Shown here: positions 1 to 64,000 of the stretch, in pieces
Numbering within the stretch: the stretch's first letter is position 1
How the letters are laid out: each line of letters opens with the position of its first letter
From: Halobacteriovorax sp. GB3
Lineage (GTDB): Bacteria; Bdellovibrionota; Bacteriovoracia; Bacteriovoracales; Bacteriovoracaceae
Reading direction: 5' to 3'
Assembly: GCF_028649655.1 (NCBI RefSeq)
Contig: NZ_JAQSLN010000003.1
Span: forward strand, 62,001-126,000
Length of the DNA stretch: 64,000 nt
Notes under the pieces: generated by a model
The model's database searches: none
What the model was told of the DNA's origin: nothing
What the model saw: only the letters and a program-made list of their open reading frames with translations
Translations under genes and position numbers: made by a program

Positions 1-1
1 T

Positions 2-898
2 TCAATGAGCCCAAAAGGCGTGATCTCTATCTATGAGGCCTTTAGTCAGGTCATCAAAAAAGAGCAATTTGAAAATAAATCAAGCAAATGGTTTTTTCAG
101 TCGTTTCTTATGGCCGCTCGTGGGATCTTTCATAAAAAGATTGATTGCAACCTTTCAGAGATTGAGATGTTTCATCTTCTTTTAAGTCTCTTACAACCAA
201 GTTATGAATTAGATTCAAAGTCTTTAATGGAAGACCTTGTTTTAGAATTTGAAAAGGTTGGCGGAATCTATAAAAGTTGCCAGCTTCGCGAGTGGAAGTT
301 TCATAAGAAGAAGCCTTGGGCCATAGAGCTTTCAAGTTATGAAGGTATTGTTCATCCCGATAAGGTTGTCTTTATTGGTGGCAGTTTGGATGAGATGCCT
401 ATTATTTTTCCAAATAAAGACGAGTGTCTAAGAGATGTTGTTATTGATTGGAAAATTGATGGACTCGACTCTCATTTAACAGGAGAGAGATTCTTTTTCA
501 CTGACGTTAATAAAGTTGGTACAGATGTTCCTCTGTGGTTTGCTGACTTTCACCAAGACCATATTCACTTTAAAGTCTTCACTCTTTATGAAAAAGGATC
601 AAAGCTCTCCTTTGTTAAAGACTATTTAAGAGAGACTCTTAAAAAAGATCTTAAAAACCTTATCTCCAATGTAGATGAACTGTTTATTGAGGAGAATATT
701 AGCTATGGTAAAGAGCTTTGGCCTAGTCCTTATAAGAAGAGTACTTGGTTTCCAAAGAAAGTGTCGATCTTTGACCACTCTAGGCCTGGCTTTAACGACA
801 AATTGAATGGCGTTCATTACTTTGGACCTTATCGCGAAACACCTCTAGGACTTCTTAGTAGTATGATGGACATCAACGAGATGCACCAATTCATCTAG
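2..898 (+). CDS. FAD-dependent amine-oxidase/desaturase-like protein, C-terminal part (partial)
   Basis: The reading frame is open from the left edge of the window, so the N-terminus with the expected Rossmann dinucleotide site is missing and only about 299 codons are seen. The visible part has the order found in flavin-containing amine oxidase/phytoene desaturase-type proteins: a helical substrate-domain stretch, a short segment around residues 85-125 (GGIYKSCQLREWKFHKKKP then a KVVFIGG strand) like the second FAD-contacting region, and a C-terminal HYFGPYRETPLGLL segment like the region that closes over the flavin. The assignment rests on overall pattern, not a decisive motif. Another flavoprotein family is possible. 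Confidence 0.4.
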   Translation, partial: SMSPKGVISIYEAFSQVIKKEQFENKSSKWFFQSFLMAARGIFHKKIDCNLSEIEMFHLLLSLLQPSYELDSKSLMEDLVLEFEKVGGIYKSCQLREWKFHKKKPWAIELSSYEGIVHPDKVVFIGGSLDEMPIIFPNKDECLRDVVIDWKIDGLDSHLTGERFFFTDVNKVGTDVPLWFADFHQDHIHFKVFTLYEKGSKLSFVKDYLRETLKKDLKNLISNVDELFIEENISYGKELWPSPYKKSTWFPKKVSIFDHSRPGFNDKLNGVHYFGPYRETPLGLLSSMMDINEMHQFI

Positions 899-936
899 CT
901 TTGATCCTGAAATTAAATGAGGTATCATATTCTATA

Positions 937-1173
937 ATGAAAAATAAAGGCCCATCTTCTCAAAGCTATATTGCACAAAGCGGACAAGCAGTCGTAGAGT
1001 ATCTTCTGCTCTTGGCCGTTGTCGTAAGCTTGATCGCTTCTATCACCGGTATCATTAAAGAGCGCTTTCTTGGGGATCTCGATAATTGTACTGGGGCCAA
1101 TCAATCTATTGCTTGTAACCTTAAATCACTCATTACTCCTGGACAATTTCGTTATTTTAAAGTTCGTAGATAG
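937..1173 (+). CDS. Flp/type IVb prepilin-like small protein
   Basis: A protein of 78 residues with a short hydrophilic leader followed by SGQAVVEYLLLLAVVV, a motif like the Flp prepilin processing site (cleavage after Gly, Glu at +5, Tyr at +6), then one hydrophobic helix of about 20 residues. Two Cys lie in the C-terminal part. This is what is expected of a Flp pilin or TadE/F-like pseudopilin processed by a prepilin peptidase and assembled by a Tad-type system. The ATG at 937 is preferred over an in-frame TTG at 901 because the leader then has normal prepilin length and TGAGGT precedes it. No other tad gene is in the window, so a partner system must lie elsewhere. Confidence 0.6.
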   Translation: MKNKGPSSQSYIAQSGQAVVEYLLLLAVVVSLIASITGIIKERFLGDLDNCTGANQSIACNLKSLITPGQFRYFKVRR

Positions 1174-1319
1174 CTTTTTCTCTTCTAAGTTGTTGAATTT
1201 GTGTTTGGAAACTGTCTAAAAACCTGACACCCCTAGAAAATACTTCATGGTGCGATGCGTTATGTTTAAAAATCTTTTATAAATTAATTAAAAGTATAAG
1301 ACCTAAGAAGGAGAACAAC

Positions 1320-2360
1320 ATGAAAGTAACAGGTATTAGACAAAAGGCCGCAAAACTTGCGCTTCTTGCAGTACTAGCACAGCCCGTTATGCCGGCATTT
1401 GCTCAGGATGATTTATTACTGAGTGAAACAGATCAAATCCTCAATTCTGACCAAATTGATATTGAAGGACTTTATCAAAAGAAACAAAAGAGACCATCTG
1501 CAGCTGATCGCGTAGCTAAAATGAGAAAAGAGCTAGAGCGTAAAACAAATGAAATGGTCGACAAGAAAATTGAAGACGAAAGAACAAAAGCTGAAATTAA
1601 GCTTACTAAGCAGCTTCAAGATGCGTTTCAAAGAGGCTTTAATTCAATGAACTCTGATTCCGTGAACTACGGACAATCAGCTGTGCAGAGAATTGAAAAC
1701 AAAGTGAAGCCAGTTGAAGGTGAAAAGAAGCACAAGGTTTATCTTTCAACAGGGATGACGAACTTTACTGGTCAGTCTCTAGATATCGAAAGTAATCTTA
1801 AGCTTGAAGGTGGATTTGAATCAGAAATTACTGACAGATTCACTGTAGGAATTGGCCTTGGTTACATGAAAGTAGATGCTATTGATATTGGGCGTTCAAG
1901 TTACTACAACTCGAATGTTTCATACAATCGCTACAAGATTGAAATGAACGGAAAGTTCCAATTTATTAAAGACTCAAAGTTTAGACCATATGCTGGAGCA
2001 GGTGTTGCTTACAATAAGTCTAAAGCACAATATGAAAACTCGAACTACATGCCGACAACAAGCAACTGTAGTTACTATGGATACTGTACTTATAATAATA
2101 GCAATTATTATCAGTACGATGAGGGATTCTCATCAAGCTACCTCTCTGGAGCTGTTATGCTAGGATCTGATGTTAATTTCACATCTAGTTTTGGTATTAA
2201 CCTAGAGGTTCGCTATGACAAGGCCCTATCAAGTGGGTACGATAAAAACCTACCTCAACAAGGTCTAAGCTCAGACCAAGGTGACCTGAGAAATATCACA
2301 GGTCAAATTGAAGATGCTGATCAAATCTCTGTTAACGCAGGACTACTCTACAGATTCTAA
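1320..2360 (+). CDS. Outer-membrane beta-barrel protein with coiled-coil N-terminal region
   Basis: A 346-residue exported protein. Residues 1-29 form a signal peptide ending AFAQ. Residues 55-125 are charged and rich in Lys/Glu (RKELERKTNEMVDKKIEDE), probably a periplasmic coiled coil. From about residue 140 amphipathic strands alternate (VYLSTGMTNF, FTVGIGLGYMKV, RPYAGAGVAYN, SGAVMLGSDV) and the chain ends with LLYRF, the terminal aromatic typical of BAM substrates. It resembles OprF/OmpA-type eight-stranded barrels without the C-terminal peptidoglycan domain. A Tyr/Asn/Ser-rich loop near residues 240-265 may be surface exposed. Start supported by AAGGAGAAC seven bases upstream. Monocistronic, with hairpins following. 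Confidence 0.7.
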   Translation: MKVTGIRQKAAKLALLAVLAQPVMPAFAQDDLLLSETDQILNSDQIDIEGLYQKKQKRPSAADRVAKMRKELERKTNEMVDKKIEDERTKAEIKLTKQLQDAFQRGFNSMNSDSVNYGQSAVQRIENKVKPVEGEKKHKVYLSTGMTNFTGQSLDIESNLKLEGGFESEITDRFTVGIGLGYMKVDAIDIGRSSYYNSNVSYNRYKIEMNGKFQFIKDSKFRPYAGAGVAYNKSKAQYENSNYMPTTSNCSYYGYCTYNNSNYYQYDEGFSSSYLSGAVMLGSDVNFTSSFGINLEVRYDKALSSGYDKNLPQQGLSSDQGDLRNITGQIEDADQISVNAGLLYRF

Positions 2361-2369
2361 TTATACTTT

Positions 2370-2450
2370 CCTGGAGGCGAGGGCCTCCAGGTTCTTTCAT
2401 GGTTTTCTTAGGTAAAAAAGGAAGGCTTCGGTCTTCCTTTTTGTTTTTCT
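2370..2450 (+). terminator. Two tandem hairpins after the barrel gene, second a strong intrinsic terminator
   Basis: First a perfect 9-bp stem, CCTGGAGGC/GCCTCCAGG (2370-2378 with 2383-2391). Then 2414-2446 forms a GGAAGGC-TTCG-GTCTTCC stem with a stable UUCG tetraloop (one G-U pair), flanked by A-run and T-run, the layout of a bidirectional rho-independent terminator. Both lie between the barrel gene and fadI. Confidence 0.8.
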
Positions 2451-2575
2451 CTACTGAACATTAAGTCATTTTTAAATTCTTACATAACACTCTTTTCCTT
2501 TTTCAGTTTCTCTTTCATTTCAATGCTTTTTCCCTTAAAATTTTCTAGAATATAAAATCCACTGAAGGAGAACTT

Positions 2576-3871
2576 ATGTCGTTTAGACCTGTGTACATAG
2601 TCGAAGCCGTGCGTACGCCTCAGGCCAAGGCCGGAACTGACTTGAAGGATGTACAAGCACCATTTCTTGGGGCTTACCTCGTCCGCAATATGATGGACAA
2701 TACTGATATCCCGCTTGACCAAATTGATGAAGTTATCTTTGGAAACACAGGGACTCCTGCAAAATATCCAAATATTGGAAGGGTAATCGCCCTTGAAGCT
2801 GGACTTCACAAGAAAACTAGTGGCTATTCTGTTCATAGAAACTGCGCTTCTGGTCTTGAGGCCGTAAGCCAAGCCTTTTTAAAGGTTGCAAGTGGACGCA
2901 GTGATATCATCGTAGCCGGTGGTGTTGAGTCGATGTCCAATATGCCTCTCATATACTCAAAAGAGATGACAGAGCTTTTTGTTAAAATCATGAAAGCTAG
3001 AACAGTAAGCGATAAGCTTAAGGCCATCTCGACTTTTAGACCTCCATTTCTTTCGCCAATCGTGGCCATTGAGCAGGGGCTAACAGATCCTTTTTGTGGT
3101 TTAAATATGGGGCAAACTGCTGAACTTCTTGCAAGAGAGCTCGGTATCACAAGAGCGCAACAAGATGAGTATGCGAATAACTCTCACCATAAAGCAATTA
3201 AGGCCATGAACGAAGGTCGTTTTGACGATGAGATCGTTCCTCTTGCTTACGGTCACAAACTCTCAAAGCTACTTACTCGCGATAGTGGACCGAGAGAGAA
3301 CTCGACGATTGAAGGGCTTGCTAAGATGAGACCTTATTTTGAGAAAAAATCGGGAACAGTGACTGTTGGGAATGCTTGTCCGATTACTGATGGTGGTTCA
3401 GCACTTCTCTTTGTTTCTGAGGAAGCACTTAAAAAATACAACCTCACTCCAATGGCAAGAGTTGTCGATTACCACTTCCATGGTTTAGAGCCTGAGAGAA
3501 TGGGAATGGGGCCACTTCATGCAATGGATGGAGTTTTTAAAAGAGCGAACATGACTCTTGATCAAATGGACTTAGTTGAAATTAACGAAGCCTTCGCGGC
3601 CCAGATCATTGCCGTTAGAAAGGGAATGACTGATAGAGCTGTTGCTGACAAATTTGGAATTGACACTCTTTGGGGAGAGATTCCAGATGAGAAGCTTAAT
3701 GTTAATGGTGGAGCAATTGCTCTTGGACACCCTGTCGGTTCAACGGGATCTCGTCTTGTGGTAACTCTTGCTCATGAGCTTAAAAAGAGAAAGGCCGGAT
3801 TTGGTGTAGCTTCACTTTGTATTGGTGGTGGTCAAGGTGGTGCCATCATTATTGAGAACCTCGTTAAGTAA
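2576..3871 (+). CDS. fadI: Acetyl-CoA acyltransferase (3-ketoacyl-CoA thiolase, FadI type)
   Basis: Catalyses the thiolytic cleavage that ends each turn of fatty-acid beta-oxidation, probably in complex with the next gene product. The 431-residue length matches FadI (about 436) rather than FadA (about 390). All thiolase active-site elements are visible: nucleophile C90 in HRNCASG, H385 in [14 protein letters not shown] and C415 in CIGGGQGG, with NEAFA in between. Start is the ATG after GAAGGAGAACTT. The 12-bp gap to fadJ indicates one transcript, with the gene order of the E. coli fadIJ operon. For a predator this would process prey-derived fatty acids. Confidence 0.9.
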
Positions 3872-3883
3872 GGGAAGACTGAT

Positions 3884-6010
3884 ATGAGTTATAAAAGAAT
3901 TAGTTTTGAAATTGAAGATAGAAAGGCCTTAATCGGCTTTGGTTATAACTGTGATAAATCAATGACAACTCTTGATGAGGAGTCAATGGGTGAGCTTCGC
4001 GATATTATCGAAGAGCTACACGCAAAAAAGAAAGACCTTGATGGGGCGATTTTCTTTTCTCATAAAGATCGCTGCTTTCTTGCTGGTGCCGATATCAACC
4101 TTATTGCTGGAATGAAAACTGAAAGTGATGGGGCCTATGGAGCTGAGCAAGGACAAAATATTTACAACCGTCTAGAGGACCTTTCAATTCCTACTGTTGC
4201 TTGTGTTAATGGAATTTGTCTTGGTGGGGGAACTGAGTTTATCCTTGCCTGTAATTCTGTGATCGCATCAGATGCTAAGGGAACGATGATGGGACTTCCT
4301 GAAGTGAAGTTGGGACTTATTCCTGGTTTTGGTGGAACATATCGTATGCCTAAGAAGATTGGTCTTCCAAAGGCCCTCGATCTAATTCTTTCTGGTCGAA
4401 CAGTTAATGGTAAAAAGGCCAAGAGACTTGGTCTTGTCGATGAAGTTTATCCAAAGGAGAGACTTGTTGAGCAAGCCTCAAAGCACTTTGTTAAGAAAGC
4501 AAAAAAAGGTGGTTTAAAAGAATCACTTGAATCAATGGCCTCTGATAATTTTCTTTCAAAGAAAATTATTTTTCAAAAGGCGCGTGAAAATGTTTTAAAA
4601 AAGACAAAAGGTTTTTACCAAGCACCTCTTAAAATTCTCGATGTTATGGAAGCGGGAATGATGAAGGGAAGATCGAGCTACCTTGCTAGTGAGGCCCAAG
4701 CGTTTGGTGAGCTTTGTGTTGGAGAACAATCTAAAAACCTTCAGCATATTTTCTTTATGACTGAAAAAGTAAAAAAATACTCTGGTCCAGAGTCGAGTGC
4801 CGATGTTCCTAAACTATCACGTGGTGGTGTTCTTGGTGCAGGTACAATGGGTGGTGGTATTGCTTGGCTCATGGCCCAAAGTAATATGGCACCAATCATG
4901 AAAGATCTCAATGTCGATGCTCTTGAGCTTGGACTTAAGCAGTCTTCTTCAAATTTTATGGGAGCTGTTAAGAGAAAGAAAATGAGCTTTGATGATTTTG
5001 AAAGAAAGCAAAGATCTATTTGTCCACAAACTGATTATCGTGGATTTAATAAGATTGATCTTCTTATTGAGGCCATCGTTGAAAACATGGATATCAAAAA
5101 GAAAGTCTTTGCTGAGACTGAAAAGTACATGAGAGATGATGCTCTTTTAACTTCAAATACATCTTCTCTTTCAGTGCAAGAAATGGCCTCTGCTCTAGAA
5201 AAGCCAGAGCGCTTTGCAGGTCTTCACTTTTTTAACCCTGTTCACAGAATGCCACTTGTTGAGATTATCACTCACGACAAAGTTGCTCCTGAGACTTTAG
5301 AGTCACTCTATAATTGGGTTTTAAAATCAAAGAAAACACCTGTTATTGTTAAAGATGGCCCAGGTTTTCTCGTTAACAGAATCCTTATGCCTTATATGAA
5401 TGAAGCAGGTTTTCTTCTTGAAGAAGGTGTTTCAATCAAAGATATCGAAGATGCATGTCTCAACTTTGGTATGCCAATGGGTCCATGTCGTCTACTCGAT
5501 GAAGTTGGAATCGATGTTGGTGAAAAAGTTGCAAAAATTATTTACGATGGTCTTGGAGAGCGTGCCAAATCAAGTGGTGTTTCTAAGACTCTTGTAGAAA
5601 AAGGTCTTCTAGGTAGAAAAACAAATAAAGGTTTCTATAACTACGATGAGAAGGGAAAAGAAGACGGTTTCAATGATGAGGCCATGGCGCTTCTTCCAAA
5701 GGCATCAAAGAAGATGAGTGAAACTGAAATTCAAATGAGAATTTTTCTTCCAATGATCAATGAAGCTTCAACTGTCTTAGAAGATGGGATCGTTCAGTCG
5801 GCAGATGATGTTGATTTAGGTCTAATCTTTGGTATTGGTTTCCCTCCATTTAGAGGTGGGCTACTTCGCTATGCAGATAGTGAAGGTCTTGATCGTATCG
5901 TAGAAGCGCTAGCGAAATACGCTGAATCAGTAGATAAAGATCGTTATGGTGCAAGTGATCTATTAAAGAAACTTGCAGCTGAGAAAAAGAAATTCTACGA
6001 AATGAATTAA
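3884..6010 (+). CDS. fadJ: Multifunctional enoyl-CoA hydratase/3-hydroxyacyl-CoA dehydrogenase (FadJ type)
   Basis: A 708-residue fusion carrying the two middle steps of beta-oxidation. The N-terminal third is a crotonase domain with the oxyanion-hole sequences FLAGADIN and GICLGGGTEF and the catalytic-Glu segment GLPEVKLGLIPGFGGT. From about residue 310 a Rossmann domain begins (GVLGAGTMGGGIAW), followed by the dehydrogenase signature LHFFNPVHRMPLVEI and the segment VKDGPGFLVNRIL. Two C-terminal 3HCDH repeats follow (FGMPMGPCRLLDEVG and GIGFPPFRGGLLRY). Length fits FadJ (714). It is translated with fadI upstream and overlaps the next start by one base (TAATG), so the three genes are coupled. 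Confidence 0.92.
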   Translation: MSYKRISFEIEDRKALIGFGYNCDKSMTTLDEESMGELRDIIEELHAKKKDLDGAIFFSHKDRCFLAGADINLIAGMKTESDGAYGAEQGQNIYNRLEDLSIPTVACVNGICLGGGTEFILACNSVIASDAKGTMMGLPEVKLGLIPGFGGTYRMPKKIGLPKALDLILSGRTVNGKKAKRLGLVDEVYPKERLVEQASKHFVKKAKKGGLKESLESMASDNFLSKKIIFQKARENVLKKTKGFYQAPLKILDVMEAGMMKGRSSYLASEAQAFGELCVGEQSKNLQHIFFMTEKVKKYSGPESSADVPKLSRGGVLGAGTMGGGIAWLMAQSNMAPIMKDLNVDALELGLKQSSSNFMGAVKRKKMSFDDFERKQRSICPQTDYRGFNKIDLLIEAIVENMDIKKKVFAETEKYMRDDALLTSNTSSLSVQEMASALEKPERFAGLHFFNPVHRMPLVEIITHDKVAPETLESLYNWVLKSKKTPVIVKDGPGFLVNRILMPYMNEAGFLLEEGVSIKDIEDACLNFGMPMGPCRLLDEVGIDVGEKVAKIIYDGLGERAKSSGVSKTLVEKGLLGRKTNKGFYNYDEKGKEDGFNDEAMALLPKASKKMSETEIQMRIFLPMINEASTVLEDGIVQSADDVDLGLIFGIGFPPFRGGLLRYADSEGLDRIVEALAKYAESVDKDRYGASDLLKKLAAEKKKFYEMN

Positions 6011-7185
6011 TGTTTTCTCACTTTCAACGATACTTCGTTTCTCATATTTTCAATGCTAGAACACGCCAGCGATTGCTTATCTTAGCAATCACTGGCCTGT
6101 TTCTTTCTAGCTTCGCCCTGTTGGTCTTACAATCAACAATGGGTGGTCTTCAAAGAAATCGTATTAGTCGTTCTAAAGCGATTTTTGGCCATGCCACTGT
6201 CCATGTCACTACAACGAACCGTGATGCTATAAGGCGCTTAAATGAGCTTATCATGCCCTTAAGCAATAAGGGGGTCGACATTAGTCGTGAGTATGTCATT
6301 GAGCTTCTTTTGCAACATGGAGGCTATCTTGCTCCGGTTATTGTACATGGAATTTCTGATGATTCTTACCGCCAGAGTTTTCTTGGAGAGAGAGATTTCG
6401 AAGGGACGCTTGTCCCAAGTGAGCTCTCCTATAAGTTAAGACTTCGTGAGGGGAGTGAGTTTCAACTAATTTCACCTTCTCATACTGATACATTTTTTGG
6501 TGAAATTCCACGTATGGCACAAACTCAAGTACAGGAGAGAATCATTACCGATGATCCTGAAGTTGATGCTGCCCACGTTTGGACGAGACTCTCGCTCATT
6601 CAAAACCTTATTAAAAAGGATGTCGTCAATACTTTTCGTTTGTTTGGAGAGTATAATTACCGTTCTTTAAAAGAGAGTATTGAAAAAGAGTTCAAAGAAA
6701 AGGCCTACCTGCAAACTTGGGAAGAAAAAAATCAGAACTTAGTATGGGCACTTAATCTAGAAAATGCCGTGATGATCTTTCTCTTTATTGGAATGACTCT
6801 ACTCGTTTCACTTTGTATCACCAGTGGTCTTATGATTTTCTTTGGTCACATTAAGCTCGATCTTGCGAGTTTTTGGATTCAAGGGGCCTCAAAGAGAACG
6901 ATTTATCGTTCAACGTCAAAGGCGATCCATTTTATTAGTTTTTGCGCAATTGTCGCTGGCCTTGGTGGAGCAATTATTTTTCTGGAGCTCTTCGATCAAT
7001 TTGGACCAGAAATCATGCCAGATGTTTTTGTCGATCGAAAGATTCCTGTGGCCATGACGGGCAGAGGGGTAGGTATTTCCTTTTTCGTTCCCTTTCTCAT
7101 CTCTTGGGTCTTTGTTGAAATTTCAATTCTATCTTTTAAGAGAGAGAATAATTATCTCGATTTTATACGCTCATTGGGACGTTAA
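6010..7185 (+). CDS. LolC/LolE-like ABC transporter permease (FtsX/MacB fold)
   Basis: A 391-residue inner-membrane protein with one N-terminal membrane helix (about residues 22-42), a large extracytoplasmic domain, and three C-terminal helices (about 252-277, 300-325 and 345-372). This is the FtsX-like layout of LolC/LolE lipoprotein-releasing permeases. The N-terminus (FVSHIFNARTRQRLLILAITG) and the segment QGASKRTIYRSTSK are in keeping with this family. The partner ATPase is not adjacent. Its ATG overlaps the fadJ stop by one base, so it is in the fadIJ operon, an unexpected place for a Lol-type protein. MacB-like export is an alternative. Confidence 0.65.
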   Translation: MFSHFQRYFVSHIFNARTRQRLLILAITGLFLSSFALLVLQSTMGGLQRNRISRSKAIFGHATVHVTTTNRDAIRRLNELIMPLSNKGVDISREYVIELLLQHGGYLAPVIVHGISDDSYRQSFLGERDFEGTLVPSELSYKLRLREGSEFQLISPSHTDTFFGEIPRMAQTQVQERIITDDPEVDAAHVWTRLSLIQNLIKKDVVNTFRLFGEYNYRSLKESIEKEFKEKAYLQTWEEKNQNLVWALNLENAVMIFLFIGMTLLVSLCITSGLMIFFGHIKLDLASFWIQGASKRTIYRSTSKAIHFISFCAIVAGLGGAIIFLELFDQFGPEIMPDVFVDRKIPVAMTGRGVGISFFVPFLISWVFVEISILSFKRENNYLDFIRSLGR

Positions 7186-7381
7186 TATTCCCTCTAAATT
7201 AGAATAATTAAGATGTTAATTTTATTGAGTTCTTGCTTGGGAAAAATTGCATCTTAATGGTCCTACCCGCAAACTGTCAAACATTTAAACACCTGTTAGT
7301 TCCTTGTGAGTCCATTTCGTAAACAGTGCTTTTTTACTGTGTAATTACAGGGGTATAGTGACCCTAGCTGTCTTTATTCTT

Positions 7382-7397
7382 TGGCATAACTCTTGCT
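7382..7397 (+). promoter_or_regulatory. Sigma-54 (RpoN) promoter of the barrel/lipoprotein pair
   Basis: TGGCATAACTCTTGCT carries GG (-24) and GC (-12) at the exact spacing of the consensus TGGCACG-N4-TTGCW. Transcription would start near 7408, about 20 bases before the start codon at 7431. The 200 bases upstream (7186-7380) hold no gene and could contain enhancer-binding-protein sites. Confidence 0.75.
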
Positions 7398-7430
7398 TAA
7401 TATATATCGAATCAACATTTTGGGGAAATT

Positions 7431-8558
7431 ATGAAAAAGCTTTTAGCACTATCATTATTAACGACCTTACAAGTATCGGCAGATGACTTTAGTCTTTCGA
7501 GCTTCAACAAGGTTATAGAGAATGAGCGCGACACGAAGGTGAAAGCGAGTGTAGGCTTTTTTGCTGTTTCACAAAATAGTGATGTTAATAAGGCCAAGAA
7601 ACAAGGCCTATATGCCGGAGCAAGCGGGCATCACGCATTCTATCCTAATTTAAAATTAAAATTCAATGTTGCCTTTGAAGCGGAATCAGGTTCAACAGAC
7701 TCTCTCTATAATAATAATGAATTTCGCGCTAAGAACTCTTTCATTCTTAAAGAGGGATCACTTGTTTACGATGGATTAAAATCACTTACTCTTGAAGCTG
7801 GTTCATTAAGTAATGATCACACAGCGGTTAATCAATTACTCATCTCTGGTTCAATCCTAGGACTTAGAGAAACATATACATTAGAAGGAAAGCACTTTGG
7901 TGTAAGATTACAAGCTCTTCAAGCTTCGCCAAATACAAATAACTTTTCTGATCGTGTAGACAAAGTAGAAGAGGGATCACCATCTTATTTTCAAGAGTCG
8001 ATCCAAGCTCTTGCCAAGTATGAAAGCTTTAAGATGAAGCTTGGTCTTGGTCATTTTGCCTACGATAAATTATCAAATGAAGTTGCCTATAGCTCACTAT
8101 TTAATGGAAACACAATTTCAGGTGTACGTGAGACAGGAACAAATTTTACTTATAACTACCAAGGGTGGAGCTACTATGCTGATGCGGCCCTAACATTCAG
8201 AGATTTTGCTTTTGGAGCTTATTTTGCTCAAGTAGAAAATACTGAAGCTCCAACTGGGGCGAATAAAGGAACAGTTGTAGGGTTAACAGGTAATTACTAT
8301 TACGGTTCATCAATGCACATTCTTGGAGCAGAGAATTTTGAAGTTGAATCAGATGCCTCTGTTGCTTACTACAATAATAAATACTACGGACACAACAACA
8401 AAAAAGGTGCAAGGCTTTTCTACACATATAAAGACCTTGCCAATAACTTTGAAGTAAGAACGAACGTTGTTACAAACAAAGTTCTTGAAAAAAACGACAC
8501 ACAAGCAAACGATCAAATTTTACACATCACACTAAGGAAATTCTATGACCTTTTCTAA
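7431..8558 (+). CDS. Exported porin-like outer-membrane barrel protein
   Basis: A 375-residue protein with a signal peptide (MKKLLALSLLTTLQVSADD). The mature part is a succession of short alternating strands (ASVGFFAVSQ, LKLKFNVAFEAES, RAKNSFILKEGSLVYDG, FTYNYQGWSYYADAALTF, GLTGNYYYGSSM) ending ITLRKFYDLF, with a terminal Phe like BAM substrates. It looks like a porin of about 14-16 strands. No named family was recognised. GGGGAAATT precedes the ATG. The stop lies 14 bases inside the next gene, so the two products are probably made together; expression probably depends on RpoN from 7382. Confidence 0.6.
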   Translation: MKKLLALSLLTTLQVSADDFSLSSFNKVIENERDTKVKASVGFFAVSQNSDVNKAKKQGLYAGASGHHAFYPNLKLKFNVAFEAESGSTDSLYNNNEFRAKNSFILKEGSLVYDGLKSLTLEAGSLSNDHTAVNQLLISGSILGLRETYTLEGKHFGVRLQALQASPNTNNFSDRVDKVEEGSPSYFQESIQALAKYESFKMKLGLGHFAYDKLSNEVAYSSLFNGNTISGVRETGTNFTYNYQGWSYYADAALTFRDFAFGAYFAQVENTEAPTGANKGTVVGLTGNYYYGSSMHILGAENFEVESDASVAYYNNKYYGHNNKKGARLFYTYKDLANNFEVRTNVVTNKVLEKNDTQANDQILHITLRKFYDLF

Positions 8559-11364
8559 GAAGTACCACCTCGTTATGGCCATGGCAGCGATTCTCGCTGG
8601 TTGTTCGGCACAGGTAGATGGAACGAAAGAAGCAGCCAAAGAAGAGTCTCGTCTTCAGCTTAAAACGCTTAAGGTTTTAAGTACGACTGATATTCGTGAA
8701 GAAGAGAGTATTGATGCGATTACAACGGCAAGGCAATACACAGTTCAAGCATGTCTTGAAGATGGCCTTAAAGTTAAAGATCTCTCTAATAGAAAAGTCG
8801 TTCTTGGTGACGGAACAGTTAAGTACACTGACGTTGGTGGCTGTGTTGCTTGGGATAAAGTTGTAGAAATCGACTATAAAAATAAAGACAATTGTAAGGT
8901 ATATAACGAAACAATTAAGATTGATGGTCAAAATATGCAAGCAACAGCAGCATACTCGATTGACTCTCTAAGCAATACTTTCTCTGATCAGAAAAAATCG
9001 AAAGGTTGTCTGATTAAAAAAGAAGAAAAGTCACTTACAAGTTATAAAACGGACAGTGAGCTTGTTCTTGAGAGAATTGAGCTTTTCGCTGATGCTGATA
9101 CTCAAATTAAAAGAAGTGATGTGAAATACTGGTCATATTCAACTGAGTATCACTCATGTATTTCTTCTTATACATCAGGAAAAAGACTTAGAAAGACAAA
9201 TATTGAAATTGAAATCAAAGACCCAAGAACTGGAAAAGTTCATAAGAAACAAACAAGAACAACACGTGAAGGTTGTTTTCAAGGTGTATTTGATTCTACT
9301 TATGAGCAGTATAGCTACTCAAAGTGGATCCCTTACCAGTTTAGTGTAAAAGTTTTAGACGGTATTCTTGAAGGTGAGAGCGTTGGACGTAATGTTGCTC
9401 TTAACCCATGGGAGCCTGAGAGAACAATTTTTGCTGTGGATACTGATCCAGAGTATGGATACGGAGAAATTAAGCAAAATCCAATCCCTTTAAAAAATCA
9501 AATCCAAATTGATGGAGTGATGTACATCCTTATTGGAAATGATAACGATAACTTTAGAGTTAATGATTACCTTGGTCTTACGATTTCTCGTTCTTACCAA
9601 GTCGTACTAAACCCAAGAGTTTATAAAGGTCACCGTTTTGGAAAGACTGCGAAGTATCTTCCTCTTAACGATGGTAAGTTCAAATTAAGCTTCATGGTAC
9701 TTGCTCCAAAGGGAACAGATATTCCTATAACAGCTGAAAACTATAATGACTTTACTTTCATTACTGGTGCACAAAAAACAGTTGAAGTAAAAAATGGAAT
9801 TATCAACGATCTTATCTCACTACAGATTAAGCACACTGATCTTCCAAAATTAGCAATGAGAACTGTTTCAGTTTTCAAGCTTGAGCCACTAGAAGATATC
9901 GGACTTGATGAAGCTGTTGTAACAGGTTTCTTTAAAGCGAAAATTCCATGGATTAAGACAAACGTCTTTAAGTCTGAAGATCTTAATATGGATGCTTCTC
10001 AAGCGGGAATCACTGTAAGAGAAAAGAATAACACTAATACGGCCAATAACTATGGAAATATGGTTTCCGAAAAAGATATTGAAGCTTGGAAGAAAAATAT
10101 TCTTCTAGGGAAAAATACTGATAACAATTTTGAGATCGATCAGATTAATAAAGCGGATGGACAATTCAATAAAGAGCAGATTGCTTTTAAGAGATACATT
10201 GAGTTTCTTTTCGAGAATATTAATGAACTTACGGATAAGAGAACTTTTGATAATCCATTTAAAAGAAGTGCTAAAGACATCTTCATTGGTCACCTTAATA
10301 AGACTCTGCCAGACTTAAAGGCAATGTCTGTAAAGCAATACAATGAAACTTATAAGATGAACTTTACAAATGAAGATATCAACTCGCAAATGAATATCGA
10401 CTTTGTAACTGAAGAGTTTAAAGATAAGCTTTGTAAAGTTGCCTTCAACTTTCATCTTCCAAAGTATCATACTGAATTAACAAAGCTTTTTAGAAACGGA
10501 GATTATAAAGAGTGTATGAAGGACTTCTATCGTTACTTTGCGATTAAGAAGTACAAGCACGTTGATAAAATTACTAAAGCAACACCTGATTGGGCCACTG
10601 GTTTTGGTTTCTCAATGGGTGCTCGTTACCAGCTTTATGAAGGGCACCAAGAGTCCCTTTGGAAGAACCTTAGAGTACCAGCTTTTGATATCGCAACAAA
10701 GCTTGATCCTCTAAAGTTCCTATCAGTTGGTCTTAGACTCTTTGATTTTGGTATGGGTAAGTCTTGGAACGATGTAGAGAGTCAAGGTAATGGACATGAT
10801 ATTTCAACTTTTCATAACATGGGTGTTGAAAGATTCAACCTTGCTCTAGAAGGACAATTTTCGAACTGTTTAATTGTTATGGGTAAGCAGTATCGTGATA
10901 GAAATGCTCGTCATGTACATAATCATGCCGCATGGATTCCTGCTGATAAGCCAAAGAAAGTTGAAATGGATGCTTATATTTGTGCCGATTCGAGAAAAGA
11001 AGAAATCTCAGAAGACTGGTACTATATGCAAGAATTTACAAATGACACTTCAATCATGAGAGATGCTTATGATGCAAGTACAGTACAATTCATTAAAGTC
11101 CTTAGAGGAGTGAATAAGTACAAAGAAATTGAAAATAAGCTTAAAGATGAATCAACTCTACTTCTCGCAGCAGGTTTTGTAGGGCAACAGTCTCCTGATG
11201 AATTTCTAATCAAGAACTGGGGTCATATGATTGAAAACCCTGAGCTTAGCGAAGATGATAAGGGATGGTTACTCCTTGATCATATCGATGGATCATTCCC
11301 TGGAACAATTGAAGTAATTCCAGGACCTCAAACAACAAGAACAGGGCTGAAGAGCTTTCTATAA
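8545..11364 (+). CDS. Large lipoprotein of unknown function
   Basis: A 939-residue protein whose N-terminus is a lipoprotein signal with lipobox LAGC (Cys20). Residue +2 is Ser, so Lol sorting to the outer membrane is expected. The body is hydrophilic with no membrane segment; Cys pairs in residues 75-260 suggest disulfide-stabilised domains (CLEDG, CVAWD, CKVYN, CLIKK, CISSY, CFQGV). The middle third is beta-rich. The C-terminal third is more helical and has HVHNHAAW and CADSRKEE segments. No known family or catalytic motif was recognised. The start overlaps the barrel gene by 14 bases, so barrel and lipoprotein may form an envelope complex. Confidence 0.55.
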   Translation: MTFSKKYHLVMAMAAILAGCSAQVDGTKEAAKEESRLQLKTLKVLSTTDIREEESIDAITTARQYTVQACLEDGLKVKDLSNRKVVLGDGTVKYTDVGGCVAWDKVVEIDYKNKDNCKVYNETIKIDGQNMQATAAYSIDSLSNTFSDQKKSKGCLIKKEEKSLTSYKTDSELVLERIELFADADTQIKRSDVKYWSYSTEYHSCISSYTSGKRLRKTNIEIEIKDPRTGKVHKKQTRTTREGCFQGVFDSTYEQYSYSKWIPYQFSVKVLDGILEGESVGRNVALNPWEPERTIFAVDTDPEYGYGEIKQNPIPLKNQIQIDGVMYILIGNDNDNFRVNDYLGLTISRSYQVVLNPRVYKGHRFGKTAKYLPLNDGKFKLSFMVLAPKGTDIPITAENYNDFTFITGAQKTVEVKNGIINDLISLQIKHTDLPKLAMRTVSVFKLEPLEDIGLDEAVVTGFFKAKIPWIKTNVFKSEDLNMDASQAGITVREKNNTNTANNYGNMVSEKDIEAWKKNILLGKNTDNNFEIDQINKADGQFNKEQIAFKRYIEFLFENINELTDKRTFDNPFKRSAKDIFIGHLNKTLPDLKAMSVKQYNETYKMNFTNEDINSQMNIDFVTEEFKDKLCKVAFNFHLPKYHTELTKLFRNGDYKECMKDFYRYFAIKKYKHVDKITKATPDWATGFGFSMGARYQLYEGHQESLWKNLRVPAFDIATKLDPLKFLSVGLRLFDFGMGKSWNDVESQGNGHDISTFHNMGVERFNLALEGQFSNCLIVMGKQYRDRNARHVHNHAAWIPADKPKKVEMDAYICADSRKEEISEDWYYMQEFTNDTSIMRDAYDASTVQFIKVLRGVNKYKEIENKLKDESTLLLAAGFVGQQSPDEFLIKNWGHMIENPELSEDDKGWLLLDHIDGSFPGTIEVIPGPQTTRTGLKSFL

Positions 11365-11397
11365 AACTTAGTTTTGTGTAAATGTGTGTATGTGTGT

Positions 11398-11427
11398 AAA
11401 AGGCCGAGAGTATACTCGGCCTTTTTT
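11398..11427 (+). terminator. Bidirectional intrinsic terminator
   Basis: An 11-bp stem AAAAGGCCGAG/CTCGGCCTTTT (11398-11408 with 11415-11425) with a six-base loop and T-run. It separates the lipoprotein gene from the convergent gene ending at 11437. A TG-rich stretch (11375-11397) precedes it. Confidence 0.85.
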
Positions 11428-11436
11428 GTATTTAAT

Positions 11437-11799
11437 TTAAAGCTCAACTTCTAGGCATTCCTTAAGTAGAGAAAGAATGAAATCCATCTTATCTAAGTTT
11501 TCTCTCAGTTTATAGTCGAGTTCTGTGTGCTTATCTTCAACCTGCTTTACAAAAACTCCCATGACGCTGAAGCCATTCTCTTTTATGTAGAGGCGTTTAC
11601 CTTCCCACGTTTTTAAGACAGCATAAGTTCCTTGAAGCTCGTGGTCGAGTTCATCTGTAAAGCTCTTCGTTTCGCTCTTGTAGAGAAGAAGGGCCTCTTT
11701 GACCTTTTCTAGGTGATGAACTTCATTTTCACAATGGGGTTTTGCTTGAGAGTGGACACTTGTAAAAAGTAATGTTGCTAGTAAAATAATCTTTTTCAT
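11437..11799 (-). CDS. Small secreted protein of unknown function
   Basis: A 120-residue protein with a clear signal peptide (MKKIILLATLLFTSVHSQA). The mature part of about 100 residues is helical and charged, with two Cys near the ends (HCENEV and LKECLEVEL) that could form one disulfide closing a helical bundle. No family recognised. The notable feature is its translation start: the Shine-Dalgarno and the ATG lie in a 14-bp hairpin (11794-11829), described separately. It is monocistronic and convergent with the large lipoprotein gene. Confidence 0.6.
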   Translation of the reverse strand: MKKIILLATLLFTSVHSQAKPHCENEVHHLEKVKEALLLYKSETKSFTDELDHELQGTYAVLKTWEGKRLYIKENGFSVMGVFVKQVEDKHTELDYKLRENLDKMDFILSLLKECLEVEL

Positions 11800-11829
11800 A
11801 AAATCTCCTTTAGGCGAGATTTTATGAAA
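11794..11829 (-). promoter_or_regulatory. Start-site hairpin that masks Shine-Dalgarno and AUG
   Basis: On the minus strand TTTCATAAAATCTC and GAGATTTTATGAAA are perfect inverted repeats of 14 bases with the eight-base loop GCCTAAAG. The Shine-Dalgarno AAGGAGA spans the loop and the 3' arm, and the start codon of the gene at 11799 is inside the 3' arm. The AU-rich stem would hide both, as in RNA thermometers or other translational switches. Confidence 0.6.
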
Positions 11830-11933
11830 GAGAAACTTTTTGCGTCAACGGATGTTCAATTTTGTTCATAAAAAAAGGCCCAATGACTCGAAAGCAATTT
11901 GGCCTTGTCGATACTGTATTTAATTTTTTCTTT

Positions 11934-12950
11934 TTACCAGCTTTGATTATGCAAGAGTAGTCCGTGGGCCATATTCACTTTAAGTGTTTTAACTTTAGCA
12001 ATATTCATTTTTTGCATATGTCCTAAGACAAGAGCAAGGTTTGTAACATCAGTTTGCGCATATGGGCCACCAATTTGGCGATCATTTAATTTTGATCTCT
12101 TTAAAAGAGTCGTGTAAACATCGTTTTGCTGATAAGTCTTTGTCTTGATGCCCGTTTGTTTTCTAACAGAAAAGTAGTGTACACCACCAATACCATAGAT
12201 GTTGTAATTCTTAAGGTCTTTGAAAAAAGCTGGAACTTTTTCGGCCGCTTTTCTAGAAAGATCAATGGCCTTAAGGGCCCGTCTTTTTCCAAGTGGGTTA
12301 GGTGAGCGGTTATTCTTTTTGAAAAGCTTCTTTAGTACTTGGTCTTTAAAAGAAACTGAAGCAATCTTTCCAAGGTAGTGTGTCCACACTCCTTTTTCGT
12401 CTCTGTGTGAAAGTTGCATAGAACCTCCACCAATATCCCAAACAATAAATGGTCTCTTATCGAGGATAAGGTTTTTCGCACCTAAGTATCCAAGACGAGC
12501 TTCTGTTGTTTGATTAATAATTTTGAGATTCATTCCCGTTCTTTTTGCCAAAAGATTGAGGACTTCTTTACCGTTATTGGCCGTTCTAAAGGCCGATGTG
12601 GCCATGGCCGAAAACTCTGTGGCACCAAGTGATTGGGCCTTCGCTTTTAATTCCATGAGTGAATTTGTAGCGGCAGAGATAATCTTGTTTGAAAACTTAT
12701 TGTCTTTTGAATCGATAAGATCCTGCTTGAAGCCAATCGGTCTTTGGGCCTCTAAAAGTAGGTTTTCGATTTTTAGATCACATTTATTCACTCTTGCTAC
12801 GACCATCTTCGTTGAGCCTGAACCCATGTCAAAGGCCGCACGATTGACGATACAGCTATTTTTTGTCGATGTTGTTGAACAAGCACTAAGAGTGATGACA
12901 ACAGCCGTTAGAGAGATAAATTTAAGTGCGATAGACAAAGGCCTTCTCAC
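11934..12950 (-). CDS. Lipoprotein with Ppx/GppA phosphatase domain
   Basis: A protein of about 339 residues of the exopolyphosphatase/guanosine-pentaphosphate phosphatase family (actin-like ATPase fold). Visible motifs are the first phosphate loop AAFDMGSGSTKMVVARV, the segment MATSAFRTANNG, NQTTEARLGYLGA, and the second phosphate loop VWDIGGGSMQLSH. Unlike normal cytoplasmic Ppx/GppA it begins with a lipoprotein signal (VVITLSAC, Cys24 with +2 Ser), so it should face the periplasm. GTG at 12950 is chosen because AGGAG lies at the right distance. It overlaps the end of the methyltransferase gene by 29 bases. Confidence 0.75.
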   Translation of the reverse strand: MRRPLSIALKFISLTAVVITLSACSTTSTKNSCIVNRAAFDMGSGSTKMVVARVNKCDLKIENLLLEAQRPIGFKQDLIDSKDNKFSNKIISAATNSLMELKAKAQSLGATEFSAMATSAFRTANNGKEVLNLLAKRTGMNLKIINQTTEARLGYLGAKNLILDKRPFIVWDIGGGSMQLSHRDEKGVWTHYLGKIASVSFKDQVLKKLFKKNNRSPNPLGKRRALKAIDLSRKAAEKVPAFFKDLKNYNIYGIGGVHYFSVRKQTGIKTKTYQQNDVYTTLLKRSKLNDRQIGGPYAQTDVTNLALVLGHMQKMNIAKVKTLKVNMAHGLLLHNQSW

Positions 12951-14073
12951 GAACACTCCTAATTGTTTGGTTGACAGTTTTTCTTTTATTATCGGTAACC
13001 AAATCTTTTTTCTTCAAAGATTGTTTGTACATTTTAACAAGACTTTTTCCAATACACTTGGCCATCTCTGGAGGTACGGCATTTCCAATTTGGCGCCACT
13101 GGGCAGAGATTGGTCCCGCAAAGACAAAGTCATTTGGAAAGCTTTGTAAGCGAGCTGCTTCTCTTTGAGTAAGGTAGCGGTGCTCAGTTGGATGGAAGTA
13201 ACTATGACGGTGAGTCATGATTGTAGGGCTTGGGGCCTTTGAGTTCAGTCTTTGGTACTTTGTTTGGCGGAAACGATTCTCTGGAAGAGTTTTCCAATCA
13301 ACACCAAGCTTTAGTGATGGAGTGAAGTATTTCTTTTCGTCTTTTTCGTAACGAATTCCTGCACCATCTGGGATTCTTTTTAGTCTTTTCTTATCGAGTT
13401 TTGACTTTAACTCAGCAAGTTCGAGATCGTGGTTAATGATCTCGCCTTTTTTTGTTGCGATGTCTTTAAGAGCATCACCAACAGTTATGGCCGGTCTAAA
13501 AGTTTTTGCGATGATTGTATCGTGAGTCTTCTTTGGAAAATCGATCTCAGTATTTAGGCGTGAACCAATAATAATCGTTCTTCTTCTTTTTTCAGGAACA
13601 CCATATTGCTCAGCAGACATAACGCGAACATCAAGGTTGTAACCTAATTTATGAAATTGCTGGAAGATCGCTCTTAGCGTTTTCTCATTTTTCTTAGCAA
13701 GTAGTCCTGTTACGTTTTCAATGACAACGTAGTAAGGATTGGTTTCTCTTACGATGCGAACGAACTCTTTAAAGAGTGTGTTTCTTGTATCTTTTGGATC
13801 ACCAAGGCCAACAGTAGAAAATCCTTGGCATGGAGGCCCTCCAACGACGACGTGTACTTCTTTATTATCGATAAGATCAAAGAGCTTATTTTTTGTAAGC
13901 TTTTTGATATCTCCGCAATAGACGTTGGCATGTTTATGGTTAAGAGCAAAAGTTTCCATGGCATGCTTGTTTGCATCGACGCCAAGAACACATTTAAGAC
14001 CAGCTTGTTCAAGTCCACAAGACAGGCCACCTGCTCCAGAAAAAATATCGATAAAGTTCAATTTCTTGACCAT
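12922..14073 (-). CDS. DNA (cytosine-5) methyltransferase
   Basis: A complete 383-residue C5-MTase. Motif I is FIDIFSGAGGLSCGLEQAG, motif IV with the catalytic Cys is GGPPCQGFSTVG, motif VI is VIENV, motif VIII is QYGVPEKRRRTIIIGSR, and motif X is QIGNAVPPEMAKCIG. The target-recognition region between motifs VIII and IX is short (about 90 residues), as in enzymes with 4-6 bp targets. No restriction endonuclease, Vsr or specificity gene is adjacent, so it appears to be an orphan enzyme. It lies 113 bp downstream of an ABC-ATPase-like gene on the same strand and overlaps the Ppx-like lipoprotein gene. Confidence 0.92.
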   Translation of the reverse strand: MVKKLNFIDIFSGAGGLSCGLEQAGLKCVLGVDANKHAMETFALNHKHANVYCGDIKKLTKNKLFDLIDNKEVHVVVGGPPCQGFSTVGLGDPKDTRNTLFKEFVRIVRETNPYYVVIENVTGLLAKKNEKTLRAIFQQFHKLGYNLDVRVMSAEQYGVPEKRRRTIIIGSRLNTEIDFPKKTHDTIIAKTFRPAITVGDALKDIATKKGEIINHDLELAELKSKLDKKRLKRIPDGAGIRYEKDEKKYFTPSLKLGVDWKTLPENRFRQTKYQRLNSKAPSPTIMTHRHSYFHPTEHRYLTQREAARLQSFPNDFVFAGPISAQWRQIGNAVPPEMAKCIGKSLVKMYKQSLKKKDLVTDNKRKTVNQTIRSVREKAFVYRT

Positions 14074-14186
14074 AAGGGGGTGATCTCTTTGTTGGTGTGA
14101 TTTGTTAATATGACCCTTATGATTATGAATTTACGCAACTGATTATGTCAATTAATATCAGGGGATAGTGCGATGTGTAGAATTGT

Positions 14187-14894
14187 TTAAGAGATTTTTT
14201 TCATGGCCTCTAAGCTCTGGACGAGACTAAGGGGATTGTCTAGTGGTGTTATTTTATTATTGTGCACTGTGAGTGAAGTGTTTTTAGTTTTTCTCTCTTC
14301 TAAGTTATTAAGTGAATAGCTTAGATCTTCATTATAAGTAATGCTCTTGTCACATAACTCACTCCAGTAGTGGGCATCATGAGTCAGAATAAGAAAGTTT
14401 GTTTTATCTTTTTCATTCTTTTCGAGAATGGCCTTTTTAAAAAGAGCTTTTAAAAAAGGATCTGCATGTTCATCAATACATTCAACAATTACTAGTGGTG
14501 CTTCAGAGAGAAGCCCTTTTACCATAGAAGCAATGAGCAGTTCTTTAGAGGAGCATTCGCTCACTTTCTTTTGTACAGGCCCAATGGCGTGAAAGAGAGA
14601 TTTGAGAGCTGGCCTCGTCTCTAGTCTTACGGCCAGGTCTTCTAGCATAGTCTCATTTTTTTGATTTAGTACGTTATTATTTGTCTCCAGTGTAATTTGC
14701 GAGAGAAGATCCATATTTTGAATAAACGACTGTTGAGATCCGATATGAGCAAAGACAAAGTAGTTTTTAACTCTTAGAGATTTCAAAGCACGCATGGCCT
14801 CGTTTAGATATTGAGTTTCTCTCTTTTTAGGAACAAAGAGGACAATATCTTGGCTGGTCATAGTTTCAATTTTAAATTTGTGAGCGTAATTCAT
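14187..14894 (-). CDS. ABC-ATPase-like protein lacking the Walker A loop
   Basis: A 235-residue soluble protein. Its second half follows the order of an ABC ATPase: a signature-like segment SECSSKELLIASMVKGLLSE, a Walker-B-like strand APLVIVECIDEHADPFL, and a His-switch-like strand FLILTHDAHYWSEL followed by CDKSITY. The N-terminal half should hold GxxGxGKST, but the equivalent place reads HIGSQQSFIQN, so no P-loop Lys is present. The signature Gly-Gly is also missing. It is probably a non-hydrolysing paralogue or regulator. No permease is adjacent. The family placement is by eye. Confidence 0.5.
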   Translation of the reverse strand: MNYAHKFKIETMTSQDIVLFVPKKRETQYLNEAMRALKSLRVKNYFVFAHIGSQQSFIQNMDLLSQITLETNNNVLNQKNETMLEDLAVRLETRPALKSLFHAIGPVQKKVSECSSKELLIASMVKGLLSEAPLVIVECIDEHADPFLKALFKKAILEKNEKDKTNFLILTHDAHYWSELCDKSITYNEDLSYSLNNLEERKTKNTSLTVHNNKITPLDNPLSLVQSLEAMKKIS

Positions 14895-14965
14895 AGTAAA
14901 ATTATCGGTTATTTGTTGTTTGGGCCTTAGATTAGAAGATTATTCCCCAACTATTTCAGGAGGTT

Positions 14966-15046
14966 ATGTCGAGATATAATGGGATAAGGGCAAAACTAGG
15001 AGGTTGTTTTGGCCACTGTCATCATTGGAATGGATGGAAAAATTGA
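14966..15046 (+). other. Possible 26-codon leader ORF overlapping the MnmA-like start
   Basis: ATG at 14966 directly follows CAGGAGGTT and opens a 26-codon frame rich in Gly, Cys and His that ends at 15046, inside the next gene in another frame. The sequence AGGAGGTT occurs again at 14998 before the TTG start of that gene. Also at 14975-14980 there is a TATAAT, which if used as -10 would start the RNA downstream of this ATG, so the leader ORF may not be transcribed. Confidence 0.25.
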
Positions 15047-16220
15047 ATCGTTAGTTGCGGCCTATTTGTTAAAAAAACAAGGTCACAAATGTATTGGCGT
15101 TACTGTTTCGCTGCGTTCACGCAATGAAATTGAAAACGAAATCTTTGAAGAGTGGCTCCCTAGTGATTTAGATCTTATTAAATCTTATTGTGATCAACTT
15201 GAAATCCCTTACTATGCCACTGAAGGCTATGGGGAATTTCTCGACCAGGTGATTGACCCCCTGGTTGCTGCGAGATTGCAGGGGCGTCGCTATGATGCAA
15301 GGCCTGATTATAACAAGCTCATTGTTAGTAAATTAATGGAAAAAAAAGGCGCACTTAAAGCGGACTTCGTGGCCACAGGACATTTTGCTAAACTCTACAA
15401 AAACCAAATCACTGGCGAACATCATCTTCTAAGTTCTAATGACTTAAATAATGATGAAAGTTTTGGCGTCGCAACTTTACCAGATTCTTATTATGATCAT
15501 CTTCTCTTTCCTCTAAGTGATTTAAGACGTGAGGAGACTCAACGTATTTATGATTTGGTTGGTATTAACGTCGATAGAGATTACAAAGAACTTAAAAGAG
15601 CGCGTAGAGATTTTGATATCAAAGATAAAATTCTCGATCTGATTAAAGAGAGAGCTCCTCATACAATGATTAAAGAGGGTGTCGTTTACAGCCAGTATGA
15701 TGGGCGAACTCTTGGTGATCACGAATCTCATAGTGATTTCTATGTAGGACAGACGACGCGCTTGAATTTCAAAATGAGTCAACCGCTCGATAAGAATATG
15801 GTCGTTGTTCGCGTGGTTCCTTCTAATGGTTCTATTCTACTTGGTAGAGAAGATAAATTAAAACATAGTCACCTCTATATTTCTCATTTTATTTGTGAAG
15901 AAGCTCTCGATCGCTCTGTGCCTATCAATTGTTATTATAAAATTTCAAATTCAAAAGAGATTGAAAGTTGCTGTTTGTATTTTAAAAATAATGACTTTGC
16001 ACTCGTTGATTTAAAGGGTGAAAAGGAGGGGGTACTCTCTCCTGGTACTCGTGTGGCCTTTTATAATCGCAAAGGAGTCGGGGCTAAGGTTATTGGCTCA
16101 GGTGTCGTTAAGAGTTATGGATACTACGAAAATGCTGAATATAGACAGCTTCCTTTTACTAAGGAAGAAGAAGATGTTTTGAAAAAGCCACTCATCGATA
16201 TTTTTCAAATGAGGTTATAA
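15009..16220 (+). CDS. MnmA-like tRNA thiolase paralogue without catalytic residues
   Basis: A 403-residue protein that follows the MnmA fold throughout but lacks the chemistry. The PP-loop SGGVDS is replaced by DGKIES (residues 9-14, in VIIGMDGKIESLVAAY). The catalytic-Cys segment NPDILCN of MnmA is replaced by ARPDYNK (near residue 100), and there is no equivalent of STGICFIG. Fold landmarks such as ADFVATGHFAKL and the C-terminal SPGTRVAFY region remain. TTG at 15009 is taken as start because it gives the MnmA N-terminus and AGGAGG precedes it. Genuine mnmA lies 1.2 kb downstream. Its stop overlaps the next ATG (TAATG). Confidence 0.7.
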   Translation: MATVIIGMDGKIESLVAAYLLKKQGHKCIGVTVSLRSRNEIENEIFEEWLPSDLDLIKSYCDQLEIPYYATEGYGEFLDQVIDPLVAARLQGRRYDARPDYNKLIVSKLMEKKGALKADFVATGHFAKLYKNQITGEHHLLSSNDLNNDESFGVATLPDSYYDHLLFPLSDLRREETQRIYDLVGINVDRDYKELKRARRDFDIKDKILDLIKERAPHTMIKEGVVYSQYDGRTLGDHESHSDFYVGQTTRLNFKMSQPLDKNMVVVRVVPSNGSILLGREDKLKHSHLYISHFICEEALDRSVPINCYYKISNSKEIESCCLYFKNNDFALVDLKGEKEGVLSPGTRVAFYNRKGVGAKVIGSGVVKSYGYYENAEYRQLPFTKEEEDVLKKPLIDIFQMRL

Positions 16221-17362
16221 TGAAGTTTTGTTTTAGTGCAATTATTTTACTTTTTACGATGCAAACACTTGCTGTGAATCTCAAAAAGAGAGAGAAAAAC
16301 CCAACATCTGTTTATCGCGTAAAAAGTATTGTTACTAAAGTAAAAGAAGATGATCTCATTAAAACACTTCGCGATTTTATTAAAAATAACAGACCTTCTC
16401 GTATGGTGGGAACGGCCAGTCATGAAAAAGTCGCTTCATGGCTAGTAGAAGAAATTAAAAGAAAAGATCCAAACTCTAAGGGCCTTGTCATAGTCGATGA
16501 ATTTGAACCAGACTTGGAAAGAGCGAAAAAGAGTTATCTTCAAGAGTTTCAAAATGAAATCGTTGGCAAGTTTCAACCAGGTGATAAGATTTATCAACGA
16601 TGGGATTCTTTCACGAAGAATATGATCAAGAGGTTGGATTCATTTAAGGGAATAAAGGGAAAGAACGTTATTTGGGAAAAGAAAGGTTCTAAGTATCCAA
16701 ATGAAGTTCTTCTTCTTGGTGCCCATTATGACACAGTGATATTTGATAAGAAGAATATGGTTGTTAATAATAAAGGACGACAACCAGGTGCAGATAATAA
16801 TGGCACAGGAGTTTCAGCTCTTTTACAAATGATTGAACTTCTCTCGCAAGTTGAGATTCAAAAAACAATTCGTATTGTCTTCTTTGATTTTCAGGAATTC
16901 GATTTTCTAGGGGCCAGGGCCTATTTAAAAAAATACGAAACACCTCTTAAAGAAGAAAATTTCAATGGTATGGTCAATGTTCTCATGCTCGGCCACGATA
17001 CTAAAAATGAAGATAAAGAAAAAAAGTATGGAAATTTCAAGGCCTATGGAAGAAAGGGGATGGGTGGGCCCTCTTCGCACGATAAAGCTCTTTTTGATAT
17101 GCTAAACGTTGCTGGAAAGAAAATGTCTAGTCACATCGACTTTGAATACGTTGGCAATAATTTCAATACAGGTGATCATCTTCCTTTTTGGGAAAATGGG
17201 TATCCAGCCGTGACTTTCACCCAAAACTGGGAGAGTGATTACAATAGTAAAAATCATCATACATCAAATGATTTTGTTGAAACGATTAATTTCAAAAGCT
17301 TCTATCATTCTTTTCTCTATCTCAGTGGTTCTGTCATTTCTTGGGCCATGGAGCTTAAGTAA
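16220..17362 (+). CDS. Exported M28-family peptidase-like protein
   Basis: A 380-residue protein with a signal peptide (MKFCFSAIILLFTMQTLA) and the M28 di-zinc aminopeptidase fold. Ligand-like motifs are LGAHYDTV (His), PGADNNGTG (bridging Asp), a Glu in FFDFQEFDFLGARAY, and the last His in HHTSNDFVETINF. In active M28 enzymes the third motif reads EE, the first Glu being the general base; here that residue is Gln. The usual Asp ligand after the next strand also seems altered (NVLMLGHD). It may be a glutaminyl-cyclase-like relative or a binding protein. It is coupled to the MnmA-like gene by a one-base overlap. Confidence 0.75.
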   Translation: MKFCFSAIILLFTMQTLAVNLKKREKNPTSVYRVKSIVTKVKEDDLIKTLRDFIKNNRPSRMVGTASHEKVASWLVEEIKRKDPNSKGLVIVDEFEPDLERAKKSYLQEFQNEIVGKFQPGDKIYQRWDSFTKNMIKRLDSFKGIKGKNVIWEKKGSKYPNEVLLLGAHYDTVIFDKKNMVVNNKGRQPGADNNGTGVSALLQMIELLSQVEIQKTIRIVFFDFQEFDFLGARAYLKKYETPLKEENFNGMVNVLMLGHDTKNEDKEKKYGNFKAYGRKGMGGPSSHDKALFDMLNVAGKKMSSHIDFEYVGNNFNTGDHLPFWENGYPAVTFTQNWESDYNSKNHHTSNDFVETINFKSFYHSFLYLSGSVISWAMELK

Positions 17363-17399
17363 AGATTGTTCATGAAATCAACTAATTGATTGCGCCAAA

Positions 17400-17425
17400 G
17401 GCCTATTCTAGTGTATTTATAGGCC
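17400..17425 (+). promoter_or_regulatory. Hairpin abutting the mnmA start codon
   Basis: GGCCTAT (17400-17406) and ATAGGCC (17419-17425) are perfect inverted repeats around a 12-base loop, and the second arm ends directly before the ATG at 17426. The only Shine-Dalgarno-like bases (AGG) are inside the 3' arm, so pairing would hinder initiation. Confidence 0.4.
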
Positions 17426-18574
17426 ATGGCGAGAATACACGATCAAAGAAAAAACGAAGAAATTACTGTCATTGTTGGAATGTCTGGGGGGGTTGATTCC
17501 TCGGCCAGTGCTGCTGTTTTAAAAGAGCAGGGCTACAATGTGATTGGAATGTTTATGAAAAACTGGGAAGAAAAAGATGAGTTTGGCGTTTGCCAATCGT
17601 CTAAAGAATTCGCAGACGTCGTTAAAGTGTGCGAGAAGCTCGATATTCCCTATTATTCCATCGATTTTGTAAAAGAGTATCGCGATAATGTCTTCAAGCA
17701 CTTTGTTGAAGAATACAAAGCGGGAATGACACCAAATCCCGATATTCTGTGTAACCGTGAAATCAAGTTTAAGGTCTTTTTAGAGAAGGCCATTGAGCTT
17801 GGCGCTGATTACTTAGCAACGGGACACTATTGTCAAAACCTCTTTCTCGATGGTGAAAACCGCCTAGTGAAAGGGAATGATGATAATAAAGATCAGACCT
17901 ACTTTCTCTATACAATGATGAAATCTAAACTTGATAAGGTTCTCTTTCCCATTGGTCATATTCCAAAGCCAGAAGTTAGAGAAATTGCTAAAAAGTATGA
18001 TCTTATCACTCATGATAAAAAAGATAGCACTGGGATTTGTTTCATTGGTGAGAGAAATTTTAAAAACTTCCTCTCTCAATATGTTCAAATGAAGGAAGGG
18101 AACTTTGAAACACTCGCTGGTGAGGTTGTAGGCAAGCACACAGGTTCTGTCTACTATACAATTGGCCAAAGAAAAGGGCTAGGCCTTGGTGGTCCTGGTG
18201 AGCCTTGGTATGTTGTTGACAAGGATATGGAGCGCAATGTGGTTATCGTTGAAAGAGGTGATCAACATCCGGCCCTTTATTGTGACTATCTCTATGCTGA
18301 TGAAATCTCTCTCGTTAGTGAGAGCTTCAATTTAGAGCTTCCTTATCGCTGTAAAGCTAAGGTTCGCTATCGCCAAAAAGACCAAGATTGTGTGATTACT
18401 GAATTTGATGGCAATAAAGTTAAAGTTGAATTTGACGTACCTCAAAGAGGGGTGGCCATCAGACAGAGTATTGTTTTCTACCAGACAATTGAAGGCCAAG
18501 AGGTCTGTCTGGGTGGGGCAATGATTGAATCAAAAGGGCCTAGCTACTTTGAGATGAACAAAGAACTACCATAG
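17426..18574 (+). CDS. mnmA: tRNA-specific 2-thiouridylase MnmA
   Basis: Makes the 2-thio group of s2U34 in tRNAs for Lys, Glu and Gln, using ATP and a persulfide relay. The 382-residue protein has the PP-loop SGGVDS (residues 20-25), catalytic C109 in NPDILCNREIKF, second catalytic C205 in STGICFIGER, the tRNA-binding QTYFLY segment, and the C-terminal barrel beginning HTGSVYYTIGQRKGLG. All residues missing from the upstream paralogue are present here. The ATG at 17426 is set by the family N-terminus; upstream ribosome-binding signal is weak and lies in a hairpin. It overlaps the convergent small Cys-rich gene by nine bases. Confidence 0.95.
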   Translation: MARIHDQRKNEEITVIVGMSGGVDSSASAAVLKEQGYNVIGMFMKNWEEKDEFGVCQSSKEFADVVKVCEKLDIPYYSIDFVKEYRDNVFKHFVEEYKAGMTPNPDILCNREIKFKVFLEKAIELGADYLATGHYCQNLFLDGENRLVKGNDDNKDQTYFLYTMMKSKLDKVLFPIGHIPKPEVREIAKKYDLITHDKKDSTGICFIGERNFKNFLSQYVQMKEGNFETLAGEVVGKHTGSVYYTIGQRKGLGLGGPGEPWYVVDKDMERNVVIVERGDQHPALYCDYLYADEISLVSESFNLELPYRCKAKVRYRQKDQDCVITEFDGNKVKVEFDVPQRGVAIRQSIVFYQTIEGQEVCLGGAMIESKGPSYFEMNKELP

Positions 18575-18781
18575 TTTAGGATCGTTAAGATCGAGCTCTT
18601 TTTTCTTCTCTCTAGCATTCGCTCGTTTTTCGTAGGCCATGCACTCGCTACCTGTTTCACGCTTAATGACCATCGAAGGAATACTGGCCGTTTCAAAGCC
18701 ATAAAAGCGACACCCTCTTGGGCTACGCGGGTCATAGGTTGATTTGTAGTACTTACATTTCATGCAACTGATTTGTTCCAT
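18566..18781 (-). CDS. Small four-Cys protein, probable metal-binding
   Basis: A 71-residue protein with the pattern CMKCKYY-x8-PRGCRFYGF and later GSECMAYE, giving four Cys likely to hold one metal ion. The layout (CxxC, then Gly-Cys followed by an aromatic-Gly-Phe turn, a PSMV segment, then Ser-x-Cys) recalls a widespread family of short uncharacterised proteobacterial proteins. No function is known to me. The C-terminal 25 residues are charged and probably flexible. The start is preceded by GGAGGC on its strand. It overlaps the 3' end of mnmA. Confidence 0.6.
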   Translation of the reverse strand: MEQISCMKCKYYKSTYDPRSPRGCRFYGFETASIPSMVIKRETGSECMAYEKRANAREKKKELDLNDPKLW

Positions 18782-19057
18782 AAAAGCCTCCTCATTTATT
18801 ATCTCCTGTAAAAAAACGCCTTAAAAGTGGGAAAGAATTATAGGGGTGTCTAGAAAAAATACATCACAAGTGGTGGAATTCATTGATCTTTTTTTTGTAT
18901 GATTCCTAGACGATGTCACAATTTAAGACAATCTTAGCTTGTTAAGAAAACTAAATATTAGCAGCTTAGGACAACTTATGTTGGCATGTCCTGTGCATTA
19001 ACTAGCGTGGATACTTTAAATCCATGAGAAGAAACTTTATTAACTTATTGGACGGAA
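18782..19057. other. Gene-free spacer with a sigma-54 promoter
   Basis: This 276-bp spacer between the divergent four-Cys and acidic-protein genes has no coding frame. It is AT-rich and contains the sigma-54 element at 18982. The part from 18840 to 18960 would be the natural position for enhancer-binding-protein sites. I see no clear dyad there. Confidence 0.5.
18982..18997 (+). promoter_or_regulatory. Sigma-54 (RpoN) promoter of the acidic-protein gene
   Basis: TGGCATGTCCTGTGCA has GG and GC at the -24/-12 spacing of RpoN promoters (only the first T of TTGC differs). The predicted start near 19008 leaves a leader of about 50 bases before the ATG at 19058. It shares TTGGCAT and a 12-base GG-to-GC spacing with the element at 7382. 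Confidence 0.7.
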
Positions 19058-19408
19058 ATGAAAGACTTAGAAAAATTGTTGGATTCAAGCACTGATGAGA
19101 ATCTCGTCATGTTCCCTGCTGCTAAAAATTATGCGCCTGATCCAGAGGAGGTCCTCGATGACCCTCTCAATGATCTTTTAAACGAATTTTCTGAGTATGA
19201 AGACGAAGACTTTGTTGACTACTATGAAGATGAGCAACTTGAAGCGCGAGCTCTCGATGAGGCGAAGGCCCTTGTTGATTCATATAATGACAATCAAAGT
19301 TTAGGCCTTTTTGAGAGAATGAATCAAAAAGTAGATCGCTTAGAAGAGAGTACCAAGCGTGTGCGCTTTTATTTAAGCGAGCTTGATTTCTATATTGATA
19401 AACGCTAA
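19058..19408 (+). CDS. Acidic cytoplasmic protein of unknown function
   Basis: A 116-residue protein with no signal peptide or membrane segment. Residues 28-70 are very rich in Asp and Glu (DPEEVLDDPLND, EYEDEDFVDYYEDE). The C-terminal 45 residues look like an amphipathic helix or coiled coil (LFERMNQKVDRLEESTKRV). Such a protein could be a binding partner or an anti-activator, but no family was recognised. The start is supported by GGACGGAA. Transcription from the RpoN promoter at 18982 suggests regulated, perhaps growth-phase- or surface-linked, expression. A tRNA-Leu gene follows. Confidence 0.6.
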   Translation: MKDLEKLLDSSTDENLVMFPAAKNYAPDPEEVLDDPLNDLLNEFSEYEDEDFVDYYEDEQLEARALDEAKALVDSYNDNQSLGLFERMNQKVDRLEESTKRVRFYLSELDFYIDKR

Positions 19409-19514
19409 AAACAATCTCTTTACGCTGTATGTAGTTAAAAAAAGAAGAGCTTTTTGAAAAAAGAGCTTGTCATATTGTAGAATCCTCATTAAATTAATTT
19501 CTACATTTCATGCT

Positions 19515-19599
19515 GCCCAGGTGGTGAAATTGGTAAACACGCACGGTTGAGGGCCGTGTGCCGCAAGGCTTGCTGGTTCAAGTCCAGTTCTGGGCACCA
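19515..19599 (+). tRNA. tRNA-Leu (anticodon GAG)
   Basis: An 85-base cloverleaf with encoded CCA. The acceptor stem is GCCCAGG with TTCTGGGC, the anticodon stem CACGG/CCGTG holds the loop TTGAGGG (anticodon GAG), a long variable arm of class II type follows (TGCCGCAAGGCT region), and the T loop reads GGTTCAAGTCC. The long variable arm and GAG identify leucine. Confidence 0.95.
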
Positions 19600-19621
19600 T
19601 TCTTACATTCTAAGAATAGTT

Positions 19622-19653
19622 AAAAAGGAATCCTGATAGGATTCCTTTTTTTT
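19622..19653 (+). terminator. Intrinsic terminator after tRNA-Leu
   Basis: AAAAAGGAATCCT and AGGATTCCTTTTT form a 13-bp stem with a three-base loop followed by further T residues, 23 bases after the CCA end. Confidence 0.9.
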
Positions 19654-19777
19654 GTCCTTTTTGTGTCTAAATAATAACACCTCTTATAATCTTTTCATTT
19701 AGTAACAAAAAATTAGTTAATGATAGCAATATGAAAACATTGTTAATGGAACAAATAAAAACAATGTGGAGATACTT

Positions 19778-20215
19778 ATGAAAAAGTTATTACTTGGTCT
19801 ATCACTTCTATCCGTTGCGAGCTCATTTGCGAGTGATTGCAATGTCTATTTAAATTCGGCCAAAGGTGAATCCAATCGTCTCTACCAACTTGAGGATCGA
19901 CTTGTGAAGCAAAACTACAATATTGTTCAATCGAATGAAGAGGCGAATATTGAAGTTAAAACAATTTCTACAGGGTGCCTTAAAACCATGGGTTATGGAA
20001 AACATTCATGCACGCAAGTTTATGCCCTTGTAGAGTATAGGACGAATGGTAGTACTGATACTGTTCTTAAGGGGAGCGAACTGCTTGTGAGTGGAAATCC
20101 CAAGGACGGTAAAATGATGAAAGTCTTCGCTGGAGAAGATTCCTCAAAGTTTGGCCTCGTCTCTTATGACGACGCTTTTTCTCGTGCACTCTCTAAAATT
20201 GAACGTTGTCAGTAA
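19778..20215 (+). CDS. Small secreted protein of unknown function
   Basis: A 145-residue protein with signal peptide MKKLLLGLSLLSVASSFA. The mature chain has four Cys (SDCNVYL, STGCLKTM, HSCTQVY, IERCQ) likely to form disulfides. Its alternating strands resemble a small alpha/beta periplasmic domain. No family was recognised. ATG at 19778 is preferred to an in-frame GTG at 19766 because GGAG at 19768 then sits at the right distance and the signal peptide starts properly. A hairpin GAAGGTTCA/TGAACCTTC (20232-20256) follows but lacks a T-run. Confidence 0.55.
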   Translation: MKKLLLGLSLLSVASSFASDCNVYLNSAKGESNRLYQLEDRLVKQNYNIVQSNEEANIEVKTISTGCLKTMGYGKHSCTQVYALVEYRTNGSTDTVLKGSELLVSGNPKDGKMMKVFAGEDSSKFGLVSYDDAFSRALSKIERCQ

Positions 20216-20365
20216 GAACATCGGATATAGGGAAGGTTCATTCTTTGTGAACCTTCTCATACTAACTTAACAGTTTTCTAACGGAGCATTCCCTTGCTTT
20301 CCACAATTTTTGATGATAATTAGTGCTCAAGAAACATCGTTTAACCTCTATCCTTGGGACTTATT

Positions 20366-20725
20366 ATGAAAGTAATCATCGCTCTTTCTTTACTCCTTTC
20401 TTTAAATGTAACTATGGCAAAAACTCAATGTGAGAAACCACTTGGTGTTTATACTGATTTAGAAATGGTTTTGAATCAATTTGTTTTTAACAACGGAAAC
20501 CCTAATTGGGGGGACTGGTGTTATGAACTTGAATCTAAAAACGAGAGTATTCAATGTAATGAAGAACTAAATAAATGGGATGAGTTTGTTACTTGCGAAG
20601 TTACAAGATATGACAGTAGTTGTAGAAGATGGGCAGATAAAGAAGGCTTTGCTTCTTCACACTCGGAGTACGAGCAATTTATTGATAAATGTATCACTGA
20701 AAACTTTAGAATGCTTCTAGATTAA
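20366..20725 (+). CDS. Small Cys-rich secreted protein of unknown function
   Basis: A 119-residue protein with signal peptide MKVIIALSLLLSLNVTMA. The mature part has six Cys (TQCEKP, DWCYEL, IQCNEE, VTCEVT, SSCRRW, DKCITE) and several Trp, which suggests a compact disulfide-rich extracytoplasmic domain. No family recognised. An in-frame TTG at 20354 is a less likely start. Its last 20 bases overlap the convergent CocE-type hydrolase gene. Confidence 0.55.
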   Translation: MKVIIALSLLLSLNVTMAKTQCEKPLGVYTDLEMVLNQFVFNNGNPNWGDWCYELESKNESIQCNEELNKWDEFVTCEVTRYDSSCRRWADKEGFASSHSEYEQFIDKCITENFRMLLD

Positions 20726-22508
20726 GAAGTTTACTAATTTGAGCTTTCTTTCTAAGTAGAGTCAATTCAATTGACTCTACTTCAAGCTTTTCTTTAGCAT
20801 CTTTTGTTTCATTATCTCTTTTAATTAAATAAAGTGTCATTTCGTTTTCAAGGTCTAGATGTGAAAAGAATGTAAAATTACTTGTCGCAGATGACTGTCG
20901 ATCGCCTTTTTCATTGATATAGATATTACCAATGTTGAGACTTTGTTGTGGTAAGTTTTTTTGCTTTAATAAGAGAGAGAAATCCGTGGTTTTAACAGTA
21001 TTTTCATTTCTTATTTTATGCTTCACTTCGATTCTTATTGGACCAAAGAATATTCCAAGCTCGTGACTATTAATTTTAAAAAATTGAATAGTGGAATTTC
21101 CATTTTGGATATCGTGCGAATACTTAAATTTAAATGTTACTTTTTCAAAACTAGACTCGAAGTCTTTGGAAGAATCGTAACAATTCTCTTTCGTTAGTGG
21201 ATTATAGGCCAAAGGATTGACGCCAAAATTAAAGCTTGCTGTTGTCGCGCAAAACTTTCTTCCGTACATGAGATCTTTCATCATATTTGTGAATGATGAT
21301 TTTGATTGTTCTCTTTGTGAAAATCTTTTTAGAAGCGATCTCTCAGTAACATCGGAGTGCCCATCAGGGTGGAGAATAAAATAATTATCTTCTCTATCTT
21401 CTAAATCCTTGAAGTTTTCATAGCTATCAAGACTGTCTTGATCAGAAAAGGCCCCGCCCGCATGAACAATTGAAAAACTTGTTTGCTTAATCTTCTCTAT
21501 GAAGGTCCTGTGTTCTTTTTCATTTTTCTCATCATTGGCCACTGCATCTAGATTGAAACTTGAAAATCCCGTTTCATTTAGCAAGGGATCAATCTGGTTG
21601 TAGTTATAGTTTTGACTTATACGATAGAGAGAAGGCCAGACTCTCTCATAGTTTGCAATATGTGAGTTAACAGCAATCTCATAGGCGAGCTTTCCAAGAA
21701 CCGAGCCACCATTAGAGAGGCTATGACGATTCTTGTTCGTCGGCGCGCTGGAGGCTATTGTTGCAATGATGCTTGGATGATTGGTGCTGGCTCCAGCAAG
21801 AGCAAGAGACCCTGGATAAGATGTTCCTATGAGAATCACTTTACCGTTACTCCATGATTGCTTTTCTATCCAGTCCATTGTTGCACTAGCATCTTTAGCT
21901 TCCTTTTCTAAGTTAAGCCACTTAAACACTCCTGTGTTTAGGACTGAGCCAGCTATGGGTTGAATGATCACATTGTAACCAAGCCCTACATATCTAAAGT
22001 AGTCTTTTAGATAGTGCTTAGGAGAAGCGAGATGGTAGGGCGTTCTCATTAAAATAGTTGTTTTTAAATTCTTCTTCGTCGGGATCATAACCCTTGTTAC
22101 GAGTTGATCACCATTGGATGAGATAATTGTTTGTTTACTTGTAAAACTTGGAACTTTTGTTAAATAAAAGGGTGTAAATGTTCCTTTTAAAGGATCAGTT
22201 CCTGTAACAAGCACAACTGAGTCACTTAATGTTTTATAAACCTTAACAGGGCCTTCGCTTAGAAGGAGTTCTCTTTTATCGCAAGCTCCTTCTAGTGCTA
22301 GTTTGAGTAAAGGGTCTTCTTCGATTGTTATTGCTGTACGTGCTCTCATCTCAAATTGAGAATCTTTAAAATCATGTTTCAAAAATGCGCAAAGGTAGTC
22401 TATGTTTTTTGCATAGCTATTTGTTTGAAAACCAAAAGAAGATAAGATCAAGATATAGAAGAAATCTCTAAGGTTTAGTTGTTTAAAAGATTGTATTTTC
22501 AATGTCAT
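20706..22508 (-). CDS. Exported CocE/NonD-type alpha/beta hydrolase (S15-like)
   Basis: A protein of about 600 residues related to cocaine esterase, X-Pro dipeptidyl-peptidase and alpha-amino-acid ester hydrolases. The N-terminal part after a signal-like hydrophobic stretch carries MIPTKKNLKTTILMRTPYH, the family's opening strand. The nucleophile elbow is GTSYPGS (Ser in GxSYxG), followed by the TIASSAP segment, and a His candidate sits in HPDGHSDV. The C-terminal part is a beta jelly roll as in this family. The ATG at 22508 gives the signal peptide; a TTG at 22532 is an alternative start. It would hydrolyse esters or peptides outside the cytoplasm. Confidence 0.75.
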   Translation of the reverse strand: MTLKIQSFKQLNLRDFFYILILSSFGFQTNSYAKNIDYLCAFLKHDFKDSQFEMRARTAITIEEDPLLKLALEGACDKRELLLSEGPVKVYKTLSDSVVLVTGTDPLKGTFTPFYLTKVPSFTSKQTIISSNGDQLVTRVMIPTKKNLKTTILMRTPYHLASPKHYLKDYFRYVGLGYNVIIQPIAGSVLNTGVFKWLNLEKEAKDASATMDWIEKQSWSNGKVILIGTSYPGSLALAGASTNHPSIIATIASSAPTNKNRHSLSNGGSVLGKLAYEIAVNSHIANYERVWPSLYRISQNYNYNQIDPLLNETGFSSFNLDAVANDEKNEKEHRTFIEKIKQTSFSIVHAGGAFSDQDSLDSYENFKDLEDREDNYFILHPDGHSDVTERSLLKRFSQREQSKSSFTNMMKDLMYGRKFCATTASFNFGVNPLAYNPLTKENCYDSSKDFESSFEKVTFKFKYSHDIQNGNSTIQFFKINSHELGIFFGPIRIEVKHKIRNENTVKTTDFSLLLKQKNLPQQSLNIGNIYINEKGDRQSSATSNFTFFSHLDLENEMTLYLIKRDNETKDAKEKLEVESIELTLLRKKAQISKLLNLEAF

Positions 22509-22638
22509 TTCCTGATTCGATGATTCATCCAAAATATCATTAAATAATTTATGGATATCAATCTTTGTAAATATTACCCAAGAAATGACTGAATATCGTG
22601 TTATTGATTTAATTGGCGAGCTTAAAAAAGGAATTAAA

Positions 22639-23337
22639 ATGATAGATAAAAATAAAATTAAAGTGGTTGCTTTTGATGCTGACGATACCCTTTGGGTAAA
22701 CGAGCCTTTTTTTAGAAGTGCAGAAGCAAAGTTTTTTCAAATTTTAGAAAAATATATCGAAAAAAGAGATTTTCAAGATGAACTTTATGCCAATGAAGTT
22801 AAGAATTTACATCTCTTTGGCTATGGGGCCAAGGGCTTTATGCTCTCTATGATTGAAACCGCCCTAGAGTTAACAAATTATAAAATTTCTGGGGAAGACA
22901 TTCAGATTATCATTAATATGGGTAAGGAAATCCTTTCTTATCCAATCAACAAGTATGAGGGAATAGATGATGTTCTCAAAAAACTTGGAGAGAATTACAA
23001 AGTGATTTGTATTACAAAAGGTGATCTTCTTGATCAAGAAAGTAAGGTTGCTCGCTCTGGTCTTGGCGATTATTTTGAAGAAGTTCACGTCGTCAATGAG
23101 AAGAATCCTGAGACCTACCAAAATATTTTAAATGGCCACAACATCGATGTAAGTGAATTTATCATGATTGGAAATTCGATGAAATCAGATGTTCTTCCTG
23201 TCGTTGAGCTAGGAGCAAGTGCTGTCCATATTCCATGTGTTGCACAATGGGCCCATGAAGTCGTCGAGCCTTCCCGTGAGCAAAGAGAAAAGTTTTTGGA
23301 ACTTAAAAAAGCTACAGAGTTGTTAAATTATCTATAA
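22639..23337 (+). CDS. HAD-superfamily phosphatase
   Basis: A 232-residue soluble hydrolase with HAD motif I VVAFDADDTLW, a helical cap (residues about 25-105), motif II VICITKGD, a Lys-region near VARSGLGDYF, and motif IV MIGNSMKSDVLPVVELGA. The layout is of subfamily I with a C1 cap, like pyrimidine or phosphoglycolate phosphatases; the substrate cannot be told. ATG at 22639 is chosen because AAAGGAATT lies before it; an upstream in-frame ATG at 22585 would add 18 residues with no family support. It ends at a bidirectional terminator. Confidence 0.8.
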   Translation: MIDKNKIKVVAFDADDTLWVNEPFFRSAEAKFFQILEKYIEKRDFQDELYANEVKNLHLFGYGAKGFMLSMIETALELTNYKISGEDIQIIINMGKEILSYPINKYEGIDDVLKKLGENYKVICITKGDLLDQESKVARSGLGDYFEEVHVVNEKNPETYQNILNGHNIDVSEFIMIGNSMKSDVLPVVELGASAVHIPCVAQWAHEVVEPSREQREKFLELKKATELLNYL

Positions 23338-23366
23338 AAAAGGCCTCTTTAAACGAGGCCTTTTTT
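23336..23366. terminator. Bidirectional intrinsic terminator
   Basis: AAAAAAGGCCTC (23336-23347) and GAGGCCTTTTTT (23355-23366) form a 12-bp stem between the convergent HAD phosphatase gene and the gene ending at 23365. Confidence 0.9.
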
Positions 23367-24306
23367 ATTCCATCTTTTCAATTTTCAATGTTCTCAAATA
23401 TTCCTCGGGCCTTACGATAAAGTGTGCTGGAAATTTTGAGAGATAGTATTCATCATTGTAGCATTCATTATTTGGGTCAAAATCGATTTCTTTCATCTTT
23501 TGATAGAAGCTTCGGGCCTGTTTGATTCTCTCATTATAATCGAGAAAATCGGGTGTTCTTAGGTACGACTCTTCTTTGAAACACTCAAGGTTCATCGTTG
23601 TTCTAAGTCCTGTTAAGGGAGTGAGAAATAATTTTTCTACTAGTCTTGAAGGGACGTTTCTTAAAGTCATCTGTAAAAGAGAGTTAAGTTGCGTGTAGGT
23701 TTCTTTCAATGTGTTTTGAATGATGAGACGATGTTCCCAATCGACAAATAATTCAAAGTGCTCATCCATTGTTTTCTCTGGAAGTGTGATTCCATTTTCA
23801 ATGGCCCAGTTCATATCTTCAAAGGCCCAGTAGAGATAGCTTGTTCTTCGATAGACTTCAAAGAGTTCATCATCTTTTTCAAATGGGTTATTTGAAGGTA
23901 CCGATAATTTATTTGCATGAAGTTTCTTTGCCCAAGTATAGGCAAAGTATAGGTGAGTGACCATAAAGCGATTTAGTGAGCGAAGCTCTTTTCCCCACAT
24001 ATTAAAATCTTTCATCATCTCTTTCATTTTGAAAAAGAGGAGAGTTCTCTTTGCTTTATCTGTCAAATAACTCGATGTCTCAATACCAAGAGTGAGGTGA
24101 GAGATTGAAAGTGCAAAGGGAAAGTTCTTTTTGGAATCTAAGTAGAGCGAGTGCAAAAAGAGTGCTCTTTGTCCCATATCATCGACATCGCCACTGATGG
24201 CCTTCGCTTCATTAAGGGACTGTCTCGCTAGATCAATTGTTAGCTCTTGTTGTTGATTAGCAAAAGAGGAAGTGATGGTTATAAGTAATATGAGTAAATA
24301 CTTCAT
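23365..24306 (-). CDS. Exported helical protein of unknown function
   Basis: A 313-residue protein with signal peptide MKYLLILLITITSSFA. The mature chain is almost all helical and rich in aromatic residues (YLYWAFEDMNWAIENG, WAKKLHANKL), with two Cys late in the chain. No catalytic motif or family was recognised. It is the second gene of a two-gene unit: its ATG overlaps the stop of the upstream gene by one base, so it is translated with the 356-residue partner. The two products share helical, Tyr/Trp-rich character and may be distant relatives. Confidence 0.55.
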   Translation of the reverse strand: MKYLLILLITITSSFANQQQELTIDLARQSLNEAKAISGDVDDMGQRALFLHSLYLDSKKNFPFALSISHLTLGIETSSYLTDKAKRTLLFFKMKEMMKDFNMWGKELRSLNRFMVTHLYFAYTWAKKLHANKLSVPSNNPFEKDDELFEVYRRTSYLYWAFEDMNWAIENGITLPEKTMDEHFELFVDWEHRLIIQNTLKETYTQLNSLLQMTLRNVPSRLVEKLFLTPLTGLRTTMNLECFKEESYLRTPDFLDYNERIKQARSFYQKMKEIDFDPNNECYNDEYYLSKFPAHFIVRPEEYLRTLKIEKME

Positions 24307-25376
24307 TAGAGATAGTCTCCAAGAACGAGTAAACTTTCTTCTTGAACATCGTAGAATAGTTTTTCAAGAAGTCCTTTATTATGTTGGTCGACAAAATAGT
24401 CTTTATGATTTTTTACAAGATAACTAACCCACTTCATTCTCGATTCGAAATTTGAGAGGTTATTTTTTTGATCGTGTAATTTGCTGTAGTCATTAAAATC
24501 GAGAAGCTCCCCATGAACTCCAGGAATTCCTGGGACGGCAAAGCTATTAAAGAATTTTGATGCCGAAACAATTTTTGCATGCCACGGGTTATAGAGAAGT
24601 GGTTGGAGGACAAAGTTTTGTTCATCCCAAAGAAGATCGAGATTACCTCTTAAAATGGTGTCGGCATTTTTGCTGCTCATTCTCTTCCAAGCGAGGGCCA
24701 TTCTTTCGTAGTGATCTTTATAATCACTTCTCTTTCTCATTTTTAGGGCCTCGTTTAAAAGCATTCGACTGACAAATTGTGGACCACAGTATTTCGCTGC
24801 AAGAAATTGCCAAAAAATATCTTGGTAAATTGCTTGATTGGATGTGGCCATATAGTAACTAAACTCTTTGAAGTAAAAGACAAAGGCCTTAATCCCCTTG
24901 ATGTGTTTTTCAGACTTTAATAATTCTTTTAAGTAAGGAAAACCATCGTGCTTGGAAAGCTTTGCCAATTTATAGTAGGCATCTCTTAGTTCGTGACCAA
25001 CTTGTCTAGAACCATAAGTGGCCGAACCGAGCCAGAAGGCATAAGGCGTTTCATTTTCGCTCATATGCTCAATGAAAAGTCGTGAGTAAGCGTAATTGAT
25101 GAGAGCATTTTTTAAGATCCCCTCTTCTAAAATGCGCAGTCTAGGGCTTGTTTGAAATTTATCAAGTGAATCTGTTTCAACAATTTGATTGGCCTTTTTT
25201 TTCCAATCTAGGGCACGATCTTCTAAGCATGAGTAATTTTTTATTTGAATAGACCAATTGGAATCCACAAGATCTTTAATATGTGAGAGACCATCGATAG
25301 GGCCATTGGATTTATAGGTAACGGCCAAGATACTTTGTGAGAGAACGAAAAATGTTGCGATGATAAAACGTTTCAT
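24306..25376 (-). CDS. Exported helical protein of unknown function
   Basis: A 356-residue protein with signal peptide MKRFIIATFFVLSQSILA. It is helix-rich with repeated aromatic-basic segments (FWLGSATYGSRQVGHELRDAYYKL, FWQFLAAKYCG) and an SDYKDHYERMALAWKR stretch. Neither zinc-binding motif nor nucleophile elbow is present. It is the first gene of the pair with the 313-residue protein, coupled by a one-base overlap. Function unknown; a periplasmic complex of the two proteins is an inference from coupling. Confidence 0.55.
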   Translation of the reverse strand: MKRFIIATFFVLSQSILAVTYKSNGPIDGLSHIKDLVDSNWSIQIKNYSCLEDRALDWKKKANQIVETDSLDKFQTSPRLRILEEGILKNALINYAYSRLFIEHMSENETPYAFWLGSATYGSRQVGHELRDAYYKLAKLSKHDGFPYLKELLKSEKHIKGIKAFVFYFKEFSYYMATSNQAIYQDIFWQFLAAKYCGPQFVSRMLLNEALKMRKRSDYKDHYERMALAWKRMSSKNADTILRGNLDLLWDEQNFVLQPLLYNPWHAKIVSASKFFNSFAVPGIPGVHGELLDFNDYSKLHDQKNNLSNFESRMKWVSYLVKNHKDYFVDQHNKGLLEKLFYDVQEESLLVLGDYL

Positions 25377-25460
25377 TCTAAGTTCTTAGCCGAATTTCTT
25401 TGATATGACGTCAAAACATAGAAAACATGAACTATTTATAGTCTCTAAGTTCTCGTTTTA

Positions 25461-26732
25461 TTAGAAAAAAGAAGCCGTCGGGATACCAATCGAGAGACCC
25501 CAAGTGGTCGTGCTCTCATTTTCTCTGGCCCAACGAATGTAGTTAAGCTCCCAGAAAAAACCTTTTCCAAAGCGAAGCCATAGATTGTCGTAGGTCTCTT
25601 CACTTTGAGTTGAAATAAACATGCCGTATACGAGATTATAATTTTCCATATTAAAAGCGTGGCGATAGACCACTTCAAATCCTTGAGGGTAGATAAGCTT
25701 GTTAGTGAAGCTAGTGCTTTGATCAAATTGAAAAGAGAGCACCTGAGCTCCTAGGAGTGCCGTTAAATTTAAGCGATGATCAAAAGCATTTCCAAGATCA
25801 TAGGCGAAGTAGGCCCCAAGATTGTTAAAAATTGTTTCGCGGTAGATGAGAGCTTCAAAAGCACGCAAGCTACTTTGCTCCGTTAAATCAAAACGCGAAT
25901 AAATCATGGCCGCAGGCGCGACAGTACTGGCCCTGTCTCGATCACCACTATGTGATTTAAAAGCGTAGGGTCCAAGTCCGATGGCCGTTTTCATTCTTCT
26001 ATAGCGCTTGTTGATATTGGCACTAATCTTTACGATTTTTTTATTACCATCTTTGTCATAAAGAGTGACTTGAATTGGCCTTTTATCAGTAAGAAAGGAA
26101 ACAAAAGGCGGTGTGTTTCCATTGGGGGCAAAAAGGTTAGGGTTAGTCCAGCTAATGCGAAGTCTCGATCTTTCATTGCCAATTTTTCCCGTTCTCTCCA
26201 TTCGACAACCAACGGAGAGAAACTCATTGTCCAGACCCTCGATTTTAAGATCGTGTTTTACACAACTATAATCGATGAGATGCTTGATCTTTTGATTGGC
26301 AACACCTGTGGTTATGAGCGTTAGGGATTCAATTTCCTTTTTTCCCTGATAGACTTTGATATTTCCTGGATTGAAGAGGTTAATGAATAATTCACTCTCT
26401 TTATATTTCTTATTAAAACTTGCAGGTATGATATTTACGCCTAAATAATCAAGTGTGATTTCATCATCTCCTTCAATGAGGATTTTCAGTCTCGCTCTTG
26501 GAATGAGAAGATTATCTTCACTTCGAACCCATTGGATGGAGTCCTCAATAATTTTTGCTCTTACTTTCCTTGATCCCTTTTTTTTAACGACCTTGAAGTT
26601 TTTGAGGTTGATTTCTATTCTTTTTTCGCCAAGCGCAACAGGACCAAGGGAAATTGTTGGGCCGGTTTGAGCGAGAGTGAATGAGCTAGCTACAAGAACA
26701 CAAAATGTCGTAAGGAATCTGAATATTTTCAT
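25461..26732 (-). CDS. Exported protein with C-terminal outer-membrane barrel
   Basis: A 423-residue protein with signal peptide MKIFRFLTTFCVLVASSFTLAQ. The first half is beta-rich with conserved-looking segments (GPVALGEKRIEINLKNFKV, DDEITLDYLGVNIIPASF) and two Cys (YSCVKHD, VGCRMER). From about residue 245 the strands lengthen and alternate (GLGPYAFKSHSGDRD, LRAFEALIYRETIFNNLGAYFAYDL, WGLSIGIPTASFF), ending in Phe as in BAM-inserted barrels. No family was recognised. No Shine-Dalgarno is evident; TATAAATAAG (+ strand, 26747) upstream is also found before the TonB receptor gene. Confidence 0.55.
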   Translation of the reverse strand: MKIFRFLTTFCVLVASSFTLAQTGPTISLGPVALGEKRIEINLKNFKVVKKKGSRKVRAKIIEDSIQWVRSEDNLLIPRARLKILIEGDDEITLDYLGVNIIPASFNKKYKESELFINLFNPGNIKVYQGKKEIESLTLITTGVANQKIKHLIDYSCVKHDLKIEGLDNEFLSVGCRMERTGKIGNERSRLRISWTNPNLFAPNGNTPPFVSFLTDKRPIQVTLYDKDGNKKIVKISANINKRYRRMKTAIGLGPYAFKSHSGDRDRASTVAPAAMIYSRFDLTEQSSLRAFEALIYRETIFNNLGAYFAYDLGNAFDHRLNLTALLGAQVLSFQFDQSTSFTNKLIYPQGFEVVYRHAFNMENYNLVYGMFISTQSEETYDNLWLRFGKGFFWELNYIRWARENESTTTWGLSIGIPTASFF

Positions 26733-26868
26733 AGACTTATTCTAGCTATAAATAAGATTTCTCACCACTGGGAATTTTTCCCTAAATGGATCGACTTTCA
26801 TGGACAGAATCATGATTTAGTTATAGAAAATCACAAACTTATCTTTTATCTATCATTGAGGAACGAGA

Positions 26869-27933
26869 ATGTTACCTGAGGGAATTGATCCTAAAGACCT
26901 TTTACTTTCAAGTTATGACTATCATTTGCCAGAGGAGCTAATTGCTTCAAGACCTGCGCCCAATCGTCATACTTCTAAGCTTTTGGTCTACAATGCAAAA
27001 GACGATACGGTTACCCACACATCGTTTTTAGAACTTGATAAGTTTCTTCCAAGCGGAGCTCAGATCGTTTTTAATCAATCCAAGGTTTTTCCCTGTCGAC
27101 TTGTTGGAAAAAAACCAACGGGTGGAAAGGCCGAGATCTTTGTTCTCTCTGTTGTCGATGTCGATGGAAGTTATCCTTGCTTAATTAAAAGTCGTGGCAA
27201 GAAAGATCTTGGCGATACTTATCTTCTCGATGGTGATGTTCAAGCGACTATTACTTGGGTTGAAGAGGGGCGCTTTGGGGTTTCTTTTAATATCGACTCT
27301 CAAGCAAGCTCTCTTGCAAACTATCTTGAAGAGTATGGAAAAATTCCAATTCCTCCCTATATTCGCGGTGGAGAATCTGATGATCTTGATAAAAAAGATT
27401 ATCAAACCGTCTATGCAAAAGAAGTTGGAAGCGTTGCCGCTCCTACGGCCGGGCTTCACTTTAGCGATGAGGTTTTTTCAAAATTAGAGAAAAAAAATAT
27501 TGATCGGGCCTATGTTACATTACACGTAGGACTTGGGACGTTTGCTCCTGTTAAGACTGAAAATGTTCTCGATCACGACATGCACACAGAACAATATTTT
27601 GTCGACCAACAAAACCTTGAAAGACTTGAACAAAAGAGACCTCGCTTTTGCGTTGGAACAACCTCTCTTCGCGTTCTCGAGTCATCTTTTAAAAGTACAG
27701 GTTTTGATCTTGAGGCGGATAAGCGTTATCAGACAAATATCTTTTTACACCCAGGTAAAGATGTGAAAAGCATTGATGGACTCATCACAAATTTTCACTT
27801 ACCTAAATCAACTCTTCTCATGCTCGTAAGTTCGCTTATTGGAAGAGAGAAAACTTTAGAACTCTATAAAATTGCCATTGAAAATGAATACAGATTCTTT
27901 TCTTATGGCGATGCAATGCTCATTTTGAGGTAA
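26869..27933 (+). CDS. queA: S-adenosylmethionine:tRNA ribosyltransferase-isomerase QueA
   Basis: Adds the epoxycyclopentanediol ring to preQ1 at tRNA position 34, a late step of queuosine synthesis. The 354-residue length and the motifs DYHLPEELIASRPAPNR, RLVGKKPTGGKAEIF, GKIPIPPYI, SVAAPTAGLHFSDE, TLHVGLGTFAPVK, TNFHLPKSTLLMLVS and the terminal FFSYGDAMLI are all typical. The start follows GAGGAACG. It is the first gene of queA-tgt-yajC-tatA; tgt begins two bases after its stop, so the two queuosine enzymes are coupled. Confidence 0.97.
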   Translation: MLPEGIDPKDLLLSSYDYHLPEELIASRPAPNRHTSKLLVYNAKDDTVTHTSFLELDKFLPSGAQIVFNQSKVFPCRLVGKKPTGGKAEIFVLSVVDVDGSYPCLIKSRGKKDLGDTYLLDGDVQATITWVEEGRFGVSFNIDSQASSLANYLEEYGKIPIPPYIRGGESDDLDKKDYQTVYAKEVGSVAAPTAGLHFSDEVFSKLEKKNIDRAYVTLHVGLGTFAPVKTENVLDHDMHTEQYFVDQQNLERLEQKRPRFCVGTTSLRVLESSFKSTGFDLEADKRYQTNIFLHPGKDVKSIDGLITNFHLPKSTLLMLVSSLIGREKTLELYKIAIENEYRFFSYGDAMLILR

Positions 27934-27934
27934 T

Positions 27935-29050
27935 ATGTCCTATTATACAGAAGTAGCTAAAAGTGGAAATGCTAGGGCCGGTGTTATTAAAACAGCACAC
28001 GGTGAAATTCAAACACCTATTTTTATGCCTGTTGGTACGCGTGCATCTGTAAAGTGCATGTGGGGCCACGAGCTTGAAGAACTAGGTGCCCAGATCATTC
28101 TAGGAAACACTTATCATCTCTATTTAAGACCTGGTCACGAACTCATTGAACAAGTGGGAGGTGGACTTCACGGTTTTATGAATTGGAATAAACCAATCCT
28201 CACAGATTCTGGTGGCTACCAAGTATTTTCTCTATCGGCCATTAATAAACTTTCAGAGGAAGGGGTGACGTTTCAATCGCATATCGATGGTTCTTATCAC
28301 CTTATCTCTCCAGAGAAGTCGATGGAAATTCAAAAGGCCCTAGGTAGTGACATTGTCATGGCCTTTGATGAGTGCCCTGCGCTTCCGGCAACGAAAGAAA
28401 AACTTAGAGAGAGTATGGAACTCACTCTTCGCTGGGCCAAGCGCTGTAAAGATTATGAACTTAAAGAGCACCAACGTCTCTTTGGAATCATTCAAGGTGG
28501 TCTTCATTTTGATCTTCGTAGCGAATGCATGGAGCGTCTAAAAGAAATGGATTTTCCTGGGTTTGCTTTGGGCGGACTTTCTGTTGGTGAAAAAAATGAT
28601 GAGATGGTCGAGTTCCTCGATAACTTTGTTCATACTATGCCAGATGAGAAGCCACGCTATCTCATGGGTGTAGGAAAGCCACTCGATGTTCTCAATGGAA
28701 TTCGCGCGGGTCTTGATATGTTTGACTGCGTTCTTCCAACAAGAAATGCTCGCAATGGCCAGTTCTTAACAAGCCATGGACCAATCTCAATCAAGAAAGA
28801 AAAATTTAAATTCGATACACTTCCCCCTGATCCAGAATGTGAATGTAAAGTTTGTAAGAACTATTCACGCTCATATATTCGCCATCTCTTCAATGTTGGA
28901 GAGTATCTCGCGGGTCAGATGATTAGTTATCACAATCTTCATTTTTATCTCAATATGGTTAAAGAAGCCCGCGAGGCGATCATTGCGGATAAGTTTGACG
29001 AATATTATACGAACTTTTATAACAAATACTCTTCCAACGAGTGGAGTTAA
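27935..29050 (+). CDS. tgt: Queuine/preQ1 tRNA-guanine transglycosylase
   Basis: Exchanges G34 for preQ1 in GUN-anticodon tRNAs. The 371-residue protein has GNTYHLYLRPG, the acid/base Asp in LTDSGGYQVFSL, the nucleophilic Asp in MFDCVLPTRNARNG and the zinc site CECKVCKNYSRSYIRHLF (three Cys plus a later His). It follows queA by one base and precedes yajC by 24 bases, the widespread queA-tgt-yajC-secD order. All catalytic residues seem intact. Confidence 0.97.
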   Translation: MSYYTEVAKSGNARAGVIKTAHGEIQTPIFMPVGTRASVKCMWGHELEELGAQIILGNTYHLYLRPGHELIEQVGGGLHGFMNWNKPILTDSGGYQVFSLSAINKLSEEGVTFQSHIDGSYHLISPEKSMEIQKALGSDIVMAFDECPALPATKEKLRESMELTLRWAKRCKDYELKEHQRLFGIIQGGLHFDLRSECMERLKEMDFPGFALGGLSVGEKNDEMVEFLDNFVHTMPDEKPRYLMGVGKPLDVLNGIRAGLDMFDCVLPTRNARNGQFLTSHGPISIKKEKFKFDTLPPDPECECKVCKNYSRSYIRHLFNVGEYLAGQMISYHNLHFYLNMVKEAREAIIADKFDEYYTNFYNKYSSNEWS

Positions 29051-29074
29051 TAATTTTTAAATAGAGGTTATTTT

Positions 29075-29425
29075 ATGAGTTTACTTGCCTTACTTATGAC
29101 TAGTGCTAACGCGCAAGAAGCTGCAGCAGCACCAGCAGCGCAAAACGGAATGATGCAGTTCCTACCACTTGTATTCATCTTCGTAATTTTTTATTTTCTT
29201 ATCCTTCGTCCACAGAAAAAGAAGCTTGAACAAGAAGCAAAGCTTATCGGTGAACTGAAAAAAGGTGATGAGATCTACACAAAAGCGGGTATCCTAGGGA
29301 AAATCCATGGGCTGACTGAAAAAGTAGTAACGCTTGAAGTTGAAGATGGTGTAAAATTAAAAGTATTGAAAAGTCAGATTGCTGGGCTTGCTAAAACGAT
29401 CTTCGAAGAAAAGAAGAACGACTAA
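29075..29425 (+). CDS. yajC: Sec translocon accessory protein YajC
   Basis: A 116-residue single-span inner-membrane protein. The hydrophobic helix (FLPLVFIFVIFYFLILRPQ, about residues 29-47) runs straight into the YajC hallmark LRPQKKK, followed by a small soluble domain (ELKKGDEIYTKAGILGKI, VTLEVEDGVKLKVLKSQI). YajC associates with SecD-SecF in protein export. The Ala-rich N-terminus (QEAAAAPAAQNG) faces the periplasm. Confidence 0.95.
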   Translation: MSLLALLMTSANAQEAAAAPAAQNGMMQFLPLVFIFVIFYFLILRPQKKKLEQEAKLIGELKKGDEIYTKAGILGKIHGLTEKVVTLEVEDGVKLKVLKSQIAGLAKTIFEEKKND

Positions 29426-29437
29426 ATTGGAGAGCGC

Positions 29438-29740
29438 ATGTTTGGTATAGGCATGTTTGAATTGTTGATTATTTTTGTTTTTGCCCTTGTTTTTATCGGG
29501 CCGAAAAAGCTTCCTGAGCTTGCAAAGGGGCTAGGTAAGGGACTACGAGAGTTTCAAAAGGCAAAAGATGATCTCATGAATCATGTCAATGACACGACAC
29601 CTCAAAGTCAGCCAGAACAGCAGACTGTGAAGATTCACGACGAGGAAGCAGTCGAAACAAGCGCAGTGCAAAAAGAAAACTTGGCCAATGAAAAACCAAG
29701 TGAAGAAGTCCGACAAAAAAATGACGCAGGTGAAGTTTAA
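29438..29740 (+). CDS. tatA: TatA/TatB-family twin-arginine translocase subunit
   Basis: A 100-residue protein with the TatA-family N-terminus: short transmembrane helix FELLIIFVFALVFIGP (with Glu8), the hinge GPKKLPELAKGLGKGLREFQKAKDD forming the amphipathic helix, then an acidic disordered tail. The GP hinge is shared with TatB, so a bifunctional TatA/B cannot be excluded. It is inserted between yajC and secD, a place not usually held by tat genes; tatC is not in the window. Start 12 bases after yajC, and the gene's end is part of a terminator hairpin. Confidence 0.85.
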   Translation: MFGIGMFELLIIFVFALVFIGPKKLPELAKGLGKGLREFQKAKDDLMNHVNDTTPQSQPEQQTVKIHDEEAVETSAVQKENLANEKPSEEVRQKNDAGEV

Positions 29741-29757
29741 CCACCTGCGTTTTCCTT
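29724..29757 (+). terminator. Terminator at the end of tatA
   Basis: ACGCAGGTG (29724-29732) and CACCTGCGT (29742-29750) form a 9-bp stem with a nine-base loop followed by a T/C-rich run. The stem overlaps the last codons of tatA, so the queA-tgt-yajC-tatA transcript probably ends, at least in part, before secD. Confidence 0.7.
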
Positions 29758-29780
29758 TCTTTCCTTATTTATTCCTTTCC

Positions 29781-29810
29781 TTGCATTATTGTATACTTAT
29801 CCACTATACT
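29781..29810 (+). promoter_or_regulatory. Candidate sigma-70-type promoter of secDF
   Basis: TTGCAT (29781-29786) and TATACT (29805-29810) are 18 bases apart. The RNA would start near 29817. The leader to 29877 includes the dyad GTTCGA/TCGAAC (29844-29861) just before the Shine-Dalgarno; a second dyad, CCACTA/TAGTGG (29801-29819), spans the -10 region. Confidence 0.45.
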
Positions 29811-29877
29811 TTTTAGTGGTTTAATTTACACGTGAATACGGACGTTCGATTCGCTTCGAACTTAAGGGAGTATGTTA

Positions 29878-31587
29878 ATGAAAAGAAGCTGGTGGTATCG
29901 CTTTATCTTTCTGATCGCGGTTACGGTTATGTCAATCGTCGTGGTCATTCCAACAGTCATGGACTTCAATGAGGAGAGTAATTATCCTGTTAAGTCTAAG
30001 ATCAACCTAGGTCTAGACCTTCAGGGTGGGCTTTACATGATTCTTGGGATCGACTTTAAAAAAGTCTATAAAGATGAAGTAAGAAGTTACGCACGCAAGA
30101 TCGAGTACACAATGAAAGACGATGCAGGTGTTATCGTTACAGGTGGAGAGATCGATGCAACTGACCCACTTGATCCGAAAATGGAGATTATGATCTCTTC
30201 GGCAAGTGATGTTCAAAAAACTAAAGATAAGATTCACGAATTTTTTAATGGTCTTCTAAGAATTACTGGTGAAGACACTTCAAAGATTCAAATCGCACTT
30301 ACTAACAATGTTAAAAGAACAATTGAAGAGCAATCTGTTACAAAGTCAATTGAAGTTATCAGAAACAGAATTGATGAATTTGGTGTTACAGAGCCTGAGA
30401 TTGTTTCTCAAGGTAAAGATAGAATCATTGTTCAGCTTCCAGGTGTTAAAGACATTGATAGAGCAAAAGAACTTATTGGTCGTACGGCCAAACTCGAGTT
30501 CAAACTTGTTAATGATCAAATCCCAATGGCGCAAGTTCAGTCTTGGCTAAAAAAGACAGAAGATGCAGGGATTGTTTTTAACAAAGGTGACCGCTTTTCT
30601 GATTACATTAAAAAGGTTAACGAAAATCTTAAAGATGAACTTCCAAAAAACTATATTTTAGCTTTTGAGAAGAAGGTTTCTAAGGCAACAAATGAAGTTG
30701 AACTTAAAATTCCTTATCTCGTTGATCTAAACCCAAGAATTACTGGTGATGATCTTGCTGATGCAAGAGTTCTAATCGATCAACAAAAAAACGAGCCTTA
30801 TGTTTCACTTGATTTTAAGAAACAAGGTGCAGATCGTTTTGAAAAAGTAACTGGTGAGAATATTGGTCGTCGTATGGCGATTATCCTTGATGGTAACGTT
30901 TACTCGGCTCCAAATATTCAAACGAGAATTGCTGGTGGGCGCGCTCAAATTACACTTGGTTCAGGAAACTTCAACCAAACAATGAAAGAGGCGAGAGACC
31001 TTGCCCTCGTTCTTAGAGCTGGTGCTCTTCCTGTTCAACTTGATTTCCTTGAGCAAAGAACTGTTGGTCCATCACTTGGACACGATTCAATTGATAAAGC
31101 GCGTTTTGCTTCCCTTGTTGGTTGTGCCCTCGTTTTCATCTTTATTTTTATCTACTATAGAGTTTCTGGTGCCGTTGCAATGGTTACCCTATCTCTTAAC
31201 GTTCTTTTCGTACTAGCTGCACTTGTTGGGCTTGAGGCAACTCTAACTCTACCAGGTATCGCTGGGATTGCTCTTACGATTGGTATGGCCGTCGATGCCA
31301 ACATCATTATCTACGAAAGAATTCGAGAAGAGATTAGAAAGGGTGTAACTAATTACAAAGCCGTTGAAAAAGGTTTTGAACAAGCATTCTGGACGATTAT
31401 TGATGCCAACATCACGACAGCTCTAGCTGGTCTTTGTCTTCTAAACTTTGGGACAGGGCCTATTCGTGGTTTCGCCGTCACTCTTCTTATTGGTATCGTA
31501 GCGACTGTTTATACATCGTACTTTGCTGGAAGATTATTCTTTGAATTCTATATGGATAAAGTTGAGGGGCAAGATCTTAGTATCTAA
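29878..31587 (+). CDS. secD: Protein translocase subunit SecD
   Basis: A 569-residue RND-like membrane protein that with SecF uses the proton motive force to complete Sec-dependent export. Visible features are the first helix (residues about 8-28), the family motif LGLDLQGGLYM, the periplasmic domain with VIRNRIDEFGVTEPEIVSQGKDRIIVQLPGV across it, GRAQITLGSGNF, and five C-terminal helices containing the conserved LTIGMAVDANIIIYERIREE and FGTGPIRGFAVTL. ATG at 29878 is preferred to one at 29872 because GGGAG is then seven bases away. A perfect hairpin covers its stop codon. Confidence 0.96.
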   Translation: MKRSWWYRFIFLIAVTVMSIVVVIPTVMDFNEESNYPVKSKINLGLDLQGGLYMILGIDFKKVYKDEVRSYARKIEYTMKDDAGVIVTGGEIDATDPLDPKMEIMISSASDVQKTKDKIHEFFNGLLRITGEDTSKIQIALTNNVKRTIEEQSVTKSIEVIRNRIDEFGVTEPEIVSQGKDRIIVQLPGVKDIDRAKELIGRTAKLEFKLVNDQIPMAQVQSWLKKTEDAGIVFNKGDRFSDYIKKVNENLKDELPKNYILAFEKKVSKATNEVELKIPYLVDLNPRITGDDLADARVLIDQQKNEPYVSLDFKKQGADRFEKVTGENIGRRMAIILDGNVYSAPNIQTRIAGGRAQITLGSGNFNQTMKEARDLALVLRAGALPVQLDFLEQRTVGPSLGHDSIDKARFASLVGCALVFIFIFIYYRVSGAVAMVTLSLNVLFVLAALVGLEATLTLPGIAGIALTIGMAVDANIIIYERIREEIRKGVTNYKAVEKGFEQAFWTIIDANITTALAGLCLLNFGTGPIRGFAVTLLIGIVATVYTSYFAGRLFFEFYMDKVEGQDLSI

Positions 31588-31595
31588 GATCTTGC
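31569..31595 (+). other. Perfect 12-bp hairpin across the secD stop codon
   Basis: GCAAGATCTTAG (31569-31580) and CTAAGATCTTGC (31584-31595) are exact inverted repeats with the three-base loop TAT; the TAA stop of secD is at 31585-31587 in the 3' arm. No T-run follows, so it is not a typical terminator. It lies just before the secF ribosome binding site GGAG (31604). Confidence 0.7.
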
Positions 31596-31613
31596 TGCCA
31601 ATTGGAGATAACA

Positions 31614-32543
31614 ATGTTTGAAATTATCAAAGCAAATACAAATTTTAACTTCACTAACAAGTTTACGTTAACTTCAATCCTTAGTGTGATTGTTGTTGTT
31701 GCTTCACTTGCTGGTGTATTTACAAAAATGCAATACGGTGTCGACTTTAGGGGGGGAGCTGAGATTCAAGTGAAATTCACTGAACACGTTCCACTCAATG
31801 ATCTGCGTAAAGATATGTCAAAAGCAGGTTTCAAAGGACTAACGGCTCAATCTATTGGTGAGGAGTCGGCCAATGAATACCTTTTAAAAGTCGCTGCTTC
31901 AGAAGAGAAACTTAACCAGGTTACTCAAAAAGCAACTGAGTCTCTTAACTCTCTTTATGCCTCAAAAGGTATTGAGATTAGAAAAGTTGATATCGTTGGT
32001 CCAAAGGCCGGTGCTCAACTTAGAATCTCTGGTTTCCAAGCGATGCTTTGGGCCTTGATTGCAATTATGATCTATATTGGTCTTAGATTTGACTTCAAAT
32101 ACTCACCGGGAGCTATCGTGGCACTTTTCCACGATGTTTCAATCATCCTAGGGGTATTTGCTTTCACGGGAACTGAGTTTACACTGCAAACAGTTGCTGC
32201 ACTTCTAGCGGTTATTGGTTACTCGGTTAACGATACCGTTATTGTTTATGACCGTGTTCGCGAGCACGAAGCACGCTTTATTGGACGTCCTCTTTCTGAG
32301 CACATTAATAATGCTGTTAACGAAACGCTATCACGTACATTCTTAACTTCAGGGACAACACTTTTTGTTTCTATGACAATGTTATTTTTCGGTGGTTTAG
32401 CAATTAGAGATTTCTTTCTTGCAATCTCACTTGGTGTTATCATTGGTACATATTCGTCAATTTTTGTTGCAGCACCTGTAACACTTCTTTTTGATAGAAT
32501 GAAGGCCGAAAAGAATGAGACTAACGAAACAGTTAATGCATAA
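31614..32543 (+). CDS. secF: Protein translocase subunit SecF
   Basis: A 309-residue six-helix partner of SecD. It has the N-terminal helix (about 18-38), VDFRGGAEIQVKF, a small periplasmic domain ending VDIVGPKAGAQLR, and five C-terminal helices with the SecF motif AVIGYSVNDTVIVYDRVREHE and LSRTFLTSGTTLFVSM. The ATG at 31614 follows GGAG at the right distance; an upstream in-frame TTG (31602) is less likely. The spacing of 26 bases from secD contains the hairpin described at 31569. Confidence 0.96.
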   Translation: MFEIIKANTNFNFTNKFTLTSILSVIVVVASLAGVFTKMQYGVDFRGGAEIQVKFTEHVPLNDLRKDMSKAGFKGLTAQSIGEESANEYLLKVAASEEKLNQVTQKATESLNSLYASKGIEIRKVDIVGPKAGAQLRISGFQAMLWALIAIMIYIGLRFDFKYSPGAIVALFHDVSIILGVFAFTGTEFTLQTVAALLAVIGYSVNDTVIVYDRVREHEARFIGRPLSEHINNAVNETLSRTFLTSGTTLFVSMTMLFFGGLAIRDFFLAISLGVIIGTYSSIFVAAPVTLLFDRMKAEKNETNETVNA

Positions 32544-33189
32544 ATCTATGGCCCTGCTTTTTGCAGGGCTTTTTTTCCTTTCACTCCATTCTTCCTATGC
32601 TAACTCGTCTCGCGGCGAGAGAGACCTAGATCCTGATCTAGATGGACAATTTGATCGAACTGCTTATGACATGCAGGCCTTACAAAAATTGGCCGGAAAT
32701 CAAAGCATAGCTTCTCTAAGTACATCTCCTAAAATGATGGATGTTATGAAAAGCCCTGAGGACTTTAAAAAGGTTTTAAGGCAAGTTATTGCTGCCAATC
32801 AATCTATTTCAAGATCGGCCTTCCAAAGGCAGTTGAAAGTCACTTTAACAAAAGATGGAACACGCAATAAATTTCTTTTAAAAGATCCACGTTATTTAGA
32901 GTTTTTAACGACGTTTCTTCGCGACAACAAGGCCCTTCCTGATTTAGCGAATATTGTTCAAAAGAAAAAGAGACTTTGGATCTTTGTTGGGATCAATATC
33001 GGAATCTTTATTTTTGCAATAGCGCTTAAAAAGCTCTCTAAAAATGATGAGGACGGTCTCTTTACCAAGATGAGAAAGTGGTTTGTACAACTTTGTTTTA
33101 CGCTCTCACTTCGCTTTGGTGTTTTTTTCTATCTGTTTTTCGATGATGTTAAACCAACACTAGATATAGCGAAACAAACGTTATTCTAA
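32536..33189 (+). CDS. Exported/membrane protein of unknown function, coupled to secF
   Basis: About 217 residues. ATG at 32536 overlaps the end of secF by eight bases and opens a signal-peptide-like N-terminus (MHKSMALLFAGLFFLSLHSSYA); ATG at 32515 or 32548 are alternatives. The mature part has an acidic repeat-like start (RDLDPDLDGQFD), a helical soluble region, then two likely membrane helices (RLWIFVGINIGIFIFAIALKK near residue 150, WFVQLCFTLSLRFGVFFYLFF near 185). No family was recognised. Position and overlap suggest co-expression with the SecDF complex. It ends convergently with the lipoprotein gene (4-base overlap). Confidence 0.55.
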   Translation: MHKSMALLFAGLFFLSLHSSYANSSRGERDLDPDLDGQFDRTAYDMQALQKLAGNQSIASLSTSPKMMDVMKSPEDFKKVLRQVIAANQSISRSAFQRQLKVTLTKDGTRNKFLLKDPRYLEFLTTFLRDNKALPDLANIVQKKKRLWIFVGINIGIFIFAIALKKLSKNDEDGLFTKMRKWFVQLCFTLSLRFGVFFYLFFDDVKPTLDIAKQTLF

Positions 33190-34817
33190 TCGAGCGAATC
33201 TACGGCAGGAACGCAAGCAACTCTTTTGTCGTGTGGTCGTCTTCCAACTGGAATTCCAGATGTCGAGTCTTCACCAATTTCAGTAATTGTGTAAAGCTTC
33301 TGATATCCCTTCTGTTGATAGGGGTCAGTGTCTCCTTCAATTGGTGGCCAATAGAAAAAAGCAGTGTAATCTCTTAGAGTGAGATCTGTTGGTTTTGTTG
33401 GTGTCCCATTGATATTTAGAAACCATAGATTTTTTACTTCACTTTCACGAACAAGCATGACATCAGGGTTTACTGTGGTCATCGACCCATCTGTTGATGT
33501 AAATGTTTCCGTTGGACCAGTTGCTAAGTAGAGGGCCTCTGTTGGAATTTTAACGTATTCTTTTAAAACAGAGTAGAGACTTCCACCGGAGTCATAGTCT
33601 TCTAAAGTTGGACAACTGCCAAATCCTCTTTCATCGACAAATGGAATCATGAGATATCCACGCACGTTTGAATTTGTCGAAATCCCATCAACTTGAGGAG
33701 CATTATCCCAACTTAGTGGAAAAAAGATATTCGTATCGAGAGTTTCTCCAGTGTTAGTGGCATACTTCTCTTTTATCAATGTATTCATATAGAGTTGGCC
33801 AGTGGTATCGTTGTAAAAACGAGAATCATACCAAACACCAAAATGATCAAAGCGCCTTTCTAATCGATCGTAAAGAGCGCTATCTACTCGGCTATAGGCC
33901 GTGTTGAAAATATCGTGACAGAAAATACTTGTTTCACTCTCTGGAATTGCTGGAGGAGTATTACTTGCGCGGTAGTAAAAGTGTGATCTCGCTGAGTCGA
34001 CGTAATAATCTTTTGATGTATTTTGATCTTGTTCAATCAGACGACGAATACAAGTGTATTGAGTCATCGTTTGAAAGCGAACCATATCTTCGTTATCTTC
34101 ATCAGTTGGTGTTTGAAGGAAGACTTGAAGTGTATCTTTTGTTTTTGCAGAAGTGCCTGTGGCATTTTCTTGAATAAAAAGAACATATTGTTTATTAAAG
34201 GGAAGACCCGATAAAATGGCCTGAAATTCATTAGAGCCTGAAGAGGTTGTCAGGGCAAAGTTTCTTCCACTACCATCAGTTAATACACATTGAGGGTTTG
34301 TCGTGTCATTTTCTAGAGGAACTGTACACCAATTGTGTAGGTTTCCAAGAGAGTCATTATTTGTAACAGCATCATCAAGAGTTACGGAACCATAGATTGT
34401 CACGGCCGTATTATCATCACTTAGACTATTACAAAAAGTTGGACAGCGCGGGTGTGTGTTAAGCGTTGTACTTTTCTTATTTTGACAAACACAGAAATCA
34501 CCTTGAATGGAAATAGCATCACTTGGTCTTGATGTGTCGATAACATCTTCTACACAAGCACCAAGTGCCGTATCTAAAATAGTATTTTGATCTTCTGTAA
34601 GGCCTTCTTTAAGAGTTGCGAGCTCTTCTGTTGAGGCGATATGTGAGCCCGACTCACACTGACTAACACATTGAGTTTTTGTGACTGCATCAAAGTAAAG
34701 TCCGCTACAATCTGTTGTCGAGACACCTTTGGCCGTGAAAAGGCGAGTACCACGTCCACTTTCTTGAACACAAGAAACGAAGGCGAGAGCAATTGTCATT
34801 AGTATTATTTTTTTCAT
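33186..34817 (-). CDS. Large lipoprotein of unknown function
   Basis: A 543-residue protein with lipoprotein signal MKKIILMTIALAFVSC (Cys16, +2 Val). The N-terminal third is Cys-rich (TTDCSGLYF, TQCVSQCESG, GACVEDV, FCVCQNKK, RCPTFCN), which indicates several disulfides. A beta-sandwich-like region follows (TIYGSVTLDDAV, FALTTSSGSNEFQAIL). The rest is rich in Asp, Thr and Tyr without a recognisable motif. It probably sits in the outer membrane. It is followed upstream by a 294-bp spacer shared with the IHF/HU gene. Confidence 0.6.
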   Translation of the reverse strand: MKKIILMTIALAFVSCVQESGRGTRLFTAKGVSTTDCSGLYFDAVTKTQCVSQCESGSHIASTEELATLKEGLTEDQNTILDTALGACVEDVIDTSRPSDAISIQGDFCVCQNKKSTTLNTHPRCPTFCNSLSDDNTAVTIYGSVTLDDAVTNNDSLGNLHNWCTVPLENDTTNPQCVLTDGSGRNFALTTSSGSNEFQAILSGLPFNKQYVLFIQENATGTSAKTKDTLQVFLQTPTDEDNEDMVRFQTMTQYTCIRRLIEQDQNTSKDYYVDSARSHFYYRASNTPPAIPESETSIFCHDIFNTAYSRVDSALYDRLERRFDHFGVWYDSRFYNDTTGQLYMNTLIKEKYATNTGETLDTNIFFPLSWDNAPQVDGISTNSNVRGYLMIPFVDERGFGSCPTLEDYDSGGSLYSVLKEYVKIPTEALYLATGPTETFTSTDGSMTTVNPDVMLVRESEVKNLWFLNINGTPTKPTDLTLRDYTAFFYWPPIEGDTDPYQQKGYQKLYTITEIGEDSTSGIPVGRRPHDKRVACVPAVDSLD

Positions 34818-35111
34818 CCTATGAACCTTTTCGTCTTCCTTCAGACAAGCTTTACTATATTTTATTAAGGTCCCAGTAGGATTGTGGGATATTCTGAATT
34901 TTTCAATGATTTCAATGAGCTATATTTTATCCTTTTTTTATTATTTTTTACTTAATGCCTTGATAATTGGTCACTTTTAAGCGTTAATAGAAATATAAGT
35001 TATTGATTTTTGGGAAGATGCTCTTTTTGTATTATATTGCTTAAGTAATTTTAGAAACTTACCGATAGGCTTGGCATTAGCAAAAAGATTTTTCACTCCT
35101 GGAGGAAGAAT
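34818..35111. other. Divergent spacer between lipoprotein and IHF/HU genes
   Basis: This 294-bp region has no plausible coding frame. It is very AT-rich and must hold the divergent promoters. A TTGATT at 35003 with TATTAT at 35030 is visible but the spacing (21 bases) is too long for a good sigma-70 promoter. No clear operator dyad was seen. Confidence 0.4.
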
Positions 35112-35417
35112 ATGACAAAAGCGGATTTAATTGCTGCCGTTGAGAAGCAAGCGAACCTTACTCACAAGCAGGCCGAGACAATCGTAAACATTTGTTTCGA
35201 CAGTATGATTAAGTCTCTCTATGATGACGAAAGAATTGAAATTCGTGGTTTCGGATCATTTGCCAATAGAAATTACAAGGCCTATGAGGGAAGAAATCCA
35301 AAGACTGGAAAGATCGTAAAAGTTCCACCTAAGAAAGTTCCATTCTTTAAAGTTGGTAAAGAACTTAAAGAAATGGTTGATGCAGGTAAGGACAAGTACG
35401 TAATCCGCGAAGCGTAA
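35112..35417 (+). CDS. IHF/HU-family DNA-bending protein (closest to IHF-beta)
   Basis: A 101-residue nucleoid protein. The sequence starts MTKADLIAAVEKQ, has the dimer core ERIEIRGFGSF, the DNA-intercalating arm tip GRNPKTG (Pro present) and the C-terminal VPFFKVGKELKEMV. MTK at the start and ERIEIRGFGSF plus GKEL are most like the beta subunit of IHF, but HU cannot be excluded by eye. IHF would be relevant for the RpoN promoters of this genome. GGAGGAAG precedes the ATG. Monocistronic with its own terminator. Confidence 0.85.
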   Translation: MTKADLIAAVEKQANLTHKQAETIVNICFDSMIKSLYDDERIEIRGFGSFANRNYKAYEGRNPKTGKIVKVPPKKVPFFKVGKELKEMVDAGKDKYVIREA

Positions 35418-35452
35418 TTTCTATCCAGTTTTCTTAGATTAAGAATCATATT

Positions 35453-35490
35453 AAAGACTATCAGACTCATTTTTGTCTGATAGTCTTTTT
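35453..35490 (+). terminator. Intrinsic terminator after the IHF/HU gene
   Basis: AAAGACTATCAGAC and GTCTGATAGTCTTT form a perfect 14-bp stem (35453-35466 with 35475-35488) with an eight-base T-rich loop and a T-run. Confidence 0.92.
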
Positions 35491-35501
35491 ACTTTTTGCC
35501 T

Positions 35502-36161
35502 ATGAAAGAAATTATTTTCTCTCTTATTTTAAATGCACTAACTTCACAAGTTGTCTGTGCAAATGAAGATCATGAGGCCAAGTTTCAGGCCAGTTCTTGG
35601 CAAATTCTTAAGTATTCATCTCTAAAAGAAAATACTATCTCTTTTGATAAGGACCTTCTTACAATTGGTGTCGACTCATCAGCATCTCCCTTGATTTATC
35701 CTTTAAGTGCAGCGACTAGTTTTAAAAAACTTCATTTTAAAGGCCATATAAAAGGCACTTTGAATTTAAAAGAAAAGCAAGGGGACAAAGGCGCAGATGA
35801 TTTTCTCGTTCGAGTAGGGGTTGTTTACGAAGGTGAGCAAACTCTTAATTTTTTTCAAAAGGCCATCGCTGCAAAATGGATTACGACACTTTTTGAACTG
35901 GCCCCCAGTGGAAGTGGTGTTTCTTATATTCAATTTTTTAATCTCTACGACGATGATCGATTAAAAGATCAACGACGAACTCATCCCCAAAGTGAGCTTC
36001 TTAAGGAATCATTTGTTGCTAAGGCGAGTGATCAATTTGATATCACAGTCGACTTAGATCCAACGAAGAAGGTTTTGGCCCTTTGGCTCAGTAGTGATGG
36101 CGATGACACTAACTCTCGCTTTCAGGTGCAATTTGAGCAAATTAAACTGCTCAGTAAGTAA
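35502..36161 (+). CDS. Exported protein of unknown function (DUF3047-like)
   Basis: A 219-residue protein with signal peptide MKEIIFSLILNALTSQVVCA. The mature chain looks like a single beta-sandwich: FQASSWQILKYSSLKENTIS, KKLHFKGHIKGTLNL, FLVRVGVVYEGEQTL, and late KVLALWLSSDGDDTNSRFQVQFEQIKL, with Trp and acidic residues that recall carbohydrate-binding folds and DUF3047-type periplasmic proteins. I hold that comparison as a suggestion only. A TTG at 35496 is in frame but the ATG gives the better signal peptide. It starts 12 bases after the preceding terminator. Confidence 0.5.
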   Translation: MKEIIFSLILNALTSQVVCANEDHEAKFQASSWQILKYSSLKENTISFDKDLLTIGVDSSASPLIYPLSAATSFKKLHFKGHIKGTLNLKEKQGDKGADDFLVRVGVVYEGEQTLNFFQKAIAAKWITTLFELAPSGSGVSYIQFFNLYDDDRLKDQRRTHPQSELLKESFVAKASDQFDITVDLDPTKKVLALWLSSDGDDTNSRFQVQFEQIKLLSK

Positions 36162-36267
36162 CAGATTTGTTTAAATAGAATTTGTAACCTTTTGATTTTA
36201 AGAGAAAAAAAGGTCTTCAAAGTGTTGACAATTCACCTTTGATCCTTCATTATCACTTTTACTTTAT

Positions 36268-36345
36268 GGTCAGATGCCGGAGTGGTCAAACGGCGCAGTT
36301 TGCAAAACTGTTGCATCATCGGTTCGAATCCGATTCTGACCTCCA
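36268..36345 (+). tRNA. tRNA-Cys (anticodon GCA)
   Basis: A 78-base cloverleaf with encoded CCA. The acceptor stem is GGTCAGA/TCTGACC with discriminator T (U73 is an identity element of tRNA-Cys). The anticodon stem holds TTGCAAA (anticodon GCA). The T stem-loop is ATCGG-TTCGAAT-CCGAT. Confidence 0.95.
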
Positions 36346-36349
36346 TTTT

Positions 36350-36380
36350 AAAAAGCCAGCTCTCGAAGCTGGCTTTTTTA
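36350..36380 (+). terminator. Intrinsic terminator after tRNA-Cys
   Basis: AAAAAGCCAGCT and AGCTGGCTTTTT form a 12-bp stem (36350-36361, 36367-36378) with a five-base loop and T-run. Confidence 0.9.
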
Positions 36381-36428
36381 TTTTCTCTTGTTGTTTTCCC
36401 ACTCATTTCCATTAAAATTATTTTCATT

Positions 36429-36951
36429 ATGAAGTTAATTATTCTAGATATCGATGAAACACTTTTGCACGCAAGTGATGTTCCTGTAGAAAACTCTACA
36501 AGCATAGGTCCTTTTCACGTCGTGCTCAGACCACACTTAAAAGAGTTTTTAAACTTCCTTTTTTAATAATTTCAAAGTGGCCATTTGGACCTCTGGATCA
36601 GAGAATTATATGGAGCATGTTCTTGATTTAATTTTGCCAAAAGAGTCTTCGTTAGAGTTCTCTTGGTCTTCTCATCGTTGTACTTGGAAGTTCGATCCTC
36701 TTTTAAATGAGAGGGTGCCTTTAAAGAAACTTTCTAAAGTAAAGCGTCTTGGTTTTTCATTAGATTCTATTCTCGCCATTGATGATACGCCGGCCAAGTA
36801 TCAGAATAATTATGGAAACCTTATACGCGTACGTGAATTTTTAGGAGATCACGACGATAATGAACTGCTTCATTTAATCGAGTATTTAAAAACATTATCA
36901 GGAGTTGATGATGTTAGAAATATTGAAAAGAGAAATTGGAGAGATCAATAG
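36429..36951 (+). pseudogene. FCP1/NIF-type HAD phosphatase gene split by a one-base frameshift
   Basis: The first 45 codons (from ATG 36429) encode LIILDIDETLLHAS, the DxDxT motif of FCP1/SCP-like (NLI-interacting factor) phosphatases, and end at TAA 36564. The second part, in the next frame through 36951, continues exactly where the family should: VAIWTSGSENYMEHVLDLI, then WSSHRCTWKFDP and DSILAIDDTPAKYQNNYGNLI. Removing one T from the run of six at 36559-36564 joins both into one protein of about 173 residues (junction FLFNNFKVAIW). Either a true mutation, a slippage/frameshift site, or a sequence error. Confidence 0.8.
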
Positions 36952-36953
36952 TC

Positions 36954-38243
36954 TCACTTAATTTCAATATTTGCTCTAATCAAATCTTTATCAATCGTAA
37001 AGCAATCGGCCAAGGCCAGCTCTTTTGTGATGAGTTGATTGGTTCTTTTAATGGCCATACGAGCTCGATGATAGCTGTTTTCATCGTAGTTAAGGTTATA
37101 GGCCTTTTTCACAAACTCTTCGATACTAAGATATTCCTTTCCTTGAAATAGATCAAAGATGATGCGAGCATTTTGCTTTCTTTTGATATTGAGAGATTGA
37201 TCTTTAAAGCTTAGTTCAAACTTTTCTTTATTATAGATAAGAGATGATTTAGACTCCTTTGGAGTCTCGATTAAATTGTGCCAAAGCTTCTTTTCATCGT
37301 TTGAAAAGTTGTCTGTTAGAAAGAAGTAGAGCTTTTGTAGGTCGTGGGATTGTGTGATTTTGATTGTTATGGCCATTAGGCGTAGGACATCAGATGACCA
37401 CGATGATTCTTTTAGGTTTTGAAAGTCCGGAATTATTTTGTCACTCAATTCTAGTAGTGCTTTTTCACTTTGTGAGAGTTCGTTTTGATTCAATTCGTTT
37501 TCTATATTTTTTGGAATGAGACCACAAAAATATGAATACTCAAGCTCTTCAATAAGAAAGAGGTTTTGATCATAGGGATCGAGATCTTTAAAAATCTTTT
37601 CTTTTCTCTTTTTTGCTATTTCAAGGCCAAAGAGTTTAAGCTCGGCCGCATAGAGGGCATGTTGAACTTCAATATTTTGATTTAATGTATTGTCTTTTTC
37701 TGTTTGGAAAAATAGTTTTTCGTAATAAGAGGTGAGATTTTGTTTTATATTCCACCTCGCTTGCAAGCGAATGAGTTGTGCTAGAGCATTGAGGTGACTT
37801 GGATGTTCACTTGGAAGTAATTCCAGTACTTCTTTGTAGAGAATTTGTGCCTTCTTATTTCTTCCATCAACTTCAAGAAATTTTGCAAGGCATATCAGTG
37901 TCTTTGAGAGGTTCTCATTTGTCAGTTTTAATCGGCAAAGTTCAACTTCTCTTTCCAAAAGATGAAGCCTCTTTTTAAATTCGAGCTTTCTCTCTTGCAT
38001 GTAATCGAGTGTGATTAAATCACAAAGAGGACCAATATGACTTTGATAATCATTTAAGAGATTTGTCAGTATTTCGCGCGATTTTTGAAAGTCGTTTTGA
38101 TAGAGGTAGTATCTCGATTGGAGATGGGCCCTTTGTCTTTTTTGCGCTTTGGTCATAGGAGAGAGTGAGTCGATCATCTCCTTTGCTTTATCAAAGTTAT
38201 GGTTTTGAATATTTATTTCGATTTCATTAAATTGGTGGATCAT
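36954..38243 (-). CDS. TPR-type protein with C-terminal winged-helix-like domain
   Basis: A 429-residue cytoplasmic protein. Residues 1-300 are helical hairpins resembling TPRs (FDKAKEMIDSLSP, FQKSREILTNLL, NKKAQILYKEVLELLP). The C-terminal 90 residues (FELSFKDQSLNIKRKQNARIIFDLF, EFVKKAYNLNYDENSYHRARMAIKRTN) resemble the OmpR-like winged helix found in SARP-type regulators. The order is inverted relative to SARPs, which carry the DNA-binding domain first. It is the second gene after the exported 448-residue protein, with ATGA overlap. It may regulate in response to its partner's pathway. Domain calls are by eye. Confidence 0.5.
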   Translation of the reverse strand: MIHQFNEIEINIQNHNFDKAKEMIDSLSPMTKAQKRQRAHLQSRYYLYQNDFQKSREILTNLLNDYQSHIGPLCDLITLDYMQERKLEFKKRLHLLEREVELCRLKLTNENLSKTLICLAKFLEVDGRNKKAQILYKEVLELLPSEHPSHLNALAQLIRLQARWNIKQNLTSYYEKLFFQTEKDNTLNQNIEVQHALYAAELKLFGLEIAKKRKEKIFKDLDPYDQNLFLIEELEYSYFCGLIPKNIENELNQNELSQSEKALLELSDKIIPDFQNLKESSWSSDVLRLMAITIKITQSHDLQKLYFFLTDNFSNDEKKLWHNLIETPKESKSSLIYNKEKFELSFKDQSLNIKRKQNARIIFDLFQGKEYLSIEEFVKKAYNLNYDENSYHRARMAIKRTNQLITKELALADCFTIDKDLIRANIEIK

Positions 38244-39586
38244 TTGTCATCACCTTGGTATTTATCGGTAATACTCTTAAGTAAAAGATTCGTATCGAGA
38301 AGCTGTTTATTAAGATCTTTCTTCGATTGATCAATATTATCAGGAAGATCTTTTATTTGAATGTCTCCAAAAAAGTCTTTCATAAATAATTCATCATTTA
38401 ATGTCTTAAACTTCTTATTTGAATCGTCTAAAGTTTTTGACCAACCACCTTTAATTCTTGGTTTTGGGCCACGATTATAAAATGTCGAAAGGTTGCCAAT
38501 AACTGGTCGCGATAGATAAGTGCAGGCCGATATCTTCTCTTTTGTCTTTTTGTTTTTTAGTGAAGGCGCTTGATCAACAAAATACTCTTGTAGTTTTTTT
38601 AATTGGTCTCTATTGAAATAGTGATCTCTAGCAAGGTATCTTCTCTCTTGTGGCGAAACAATGAGAAAGTGCATCGGAACAAGATAGTCTTGATAATCAA
38701 AAAGTCCATTTGATACATCTTTAAAAACCTCGTGGCATTGATCACTCTCAATATATTCAATGATCTCATTTGTTTTAATACCCGCTTGTCTTAAAGTAAG
38801 CTCTTCAAAGTACATTGATCGTATGGCCGAGAATCCAAATTTTAAAAGGACCATTGGATAAAGGCCAAGAAGGTCCATGAATTCTTTCTTAGCACCTCGA
38901 TTAAATAATTTATCATTTTTAAAGCTATAGTCATCGTTTGTTATATATTCAAAAAATGTAATAAGCCTCGGATTATTATCAAGCGCAAAGGCCTTTTGAT
39001 TTGAAAGAAGAAGCTTCATGTCTAAAGAAATGAAAAACTCATGAATGATGGCCTTCATGAATTCTACTTTTGTCATTGGACGATCGATGAAAACAAATGT
39101 TTTACCGAGCATATCTGTCCAGCTATCGAAATGTTCGTATTTATCCTTTGTTAAAACAAAAATATAGTCTTTTTGTACTCGAGAAATCTCAGCTTTTGGA
39201 TTGAAGTAATTATCATTCTCACAATGTTCATAAATCTTTTCAGCTGATTTTGATGAGACACCCGTAAGTTGAATAATTTGCCCGATGGAGCTCGATACCT
39301 CGCATAGGAAGTTCTCTTGATTCTCTGTTATGAATATTGTCTCAAATGTTTCATCAATCAATTTTTGTAAAAATGAGTTGTTCTTCGCTTCAAAAAAAAT
39401 TGAGTCCTCTGGAATGAGCTCTTTAGATAACGGCGCTTGGTTCGTTGCCACCTCATAAGAAACAGCATTAGCTTGTTTCATCTTCCTATAAAAGTCTATA
39501 TCAACTTTTTGAACATCATTTTTCACTGTTGCCAAGCACAGTTGGTTTATTATCATAAGTAATAAGAGGATGGAGAGCTTTTTCAT
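38240..39586 (-). CDS. Exported protein of unknown function, operon partner of the TPR regulator
   Basis: A 448-residue protein with signal peptide MKKLSILLLLMIINQLCLA. The mature chain is mixed helix and strand. A stretch near residues 165-200 (TKVEFMKAIIHEFFISLDMKLLL) contains an HEFF sequence, but no HExxH zinc site is formed. Two Cys-bearing segments (QCHEVFKD, SACTYLSRPV) occur later. No family recognised. It is the first gene of a two-gene unit; its TGA overlaps the ATG of the TPR protein by four bases. A strong terminator is not seen between or after. Confidence 0.55.
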   Translation of the reverse strand: MKKLSILLLLMIINQLCLATVKNDVQKVDIDFYRKMKQANAVSYEVATNQAPLSKELIPEDSIFFEAKNNSFLQKLIDETFETIFITENQENFLCEVSSSIGQIIQLTGVSSKSAEKIYEHCENDNYFNPKAEISRVQKDYIFVLTKDKYEHFDSWTDMLGKTFVFIDRPMTKVEFMKAIIHEFFISLDMKLLLSNQKAFALDNNPRLITFFEYITNDDYSFKNDKLFNRGAKKEFMDLLGLYPMVLLKFGFSAIRSMYFEELTLRQAGIKTNEIIEYIESDQCHEVFKDVSNGLFDYQDYLVPMHFLIVSPQERRYLARDHYFNRDQLKKLQEYFVDQAPSLKNKKTKEKISACTYLSRPVIGNLSTFYNRGPKPRIKGGWSKTLDDSNKKFKTLNDELFMKDFFGDIQIKDLPDNIDQSKKDLNKQLLDTNLLLKSITDKYQGDDK

Positions 39587-39692
39587 AGATTAATTAGTAG
39601 CAAAAATCGTTCCAGTATTATCTTCATTTATTGTTTGTCATTTCAGCGTTTTGGGTGTTTCAGACTGTTTAGACTTTAGACATATGTTAGAA

Positions 39693-39718
39693 TAAAAAAA
39701 GGCCCTTCTGAGGGCCTT
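39693..39718 (-). terminator. Intrinsic terminator of the gene at 39724
   Basis: On the minus strand AAGGCCCT and AGGGCCTT form an 8-bp stem with a four-base loop, followed by a run of T. Confidence 0.85.
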
Positions 39719-39723
39719 ATTCT

Positions 39724-40224
39724 TTATTTTGTAATACAAATTACATTTTGTTCATTTTTATCTTTGGATTCATCTATACGATACCAAGAAATAGTATCTC
39801 CAGATTCTCCAATTTTTTCAGTGAATGTTGATTTTTCTAAAAGATCATTCATATATTGAAGGTCTTCCTTATTGTCTCTACCAACTCTAAATCTAACGAC
39901 ATCAGTTTTTGATCTATCCCCGATGGAAGCACTGTACTCTGGATAGCCTTGTTCTACTTGTTTGCTATTGTATTTCGCTACTGAGGGCTTCACGAGTCCT
40001 ACTTTAAAAACTGTTTTAATGTCATTCCCGTCATTTCTTGAAGGGTCTACGTGCCATAGTTCACGTTCAATAAAGCGAAGGTGACCACAAGTGATGTTTT
40101 CGCTATTCGTGATATTATTCACTCCTGCTGCTGTTAAGTCTCTTTCTGGAAATACTTTATGAGCAGTTTCAGCAAATGATCCAATTGATAACAAGGCTAG
40201 AGTAAGACATAGTGTTTTTTTCAT
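39724..40224 (-). CDS. Secreted protein of unknown function
   Basis: A 166-residue protein with signal peptide MKKTLCLTLALLSIGSFA. Two Cys (ITCGHLRF and VICITK) could form one disulfide. The pattern (GHLRFIERELWHVDPSRND, VVRFRVGRDNKED, ISWYRIDES) suggests a small alpha/beta domain. No family recognised. Its ribosome binding site lies in the hairpin AAATCT-AAGG-AGATTT (see 40228), like that of the secreted protein at 11437. Monocistronic with its own terminator. Confidence 0.55.
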   Translation of the reverse strand: MKKTLCLTLALLSIGSFAETAHKVFPERDLTAAGVNNITNSENITCGHLRFIERELWHVDPSRNDGNDIKTVFKVGLVKPSVAKYNSKQVEQGYPEYSASIGDRSKTDVVRFRVGRDNKEDLQYMNDLLEKSTFTEKIGESGDTISWYRIDESKDKNEQNVICITK

Positions 40225-40227
40225 TTG

Positions 40228-40243
40228 AAATCTCCTTAGATTT
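40228..40243 (-). promoter_or_regulatory. Shine-Dalgarno hairpin before the secreted-protein gene
   Basis: On the minus strand AAATCT and AGATTT pair around the loop AAGG; the Shine-Dalgarno AAGGAGA is formed by the loop and the 3' arm, three bases before the ATG at 40224. The arms match those of the hairpin at 11794 (AAATCTC/GAGATTT). Confidence 0.4.
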
Positions 40244-40360
40244 ATAACGTGTTGTGTGATTTAGCTTATCCAAGAAGTGGGCCAAAATTTATTATGTGAT
40301 TTTAATGATTTGAAAATGAAGAAATAGTGAATTTCGATACATTTGTTTAGAATTTAGTCA

Positions 40361-40396
40361 AAAAAATAGCGCCTTAGAATTCAATAATTCTAAGGC
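40361..40396 (-). terminator. Intrinsic terminator of the HNH gene
   Basis: GCCTTAGAATT (40371-40381) and AATTCTAAGGC (40386-40396) form a perfect 11-bp stem with a CAAT loop; on the minus strand a T-run follows. Confidence 0.85.
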
Positions 40397-40405
40397 TTTA
40401 AAAAA

Positions 40406-40951
40406 TTAAACAATTGGAAGAACCTGCATATAACTTCGATTTTTCATTTCCGCCTTGAATCTCTTATTGGCGAGCTTTTCAAGAACTTTGAAGTCGTAGA
40501 CATACTTTCTTTGAAGAAGTTTATTGTTATTAATTTCACGGACAAGAGAGACGAGGTGCTCTGTTTTTCTGTAATCAGTCTCGTGGGAATTTGATTTTTT
40601 CATATTGCATTCAGGGCAAAGCACCTGAAGATTGTCGATCATAAATTCTAAGTGAGGGTAGCGACTTTTTGGCTTAATGTGATCGACATGGAGTTGCTCA
40701 GATTTTTTTCCACAGCAAAGGCAACGATCACCTTGAACTTCAAAAATTTTTTTGCGTAGATATTTCCAATTGGCACTATTGCCATAGCTCAACTTGCTTT
40801 TTTCAACGATAACCGGCGCGACAAAGTTGACATAGTAATTGGCCGCACTAACTTTTGTAGGGAGTGTGTGAAATAGTAAGACATAAAGAACAACGCTTAG
40901 AGGAGTAATGTAGCAAATCATTGATACAAAAATTTTTTGGTATTCCATCAT
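40406..40951 (-). CDS. Membrane-anchored HNH nuclease-domain protein
   Basis: About 181 residues from ATG 40951 (or 40948), preceded by AGAGAGG. An N-terminal hydrophobic helix (FVSMICYITPLSVVLYVLLFHTLP, about residues 8-30) is followed by a linker and an HNH domain: first Cys pair in RCLCCGKK, LHVDHIKPKSRYPHLEF as the catalytic His-containing HNH core, and second Cys pair in VLCPECNMKKSN. The Cys pairs hold a structural zinc ion. The frame stays open upstream to 41179, but that part lacks a family match and a good ribosome site. No other phage or restriction gene is adjacent. Confidence 0.7.
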   Translation of the reverse strand: MMEYQKIFVSMICYITPLSVVLYVLLFHTLPTKVSAANYYVNFVAPVIVEKSKLSYGNSANWKYLRKKIFEVQGDRCLCCGKKSEQLHVDHIKPKSRYPHLEFMIDNLQVLCPECNMKKSNSHETDYRKTEHLVSLVREINNNKLLQRKYVYDFKVLEKLANKRFKAEMKNRSYMQVLPIV

Positions 40952-43516
<2,565 letters not shown>

Positions 43517-43564
43517 TTTAACTTGTGGGAGAAACAACTTCTTGCTTTCTCCCACAAATTTTCT

Positions 43565-44023
43565 ATGAAATTCAAAATCGCGACTAATAAAGACTTAAAA
43601 AACTTAAAAGAGATTTATCGCTTAAGTGCTCTTCATATTGGGCGAAAGCTTTATGATGAAAAGCAAGTTCATATGTGGTCAAGCTTTAGTGAAAAAGATG
43701 ATTTCGAAGAATTTGTCCTAAAGGGTCGTGTAGAAATAGCGTTTCTAAAAACAAGGCCTGCAGGTTTTTTAGGTCTTCATGATGATGGTTACTTATCTAG
43801 CCTCTATGTTCACCCCGATTTTGAGGGGAATAAGGTTGCAAGTCATCTTTTAAAAAGGGCGATTACTTATGCAAGAGATTTAAACCTTAAAGAGATTTCT
43901 TGTGATGCTAGTTTACTGAGTGAACCTGTTTTTTCTCACTTTGGATTTAAAGTTGTTAAGCGTGAAATCGTCGAGCGCGATGGGGTGTTCTTTGATCGCG
44001 CTCAAATGAAATTGCTTCTCTAG
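43565..44023 (+). CDS. GNAT-family N-acetyltransferase
   Basis: A 152-residue acetyl-CoA-dependent acyltransferase. The acetyl-CoA site is YLSSLYVHPDFEGNKVASHLLKRAITYARDL (a variant of the Q/RxxGxG/A loop), and the chain ends with the GNAT hallmark FSHFGFKVVKREIVERDG. Substrate unknown. ATG at 43565 fits the family N-terminus; an in-frame ATG at 43523 would add 14 residues with no family support. The last 111 bases overlap the 3' end of the convergent PHB depolymerase gene; the GNAT part of the overlap is conserved family sequence. Confidence 0.82.
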   Translation: MKFKIATNKDLKNLKEIYRLSALHIGRKLYDEKQVHMWSSFSEKDDFEEFVLKGRVEIAFLKTRPAGFLGLHDDGYLSSLYVHPDFEGNKVASHLLKRAITYARDLNLKEISCDASLLSEPVFSHFGFKVVKREIVERDGVFFDRAQMKLLL

Positions 44024-45028
44024 ATCATTCGATTTACTCATATAGTAATCGACCATCTTCTTTATAATATTCATCTGATTTCCTTTTTTGTGATAGTAAT
44101 CAGAACTAGAGTGGCCCCACCAATCCCAACAACCGTAGGGGTTCATGCTCGGCAAGTATGATTTTCTTGCCTGAGGAAAGAGAACGACGAGATCGAGCTT
44201 TTTAGAAGCTTCGATAATACCTGTTTCTTTAATAAATTGTTCTTGGATGTGATCAAGCGTTTGAGCACAGCCGTGAAAGGCAATGTGAAAGTCGCATCTT
44301 TTTTCATAGCAAGATTTTGGTATATAAAGATATCCTTTTTCTTGCATAAGAATAGAGTCAATTCTCTCTGTAAAAAAGTTTGATTGATCTATTTCAATGA
44401 GATTACCACCATTGTATATAGAAGAGATTTCTTTATTGGGGTAGAGAAATCGATAAGACTCCAATGCTCCATCATAATCGCAATCACTAATAAAAGGTCC
44501 CTGTTTAGGAGTTTCGCAAGGATTTCCATAATTAAGTGTTGGCCAGGCATGACCTGCAAGAGTGGAATCTTTGTAAAAGAGGTCACCCTCTTTTATACCT
44601 AGAAGAAGGTAGAGTTTTTTTACTTGATAAACTACGCTTGAATCAACCACATTGTCATTGAGACCACTAAATAGAAAAACGCGATCATTTTTTATGTTAT
44701 CTAAATGATCAACGAGCTCTTCTTTTTCAAGATCTTTTAACTTTGAATGAGATTCAAGGGCAAGAGTGTGACTATCTTCTCCCTTCATACATGTATCTAG
44801 AGCCCGATTTATGCTATTTCTTGCACAATAGAAGGGACCTCCAGCAAAGAGAGCGGCACCTATAACATCTTCATTATAAGTTAAGTGAAATTGGTGGGCG
44901 AAGAAAGCGCCTGAGGAAATTCCCGAAACTGTCAGCTTGTTATTGACTTGAAGATACGTTGCAAAACTTGGTGTGGTTATCTTAATTATGAAGATGATCA
45001 TTGTCGTAGCGAAGAAAATCGTTTTCAA
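43913..45028 (-). CDS. Exported polyhydroxybutyrate depolymerase-like esterase
   Basis: A 371-residue alpha/beta hydrolase with a signal peptide (about residues 1-23). The lipase box is GISSGAFFAHQFH (Ser in GxSxG), Asp is likely in SGLNDNVVDSS, His in STLAGHAWPTL, and the characteristic FHGCAQTLDHIQEQF and MNPYGCWDWWGHSS of this depolymerase family are present. It would cleave PHB of other cells; export is as expected for a predator digesting prey storage granules. The last 37 residues lie antisense to the GNAT gene and are probably not part of the family fold. Confidence 0.8.
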   Translation of the reverse strand: MKTIFFATTMIIFIIKITTPSFATYLQVNNKLTVSGISSGAFFAHQFHLTYNEDVIGAALFAGGPFYCARNSINRALDTCMKGEDSHTLALESHSKLKDLEKEELVDHLDNIKNDRVFLFSGLNDNVVDSSVVYQVKKLYLLLGIKEGDLFYKDSTLAGHAWPTLNYGNPCETPKQGPFISDCDYDGALESYRFLYPNKEISSIYNGGNLIEIDQSNFFTERIDSILMQEKGYLYIPKSCYEKRCDFHIAFHGCAQTLDHIQEQFIKETGIIEASKKLDLVVLFPQARKSYLPSMNPYGCWDWWGHSSSDYYHKKGNQMNIIKKMVDYYMSKSNDLEKQFHLSAIKEHPIALDDFTLNNFKSKVRKNRFTQ

Positions 45029-45140
45029 AATAGGCTCCTTTGATTCTATGTTAGTGTTTCTAAAGACTTTTTGACTAGGTTCTTTCTGTTAGGATTTGGT
45101 TAGTAGAAACCCGATAAGGCATATCTTATTTACATATTTG

Positions 45141-45157
45141 TTCACAATAAGTGTGAA
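45141..45157. promoter_or_regulatory. Inverted repeat upstream of the protease pair
   Basis: TTCACA and TGTGAA flank the five-base spacer ATAAG, 49 bases before the start at 45206, in the divergent spacer with the PHB depolymerase gene. It could be a regulator site; the regulator is unknown. Confidence 0.3.
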
Positions 45158-45205
45158 AACGATCTCTTTTTCGATAAGTTAGAGCAAACTTAAGAAAGGG
45201 AATCT

Positions 45206-46024
45206 ATGAAATTATTTGTATTAACACTCCTTCTGTCATTTGGCACAAGCGCCGAAATGATCTCAATTAGAAAATATCAAAGTCCTGTAAAAAGCCAAAA
45301 AGATAGAAATACATGTGCCTATTTTGCGGTAACTGCAATGCTTGAAGGTTCAATCAAAAAGAAGTTTGATTTAGAAGTTGATATCTCTGAACAATTTCAA
45401 ATTTACTATGGGAAAGAGCACTTTGGAGAGTATTCCAACTCTGAACATGGTTACACGTACGAAATCGCGCTCAATTTTAGAAAGCAGTACTTCTTTGTCG
45501 AAGAGAGTGAGCTTCCTTATCAGATGAGTTTCTTTGAAAACGGTGGGCCTTGTTCTAGCTATGATCCTCTCGATGAGAGTGCGCCAAGCACATGCTTTTC
45601 TCAAGGTCCAGTCGATGTCGACTCTCTAAAGACTGTCAGAATGTCTGGTCTTGAAGTAAAGATGGTGACAAATTTATGGAGCTCATGGAAGTCAAAAACA
45701 GATCTCTATGAAGATGAGATTCGTGATGGAAATGGAGTTGTTGCAACTGTGATGGTTTATCCCCCGCTTTGGGATGAACAAAATGTTTCCCTACCTGATG
45801 AAACTTTTGAAAAGTGCGAGTCAGGGGAGCTTGCTTGTTATGGCCATGCGATCCACTTCACTGGGTATGATAAAGAAAAGAGAATTTTTCAATTCAAAAA
45901 TAGCTGGTCAAAGAACTGGGGTGATGAGGGCTACGGCTATATGTCTTATGACTACGTTTTAAAGCATGCTGTAGATCCAATTTCCTTTCGTTGGGATAGA
46001 ATCCTTTCAGATATTGGCAAATGA
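45206..46024 (+). CDS. Secreted papain-like (C1) cysteine protease
   Basis: A 272-residue protein with signal peptide MKLFVLTLLLSFGTSA and no long propeptide. The C1 active site is complete: Gln and Cys in SPVKSQKDRNTCAYFAVTAMLE (CxxF in place of CWAF), His in CYGHAIHFTGYD, and Asn in FKNSWSKNWGDEGYGYM, a close match to the papain NSWG motif. Extra Cys (GPCSSYD, STCFSQ, EKCESGELAC) suggest disulfides. GGGAATC precedes the ATG. Its TGA overlaps the start of the next protease by four bases, so the two are coupled. Confidence 0.85.
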   Translation: MKLFVLTLLLSFGTSAEMISIRKYQSPVKSQKDRNTCAYFAVTAMLEGSIKKKFDLEVDISEQFQIYYGKEHFGEYSNSEHGYTYEIALNFRKQYFFVEESELPYQMSFFENGGPCSSYDPLDESAPSTCFSQGPVDVDSLKTVRMSGLEVKMVTNLWSSWKSKTDLYEDEIRDGNGVVATVMVYPPLWDEQNVSLPDETFEKCESGELACYGHAIHFTGYDKEKRIFQFKNSWSKNWGDEGYGYMSYDYVLKHAVDPISFRWDRILSDIGK

Positions 46025-46884
46025 AAGCACTTTCAGTATTTCTTTTTTTCTTCTCGTTAACGGTTAAGGCCGAAATAAAAAAGAGCGACTTTAATTTGCT
46101 TAAAGTCGCTATTCATTCTGCTTTTGAAGATTTAAAAGAAAATGATCGTCATCATCTTGTAATAAATAAATTAATCGCACCTGGGTATGAAGACTATTGG
46201 TGGAATTTAAATGAGGTTCACGCTTCTTACTCTGGTTATGAAAGAGAAGGAGAGTTCTTTCATCATATCTTCTTATTTGGTGGGTTTATACGATTAGAGG
46301 GGATGAGCCTTGATGCCCTCGCTTTAACGGCCTGTCATGAGCTTGGACATGGTATAGGGGGGTATCCTTATAAATTATCTGGAAGTTCAACCGAAGGTCA
46401 AAGTGATTACTTTGCAAGTTCAAAGTGTCTTAAAGTTGTTTTCAATTATCTTTCTGAGGGACAAACTCATTTGGATCGAATCGAGCGTCTCGATGAGATG
46501 GACCCAAAAATTGTTGAAAGATGTAGAGTTGATTCAAAGGATTTTATTTTCTGTGTGCGCGCGATGAGTGCGCTTGCCGATGATATGAATTTTTTTAAAT
46601 ATCAAGGCGAAGAAGTTAGCTTCATTAATCCCTCTTTAGAGATTGCTAAAAAACTAAATCTTGAAAATACGTTTTATCCAAGTGCTCAATGTCGTTTTGA
46701 CACATCTATTGCAGGGATCTTTGGTGCGAAAAGACCCAGATGTTGGTTTCCACCTGGGCCATTAGAAAATAAATTAATCTCTTTTGTAGATGTAAGTCAC
46801 TTTACTGTCAGACTTAACACAAGAGAATCCAGAGTTAGGACTTTGAATTGTAAGCATGCGCCCATCAACTTTGTAAGTAAATAG
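46021..46884 (+). CDS. Secreted HExxH zinc metalloprotease-like protein
   Basis: A 287-residue protein with signal peptide MKALSVFLFFFSLTVKA. The zinc site is ALTACHELGHGIGGYP with a likely third ligand in STEGQSDYFASSKC 20 residues later, giving a gluzincin-like order (HExxH ... ExxxD). Pairs of Cys occur in the C-terminal half. The protein is coupled to the C1 protease by ATGA. The last 37 residues are antisense to the next gene and rich in basic residues; they may result from stop-codon loss. Family within the gluzincins not identified. Confidence 0.7.
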   Translation: MKALSVFLFFFSLTVKAEIKKSDFNLLKVAIHSAFEDLKENDRHHLVINKLIAPGYEDYWWNLNEVHASYSGYEREGEFFHHIFLFGGFIRLEGMSLDALALTACHELGHGIGGYPYKLSGSSTEGQSDYFASSKCLKVVFNYLSEGQTHLDRIERLDEMDPKIVERCRVDSKDFIFCVRAMSALADDMNFFKYQGEEVSFINPSLEIAKKLNLENTFYPSAQCRFDTSIAGIFGAKRPRCWFPPGPLENKLISFVDVSHFTVRLNTRESRVRTLNCKHAPINFVSK

Positions 46885-47265
46885 TCCCTGCGCTTCTGTT
46901 CCAAGCTTTCTCTTTTCAATATATCTTGTCATAAGAGCGATATTACACTTTCCTGACTCGTAATCAAGGTAACCTTCATACTGGTTTTCACCTTTATAAG
47001 AGAACTTTCCTGAGTTGTACTGAGTGCAGTTAAATAGACCCGCTGGGTTCCACTCAAGGGCCTTAACAACGGCCTTCATTCTCATTGTTCCATCTTGAAT
47101 ATCAAGCCCAATATAGTAATTCATGTACTTGCTTCTTTTATCGATGTTATAAATCGTTTCATTTGATTTTGTACAAATGATTTTTTGAAGTTGGTAATTT
47201 CCAGTTGGAATATTTGCATAAGTTAGTGTTGGTAAAATAAGCAGAGAGAGTAGAGCTTTTTTCAT
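46774..47265 (-). CDS. Secreted protein of unknown function
   Basis: A 163-residue protein with signal peptide MKKALLSLLILPTLTYA. The mature chain is beta-rich (TGNYQLQKIICTKSNETIY, MRMKAVVKALEWNPAGLFNC, QYEGYLDYESGKCNIALMTRYIEKR, RMLTIQSPNSGFSCV) with four Cys, in the style of a lipocalin-like or calycin barrel. No family was recognised with confidence. AAGGAAGGACAAG gives a strong start. Its 3' end overlaps the convergent metalloprotease gene by 111 bases. It lies 15 bases downstream of the TonB receptor gene on the same strand, so it may be part of that transcript. Confidence 0.6.
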   Translation of the reverse strand: MKKALLSLLILPTLTYANIPTGNYQLQKIICTKSNETIYNIDKRSKYMNYYIGLDIQDGTMRMKAVVKALEWNPAGLFNCTQYNSGKFSYKGENQYEGYLDYESGKCNIALMTRYIEKRKLGTEAQGLFTYKVDGRMLTIQSPNSGFSCVKSDSKVTYIYKRD

Positions 47266-47280
47266 CTTGTCCTTCCTTTA

Positions 47281-49296
47281 TTAGATTTTAAAAATATATC
47301 CGATTTTCATTTTGTAATTCATTTGAGCTTCCATAATGTGGGAGCCGTATTTTCTATATTTTCTATTTGTAAGATTATCAATTCCGCTTGTGATTGTTAA
47401 ACCTTTAAGTGTTCCCTTGAGGAAATCTTTTTTCGCATAAATATTGTGAACAAAGTAGCTTGGTGATTCTTGCTCTCTTTGTAAAACATCCCTGTTTTGA
47501 CGATCTTGCTTTAGTGCGAGCTGTCCGAGATAGCCCAAGGTGAGTCCCCAATTGTCGATGAAGGCCTGTGTGTTAAATGTGTACTGATCAGCAGGCATTG
47601 TTTCAATGAGAAGCGCTTGGTTAACATTGATTCCACGGTAACGGGCATATGTCATATTGATATCAAAGTAGTCATTGGCATAACCTAGAGTTAATTCTCT
47701 ACCTTTTAATTTTACATTTTCAATATTAACAAATTGAGTTGTACCTGTTTCAGGATAATCAAAAACAAATTTCTCTTCACTTTGCGTAGTGATATAATTG
47801 TCAACATATGACCAGTATTGCGAGTATTGAAGCTTTAGACGGTCATAGGAAGAAAAGAGGTTTGTCTCAATTTTTCCCTGTATTTCATACTTTTTTGATC
47901 TCTCTGTTTCAAGATCAAGATTTGGAATGAAGTAGTTATTAGCAAACATTATGTTGTCTGACTTTCTATGAAGTCCATCGGCAAAGACATCTTGAAGGCG
48001 AGGATTGTTTGTCCCTTCTCCGTAGCTTAATTTTATAAAGGCCTTATTGTAAGCATCAAATTCAACATAACTACTGTAATTGATTTCACTAATATCTTTT
48101 TGCTCAAAGTCTTGATTAGCAGAGACCATTTTATAGTCAATTGTTCGAGCAGATAGGCCAAGTGTTAAGAATTCAGCTGGCCTTGCATCCGCCTTAGCAT
48201 AGAAGTTCAGCTCACGAGCTTTCCCATCCGCATAACTTGGTAGTGCCTGGTTTGCTTTACTTCCTTCAAGTTGATATTGAAGAACAGTTGCTCCCGTTTT
48301 TAAAGTATAGAGACCTTCGTAATTATAGATCAGGTTTGTCGAAAGAGACTTTGTTTGAATAACACGTTGTTCTTCTTCACTATCACTCTGTCTGATTTTA
48401 TTAATACGATTTTTTTGATCGTAAGCAAAAGTTTTAATTGAGAGATTATCAAAAATAGCATTGTGTTCGATTTTATAACTCAATCTCTGTTGCTTTGTAT
48501 TTCCTTGAAGATCATAAAGGTCTTTAGGAGGATTTAGGCTTGGATTGAGGGGAACAGTGTCTGTTCTTTGAAAGCGCTGAACTTGAAAAGTTAGTTTTTG
48601 ATCTTCGATAAAATCGGGAAGATTTGCTTTAAAGAGAAAGTTTTCATCTTCATAACTCGAGTTTGTGAGAGTTTCTTTATTAGCAAGAACTGTATCGTCG
48701 GCCTTTCTCTTGGTTGCACTCAAATAAATATCGTAATCTTCTTCTCTGGCCATAACCTTTGCATTGGTCATCTTCTCTTTGTTGGCCCCTTGAACAGAGA
48801 CTTGCATTTCTCCAGCAGCTTTATCTTTTTTAGAAAGATAATGAGTCGCATCTTTTGTTTCAAAGCTAGCACCACCTCCAATACTACTTCCAACTTCCGC
48901 TTGGGAGTCTGAATAAATGGTAACTCTTGCGATATCTTCCATTTCAAGGGCAAGCATAGAACTATGATCTGTTTGCATCCTTTGGGCCATGCCATCAACA
49001 TAGAGAAAGAGCTTTCCGGCCTTAAGACCTCTAATCGATAAGGCCTCTCCACTTGAGCGAGGACCACCAAGAGTGGTTGAACTCACTGAGAGCTTTAAGA
49101 GATCATCGAGTGATTGTGATTGCAATAAATCAATGGCCTGTTGGTCGAAAGATTCATTGGATGAGACATCTGATTCGCTAGTGGCCGCGAGAGTTGTCTT
49201 CTTCGCGCTCACGTTAATCGTGCCCAGTGTTGTCTGAGCAAAACTAGGAACTTGGCCTATGATAAGGCTAAATAGAAAAACTTTTTGAAATTTCAT
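47281..49296 (-). CDS. TonB-dependent outer-membrane receptor
   Basis: A 671-residue receptor with signal peptide MKFQKVFLFSLIIGQVPSFAQ, a TonB-box-like start (TLGTINVSAKK), a plug domain (LDDLLKLSVSS, GEALSIRGLKAGKLFLYVDGMAQ, IARVTIYSDSQAEVGSSIGGGASFETKDA) and a 22-strand barrel with the family motif LKLSYGEGTNNPRLQDVF. The final strand reads MNYKMKIGYIFKI. The layout resembles heme/hemoglobin or siderophore receptors, but no ligand-specific motif was found. Upstream there is no obvious Shine-Dalgarno; the dyad GCTTAT-AA-ATAAGC adjoins the start. The small secreted protein at 46774 follows it. Confidence 0.88.
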   Translation of the reverse strand: MKFQKVFLFSLIIGQVPSFAQTTLGTINVSAKKTTLAATSESDVSSNESFDQQAIDLLQSQSLDDLLKLSVSSTTLGGPRSSGEALSIRGLKAGKLFLYVDGMAQRMQTDHSSMLALEMEDIARVTIYSDSQAEVGSSIGGGASFETKDATHYLSKKDKAAGEMQVSVQGANKEKMTNAKVMAREEDYDIYLSATKRKADDTVLANKETLTNSSYEDENFLFKANLPDFIEDQKLTFQVQRFQRTDTVPLNPSLNPPKDLYDLQGNTKQQRLSYKIEHNAIFDNLSIKTFAYDQKNRINKIRQSDSEEEQRVIQTKSLSTNLIYNYEGLYTLKTGATVLQYQLEGSKANQALPSYADGKARELNFYAKADARPAEFLTLGLSARTIDYKMVSANQDFEQKDISEINYSSYVEFDAYNKAFIKLSYGEGTNNPRLQDVFADGLHRKSDNIMFANNYFIPNLDLETERSKKYEIQGKIETNLFSSYDRLKLQYSQYWSYVDNYITTQSEEKFVFDYPETGTTQFVNIENVKLKGRELTLGYANDYFDINMTYARYRGINVNQALLIETMPADQYTFNTQAFIDNWGLTLGYLGQLALKQDRQNRDVLQREQESPSYFVHNIYAKKDFLKGTLKGLTITSGIDNLTNRKYRKYGSHIMEAQMNYKMKIGYIFKI

Positions 49297-49381
49297 GCTT
49301 ATAAATAAGCACAGCTTCTCAAAAAAATGTCACAATTTTGTAGATGATGACAATTCTTCATACTATGTAAGAATATTTTAT

Positions 49382-49678
49382 TTAATCTAAGTAGATTGTG
49401 TCATTTTGCTTATCGTGTACAAGAACCCTTAGGAATTGGTCATATTGCTGGTAAGTGCATGATCCATTGTTCCTTTCACTGATAAGGTGAGATTCAATTG
49501 TCGAGCTTGAAAGGGCACAAAGAGCGTGGGGAGAATTTTCACCAACTTCAACTTCATAGAGACACTCATTTCCTGTATCCATAACAGAGAGTACTGTTGC
49601 ACTAACTTGTGCTTGATCTGTTAAGCAAAGAGCGTAGACATTCGTTGCAGTTAAAAGAGCAAAGAGAACGATTTTCAT
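49382..49678 (-). CDS. Small secreted Cys-containing protein of unknown function
   Basis: A 98-residue protein with signal peptide MKIVLFALLTATNVYA. The mature part of about 82 residues carries four Cys (ALCLTDQ, NECLYEV, ALCALSS, GSCTYQQ) that could form two disulfides, and is beta-rich (AQVSATVLSVMDTG, FLRVLVHDKQNDTIYLD). No family recognised. It lies 85 bp upstream of the TonB receptor gene on the same strand and may be co-transcribed. The start follows GGAAGCTC. Confidence 0.55.
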   Translation of the reverse strand: MKIVLFALLTATNVYALCLTDQAQVSATVLSVMDTGNECLYEVEVGENSPHALCALSSSTIESHLISERNNGSCTYQQYDQFLRVLVHDKQNDTIYLD

Positions 49679-49758
49679 TGAGCTTCCTAAGTTCGTTTTG
49701 TTGGTGCGCTCTTGTTATCAACCCTTGCGTGGTTTGTAAAATATTCAGACCTCTTTGC

Positions 49759-49783
49759 TTTGTGTCATAATTTTAGACACAAA
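49759..49783. promoter_or_regulatory. Inverted repeat in the divergent promoter region
   Basis: TTTGTGTC (49759-49766) and GACACAAA (49776-49783) are perfect 8-bp inverted repeats with a nine-base AT-rich spacer, 27 bases before the metalloprotease start at 49810. The total of 25 bases fits a dimeric repressor or activator site over the promoter. Confidence 0.4.
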
Positions 49784-49809
49784 AAATAGAGGGATGCTAA
49801 GACTTGGGA

Positions 49810-50568
49810 ATGAAATCAATTATTTTATCTTTATTTTTTGCCACTAGTTTGAATTCATTTGCGGGTCTGTTTAGTTCTCGATCCCTTTGTCGCGATCTTA
49901 GTATTGGAGAGAGTTTCAAAGTAAAGAATGAGCGTGAAACTGGGGTTGCTGGTAATTATATTTTGAAGCGTCTTACTGAAGATCGCTACGAAGTTTTCGT
50001 TAATTTCGATTTTACTTTTAATAAAGGAAGTCAAAACTCATCGGCCTATAATTCTTATTCAAAAGTGCGCGAGAGAATTAACTTTTGTTATAAGAAATAT
50101 AAGAAGGCCCTTCGAGATGAGCAAGGAAGAGAGATTAAATTAAGTCTATGGCATAAAGGGTTAGATGGAATCAAAAAACCTAAGGCCGAAAAAGTTAAAC
50201 TCATTGATCCTAATATTCGATCCTCTTCAGATAAGTGGAGTCTTGATTTAAATTGTTTTACTGTCGTGCATGAGACATTGCATCAGCTAGGCTTAGTTGA
50301 TGAGTATGAAGAAATCATAATGGAGAACTCAAAGGGTGAGAAAATTTATGATTGCCGTGCAATTGGTAGAACAGATTCTCTCATGGGAGGGATAATTAAA
50401 GATACTTCTAGTCCTGCGCTATTTCCGATTCACTTAAATTCCATTATCTACCCAGGATGTAAGAAAAAGAATCGTCTTTATTATTCTTGCTCCAAGAATG
50501 CTTATCGAACAGGTAGTTGTAAAGATATGGATAGTCGTTGTTATGATAGTTCTTGGGTTTTAAATTAA
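49810..50568 (+). CDS. Secreted zinc metalloprotease-like protein
   Basis: A 252-residue protein with signal peptide MKSIILSLFFATSLNSFAG. The putative zinc site is FTVVHETLHQLGLVDEYEE, that is HExxH followed by a Gly-Leu-x-Asp-Glu-Tyr turn as in M64/IgA-peptidase-like proteins, where the Asp provides the third ligand. SLMGGI further on is in the position of a Met-turn. Six Cys in the C-terminal region (YDCRAIG, PGCKKK, YSCSKN, GSCKDMDSRCYD) suggest a disulfide-rich tail. An ATG at 49804 is in frame but less likely. Confidence 0.7.
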   Translation: MKSIILSLFFATSLNSFAGLFSSRSLCRDLSIGESFKVKNERETGVAGNYILKRLTEDRYEVFVNFDFTFNKGSQNSSAYNSYSKVRERINFCYKKYKKALRDEQGREIKLSLWHKGLDGIKKPKAEKVKLIDPNIRSSSDKWSLDLNCFTVVHETLHQLGLVDEYEEIIMENSKGEKIYDCRAIGRTDSLMGGIIKDTSSPALFPIHLNSIIYPGCKKKNRLYYSCSKNAYRTGSCKDMDSRCYDSSWVLN

Positions 50569-50605
50569 AAGTGGGGCCATCTGTGGCCCCAAGTGTATGG
50601 ATTGG

Positions 50606-50923
50606 TCATGTATTGGCAACCATATCTAGTGGCCTATAATTGTGTTGTTTACCTTTTTTCTTCTTAATCTGTGTTTCAACTTTTTTAATTACATCATCAA
50701 TTGTCTTTAGAAGGTTGTCTGAAATGGCATGGGCCCTAATAATTGGTCCTTTGTGACCAGAGATATGGACCTCGCTAAAGTGGTTGTCCTTTTCAACATC
50801 GAGAAGCCATTGAACTTTGACATTCTTCCCAAGAAGGCGTTCAATCTTTTTAGATTTCTTTTGGATGATATCCTCTAAAACTCCGTGATTAAGTTTCTTC
50901 TTAAATGTCATTTGTAATTGCAT
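50606..50923 (-). CDS. hpf: Ribosome hibernation-promoting factor (short HPF/RaiA family)
   Basis: A 105-residue protein of the S30AE family that stabilises idle ribosomes in stationary or starved cells. The beta-alpha-beta-beta-beta-alpha order is visible: MQLQMTFKKK, a helix HGVLEDIIQKKSKKIERLLG, strands VKVQWLLDVEKDNHFSEVHISG and PIIRAHAISDN, then the long helix LLKTIDDVIKKVETQIKKKKGK. It lacks the C-terminal dimerisation domain of long HPF. AAAGGAGTA precedes the ATG. Starvation survival between prey would be a natural context. Confidence 0.85.
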   Translation of the reverse strand: MQLQMTFKKKLNHGVLEDIIQKKSKKIERLLGKNVKVQWLLDVEKDNHFSEVHISGHKGPIIRAHAISDNLLKTIDDVIKKVETQIKKKKGKQHNYRPLDMVANT

Positions 50924-50987
50924 TCATTACTCCTTTGCTTTGGTAAAATTATCTTCTCTTGGAACTTTGTTAAGTTCAAGCGGGTGT

Positions 50988-51008
50988 TTGCAAAGTTATT
51001 GCAAAGTT
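50988..51008. repeat. Tandem TTGCAAAGTT repeats upstream of the ABC transporter
   Basis: TTGCAAAGTT occurs at 50988-50997 and 50999-51008, 11 bases apart (one helical turn). The inverted core AACTTTG is also at 50963. This lies between the divergent hpf and ABC-transporter genes and looks like a regulator site. Confidence 0.4.
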
Positions 51009-51127
51009 TTTGCTAATTACTAGGATGTTAAGTGTACGTTTTTACGTTGTCTTGAGGATTTCTTAAGTAGGGGGCTGAACCAATGTCAAGTATCATAATA
51101 ACTATCTAATTTCTTAGGAGTAACAAT

Positions 51128-51901
51128 ATGAAAATGCTTGTTTTGTGGGGGGCGATCTTGGCCTTCTTTTTTCAGTCGAGCGCGTTTGCTAGAACTTTTG
51201 AAGACTTTAAAAAAAGTGGTGTTTTAAAAGTTGCTGTGGACTCAACTTATCCACCGATGGAGTTTGAAAATGCTAAGGGGAAAGTTATTGGTTTTGATAT
51301 CGACTTCGCCAATATGTTAGCAAAAAAACTTGGTGTGAAAGCGGAGTTTGTTGTGATGCCTTGGGACGGTATCTTAGCTGGTCTTGCAGGTAAGAGATAC
51401 GATGTCATCATTTCGAGTATGAACGTAACAAAGCAGCGTCAGCGTGTCGTGAACTTTGTTGAATATGTGAAGATGGGACAAGTTTTTATTTCTAAAAAGT
51501 CGGGACCTCAAGTGAAAACAATCAATGATCTCAATGGTCTTGTTGTTGCTGTTCAAAGAGATACAACGTCGAGTGAAGCTGTTGAAAAATTTCAAAAAGA
51601 AGTCAACATTAAAGCTGTTAAAACTTTTGTTGCTGCAACAGATACTTTCTCTGCTTTAAAAAGTAATCAGGCCCAGGTCATCGTTATTGACGAACCTGTC
51701 GGTTCTTACTACGCGGCCCTTGATAAGAAGACTTTCGATGTTACTGGACAGGCCATTTCGCCGGAGCCAGTTGGTATTGCCATTAGAAAAGGTGATCAAG
51801 AACTTTTTGTTGAAATTGATAAAGCGGTGAAGAAGATGAAAAAAGATGGATCTTTTAATCGTATTTATAAGAAGTGGTTCAATAGACTTCCACATAATTA
51901 A
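51128..51901 (+). CDS. Polar amino acid ABC transporter, substrate-binding protein
   Basis: A 257-residue periplasmic binding protein of family 3 with a signal peptide ending at about residue 21 (SSAFA). Typical segments are VDSTYPPMEFENAKGKVIGFDIDFANMLAKKL, ISSMNVTKQRQRVVNF, QRDTTSSEA, IDEPVGSYYA and the terminal GSFNRIYKKWF. Conserved Arg and Asp for binding the alpha-amino acid group are in RQRV and VIDEP. It is the first gene of a complete importer; spacing to the permease is 14 bp. The substrate is probably a polar amino acid such as Gln, Arg or His. TAGGAGTAAC precedes the start. Confidence 0.92.
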   Translation: MKMLVLWGAILAFFFQSSAFARTFEDFKKSGVLKVAVDSTYPPMEFENAKGKVIGFDIDFANMLAKKLGVKAEFVVMPWDGILAGLAGKRYDVIISSMNVTKQRQRVVNFVEYVKMGQVFISKKSGPQVKTINDLNGLVVAVQRDTTSSEAVEKFQKEVNIKAVKTFVAATDTFSALKSNQAQVIVIDEPVGSYYAALDKKTFDVTGQAISPEPVGIAIRKGDQELFVEIDKAVKKMKKDGSFNRIYKKWFNRLPHN

Positions 51902-51915
51902 ACGAGAACAATATT

Positions 51916-52593
51916 ATGGATGATCCTCTCAGTTTTCTTGAGTTTTCAACTCAAATCGTTATTCCTAGGCTTGCCCTTGGAATGGGAATTACATTAAAGT
52001 TAACTATCGTAAGTGCATTTTTTGGAATGTGTATCGGGCTCTTTCTGTGCCTGTGCAGAATTTCAAATTCAAAAGCACTTAAGGCCTTAACTGTTTTATA
52101 CGTTACAATTTTTAGAGGAACGCCTCTTCTTTTACAAATTCTCTTCATCTACTTTGCTCTTCCACAGGTTTTAGATATCACTCTCGATTCTTTTCCTGCA
52201 GGTGTTTTGGGGCTCAGTCTCAATTGTGGGGCCTATTTTGCGGAGATTTTTAGATCGGCGATTGAATCAATTCCAAAAGGTCAGTTAGAGGCAGCAAGGG
52301 CCCTTGGGCTCAGTTATTGGCAGGGGATGCGAAGAATTATTATCCCTCAAACTTATAAGAGATTAATTCCTCCGGTAGTTAATGAGCTTGCCGCTCTTTC
52401 AAAAGATACATCCCTTGTTTCTGTTATCGCACTTGGAGAGCTCCTCTACATGACTCAAAGACTTGGTGCTAAGTATCTTCGTCCATGGGAAGTTTATTTT
52501 TGGGCGGCCATAGGTTATCTCATGATTGTTTTGGCCTTGACGATCGTCTCGACTTATACAGAAAGACGCCTAGCTAGAAGAGGAGAGATTTAA
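51916..52593 (+). CDS. Polar amino acid ABC transporter permease (HisMQ/GlnP type)
   Basis: A 225-residue inner-membrane permease. It has five membrane helices, the N-terminal family motif GMGITLKLTIVSAFFG, FRGTPLLLQILFIYFALP after it, and the EAA loop EAARALGLSYWQGMRRIIIPQ that docks on the ATPase. It should act as a homodimer because a single permease gene is present. Its stop directly precedes the ATG of the ATPase gene. Confidence 0.93.
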   Translation: MDDPLSFLEFSTQIVIPRLALGMGITLKLTIVSAFFGMCIGLFLCLCRISNSKALKALTVLYVTIFRGTPLLLQILFIYFALPQVLDITLDSFPAGVLGLSLNCGAYFAEIFRSAIESIPKGQLEAARALGLSYWQGMRRIIIPQTYKRLIPPVVNELAALSKDTSLVSVIALGELLYMTQRLGAKYLRPWEVYFWAAIGYLMIVLALTIVSTYTERRLARRGEI

Positions 52594-53385
52594 ATGACAT
52601 CTACAAAAGATCAGTCTGCAGATAGACCCATTATTGAAATAAAAAATCTTTCAAAGAGTTTTGATGAAAACCATGTCTTAAAAAATATTAGTATGGATAT
52701 TGCTAAGGGGGAGGTTGTCGTTGTCATTGGTCCAAGTGGATCGGGAAAATCAACTCTTCTTCGTTGTGTAAACCATCTTGAAGTACCAACAGGCGGTCTC
52801 GTTTATTACAGGGGAGAGTCCATTGGTGTTAAAGAAGAGTCCGGTAAAATTGTAAAGCGCAAAGAAAGTGTTCTCAATAAACAACGCTCTCACATTGGTA
52901 TGGTTTTTCAATCATTCAACCTCTTTGGTCATTTAAGTGTCTTAGAAAATATCATTGAGGCCCCTATTCAACTTGGAAGAATGAAAAAAAGTGCGGCCAT
53001 AGAAAAGGCCATTATTCTTTTGGAAAAGGTAGGCTTAAAAGATAAAAAAGATGCTTATCCATCTAGTTTATCTGGTGGTCAAAAGCAACGTGTGGCCATC
53101 GCTAGAGCTCTTGCTATGGAGCCGGATGTGATGCTTTTTGATGAACCAACGAGTGCACTAGATCCTGAACTTGTTGGTGAAGTTTTAGAAGTTATGAAAG
53201 ATCTCGCCAATGAAGGGATGACAATGATGGTTGTAACGCACGAGATGGGTTTTGCTAAAGAAGTTGGCTCGCGTGTTGTCTTCATGGATGAAGGGAAAAT
53301 CGTCGAGCAAGATAGTCCTGAAAAAATATTTAGCTCACCTGCCCACGAGCGAACGAAGTCTTTTCTATCAAAGATTATTCACTAA
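52594..53385 (+). CDS. Polar amino acid ABC transporter ATPase (GlnQ/HisP type)
   Basis: A 263-residue ATPase with Walker [11 protein letters not shown]-loop [13 protein letters not shown], signature SLSGGQKQR, Walker [15 protein letters not shown] and the switch His in [25 protein letters not shown] is typical for amino-acid importers. It carries a slightly longer insert (residues about 75-90, [19 protein letters not shown]) after the Walker A helix. The ATG follows the permease stop without gap; GGAGAG lies inside the permease end. A terminator follows at 53447. Confidence 0.95.
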
Positions 53386-53446
53386 TAGATTTAGTGATTT
53401 AAGTAGCTTAGCTTTAAATATAACGACTCTAAAATTGACAATGAGC

Positions 53447-53480
53447 ACCTGTGTCCGTAAAAGACACAGGTATCTTTTTC
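53447..53480 (+). terminator. Intrinsic terminator of the ABC transporter operon
   Basis: ACCTGTGTC (53447-53455) and GACACAGGT (53463-53471) form a 9-bp stem with a seven-base loop, followed by a T-run. The next start (53493) lies right after it. Confidence 0.8.
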
Positions 53481-53492
53481 AAGGAAAAAATC

Positions 53493-54359
53493 ATGCGCTC
53501 ATTGCCAACAATCCTTATTTTCTCTGTGATTTCTCTCTGTTCATTTTCATCTGATAAAATTCTCTATGGAGAGGATGATCGTGTTGAAGCTGACAGCTTT
53601 TATGCTTACGAATACTGGTCACAAAAAGATGCCGTCGCTGGAATGGTTGAAAAAGATCGTTTATGGGAGTTCAAAGGATATTTGAATTTTGAATATATCA
53701 GTCTTGAGACTTTAGGTGTTCAGGGAAGTGCAAGCTTTTTGAAGCAGCCTCTTCTTCCAACATGTAGTGGTTTTTTAATTTCTGACGAACTACTTGTTAC
53801 GGCCTCTCACTGTATAAAAGATAAAAAAGATTGTGATAGTCATTATTGGTTTTTTGATTATTCATTGGATAAGGCAAAAGATTTTCGTTTTAAAAAAGAA
53901 GATGCTTATTCATGTAAAGAAATCGTTAAAACGAAGTTTCTTCCTGAAGAGGGAATCGATTTTACTGTGATTCGACTTGATAAAAAAGTTCTCGATCGTG
54001 AACCCTTAAAGTTTAGAAGTTCTGGTAAAATTTCTAATGATCAGGAACTTGTTATGATCGGACATCCTCTTGGTCTACCTAAGAAAGTGACAAAGAATGG
54101 TTATGTTTGGCATAACGACTCGACTCATTTCTTTTCTGCTAATCTCGATGCTTATTCTGGTAATTCTGGATCTCCAGTTCTAAATGCTCAAACAAAAGAA
54201 GTAGAAGGAATTCTTGTTCGTGGAAGTCAAGATTTTGAAGATCAGGATGATGGCACAATGACAGTAAATATTTGTGTCGAAGGTGATCGTCGTGAAGAGT
54301 GCCTTTATGGTGAGGACATTACGAGAATTACCTCTTTAGGCCTCGAAAAATTATTATAA
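53493..54359 (+). CDS. Secreted trypsin-like serine protease (S1 family)
   Basis: A 288-residue protein with a signal peptide (MRSLPTILIFSVISLCSFS). The catalytic triad is complete: His in LLVTASHCIKDKKDC, Asp in GIDFTVIRLDKKV, and Ser in DAYSGNSGSPVLNAQT. The sequence style (GFLISDELLVTASHC, VMIGHPLGLPKKV) is of the glutamyl-endopeptidase/V8-like branch of S1. Cys pairs are likely to be disulfides. AAGGAAAAAATC precedes ATG 53493; the in-frame frame start at 53451 would lie within the terminator. It is expected in the extracellular or periplasmic space. Confidence 0.85.
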   Translation: MRSLPTILIFSVISLCSFSSDKILYGEDDRVEADSFYAYEYWSQKDAVAGMVEKDRLWEFKGYLNFEYISLETLGVQGSASFLKQPLLPTCSGFLISDELLVTASHCIKDKKDCDSHYWFFDYSLDKAKDFRFKKEDAYSCKEIVKTKFLPEEGIDFTVIRLDKKVLDREPLKFRSSGKISNDQELVMIGHPLGLPKKVTKNGYVWHNDSTHFFSANLDAYSGNSGSPVLNAQTKEVEGILVRGSQDFEDQDDGTMTVNICVEGDRREECLYGEDITRITSLGLEKLL

Positions 54360-54425
54360 GTGAAATTCTTTCTTGTCCTTTCTCTTTTTAAAGCATGCCT
54401 TTAAAATTAGAGAAAGGACAATATT

Positions 54426-54932
54426 ATGATTAAAATAATTTCTAAAATTACAATCTTCTCATTTCTATTTATTTCTTTAAATACTTTAGCTTGCTTAGAA
54501 TCGGCAACGATTGACTCTAGTGATAGAGATGTCCTAGAACGTCTGGTTGAAGTTAAGACTACATTTGGACTTGGGAATTGTTCTCGATTTAAGTTCTCCA
54601 ATCGTTTTTTAAATTGTCACGGTCGATCAGGTTTTAAATATGCTCGCCTCTCTTTTAATGCTGAAGGAGATAAGAGTGATCTTATGATTTATCAAAGGGC
54701 CAAGAAAAGGGCCTCTTGGACTTTTGAGCAGACTTCGCAATATAAGAGTAATGACGTTGAAACTTTTTATGATCAAAAAAAAGATGAAGTTGTTTGGCGC
54801 TATGAAAGTGGTGGAGATCGAGTCGTTGTAGAAAATCATCTCGGATTAGAAGGTGATAGAATCATCTACTTTTACGCTCTATCAATAAATAGTGAAACAG
54901 GTGAAATTGAAAGAAAGATCGCTTGTGAATAA
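54426..54932 (+). CDS. Secreted protein of unknown function
   Basis: A 168-residue protein with a signal peptide (about residues 1-22, ISLNTLAC). The mature chain is beta-rich (FKFSNRFLNCHGRSGFKYARLSF, ASWTFEQTSQYKSN, EVVWRYESGGDRVVVENHL, RIIYFYALSINSETGEIERKIACE), with four Cys, and could be a small eight-stranded sandwich or calycin. The first Cys after the signal (LACLES) raises the option of a lipobox, but the -3 residue pattern (TLAC) is only a weak fit. No family recognised. AGAAAGGACAA precedes the start. Confidence 0.5.
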   Translation: MIKIISKITIFSFLFISLNTLACLESATIDSSDRDVLERLVEVKTTFGLGNCSRFKFSNRFLNCHGRSGFKYARLSFNAEGDKSDLMIYQRAKKRASWTFEQTSQYKSNDVETFYDQKKDEVVWRYESGGDRVVVENHLGLEGDRIIYFYALSINSETGEIERKIACE

Positions 54933-54938
54933 TGGGGG

Positions 54939-55472
54939 CTAGGCGCCCTCAAATCTTATAAAATAGCTTCTTGGTAATTCTAGTGTCTCTAGCTTTTTAA
55001 TCTTCTCATCAATATCTTCCATCGTTATTGCAATAAGAGTCTCCTTATTATGTCCGATGACAAAGACTTCATAACGTTTGGAATCTTTTTCGATATGGTG
55101 CTCACCGAATTTTCTAAAGTTTTCTCTCGTCGATCCAAGATCAGTGAAACCTTCTTCATTCAAAGGACTTCTAAAGCGATAGGCACAAACGAGATTGGCC
55201 GACAGGATAATTGATTCTTGAGTTGAGAGACCCTTTACGCGGGACTTATTTTTAAAATAATCAATAGTGTAACTAAGGAGAAAGCTATCTTTTTCTGTAA
55301 GATTGTAGAGCTTCTTATCGTGCTCCTCAAGTCTATCAAAACGGTTCAAAACAACAGGTGAAACAAAGGCAAGACCGCTAGGGTGGAGGATCTTTACTGT
55401 TTCTTGCTCAGAACGAGAAATGTCCCAGCACCACTGAGTACTTGGAAAGTGTGATGAGGCAGGGTTAGACAT
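54939..55472 (-). CDS. Cytoplasmic protein of unknown function
   Basis: A 177-residue protein without signal or membrane segment. It contains a helical middle part (DSFLLSYTIDYFKNKSRVKG) and an ending EDIDEKIKKLETLELPRSYFIRFEGA. Start supported by AAGGAGTCCTC. No family or motif was recognised; it could be a PilZ-like or adaptor domain, but this is a guess. It lies 40 bases downstream... of the Gre-type gene's upstream side on the same strand, ending six bases from the convergent secreted protein. Confidence 0.45.
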   Translation of the reverse strand: MSNPASSHFPSTQWCWDISRSEQETVKILHPSGLAFVSPVVLNRFDRLEEHDKKLYNLTEKDSFLLSYTIDYFKNKSRVKGLSTQESIILSANLVCAYRFRSPLNEEGFTDLGSTRENFRKFGEHHIEKDSKRYEVFVIGHNKETLIAITMEDIDEKIKKLETLELPRSYFIRFEGA

Positions 55473-55512
55473 GAGGACTCCTTAAAATTTGAATTTAATT
55501 TTTATATCAGAA

Positions 55513-56001
55513 TTAGTAGATCTCAACAATCTCAAATTCTAAATCTCCCTGAGGGGATTCAATCTCAACATTATCTCCTTTTTCAAGGCGAAGAAGCTCT
55601 TGGGCCATGGGCGAGCCAAGTGCTAGACAGTGAACTCTAAGTCCTTCAAAATCAATGGTCATTCCGCTTAGAGCGGGAGTGATGAAATAGTGAGTTTTTT
55701 TATTGTTTTCGTCTTTTAAAACGACAAAGGCACCAAGATTAATCTCGCTTTGTTCATCAAATTCTCTTGGATGAAAACTCTTGATAAGGTTGTAGTCTTG
55801 AGTGAGTTCTTCAACTCTTCTAGCCTGGGCCCCTGCGAGATAACTGGCCTCAATTCTTCTCGTATCGTATTTCCCCTCTTGTTGCATATCATCTGCTGTG
55901 ACAAGATCGTGCGTACTTTTTGCGGCCTCTTTCGCCTTATTCAGGTCATGTTCAAGAGTGCTTTCAAGAGATAATTTAAGTTCTATTTTATCTATTTTCA
56001 T
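55513..56001 (-). CDS. GreA/GreB-family transcript cleavage factor homologue
   Basis: About 162 residues from ATG 56001, the usual Gre length (158). The N-terminal coiled coil has KAKEAAKSTHDLVTADDMQQEGKYDTRRIEASYLAGAQARR, and the C-terminal FKBP-like domain has HYFITPALSGMTI, ALGSPMAQELLRLEKGDNVEIESPQGDLEFEIVEIY, close to the GreA/B ending. In GreA the hairpin tip carries D-E; here ADDMQQEGKYD is in that place, so acidic residues are kept but the exact tip differs. Gre factors rescue backtracked RNA polymerase. An in-frame upstream start (56199) would overlap bacterioferritin and is rejected. Confidence 0.75.
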   Translation of the reverse strand: MKIDKIELKLSLESTLEHDLNKAKEAAKSTHDLVTADDMQQEGKYDTRRIEASYLAGAQARRVEELTQDYNLIKSFHPREFDEQSEINLGAFVVLKDENNKKTHYFITPALSGMTIDFEGLRVHCLALGSPMAQELLRLEKGDNVEIESPQGDLEFEIVEIY

Positions 56002-56189
56002 ATGAGTTAGCTTTTTTAACAGAAGTTTTAACGGCCGAACATTATTATAGTCATTCGATAAGTTTTTGGCGATTTTTAACTCTTTATTTTTAAAGAACTT
56101 TATCAAATTGTAGAATTTATGCAGACGTTGTTCAATTTCAATTTCTTCGCTACAATATGAGAAATACTTAAAATAATAAGGATTCTCAT

Positions 56190-56657
56190 ATGAAAACAAA
56201 TCAAAAAGTTGTTGATTCTCTCAATAAACTTCTGGCCTGTGAATTGACGGCGATTGACGTTTATTTCATTCATTCAAGACTCTATGAGGATTGGGGACTC
56301 AATAAACTTTATGAGCGCATTGATCATGAAAAAGACGATGAAGGACTCCACGCAGATAAGTTGATCAGAAGAATTCTCTTTCTTGAAGGGAAGCCAAATA
56401 TTAAAACGAGACTAGATTATGAAGTTGGTGACAATGTTCGTGATCTTCTCCAGTTTGAACTGGATCTTGAATATAAGAATATGGATCTTTTAAAAGAGTC
56501 GATCCGTGTTTGTGAAAGTGAATGTGACTTTGCATCCCGTGATATTCTTCTTGAACTTTTAAAAGACACAGAAGAAGACCATATTAAATGGATGGAGATT
56601 CAATTAGAGCTTATCGATAAAATCGGAATTGAGCGCTATCAACAGTCAATGATGTAA
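56190..56657 (+). CDS. bfr: Bacterioferritin without the heme-ligand methionine
   Basis: A 155-residue iron-storage protein that aligns without gaps with E. coli Bfr for the first 125 residues. The ferroxidase ligands are all present: E18, E51, H54, E94, and (one residue shifted) E128 and H131. The residue equivalent to Met52, the axial heme ligand between subunits, is Gly here (DDEGLHADKL). Such subunits store iron but do not bind heme alone; some bacteria pair them with a second, heme-binding subunit. Not seen in the window. Ends in a terminator. Confidence 0.9.
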   Translation: MKTNQKVVDSLNKLLACELTAIDVYFIHSRLYEDWGLNKLYERIDHEKDDEGLHADKLIRRILFLEGKPNIKTRLDYEVGDNVRDLLQFELDLEYKNMDLLKESIRVCESECDFASRDILLELLKDTEEDHIKWMEIQLELIDKIGIERYQQSMM

Positions 56658-56662
56658 ATAAC

Positions 56663-56690
56663 AAGGCCCTCACGAGAGGGCCTTTTTTAT
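56663..56690. terminator. Bidirectional terminator between bfr and the HD-GYP-like gene
   Basis: AAGGCCCTC (56663-56671) and GAGGGCCTT (56676-56684) form a 9-bp stem with a four-base loop, followed by T residues. Confidence 0.85.
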
Positions 56691-58207
56691 AGTTCTAATG
56701 TTTTCATTTTTCTTAAAATCTTCGTAAAGTTACTTCCTATATACTTCTCTTTTGCTTCTTTTAAATAACCTTTCATTGTCCAATCTTCATGATTAATAAT
56801 ATAAACGACTAGGTCATGAGCAATAATAAAAAGAGAGGCCAAGGGCAAAATTCTCTGGTGACCAAGTTGATTAGGAAAACCATCTTTCTCTGGAAGCTCG
56901 TGATGTTGATAGATAATTTTATCGGCATCAACAGGGGCCTCTTCTAATTCTTCGATGATTTTTCTTATGTCCTCAGGGTGTTTAATGAAAAGTCTCTTTT
57001 CTTCGTCACTAAGTGTTCCTTCGATTTCTTTATACTCTGCTAGAGTTTGAATTTTTGCTAGATGGGGATGCTCTACAAGGGTAATATCGTGCATATAAGA
57101 GACAAAAATGAGTTTTTCCAAAGTTGATTCGTGTGACCAGTCCATAAGGTGAGCAAGGGAGCAAGTAACTCTTGTCAGTAGGTTTACATGGTTTTTGACA
57201 TAGTCATTTGGATCGCGATTGAGTTGCATTTTCTCAAGGAGTTTCTTTAAAGACGGCTTCTTCGCCATAATCTTCACGGCCTTTACTGTCTTTTTTTGAA
57301 TCTCTTTTTTGAATTCCTCATCAAGAGCAAATGTTCCATCGATTCGCTGCTCAATTTTTTTGATCTTTTCATTTTCTTGATTTTGTTCTACCGGTTCTTC
57401 TACAGGGTCATCTGCGTGAACCTTAATTGGTCCAAGTTCATCAGATTCTTCCCCGAGGGCCTGCATACGCTCTTTTTTAATTTCAGCAAGCATGTCGGCA
57501 AGTCCACCAGAACTCTCTTGCTCAGCTTGCACTTCTTCTTGTTCCTCTTTAGGAAGGGGCTTCATTTTTATTTTCTTACCGGATTCAATGGATTCAATCG
57601 TGCTTCGAAGATTTGTTGTGAATTGTTTTAAAATCCATTGGGCCGTTCTCTTTTTTAAATAGAGAGTCTGTACGCCCTTTTTTTGAAACCTTAAAACATC
57701 TTCTTCAGTAATTTTGTCATATTGTTGAAAGAGTTTTAAATAGCGTCCAGAAGGAAGCTGGATATAGACATCTGTTTTAGCTCCTTCAAAAGCTGTTAGT
57801 AACTTGAAGCTAATAGGGCAGTATTCTTGAGGCTTAATATGGGGGTTTTCCATAAAGAGTTCACTGATATAATTATTAATGGCCTCAATTGGCTTTTCCT
57901 TATCGATATAAATGGCCTTAGGCGCCTCTAGCTCCTCATAAAAAGTTTTATTGGCCACAACAAAGAAAGGGACTTCTTTTTTACTTGAAGAGTAATCGTC
58001 GTAGAGCTCTTTTATAGCACCAAGACTCATCGATCCCTCGGTAATATAGGCAAAGAAGTCCTGCGAAGCCTCTGTAAAAGTTTTCAAGTCTCCTATACTT
58101 TGAAAACCTTTCACTTCAAATGAGAACTCACTCTCTAAGTTAAAAGTGATAACATCACTTAAACCATTTGGTTTTGAGAGAAGAAGAATTTTTGTTCTTT
58201 TAAACAT
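56687..58207 (-). CDS. HD-GYP-like protein with receiver-like N-terminal domain
   Basis: About 506 residues. The N-terminal 115 residues (TKILLLSKPNGLSDVITFNLES, VPFFVVANK) have receiver-like alternation but lack the phospho-acceptor Asp pattern. A PilZ-like or other beta domain follows at about 130-200 (TDVYIQLPSGRYLKLFQQYDKI). After an acidic linker (QEEVQAEQESSGG) the C-terminal domain carries MHDITLVEHP (HD), KHPEDIRKI, YQHHELPEKDGFPNQL and LFIIAHDLVVYI, the HD-GYP order, with GFP in place of GYP. It may hydrolyse or sense cyclic di-GMP. It lies 27 bp downstream of the cNMP-binding protein gene on the same strand. Confidence 0.75.
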   Translation of the reverse strand: MFKRTKILLLSKPNGLSDVITFNLESEFSFEVKGFQSIGDLKTFTEASQDFFAYITEGSMSLGAIKELYDDYSSSKKEVPFFVVANKTFYEELEAPKAIYIDKEKPIEAINNYISELFMENPHIKPQEYCPISFKLLTAFEGAKTDVYIQLPSGRYLKLFQQYDKITEEDVLRFQKKGVQTLYLKKRTAQWILKQFTTNLRSTIESIESGKKIKMKPLPKEEQEEVQAEQESSGGLADMLAEIKKERMQALGEESDELGPIKVHADDPVEEPVEQNQENEKIKKIEQRIDGTFALDEEFKKEIQKKTVKAVKIMAKKPSLKKLLEKMQLNRDPNDYVKNHVNLLTRVTCSLAHLMDWSHESTLEKLIFVSYMHDITLVEHPHLAKIQTLAEYKEIEGTLSDEEKRLFIKHPEDIRKIIEELEEAPVDADKIIYQHHELPEKDGFPNQLGHQRILPLASLFIIAHDLVVYIINHEDWTMKGYLKEAKEKYIGSNFTKILRKMKTLEL

Positions 58208-58233
58208 CTGCAATCTGCTACCGTTGAAATCTA

Positions 58234-58581
58234 TTATACTTTAGCTCGTTCACTTGCTTTGCGTAATCGGTCACAAAGGGTGAGGGCCAACTTCTTAAAC
58301 CAATCTTGCTGATTATCTATAACTTCATTAAAATGCGCTCTTCTAATAACGATTAATTTACAGTCACTTTGGGCAAGAACTGATGCTGATCTTGGTTCGC
58401 CATCTAAAAAAGATATCTCTCCAACTAATTGTTTTGGAAAGATCTTGGAAACTTCGCGCTCTTGTTCGCCCATTCCTTTTAGAACACTTAGTTGCCCTTC
58501 AACTAGAAGGTACATCTCCTGGCTTTCTTCTCCTTCAAGAAGGAGGAATTCGCCTTTTTTTAAAGTTATTGTTTCGCTCAT
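58234..58581 (-). CDS. Stand-alone cyclic-nucleotide-binding domain protein
   Basis: A 115-residue protein that is a single CAP-type effector domain: KKGEFLLLEGEESQEMYLLVEGQLSVLKG for the beta roll and the phosphate-binding cassette GEISFLDGEPRSASV (Glu and Arg present), then a C helix ending in KLALTLCDRLRKASERAKV. It has no DNA-binding domain. It should bind cAMP or cGMP (or another ligand) and pass the signal to a partner. The HD-GYP-like gene follows 27 bases later, so the pair may link two nucleotide signals. Confidence 0.85.
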   Translation of the reverse strand: MSETITLKKGEFLLLEGEESQEMYLLVEGQLSVLKGMGEQEREVSKIFPKQLVGEISFLDGEPRSASVLAQSDCKLIVIRRAHFNEVIDNQQDWFKKLALTLCDRLRKASERAKV

Positions 58582-58638
58582 AGATATTATATTATACGAT
58601 ATAATTTATTTTAATGAAAAAAAAGTGGGAGAATCTTC

Positions 58639-59148
58639 ATGAAATTTATCACAAAAATCAAATACTTAACTGCTCTAGTCGGTTTCATAGGTAGTGCCTT
58701 CGCTCTAGGCCCTGTAACTCTTGAAAAAGAGCTGGGTGGCAAACTTGATGGGACGGCCTGGTCCTCAGATTCTCTTAGGAATAAAGTTCATGTTTTATTT
58801 TACGTTGACCCTGATGAAAAAGAACTCAATGAGCACGTAGGGGAGCGCCTGAAAAAAGAAAATTTTGATAGAAAGAATTATGCTTCTATTGCTGTCATAA
58901 ATATGGATGCAACTTGGTTACCTAATTTCGCTCTTGAAAGTGCACTTAAAAAGAAGCAAGAAAAGTATCCTGATACACTTTATGTTAAAGACTTGAAAAA
59001 AGTATTGGTGTCTAAATGGGAATTAAAAGATGATTCTTCAAATGTTCTTCTATTTGATAAATCTGGAAAATTAATTTTTAAGATTGAAGGAAAGGCCAGT
59101 AATGACCAATTAGAGTCTCTTGTTAAAATGATTAAAGAAAATCTATAA
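58639..59148 (+). CDS. ytfJ: YtfJ-family exported thioredoxin-like protein
   Basis: A 169-residue protein with a signal peptide (about residues 1-22, FGSAFA-like SAFALG). It follows the YtfJ family pattern: DGTAWSSDSLRNKVHVLFYVDPDEKELNEH, FDRKNYASIAVINMDATWLPNFALESALKKKQEKYP, KWELKDDSSNVLLFDKSGKLIFKIEGKAS. The fold is thioredoxin-like but without a CxxC redox motif. Function of the family is unknown. GGGAGAATCTTC precedes the start. A TATAAT at 58600-58605 in the divergent spacer may be its -10 box. Confidence 0.72.
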   Translation: MKFITKIKYLTALVGFIGSAFALGPVTLEKELGGKLDGTAWSSDSLRNKVHVLFYVDPDEKELNEHVGERLKKENFDRKNYASIAVINMDATWLPNFALESALKKKQEKYPDTLYVKDLKKVLVSKWELKDDSSNVLLFDKSGKLIFKIEGKASNDQLESLVKMIKENL

Positions 59149-59700
59149 GTAAAATTGGGCCCCAAGGATTGGGGTCCTTTTTATTTTCTTTTTATCACTC
59201 GACCACATAAGTCCAATCATCTCGCCATCATCATTTGTATAAACTTTAATTTTCCCTATTCCAATCGCATTAATTGAATTTTCTCTTGTATCAAAATCAT
59301 GGAGTGTCTTTGAACAATCGAAAATTTCTAACTCATAACAATGATGATCAACTTTCTTCGCCTCTTTTGTTACAAGGGCCATATGACCGGTATCGCCACA
59401 TTTAGGAATAAGCCTTTTTCTCCAACAGATGACATCTCCAACATTCAGTTGAGTTACTTTACTTTTTTTTTGGATTAGAAGTTTATGAATTGATTCTTGT
59501 GATTCTATCTGATCAAAATATTGAAAGGCCTTAAGACTAATAAATTGTTGGTCGACGATTTCTTTAAAAAGAAGATTAAATAGACCTGAGCAATCACATG
59601 TGATGAGCTCTTTACTTAGAGATGCCTGCCTCGAAAAAACGCTTTTTAAAGAAAGAAATTCTTTAGCTTTTAATAATAGGGATTGATTTAAGGGGTCCAT
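59143..59700 (-). CDS. NlpC/P60-CHAP-like cysteine peptidase, no signal peptide
   Basis: A 185-residue protein of probable NlpC/P60 fold: nucleophile segment ITCDCSGLFNLLF, strand-loop QLNVGDVICWRKR, His segment TGHMALVTKE, and a third-residue region YELEIFDCS. This order (Cys, Gly-Asp-Val-Ile-x-Trp, Gly-His-x-Ala-Leu-Val) is typical of gamma-D-Glu-diamino-acid peptidases and amidases of the cell wall. No signal peptide is visible, so an unconventional site of action or cytoplasmic muropeptide processing is possible. It starts directly after the mepA stop on the same strand. Confidence 0.65.
   Translation of the reverse strand: MDPLNQSLLLKAKEFLSLKSVFSRQASLSKELITCDCSGLFNLLFKEIVDQQFISLKAFQYFDQIESQESIHKLLIQKKSKVTQLNVGDVICWRKRLIPKCGDTGHMALVTKEAKKVDHHCYELEIFDCSKTLHDFDTRENSINAIGIGKIKVYTNDDGEMIGLMWSSDKKKIKRTPILGAQFYL
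59157..59187 (+). terminator. Hairpin with T-run after the YtfJ-like gene
   Basis: GGGCCCCAA and TTGGGGTCC (59157-59165, 59169-59177; one G-U pair) with a three-base loop and a T-rich tail. The stem lies inside the coding end of the opposite gene. Confidence 0.65.
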
Positions 59701-60462
59701 TTATCTTCGATCGCGACGTCTTGTTTGGTGATCGCGCGGTTTTTGGATTGGTTTAGGAGGTCCATTAATGGCCTCACGGCATGCCGTCCCCTTAACTGGT
59801 TGTGCTTGGTCTTTACAACGAGTATCCTTACTTGGGCAAAACATTCTTATGTGAAAGTGAGTCTTGTGATGTTTTGCAGGCCTTAGACGACGAAGGACTT
59901 CTTCGACAACTTCTTTTGTGTCATTTTGATAGAGTTCTTCTTTATTCTGGCAGAATGCTTTTTTTACGGCCCAATCAACAAAAATACGATTGACTGTTTT
60001 TGTTTGCACAAGAAACTTAAAAGCTTCCCAGTTGTTGTTCATATGAAAATTCTGAGTCACGTTGTTTTTGTAAACGAAATTATGTTTCCATGAAGAGCTT
60101 TCTGGGCTTTGTTTGTTAAAATCTACTTGATAGTAGACAACATCTACATCGAGTCCATTTTGGTGGCTCTTGTGCCCAGCGACCTTTCCTCCACCATCTT
60201 TTGAAAGGTCCCCTAACTGGAGAGTTTCAATTTGAGAGTCTAGTGCTCTCATGTGTGTATTGAGTTCAATCAGTAGATCCGCCATTTCTTGTGTGGTATA
60301 AAAGCGTTTTCTCATGATGAAGAGTTTATCAATTTCTTGTGTCTCATTTTGAATGTGAATACCATCAATTAGTGATCCACTTGAATAAAAACCTATTGCT
60401 TCTGAAGCGAAAGTTTTTTGTAAAATCAAAAAAAGAACGAGAAGGAGGATTAAATTTTTCAT
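59701..60462 (-). CDS. mepA: Penicillin-insensitive murein endopeptidase MepA
   Basis: A LAS-type zinc endopeptidase of about 253 residues that cuts D-Ala-meso-DAP cross-links. A signal peptide (MKNLILLLVLFLILQKTFA) starts at ATG 60462. MepA motifs are intact: GHKSHQNGLDVDVVYY with two zinc ligands and the HFHIRMFCPSKD segment with the last His pair. YSSGSLIDG and TTQEMADLLIEL are also MepA-like. The tail is very basic (RDHQTRRRDRR) and unusual for the family; it may bind negatively charged envelope. It is in one unit with the NlpC/P60-like gene, and would serve own-wall or prey-wall remodelling. Confidence 0.9.
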   Translation of the reverse strand: MKNLILLLVLFLILQKTFASEAIGFYSSGSLIDGIHIQNETQEIDKLFIMRKRFYTTQEMADLLIELNTHMRALDSQIETLQLGDLSKDGGGKVAGHKSHQNGLDVDVVYYQVDFNKQSPESSSWKHNFVYKNNVTQNFHMNNNWEAFKFLVQTKTVNRIFVDWAVKKAFCQNKEELYQNDTKEVVEEVLRRLRPAKHHKTHFHIRMFCPSKDTRCKDQAQPVKGTACREAINGPPKPIQKPRDHQTRRRDRR

Positions 60463-60624
60463 GGGAGCCAAGCTAACGGTTTGGTCTTAAAGTGGCCATG
60501 GCTTTTTAGGCCTTAGGGATAGAATTTTCGTCACCTTTTAATGTGAGGCGCGTCAAATACCTGTTTTAACTCCTGGGGTCTTTTCTTTTTATTTTTTTTG
60601 GAGATAATTAATCATCTCTAGTGT

Positions 60625-60701
60625 CGGACCGTAGCGCAGCTTGGTAGCGCGCTACCTTGGGGTGGTAGAGGTCGCCTGTTCGAATCAGGTCGGTCCGACC
60701 A
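60625..60701 (+). tRNA. tRNA-Pro (anticodon GGG)
   Basis: A 77-base cloverleaf with encoded CCA. The acceptor stem is CGGACCG/CGGTCCG with discriminator A, the anticodon stem CTACC/GGTAG holds TTGGGGT (anticodon GGG), and the T arm has TTCGAATC. The CGG start and A73 fit tRNA-Pro. Confidence 0.95.
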
Positions 60702-60938
60702 TTTATATATATTTGCAAGACTTTGCTTCTTCACAAATGGTCATAAAAACCCACGCGCTAACGCTTCAGAGTTTTAAAAATTAGAGTTATGACCTCCCGA
60801 TTTCATTAGTTTTGCTATTTTGTAAAAAAAAATAATGATTTGTTGATGTAAATACTATTCATTTTTTTAAATTTATTTGAAGTCCTATCCACTCTGTTGG
60901 TACCTATAAAACTTAACGTAGTGATAGGAGTTCTAAGT

Positions 60939-61922
60939 ATGTTTAAGTTATTTTTGCTCTCTCTGTTAGTGATTTCATTTTCTTCTAATGCCAGTGTTCC
61001 ATTTGAAATTCAAGAATATGAATCACCATATCCTGGCTATCTTTATGGTCCAAAAAAAGAAGGGGATTATCCTGCAATCATCTTTTTACATGGTTCTGAT
61101 GGCGGAAATGGAGATTACTATAAAAGTGAAGGTTTCAATGAGTCAAATGTGGGTGAGAATTCAGTTGCCCCACAAATTGCGAGATACTATGCAAGTCAAG
61201 GTTTTGTGACATATGCCCTTTGTTATTTTGATTGTAAGAAAAACCATAAAGGATTCGAAAATTATCCACCGGATAATTTTAACAATATTGATATTTATGA
61301 ACATGTCTATAAACCATTGAAGTGGTTAAAAAATTCAAAGTTTGTAAATGGATCTAAGGTGATATTGTGGGGAGGCTCTAAGGGAGCTGAATTATCTATT
61401 CTTTTGGCATCGCATTTGTCCAAGTTAAACAAAGAAGACAATCAAGCCTATGTTGTTCCCGATGCCGTAATGAGCTTGTCGCCTAGTGATCGTATTGGAC
61501 TTGCTTCTTTAAAGGAAGATGATGGCACATTGAAGACACTATATGGAGAACCTTCTTATAGATTCAAGGAGTCAGTTTTTAAAGCATGGACACCAATTGA
61601 TATAGAGTATTATCAAGGTCCTCTTATGATTAACTATATGACACAAGATCCTTTATGGGGATATCTAATTCAACCAGTAGTTCTCTATTATAAGTATCTA
61701 AGTATCGATATTACCCCACTGTACTTTCAAATAGAAGAGGATCTCAAATTTGATGATGTTTATGAAAGTTATCAAAAAGCTCCAACGGATTTCTTGGGTC
61801 AAAATTTTATAAATTTTAATTTTGAAGGGCACGTCTTCGTAGACCAAACAAAATATGAAGAAGCACAGAAAATACAAAATTTCATTAATGCTGCATTTAT
61901 TCATCAAGTGATTAAGCAGTAG
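60939..61922 (+). CDS. Exported alpha/beta hydrolase, BAAT/acyl-thioester-hydrolase type
   Basis: A 327-residue protein with signal peptide MFKLFLLSLLVISFSSNA. The core is an alpha/beta hydrolase: oxyanion HGSDGGNGDYYKSEG, nucleophile elbow LWGGSKGAELSILLASH (Ser in GxSKGAE, the pattern of BAAT C-terminal and dienelactone-type hydrolases) and a late His in FEGHVFVDQTKYEEAQ. An Asp is likely near YMTQDPLWG. The substrate is unknown. An in-frame upstream ATG (60897) is rejected because the signal peptide starts at 60939. Upstream 60702-60938 has no gene. Confidence 0.78.
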   Translation: MFKLFLLSLLVISFSSNASVPFEIQEYESPYPGYLYGPKKEGDYPAIIFLHGSDGGNGDYYKSEGFNESNVGENSVAPQIARYYASQGFVTYALCYFDCKKNHKGFENYPPDNFNNIDIYEHVYKPLKWLKNSKFVNGSKVILWGGSKGAELSILLASHLSKLNKEDNQAYVVPDAVMSLSPSDRIGLASLKEDDGTLKTLYGEPSYRFKESVFKAWTPIDIEYYQGPLMINYMTQDPLWGYLIQPVVLYYKYLSIDITPLYFQIEEDLKFDDVYESYQKAPTDFLGQNFINFNFEGHVFVDQTKYEEAQKIQNFINAAFIHQVIKQ

Positions 61923-61935
61923 TTTTAATGTTCAG

Positions 61936-61968
61936 AGGGGTTGCTAATTAAGCAACTCCTTTTTTTAA
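61936..61968 (+). terminator. Intrinsic terminator after the alpha/beta hydrolase gene
   Basis: AGGGGTTGCT and AGCAACTCCT pair (10 bp, one G-U) around a five-base loop, followed by a run of seven T. Confidence 0.85.
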
Positions 61969-62023
61969 TGTCTTTTTCTATAAAAGGTGTATCATTTTCT
62001 TATTCTTCTTCCTGTAGGATTGT

Positions 62024-62584
62024 ATGAAAAAGAAAGATTGGTACCTTGTTGAAAATGGCAAATACGTTATTGAGATTAGAACCGATTCCCTCGAGCAGCT
62101 CTTTGATAAAAGAGATCCAAACCCATTTAGAAGCCGTGACCTTGATGATGATGCGGCCGAGTATATCTTAAGTTGCGCTAGTGAGATAGGCCCTAAGAAA
62201 GTTGGTAAGATTCGCATTCTCACCATGGAAGGGGCCGGGGAGCACAAGATTGATATTATCAGCAAGGGGCTCCATGAATTTTTTCTCTACCGCGAAGATA
62301 TCACTCTTAAAAAGATTAGGGCCATTATTTATCTTGGTCTAAGAACACTTGTTATTGGACTTTTGGCCTTGAGTATTTCCATTTTTATTTCTTATCACTT
62401 TAGTAAAATGATTGATGATGAGTATTTGAAAATTGTTTTAAAAGAGGGACTTTTACTTATTGGCTGGGTTTCTATGTGGAAGCCGATCAATATTTTTCTC
62501 TACGAATGGTGGCCTATGGTAGATCAAAGAAATTTGTTTCAGATGCTCTCATCAGTTAAAATAGAGATCGTTGAATTAAAATAG
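62024..62584 (+). CDS. Inner-membrane protein of unknown function
   Basis: A 186-residue protein. Residues 1-100 are soluble (WYLVENGKYVIEIRTDSLEQLF, DLDDDAAEYILSCASEIG), followed by two membrane helices (IIYLGLRTLVIGLLALSISIF, about 105-125; IVLKEGLLLIGWVSMWKPINIFL, about 140-162) and a short cytoplasmic tail. The segment ITLKKIRAIIYLGLRTLVIGL occurs in uncharacterised bacterial membrane proteins, but no function is known to me. Ten bases separate it from the VOC-protein gene, which is probably in the same transcript. Confidence 0.6.
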   Translation: MKKKDWYLVENGKYVIEIRTDSLEQLFDKRDPNPFRSRDLDDDAAEYILSCASEIGPKKVGKIRILTMEGAGEHKIDIISKGLHEFFLYREDITLKKIRAIIYLGLRTLVIGLLALSISIFISYHFSKMIDDEYLKIVLKEGLLLIGWVSMWKPINIFLYEWWPMVDQRNLFQMLSSVKIEIVELK

Positions 62585-62594
62585 GAGGGAAGCT

Positions 62595-62981
62595 TTGAGT
62601 TTAGATGCAATTGGGATTATTAGTGATGATATGGATAAGTCTATCGAATTCTACCAATGCTTTGGATTGGACTTCGAGTTATTTGGTGAAAATGAACATG
62701 CAGAAGCACTTCTTCCTAGTGGTGTACGTCTAATGATCGATTCAAAAGAACTTATGAAAAAGCTTTATCCAGCTAAAGAGATTAAGCGCGGAAATTCAAT
62801 GGTTCTTTGCTTTAAGTTTGAAACGAGCTCTGAGTTAGATGAGCGATTTCAATTTTTAAGTGAGAAAAAGTATTCGGTATTAAAAAGTCCTGAGGATATG
62901 TTTTGGGGGCAGCGATATGCCAGTGTCGAAGATCCTGATGGAAATCAAATTGATCTTTTTTGTGCACTCAGAGAACAATAG
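62595..62981 (+). CDS. VOC-fold (glyoxalase/bleomycin-resistance type) protein
   Basis: A 128-residue protein of the vicinal-oxygen-chelate superfamily. It has the paired beta-alpha-beta-beta-beta units: DAIGIISDDMDKSIEFYQCFGLDFELF, then MVLCFKFETSSELDERFQFL and WGQRYASVEDPDGNQIDLF, the latter the classical ending. The metal-binding residues expected are few (the first is Ile in place of His), so it may be a non-metal or binding-type VOC protein. The TTG start follows AGGAGGG. Confidence 0.8.
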   Translation: MSLDAIGIISDDMDKSIEFYQCFGLDFELFGENEHAEALLPSGVRLMIDSKELMKKLYPAKEIKRGNSMVLCFKFETSSELDERFQFLSEKKYSVLKSPEDMFWGQRYASVEDPDGNQIDLFCALREQ

Positions 62982-62984
62982 CAA

Positions 62985-63740
62985 TTAGAAAAGAGGAATT
63001 TTCTTTTTCTTTTTTCCAAAATAGCGAACGATCCCGCGATAGACGGCCGAGGCGTACTCTTCTTGGAATTGGTCCGAGAGAACTTTTTGGACTTCTTTTT
63101 TATTGGAAAGAAATCCCGCTTCAAGAAGAACGCTCGGTCTTTTAGAAAGTGCGAGTACATAAAAAAGGGCCGGCTTAATTCCACGATCAGAAAGTTTGTA
63201 CTTTGGAACAACACGCTTTGAGATATTTGCATGGATGAAGTAGGCAAGCTTCTTTGATTTTGGAGCAGTTAGTCCAATAACGAGATCTGCGAGAATTTGA
63301 TTAATAATCAATTCTTCACCTTTGCTGTTTTTGTTTTCTACTTGCTCAATCTTTTTTACCGCAGCATCTTCGTGGTTATTCAGAAAATAGGTCTCAACAC
63401 CATTTGAGCTTCGAGAGTGAGATGAATTCAAGTGGATACTGACGAAAATATCGGCACCTATTTTATCTGCATATTCTGCTCTTTGCTCTAGTGTGAGAGT
63501 TCGATCAATTGTGCGAGTGAGGTAGGCCTTAATGTGATCCGTTTTATTGAGCTTCTTGTGAATTCTTTTCGCGATTTCAAGGGCCACTTCTTTTTCACAT
63601 AGTACGGATAATTTCTTTTTTTTCCAGATTTTTGCTTTCGCTCCACAGTCTTCTCCTCCATGACCTGGGTCAATGAGAACAACATTCGCATGAATGTTGA
63701 CAGTGAGAATGAATAGGAGAGTTGCAAAGATCAATTTCAT
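62985..63740 (-). CDS. N-acetylmuramoyl-L-alanine amidase (Amidase_3, AmiC type)
   Basis: A 251-residue zinc amidase that cuts the amide between MurNAc and L-Ala. A signal peptide (MKLIFATLLFILTVNIHA) is present. Zinc ligands are in DPGHGGEDCGA (His), EKEVALEIAKRIH (Glu) and VSIHLNSSHSR (His), with catalytic Glu in VLLEAGFLSN. No AMIN or SPOR domain precedes it, so it is the catalytic domain alone. A basic tail (FGKKKKKIPLF) ends the chain. The SH3-domain gene upstream on the same strand is closed by a terminator. Confidence 0.92.
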   Translation of the reverse strand: MKLIFATLLFILTVNIHANVVLIDPGHGGEDCGAKAKIWKKKKLSVLCEKEVALEIAKRIHKKLNKTDHIKAYLTRTIDRTLTLEQRAEYADKIGADIFVSIHLNSSHSRSSNGVETYFLNNHEDAAVKKIEQVENKNSKGEELIINQILADLVIGLTAPKSKKLAYFIHANISKRVVPKYKLSDRGIKPALFYVLALSKRPSVLLEAGFLSNKKEVQKVLSDQFQEEYASAVYRGIVRYFGKKKKKIPLF

Positions 63741-63762
63741 TAAAAATATTCTAGCGTATTCT

Positions 63763-63795
63763 ATGTGAAAAATAAAAGCTTACCTAAAGTAAGCT
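63763..63795 (-). terminator. Terminator between the SH3-domain gene and the amidase gene
   Basis: On the minus strand AGCTTAC and GTAAGCT (63777-63795) form a 7-bp stem with a five-base loop, followed by TTTTATTTTTC. It lies downstream of the gene entering the window at the right edge. Confidence 0.65.
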
Positions 63796-63796
63796 C

Positions 63797-64000
63797 TTAT
63801 TTTAGTTTTTTGATTAATTCGTACCAAAGCCAACCCGTGACTTTTTTATCAGAAATGAGATCGTGGTATTCCACTTTGTGCCAACCACCTTTTTGCTCAA
63901 TAAACTTAACTGATTGATTCGGTGATAGTGTTTGAATAAGCTCGCCCTTAGGAGATGCTTGATCTCTTAGATTGGCAAATTTTAGCGTAACAAATCTTGT
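63797..64000 (-). CDS. Bacterial SH3-domain protein, C-terminal part (partial)
   Basis: The minus strand is open from the right edge to TAA at 63797-63799, giving the last 67 codons. The sequence has the bacterial SH3 layout: LKFANLRDQASPKGELIQTL, SVKFIEQKGGWHKVEYHD, and KVTGWLWYELI, with the N-L-R and G-W-x-K-V hallmarks. Such domains bind cell wall peptides. The remaining N-terminus lies beyond the window. Position beside an amidase gene suggests envelope function. Confidence 0.75.
   Translation of the reverse strand, partial: TRFVTLKFANLRDQASPKGELIQTLSPNQSVKFIEQKGGWHKVEYHDLISDKKVTGWLWYELIKKLK

Follow-up and report, generated by a model that had tools for sequence, protein, structure and literature searches.

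The locus raises the question of why a predatory bacterium of the Bacteriovorax group keeps, beside a working mnmA, a second full-length MnmA-like protein that has lost its active site. The window analyzed here is a stretch of 64,000 nucleotides from Halobacteriovorax sp. GB3 (contig NZ_JAQSLN010000003.1, positions 62,001 to 126,000). Within it, the pseudo-MnmA paralogue occupies positions 15009–16220 on the forward strand, encodes 403 residues, and begins with a TTG start codon served by the Shine-Dalgarno sequence AGGAGG (14998–15003, forward strand). The protein contained a Pfam HUP domain (E 2e-24) and matched the NCBIfam MnmA model NF001138 over residues 4–367 (E 1.6e-39), scoring 135.8 bits against an equivalog cut-off of 284. 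Its AlphaFold model was confident (pLDDT 93.4, pTM 0.89), and the best solved structural matches were the MnmA structures 2hma, 2der and 2det (Z 33.0–34.8, 334–352 residues; 2hma: Z 34.8 over 351 residues), with the next-best structural family reaching a Z of only 13.8. The profile and structure comparisons proposed with the original prediction therefore both returned MnmA, and its claim of a fold conserved over the full length without the chemistry was borne out.

We examined the active site by alignment to MnmA. The PP-loop SGGVDS reads DGKIES (residues 9–14; 15033–15050, forward strand), with Gly10 and Ser14 kept. RPDY (15300–15311, forward strand) stands at the site of the DxxC of D-type or the CxxC of C-type MnmA, so that Arg98 and Tyr101 fall on the positions of E. 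coli Asp99 and Cys102, and Asp201 (15609–15611, forward strand) replaces the second catalytic Cys, which is Cys199 in E. coli. The SGGxDS loop and the catalytic Cys pair with its D/CxxC motif are thus both absent, as had been predicted, and the window protein has a complete MnmA fold without thiolase chemistry. The stronger wording, that all catalytic residues had been stripped, went too far: Gly10, Ser14, Thr123-Gly124-His125, Asp145, Asp149 and His238 remain in the window protein, and the same residues are present in most orthologues. The pocket is therefore disarmed rather than erased.

The loss of cysteines did not extend to the whole family. Among 60 orthologues, the CxxC + C triad was complete in 42, absent in 16 and partial in 2, and the residues retained by the 42 are those that serve as ligands in [4Fe-4S] C-type MnmA. 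Total Cys loss, which the original prediction had noted in the window protein, is judged from the alignment to be only one end state, the one to which the window's clade belongs. On a quick tree built with the trait columns left out, the paralogue clade showed five or more changes of the triad and the relics of other families showed two; these counts depend on that tree, and related sequences do not represent independent cases. The PP-loop consensus [ST]GGxDS survived in 10 of 47 paralogues, its Ser and second Gly varying freely. Several MnmA-universal residues were lost in nearly all paralogues of both states, namely Thr95-Pro96 (TPNP), Lys149, Arg179, Gly245 (the GQRKGLG glycine) and Arg311, while the equivalents of Cys102, Cys199 and Gln151 were kept in 100% of the Cys-positive paralogues. 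From this pattern, the thiolation-specific residues and the PP-loop seem to have been lost first and the cysteines last. The same losses (TPNP, K149, R179, R311 and the GQRKGLG glycine) make tRNA binding doubtful, and the net charge of the paralogues gave no hint of changed tRNA binding; of the new roles suggested earlier, a non-catalytic one remains the best reading.

To place the paralogue among MnmA types, we compared it with other families of the phylum. C-type MnmA carries CxxC + C and a [4Fe-4S] cluster (Shigi 2020, as cited in PMC11784392). In the Bdellovibrio-like and other families that were sampled from the phylum, there is a single canonical C-type MnmA. In three families (f8, f12 and f15), a D-type MnmA is accompanied by a C-type-like copy that lies on a different contig, unlinked to mnmA; these second copies range from intact through partly eroded to Cys-less. 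A Cys-less copy from f12 was still predicted to adopt the MnmA fold (pLDDT 88.7; Z 30.8 to 2der). The C-type profile outscored the D-type profile for 47/47 paralogues and 16/16 relics, also with all Cys masked (mean +58 and +56 bits), although it covers more phyla than the D-type profile and may favour C-type for any distant sequence. The two-residue His-Pro insertion of D-type MnmA was absent from all 47 paralogues and all relics, and the C-type Leu occupied one diagnostic site in 47/47 paralogues. In a quick tree, the paralogues fell on the side of the C-types, with no support for the branch joining them to the nearest ones. An AU test did not reject a tree constrained to place the paralogues together with D-type (p 0.77; the constrained tree scored higher), and long branches are involved.

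These comparisons suggest that an ancestral C-type MnmA was displaced by a D-type MnmA and that the paralogue is likely its relic. The original prediction had called it an MnmA paralogue; profiles, indel and diagnostic residues point to a probable C-type relic and not to a duplicate of the adjoining mnmA, the tree alone not being decisive. A recent duplication of the adjoining mnmA is disfavoured by the profiles, the indel and the CxxC, with the AU test leaving some room for it. Like C-type MnmA, the paralogues have the fold, lack the two-residue insertion, and in most orthologues carry CxxC + C; unlike it, they have an eroded PP-loop, have lost TPNP and GQRKGLG, and bear a new C-terminal tail, and the window's clade has in addition lost every Cys. 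With D-type MnmA (that of E. coli and the adjoining one), the window protein shares the fold, and with the adjoining one also the operon, but it lacks the DxxC, the second Cys and the PP-loop and falls below the MnmA cut-off. The survey of Bdellovibrionota proposed earlier thus yielded both the linkage described below and relics at graded stages of erosion. One genome (G195; loci L126 and L127) holds an intact-looking C-type copy (SGGVDS, CVQC, EICF) together with an intact D-type MnmA, possibly a living intermediate of the replacement.

We then considered the genomic context. The true mnmA (17426–18574, forward strand) lies 1.2 kb downstream of the paralogue, as originally predicted, and is an intact D-type gene (DILC, GICF and SGGVDS; 447.6 bits). 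Between them is a gene for an M28-type protein (16220–17362, forward strand), whose start overlaps the paralogue stop by 1 base. In 57 of 57 fetched stretches containing the two genes, paralogue and mnmA were co-oriented with the paralogue first; these stretches span about 47 genera and include loci without M28, and the adjoining MnmAs were D-type (DxxC + C) without exception. The M28 gene was found between the two in 42 of the 57 stretches; it is missing at about a quarter of the loci, where the order of paralogue and mnmA is unchanged. The M28-type protein has a hydrophobic N-terminus and is probably exported. In the window, its catalytic Glu is replaced by Gln225 (codon 16892–16894) and its metal ligands are intact; among 44 such proteins (the window's and 43 neighbours), the Glu was replaced in 35 and all five metal ligands plus the Glu were present in only 5, with several ligands also gone in the stolpii-like clade. 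By its residues, this neighbour is mostly a pseudo-peptidase. The coupling to it, described earlier as unexpected, is less odd for a protein mostly dead as a peptidase and absent from about a quarter of loci. At one locus (L191 of G003, a 96% complete genome), the paralogue was present with no detectable D-type mnmA, which may be a loss or an assembly gap.

A TATAAT at 14975–14980 (forward strand), identified by comparison between genomes, is probably the -10 box of the operon formed by the paralogue, the M28 gene and mnmA. TATAAT occurred within 150 nt upstream of 45 of 59 paralogues (shuffled expectation 10.9), against 3 of 56 mnmA genes (shuffled expectation 5.9). In a promoter scan, sigma-70 sites were not enriched in this region, and the case for the box rests on the between-genome comparison. 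Because the enrichment is before the paralogue and not before mnmA, the promoter of the operon is most likely located ahead of the paralogue, making it the promoter-proximal gene. A candidate leader peptide, encoded by a short frame that lies upstream, carries a Shine-Dalgarno sequence of its own and runs over the gene start, was rejected, as it overlaps the TATAAT and is absent in BSW11_IV.

The paralogues also share a C-terminal tail that the original prediction did not describe and that is novel to their clade. In the window, it extends past the MnmA beta-barrel (16113–16217, forward strand), is acidic, ends in LIDIFQMRL, and coincides with a drop in model confidence (pLDDT 61 and 42 in the last blocks). 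The median length after the beta-barrel was 35 residues in paralogues vs 20 in MnmA, and the Asp/Glu fraction was 0.27 vs 0.13 in neighbouring genes. A terminal Phe was found in 44/60 paralogues compared with 1/55 MnmA and 10/301 of the remaining genes in these stretches (Fisher p 3e-33, relatedness ignored). Position -3 is mostly Phe or Leu. Most tips read FxF, with DF in one clade; the window protein ends in DIFQMRL and its relatives in DIYKFKF or DIYKFKL. The tail persisted in paralogues after Cys loss and was absent from the f8 and f12 relics examined. Docking peptides are commonly built as a flexible, acidic linker capped by a hydrophobic tip, and the SSB tip is likewise a terminal aromatic on a flexible linker; the tail is likely such a docking peptide. 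Eukaryotic cytosolic Fe-S clients end in the tripeptide [ILM]-[DES]-[FW] (PMC10623007). The paralogue tail resembles it in having a terminal aromatic tip on a flexible linker and differs in being mostly FxF or DF and in outliving the cysteines. We know of no targeting complex of this kind in bacteria. The conserved tip offers a short handle toward finding the partner of the paralogue, and a search for tail-tip twins in the organism's own genome gave one further DNA match to the degenerate pattern.

To assess maintenance of the gene, we surveyed the GTDB family of the organism, which includes Bacteriovorax sp. BSW11_IV and DB6_IX, Halobacteriovorax and Bacteriovorax stolpii. On genome contigs, a single-protein search gave no match and a profile search gave matches; 110 of 115 genomes matched the MnmA-family search, and at least 97 held two MnmA-family loci. 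The window and BSW11_IV paralogues were 58% identical, with pN 0.29 and pS 0.74 (near saturation), and omega was about 0.08–0.20 in pairs with unsaturated dS. The paralogue is under purifying selection. Slow pseudogene decay might be read from its evolving faster than mnmA, from a frame split in two in G023 (L072), from a stop codon within the frame, close to its end, in G026 (L054), either of which may be real or an assembly error, and from apparent loss in genus g32, where four sampled genomes (G032, G064, G075 and G083) had a D-type mnmA and no detectable paralogue. Against it stand full-length frames in nearly all family genomes, pN well below pS, and the conserved promoter and tail. A pseudogene is disfavoured by pN/pS, and we regard ongoing decay as highly improbable. 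General decay, which the original prediction had named as refuting it, is not seen; decay is limited to the margin, in G023, G026 and genus g32.

Tentatively, and short of an even chance, we favour a decommissioned C-type MnmA kept as a non-catalytic partner or adaptor of D-type MnmA, acting through its tail. An ancestral C-type U34 thiolase ([4Fe-4S], CxxC + C) would have been replaced in thiolation by the D-type enzyme and retained as a non-catalytic protein, which in the window's family would have become the promoter-proximal gene of the mnmA operon. The relic would have lost its PP-loop and MnmA-universal residues first, keeping the three Cys in most lineages and losing them later in the window's clade, and would have gained the disordered acidic tail with its hydrophobic tip, through which it could form a heteromer with D-type MnmA or bridge to a sulfur donor. 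The fold, the loss of chemistry, the linkage, the purifying selection, the tail and the repeated losses are computed results, whereas we infer that MnmA or its sulfur donor serves as the partner and that thiolation is affected. The Tus relay is the sulfur route known from E. coli. The TusA and DsrC/TusE families had no match in the organism's own genome, the one genome searched, where MnmA is D-type; an E. coli-type relay is thus apparently absent and an adaptor conceivable. The role would resemble that of the cluster-less Ctu2/Ncs2, which serves Ctu1/Ncs6: Ctu2, a paralogue and partner of the thiolase Ctu1, is required for thiolation although it has no cluster Cys (PMC10067955). The window protein is likewise a U34 thiolase paralogue without cluster Cys; Ncs2/Ctu2 belongs to another PP-loop subclass and arose independently, and a heteromer here is proposed by analogy. 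Against a partner role speak genus g32, with mnmA and no detectable paralogue, and the relics of f8, f12 and f15, which are unlinked to mnmA and, where examined, tailless; the linkage may reflect shared promoter use only.

The tail might instead dock to a protein outside the MnmA pathway, the operon merely ensuring shared expression with growth or translation genes. Such neofunctionalisation would fit the loss of MnmA-universal residues in nearly all paralogues, the tail as the clade's shared novelty, the unlinked relics, and an exported M28 neighbour not expected to meet cytosolic MnmA; given mnmA linkage at 57/57 loci, including those without M28, over about 47 genera, we consider it rather unlikely. 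An Fe-S or sulfur carrier, whose CxxC + C would bind a cluster or persulfide and hand sulfur to D-type MnmA in place of Tus, would explain why the C102, C199 and Q151 equivalents are invariant in Cys-positive paralogues when the PP-loop consensus is kept in only 10 of 47, and would agree with the missing TusA/TusE matches. That search covered one genome only, and the window protein has none of the three Cys, so the function would have been lost secondarily in its clade; we hold this to be improbable. Still less probable is an enzyme using ATP for another, non-thiolating chemistry in the same pocket: the conserved Gly10, Ser14, TGH, Asp145, Asp149 and His238 would suit it, but the Ser and the second Gly of the PP-loop are free to vary, and a search for alternative active-site residues, raised by the original prediction, revealed no acid, Cys or His cluster newly conserved in the Cys-less clade.

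Under the partner or adaptor reading, a broader and more doubtful proposal is heteromeric U34 thiolation in bacteria, with a dead C-type MnmA binding D-type MnmA or bridging it to the sulfur donor via a C-terminal docking peptide, and with catalytic death occurring several times in parallel within one phylum. If true, it would be a bacterial counterpart of Ctu1/Ctu2; no publication on this turned up in the literature collection searched. Within one phylum, the copies cover all stages of active-site loss, starting with an intact C-type copy next to a D-type one and ending with copies that have no Cys, so that one can read directly how a D-type enzyme replaced an Fe-S-dependent tRNA thiolase and what the displaced enzyme is retained for. 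The C-type/D-type question is a live one, as the [4Fe-4S] requirement of MnmA is disputed (PMC11784392).

Upstream of the paralogue lies a divergent conserved gene (14187–14894, reverse strand) for a degenerate ABC-ATPase-like protein without a Walker A motif (hhalign probability 96.5), found at 44 of 61 loci and ending in a conserved KKAA/KKAS-like tip. Matches to this family in genomes without the locus were weak only and were taken as ordinary ABC ATPases. Three degenerate enzymes, the ABC-like protein, the pseudo-MnmA and the M28-type protein, thus adjoin one another in the window.
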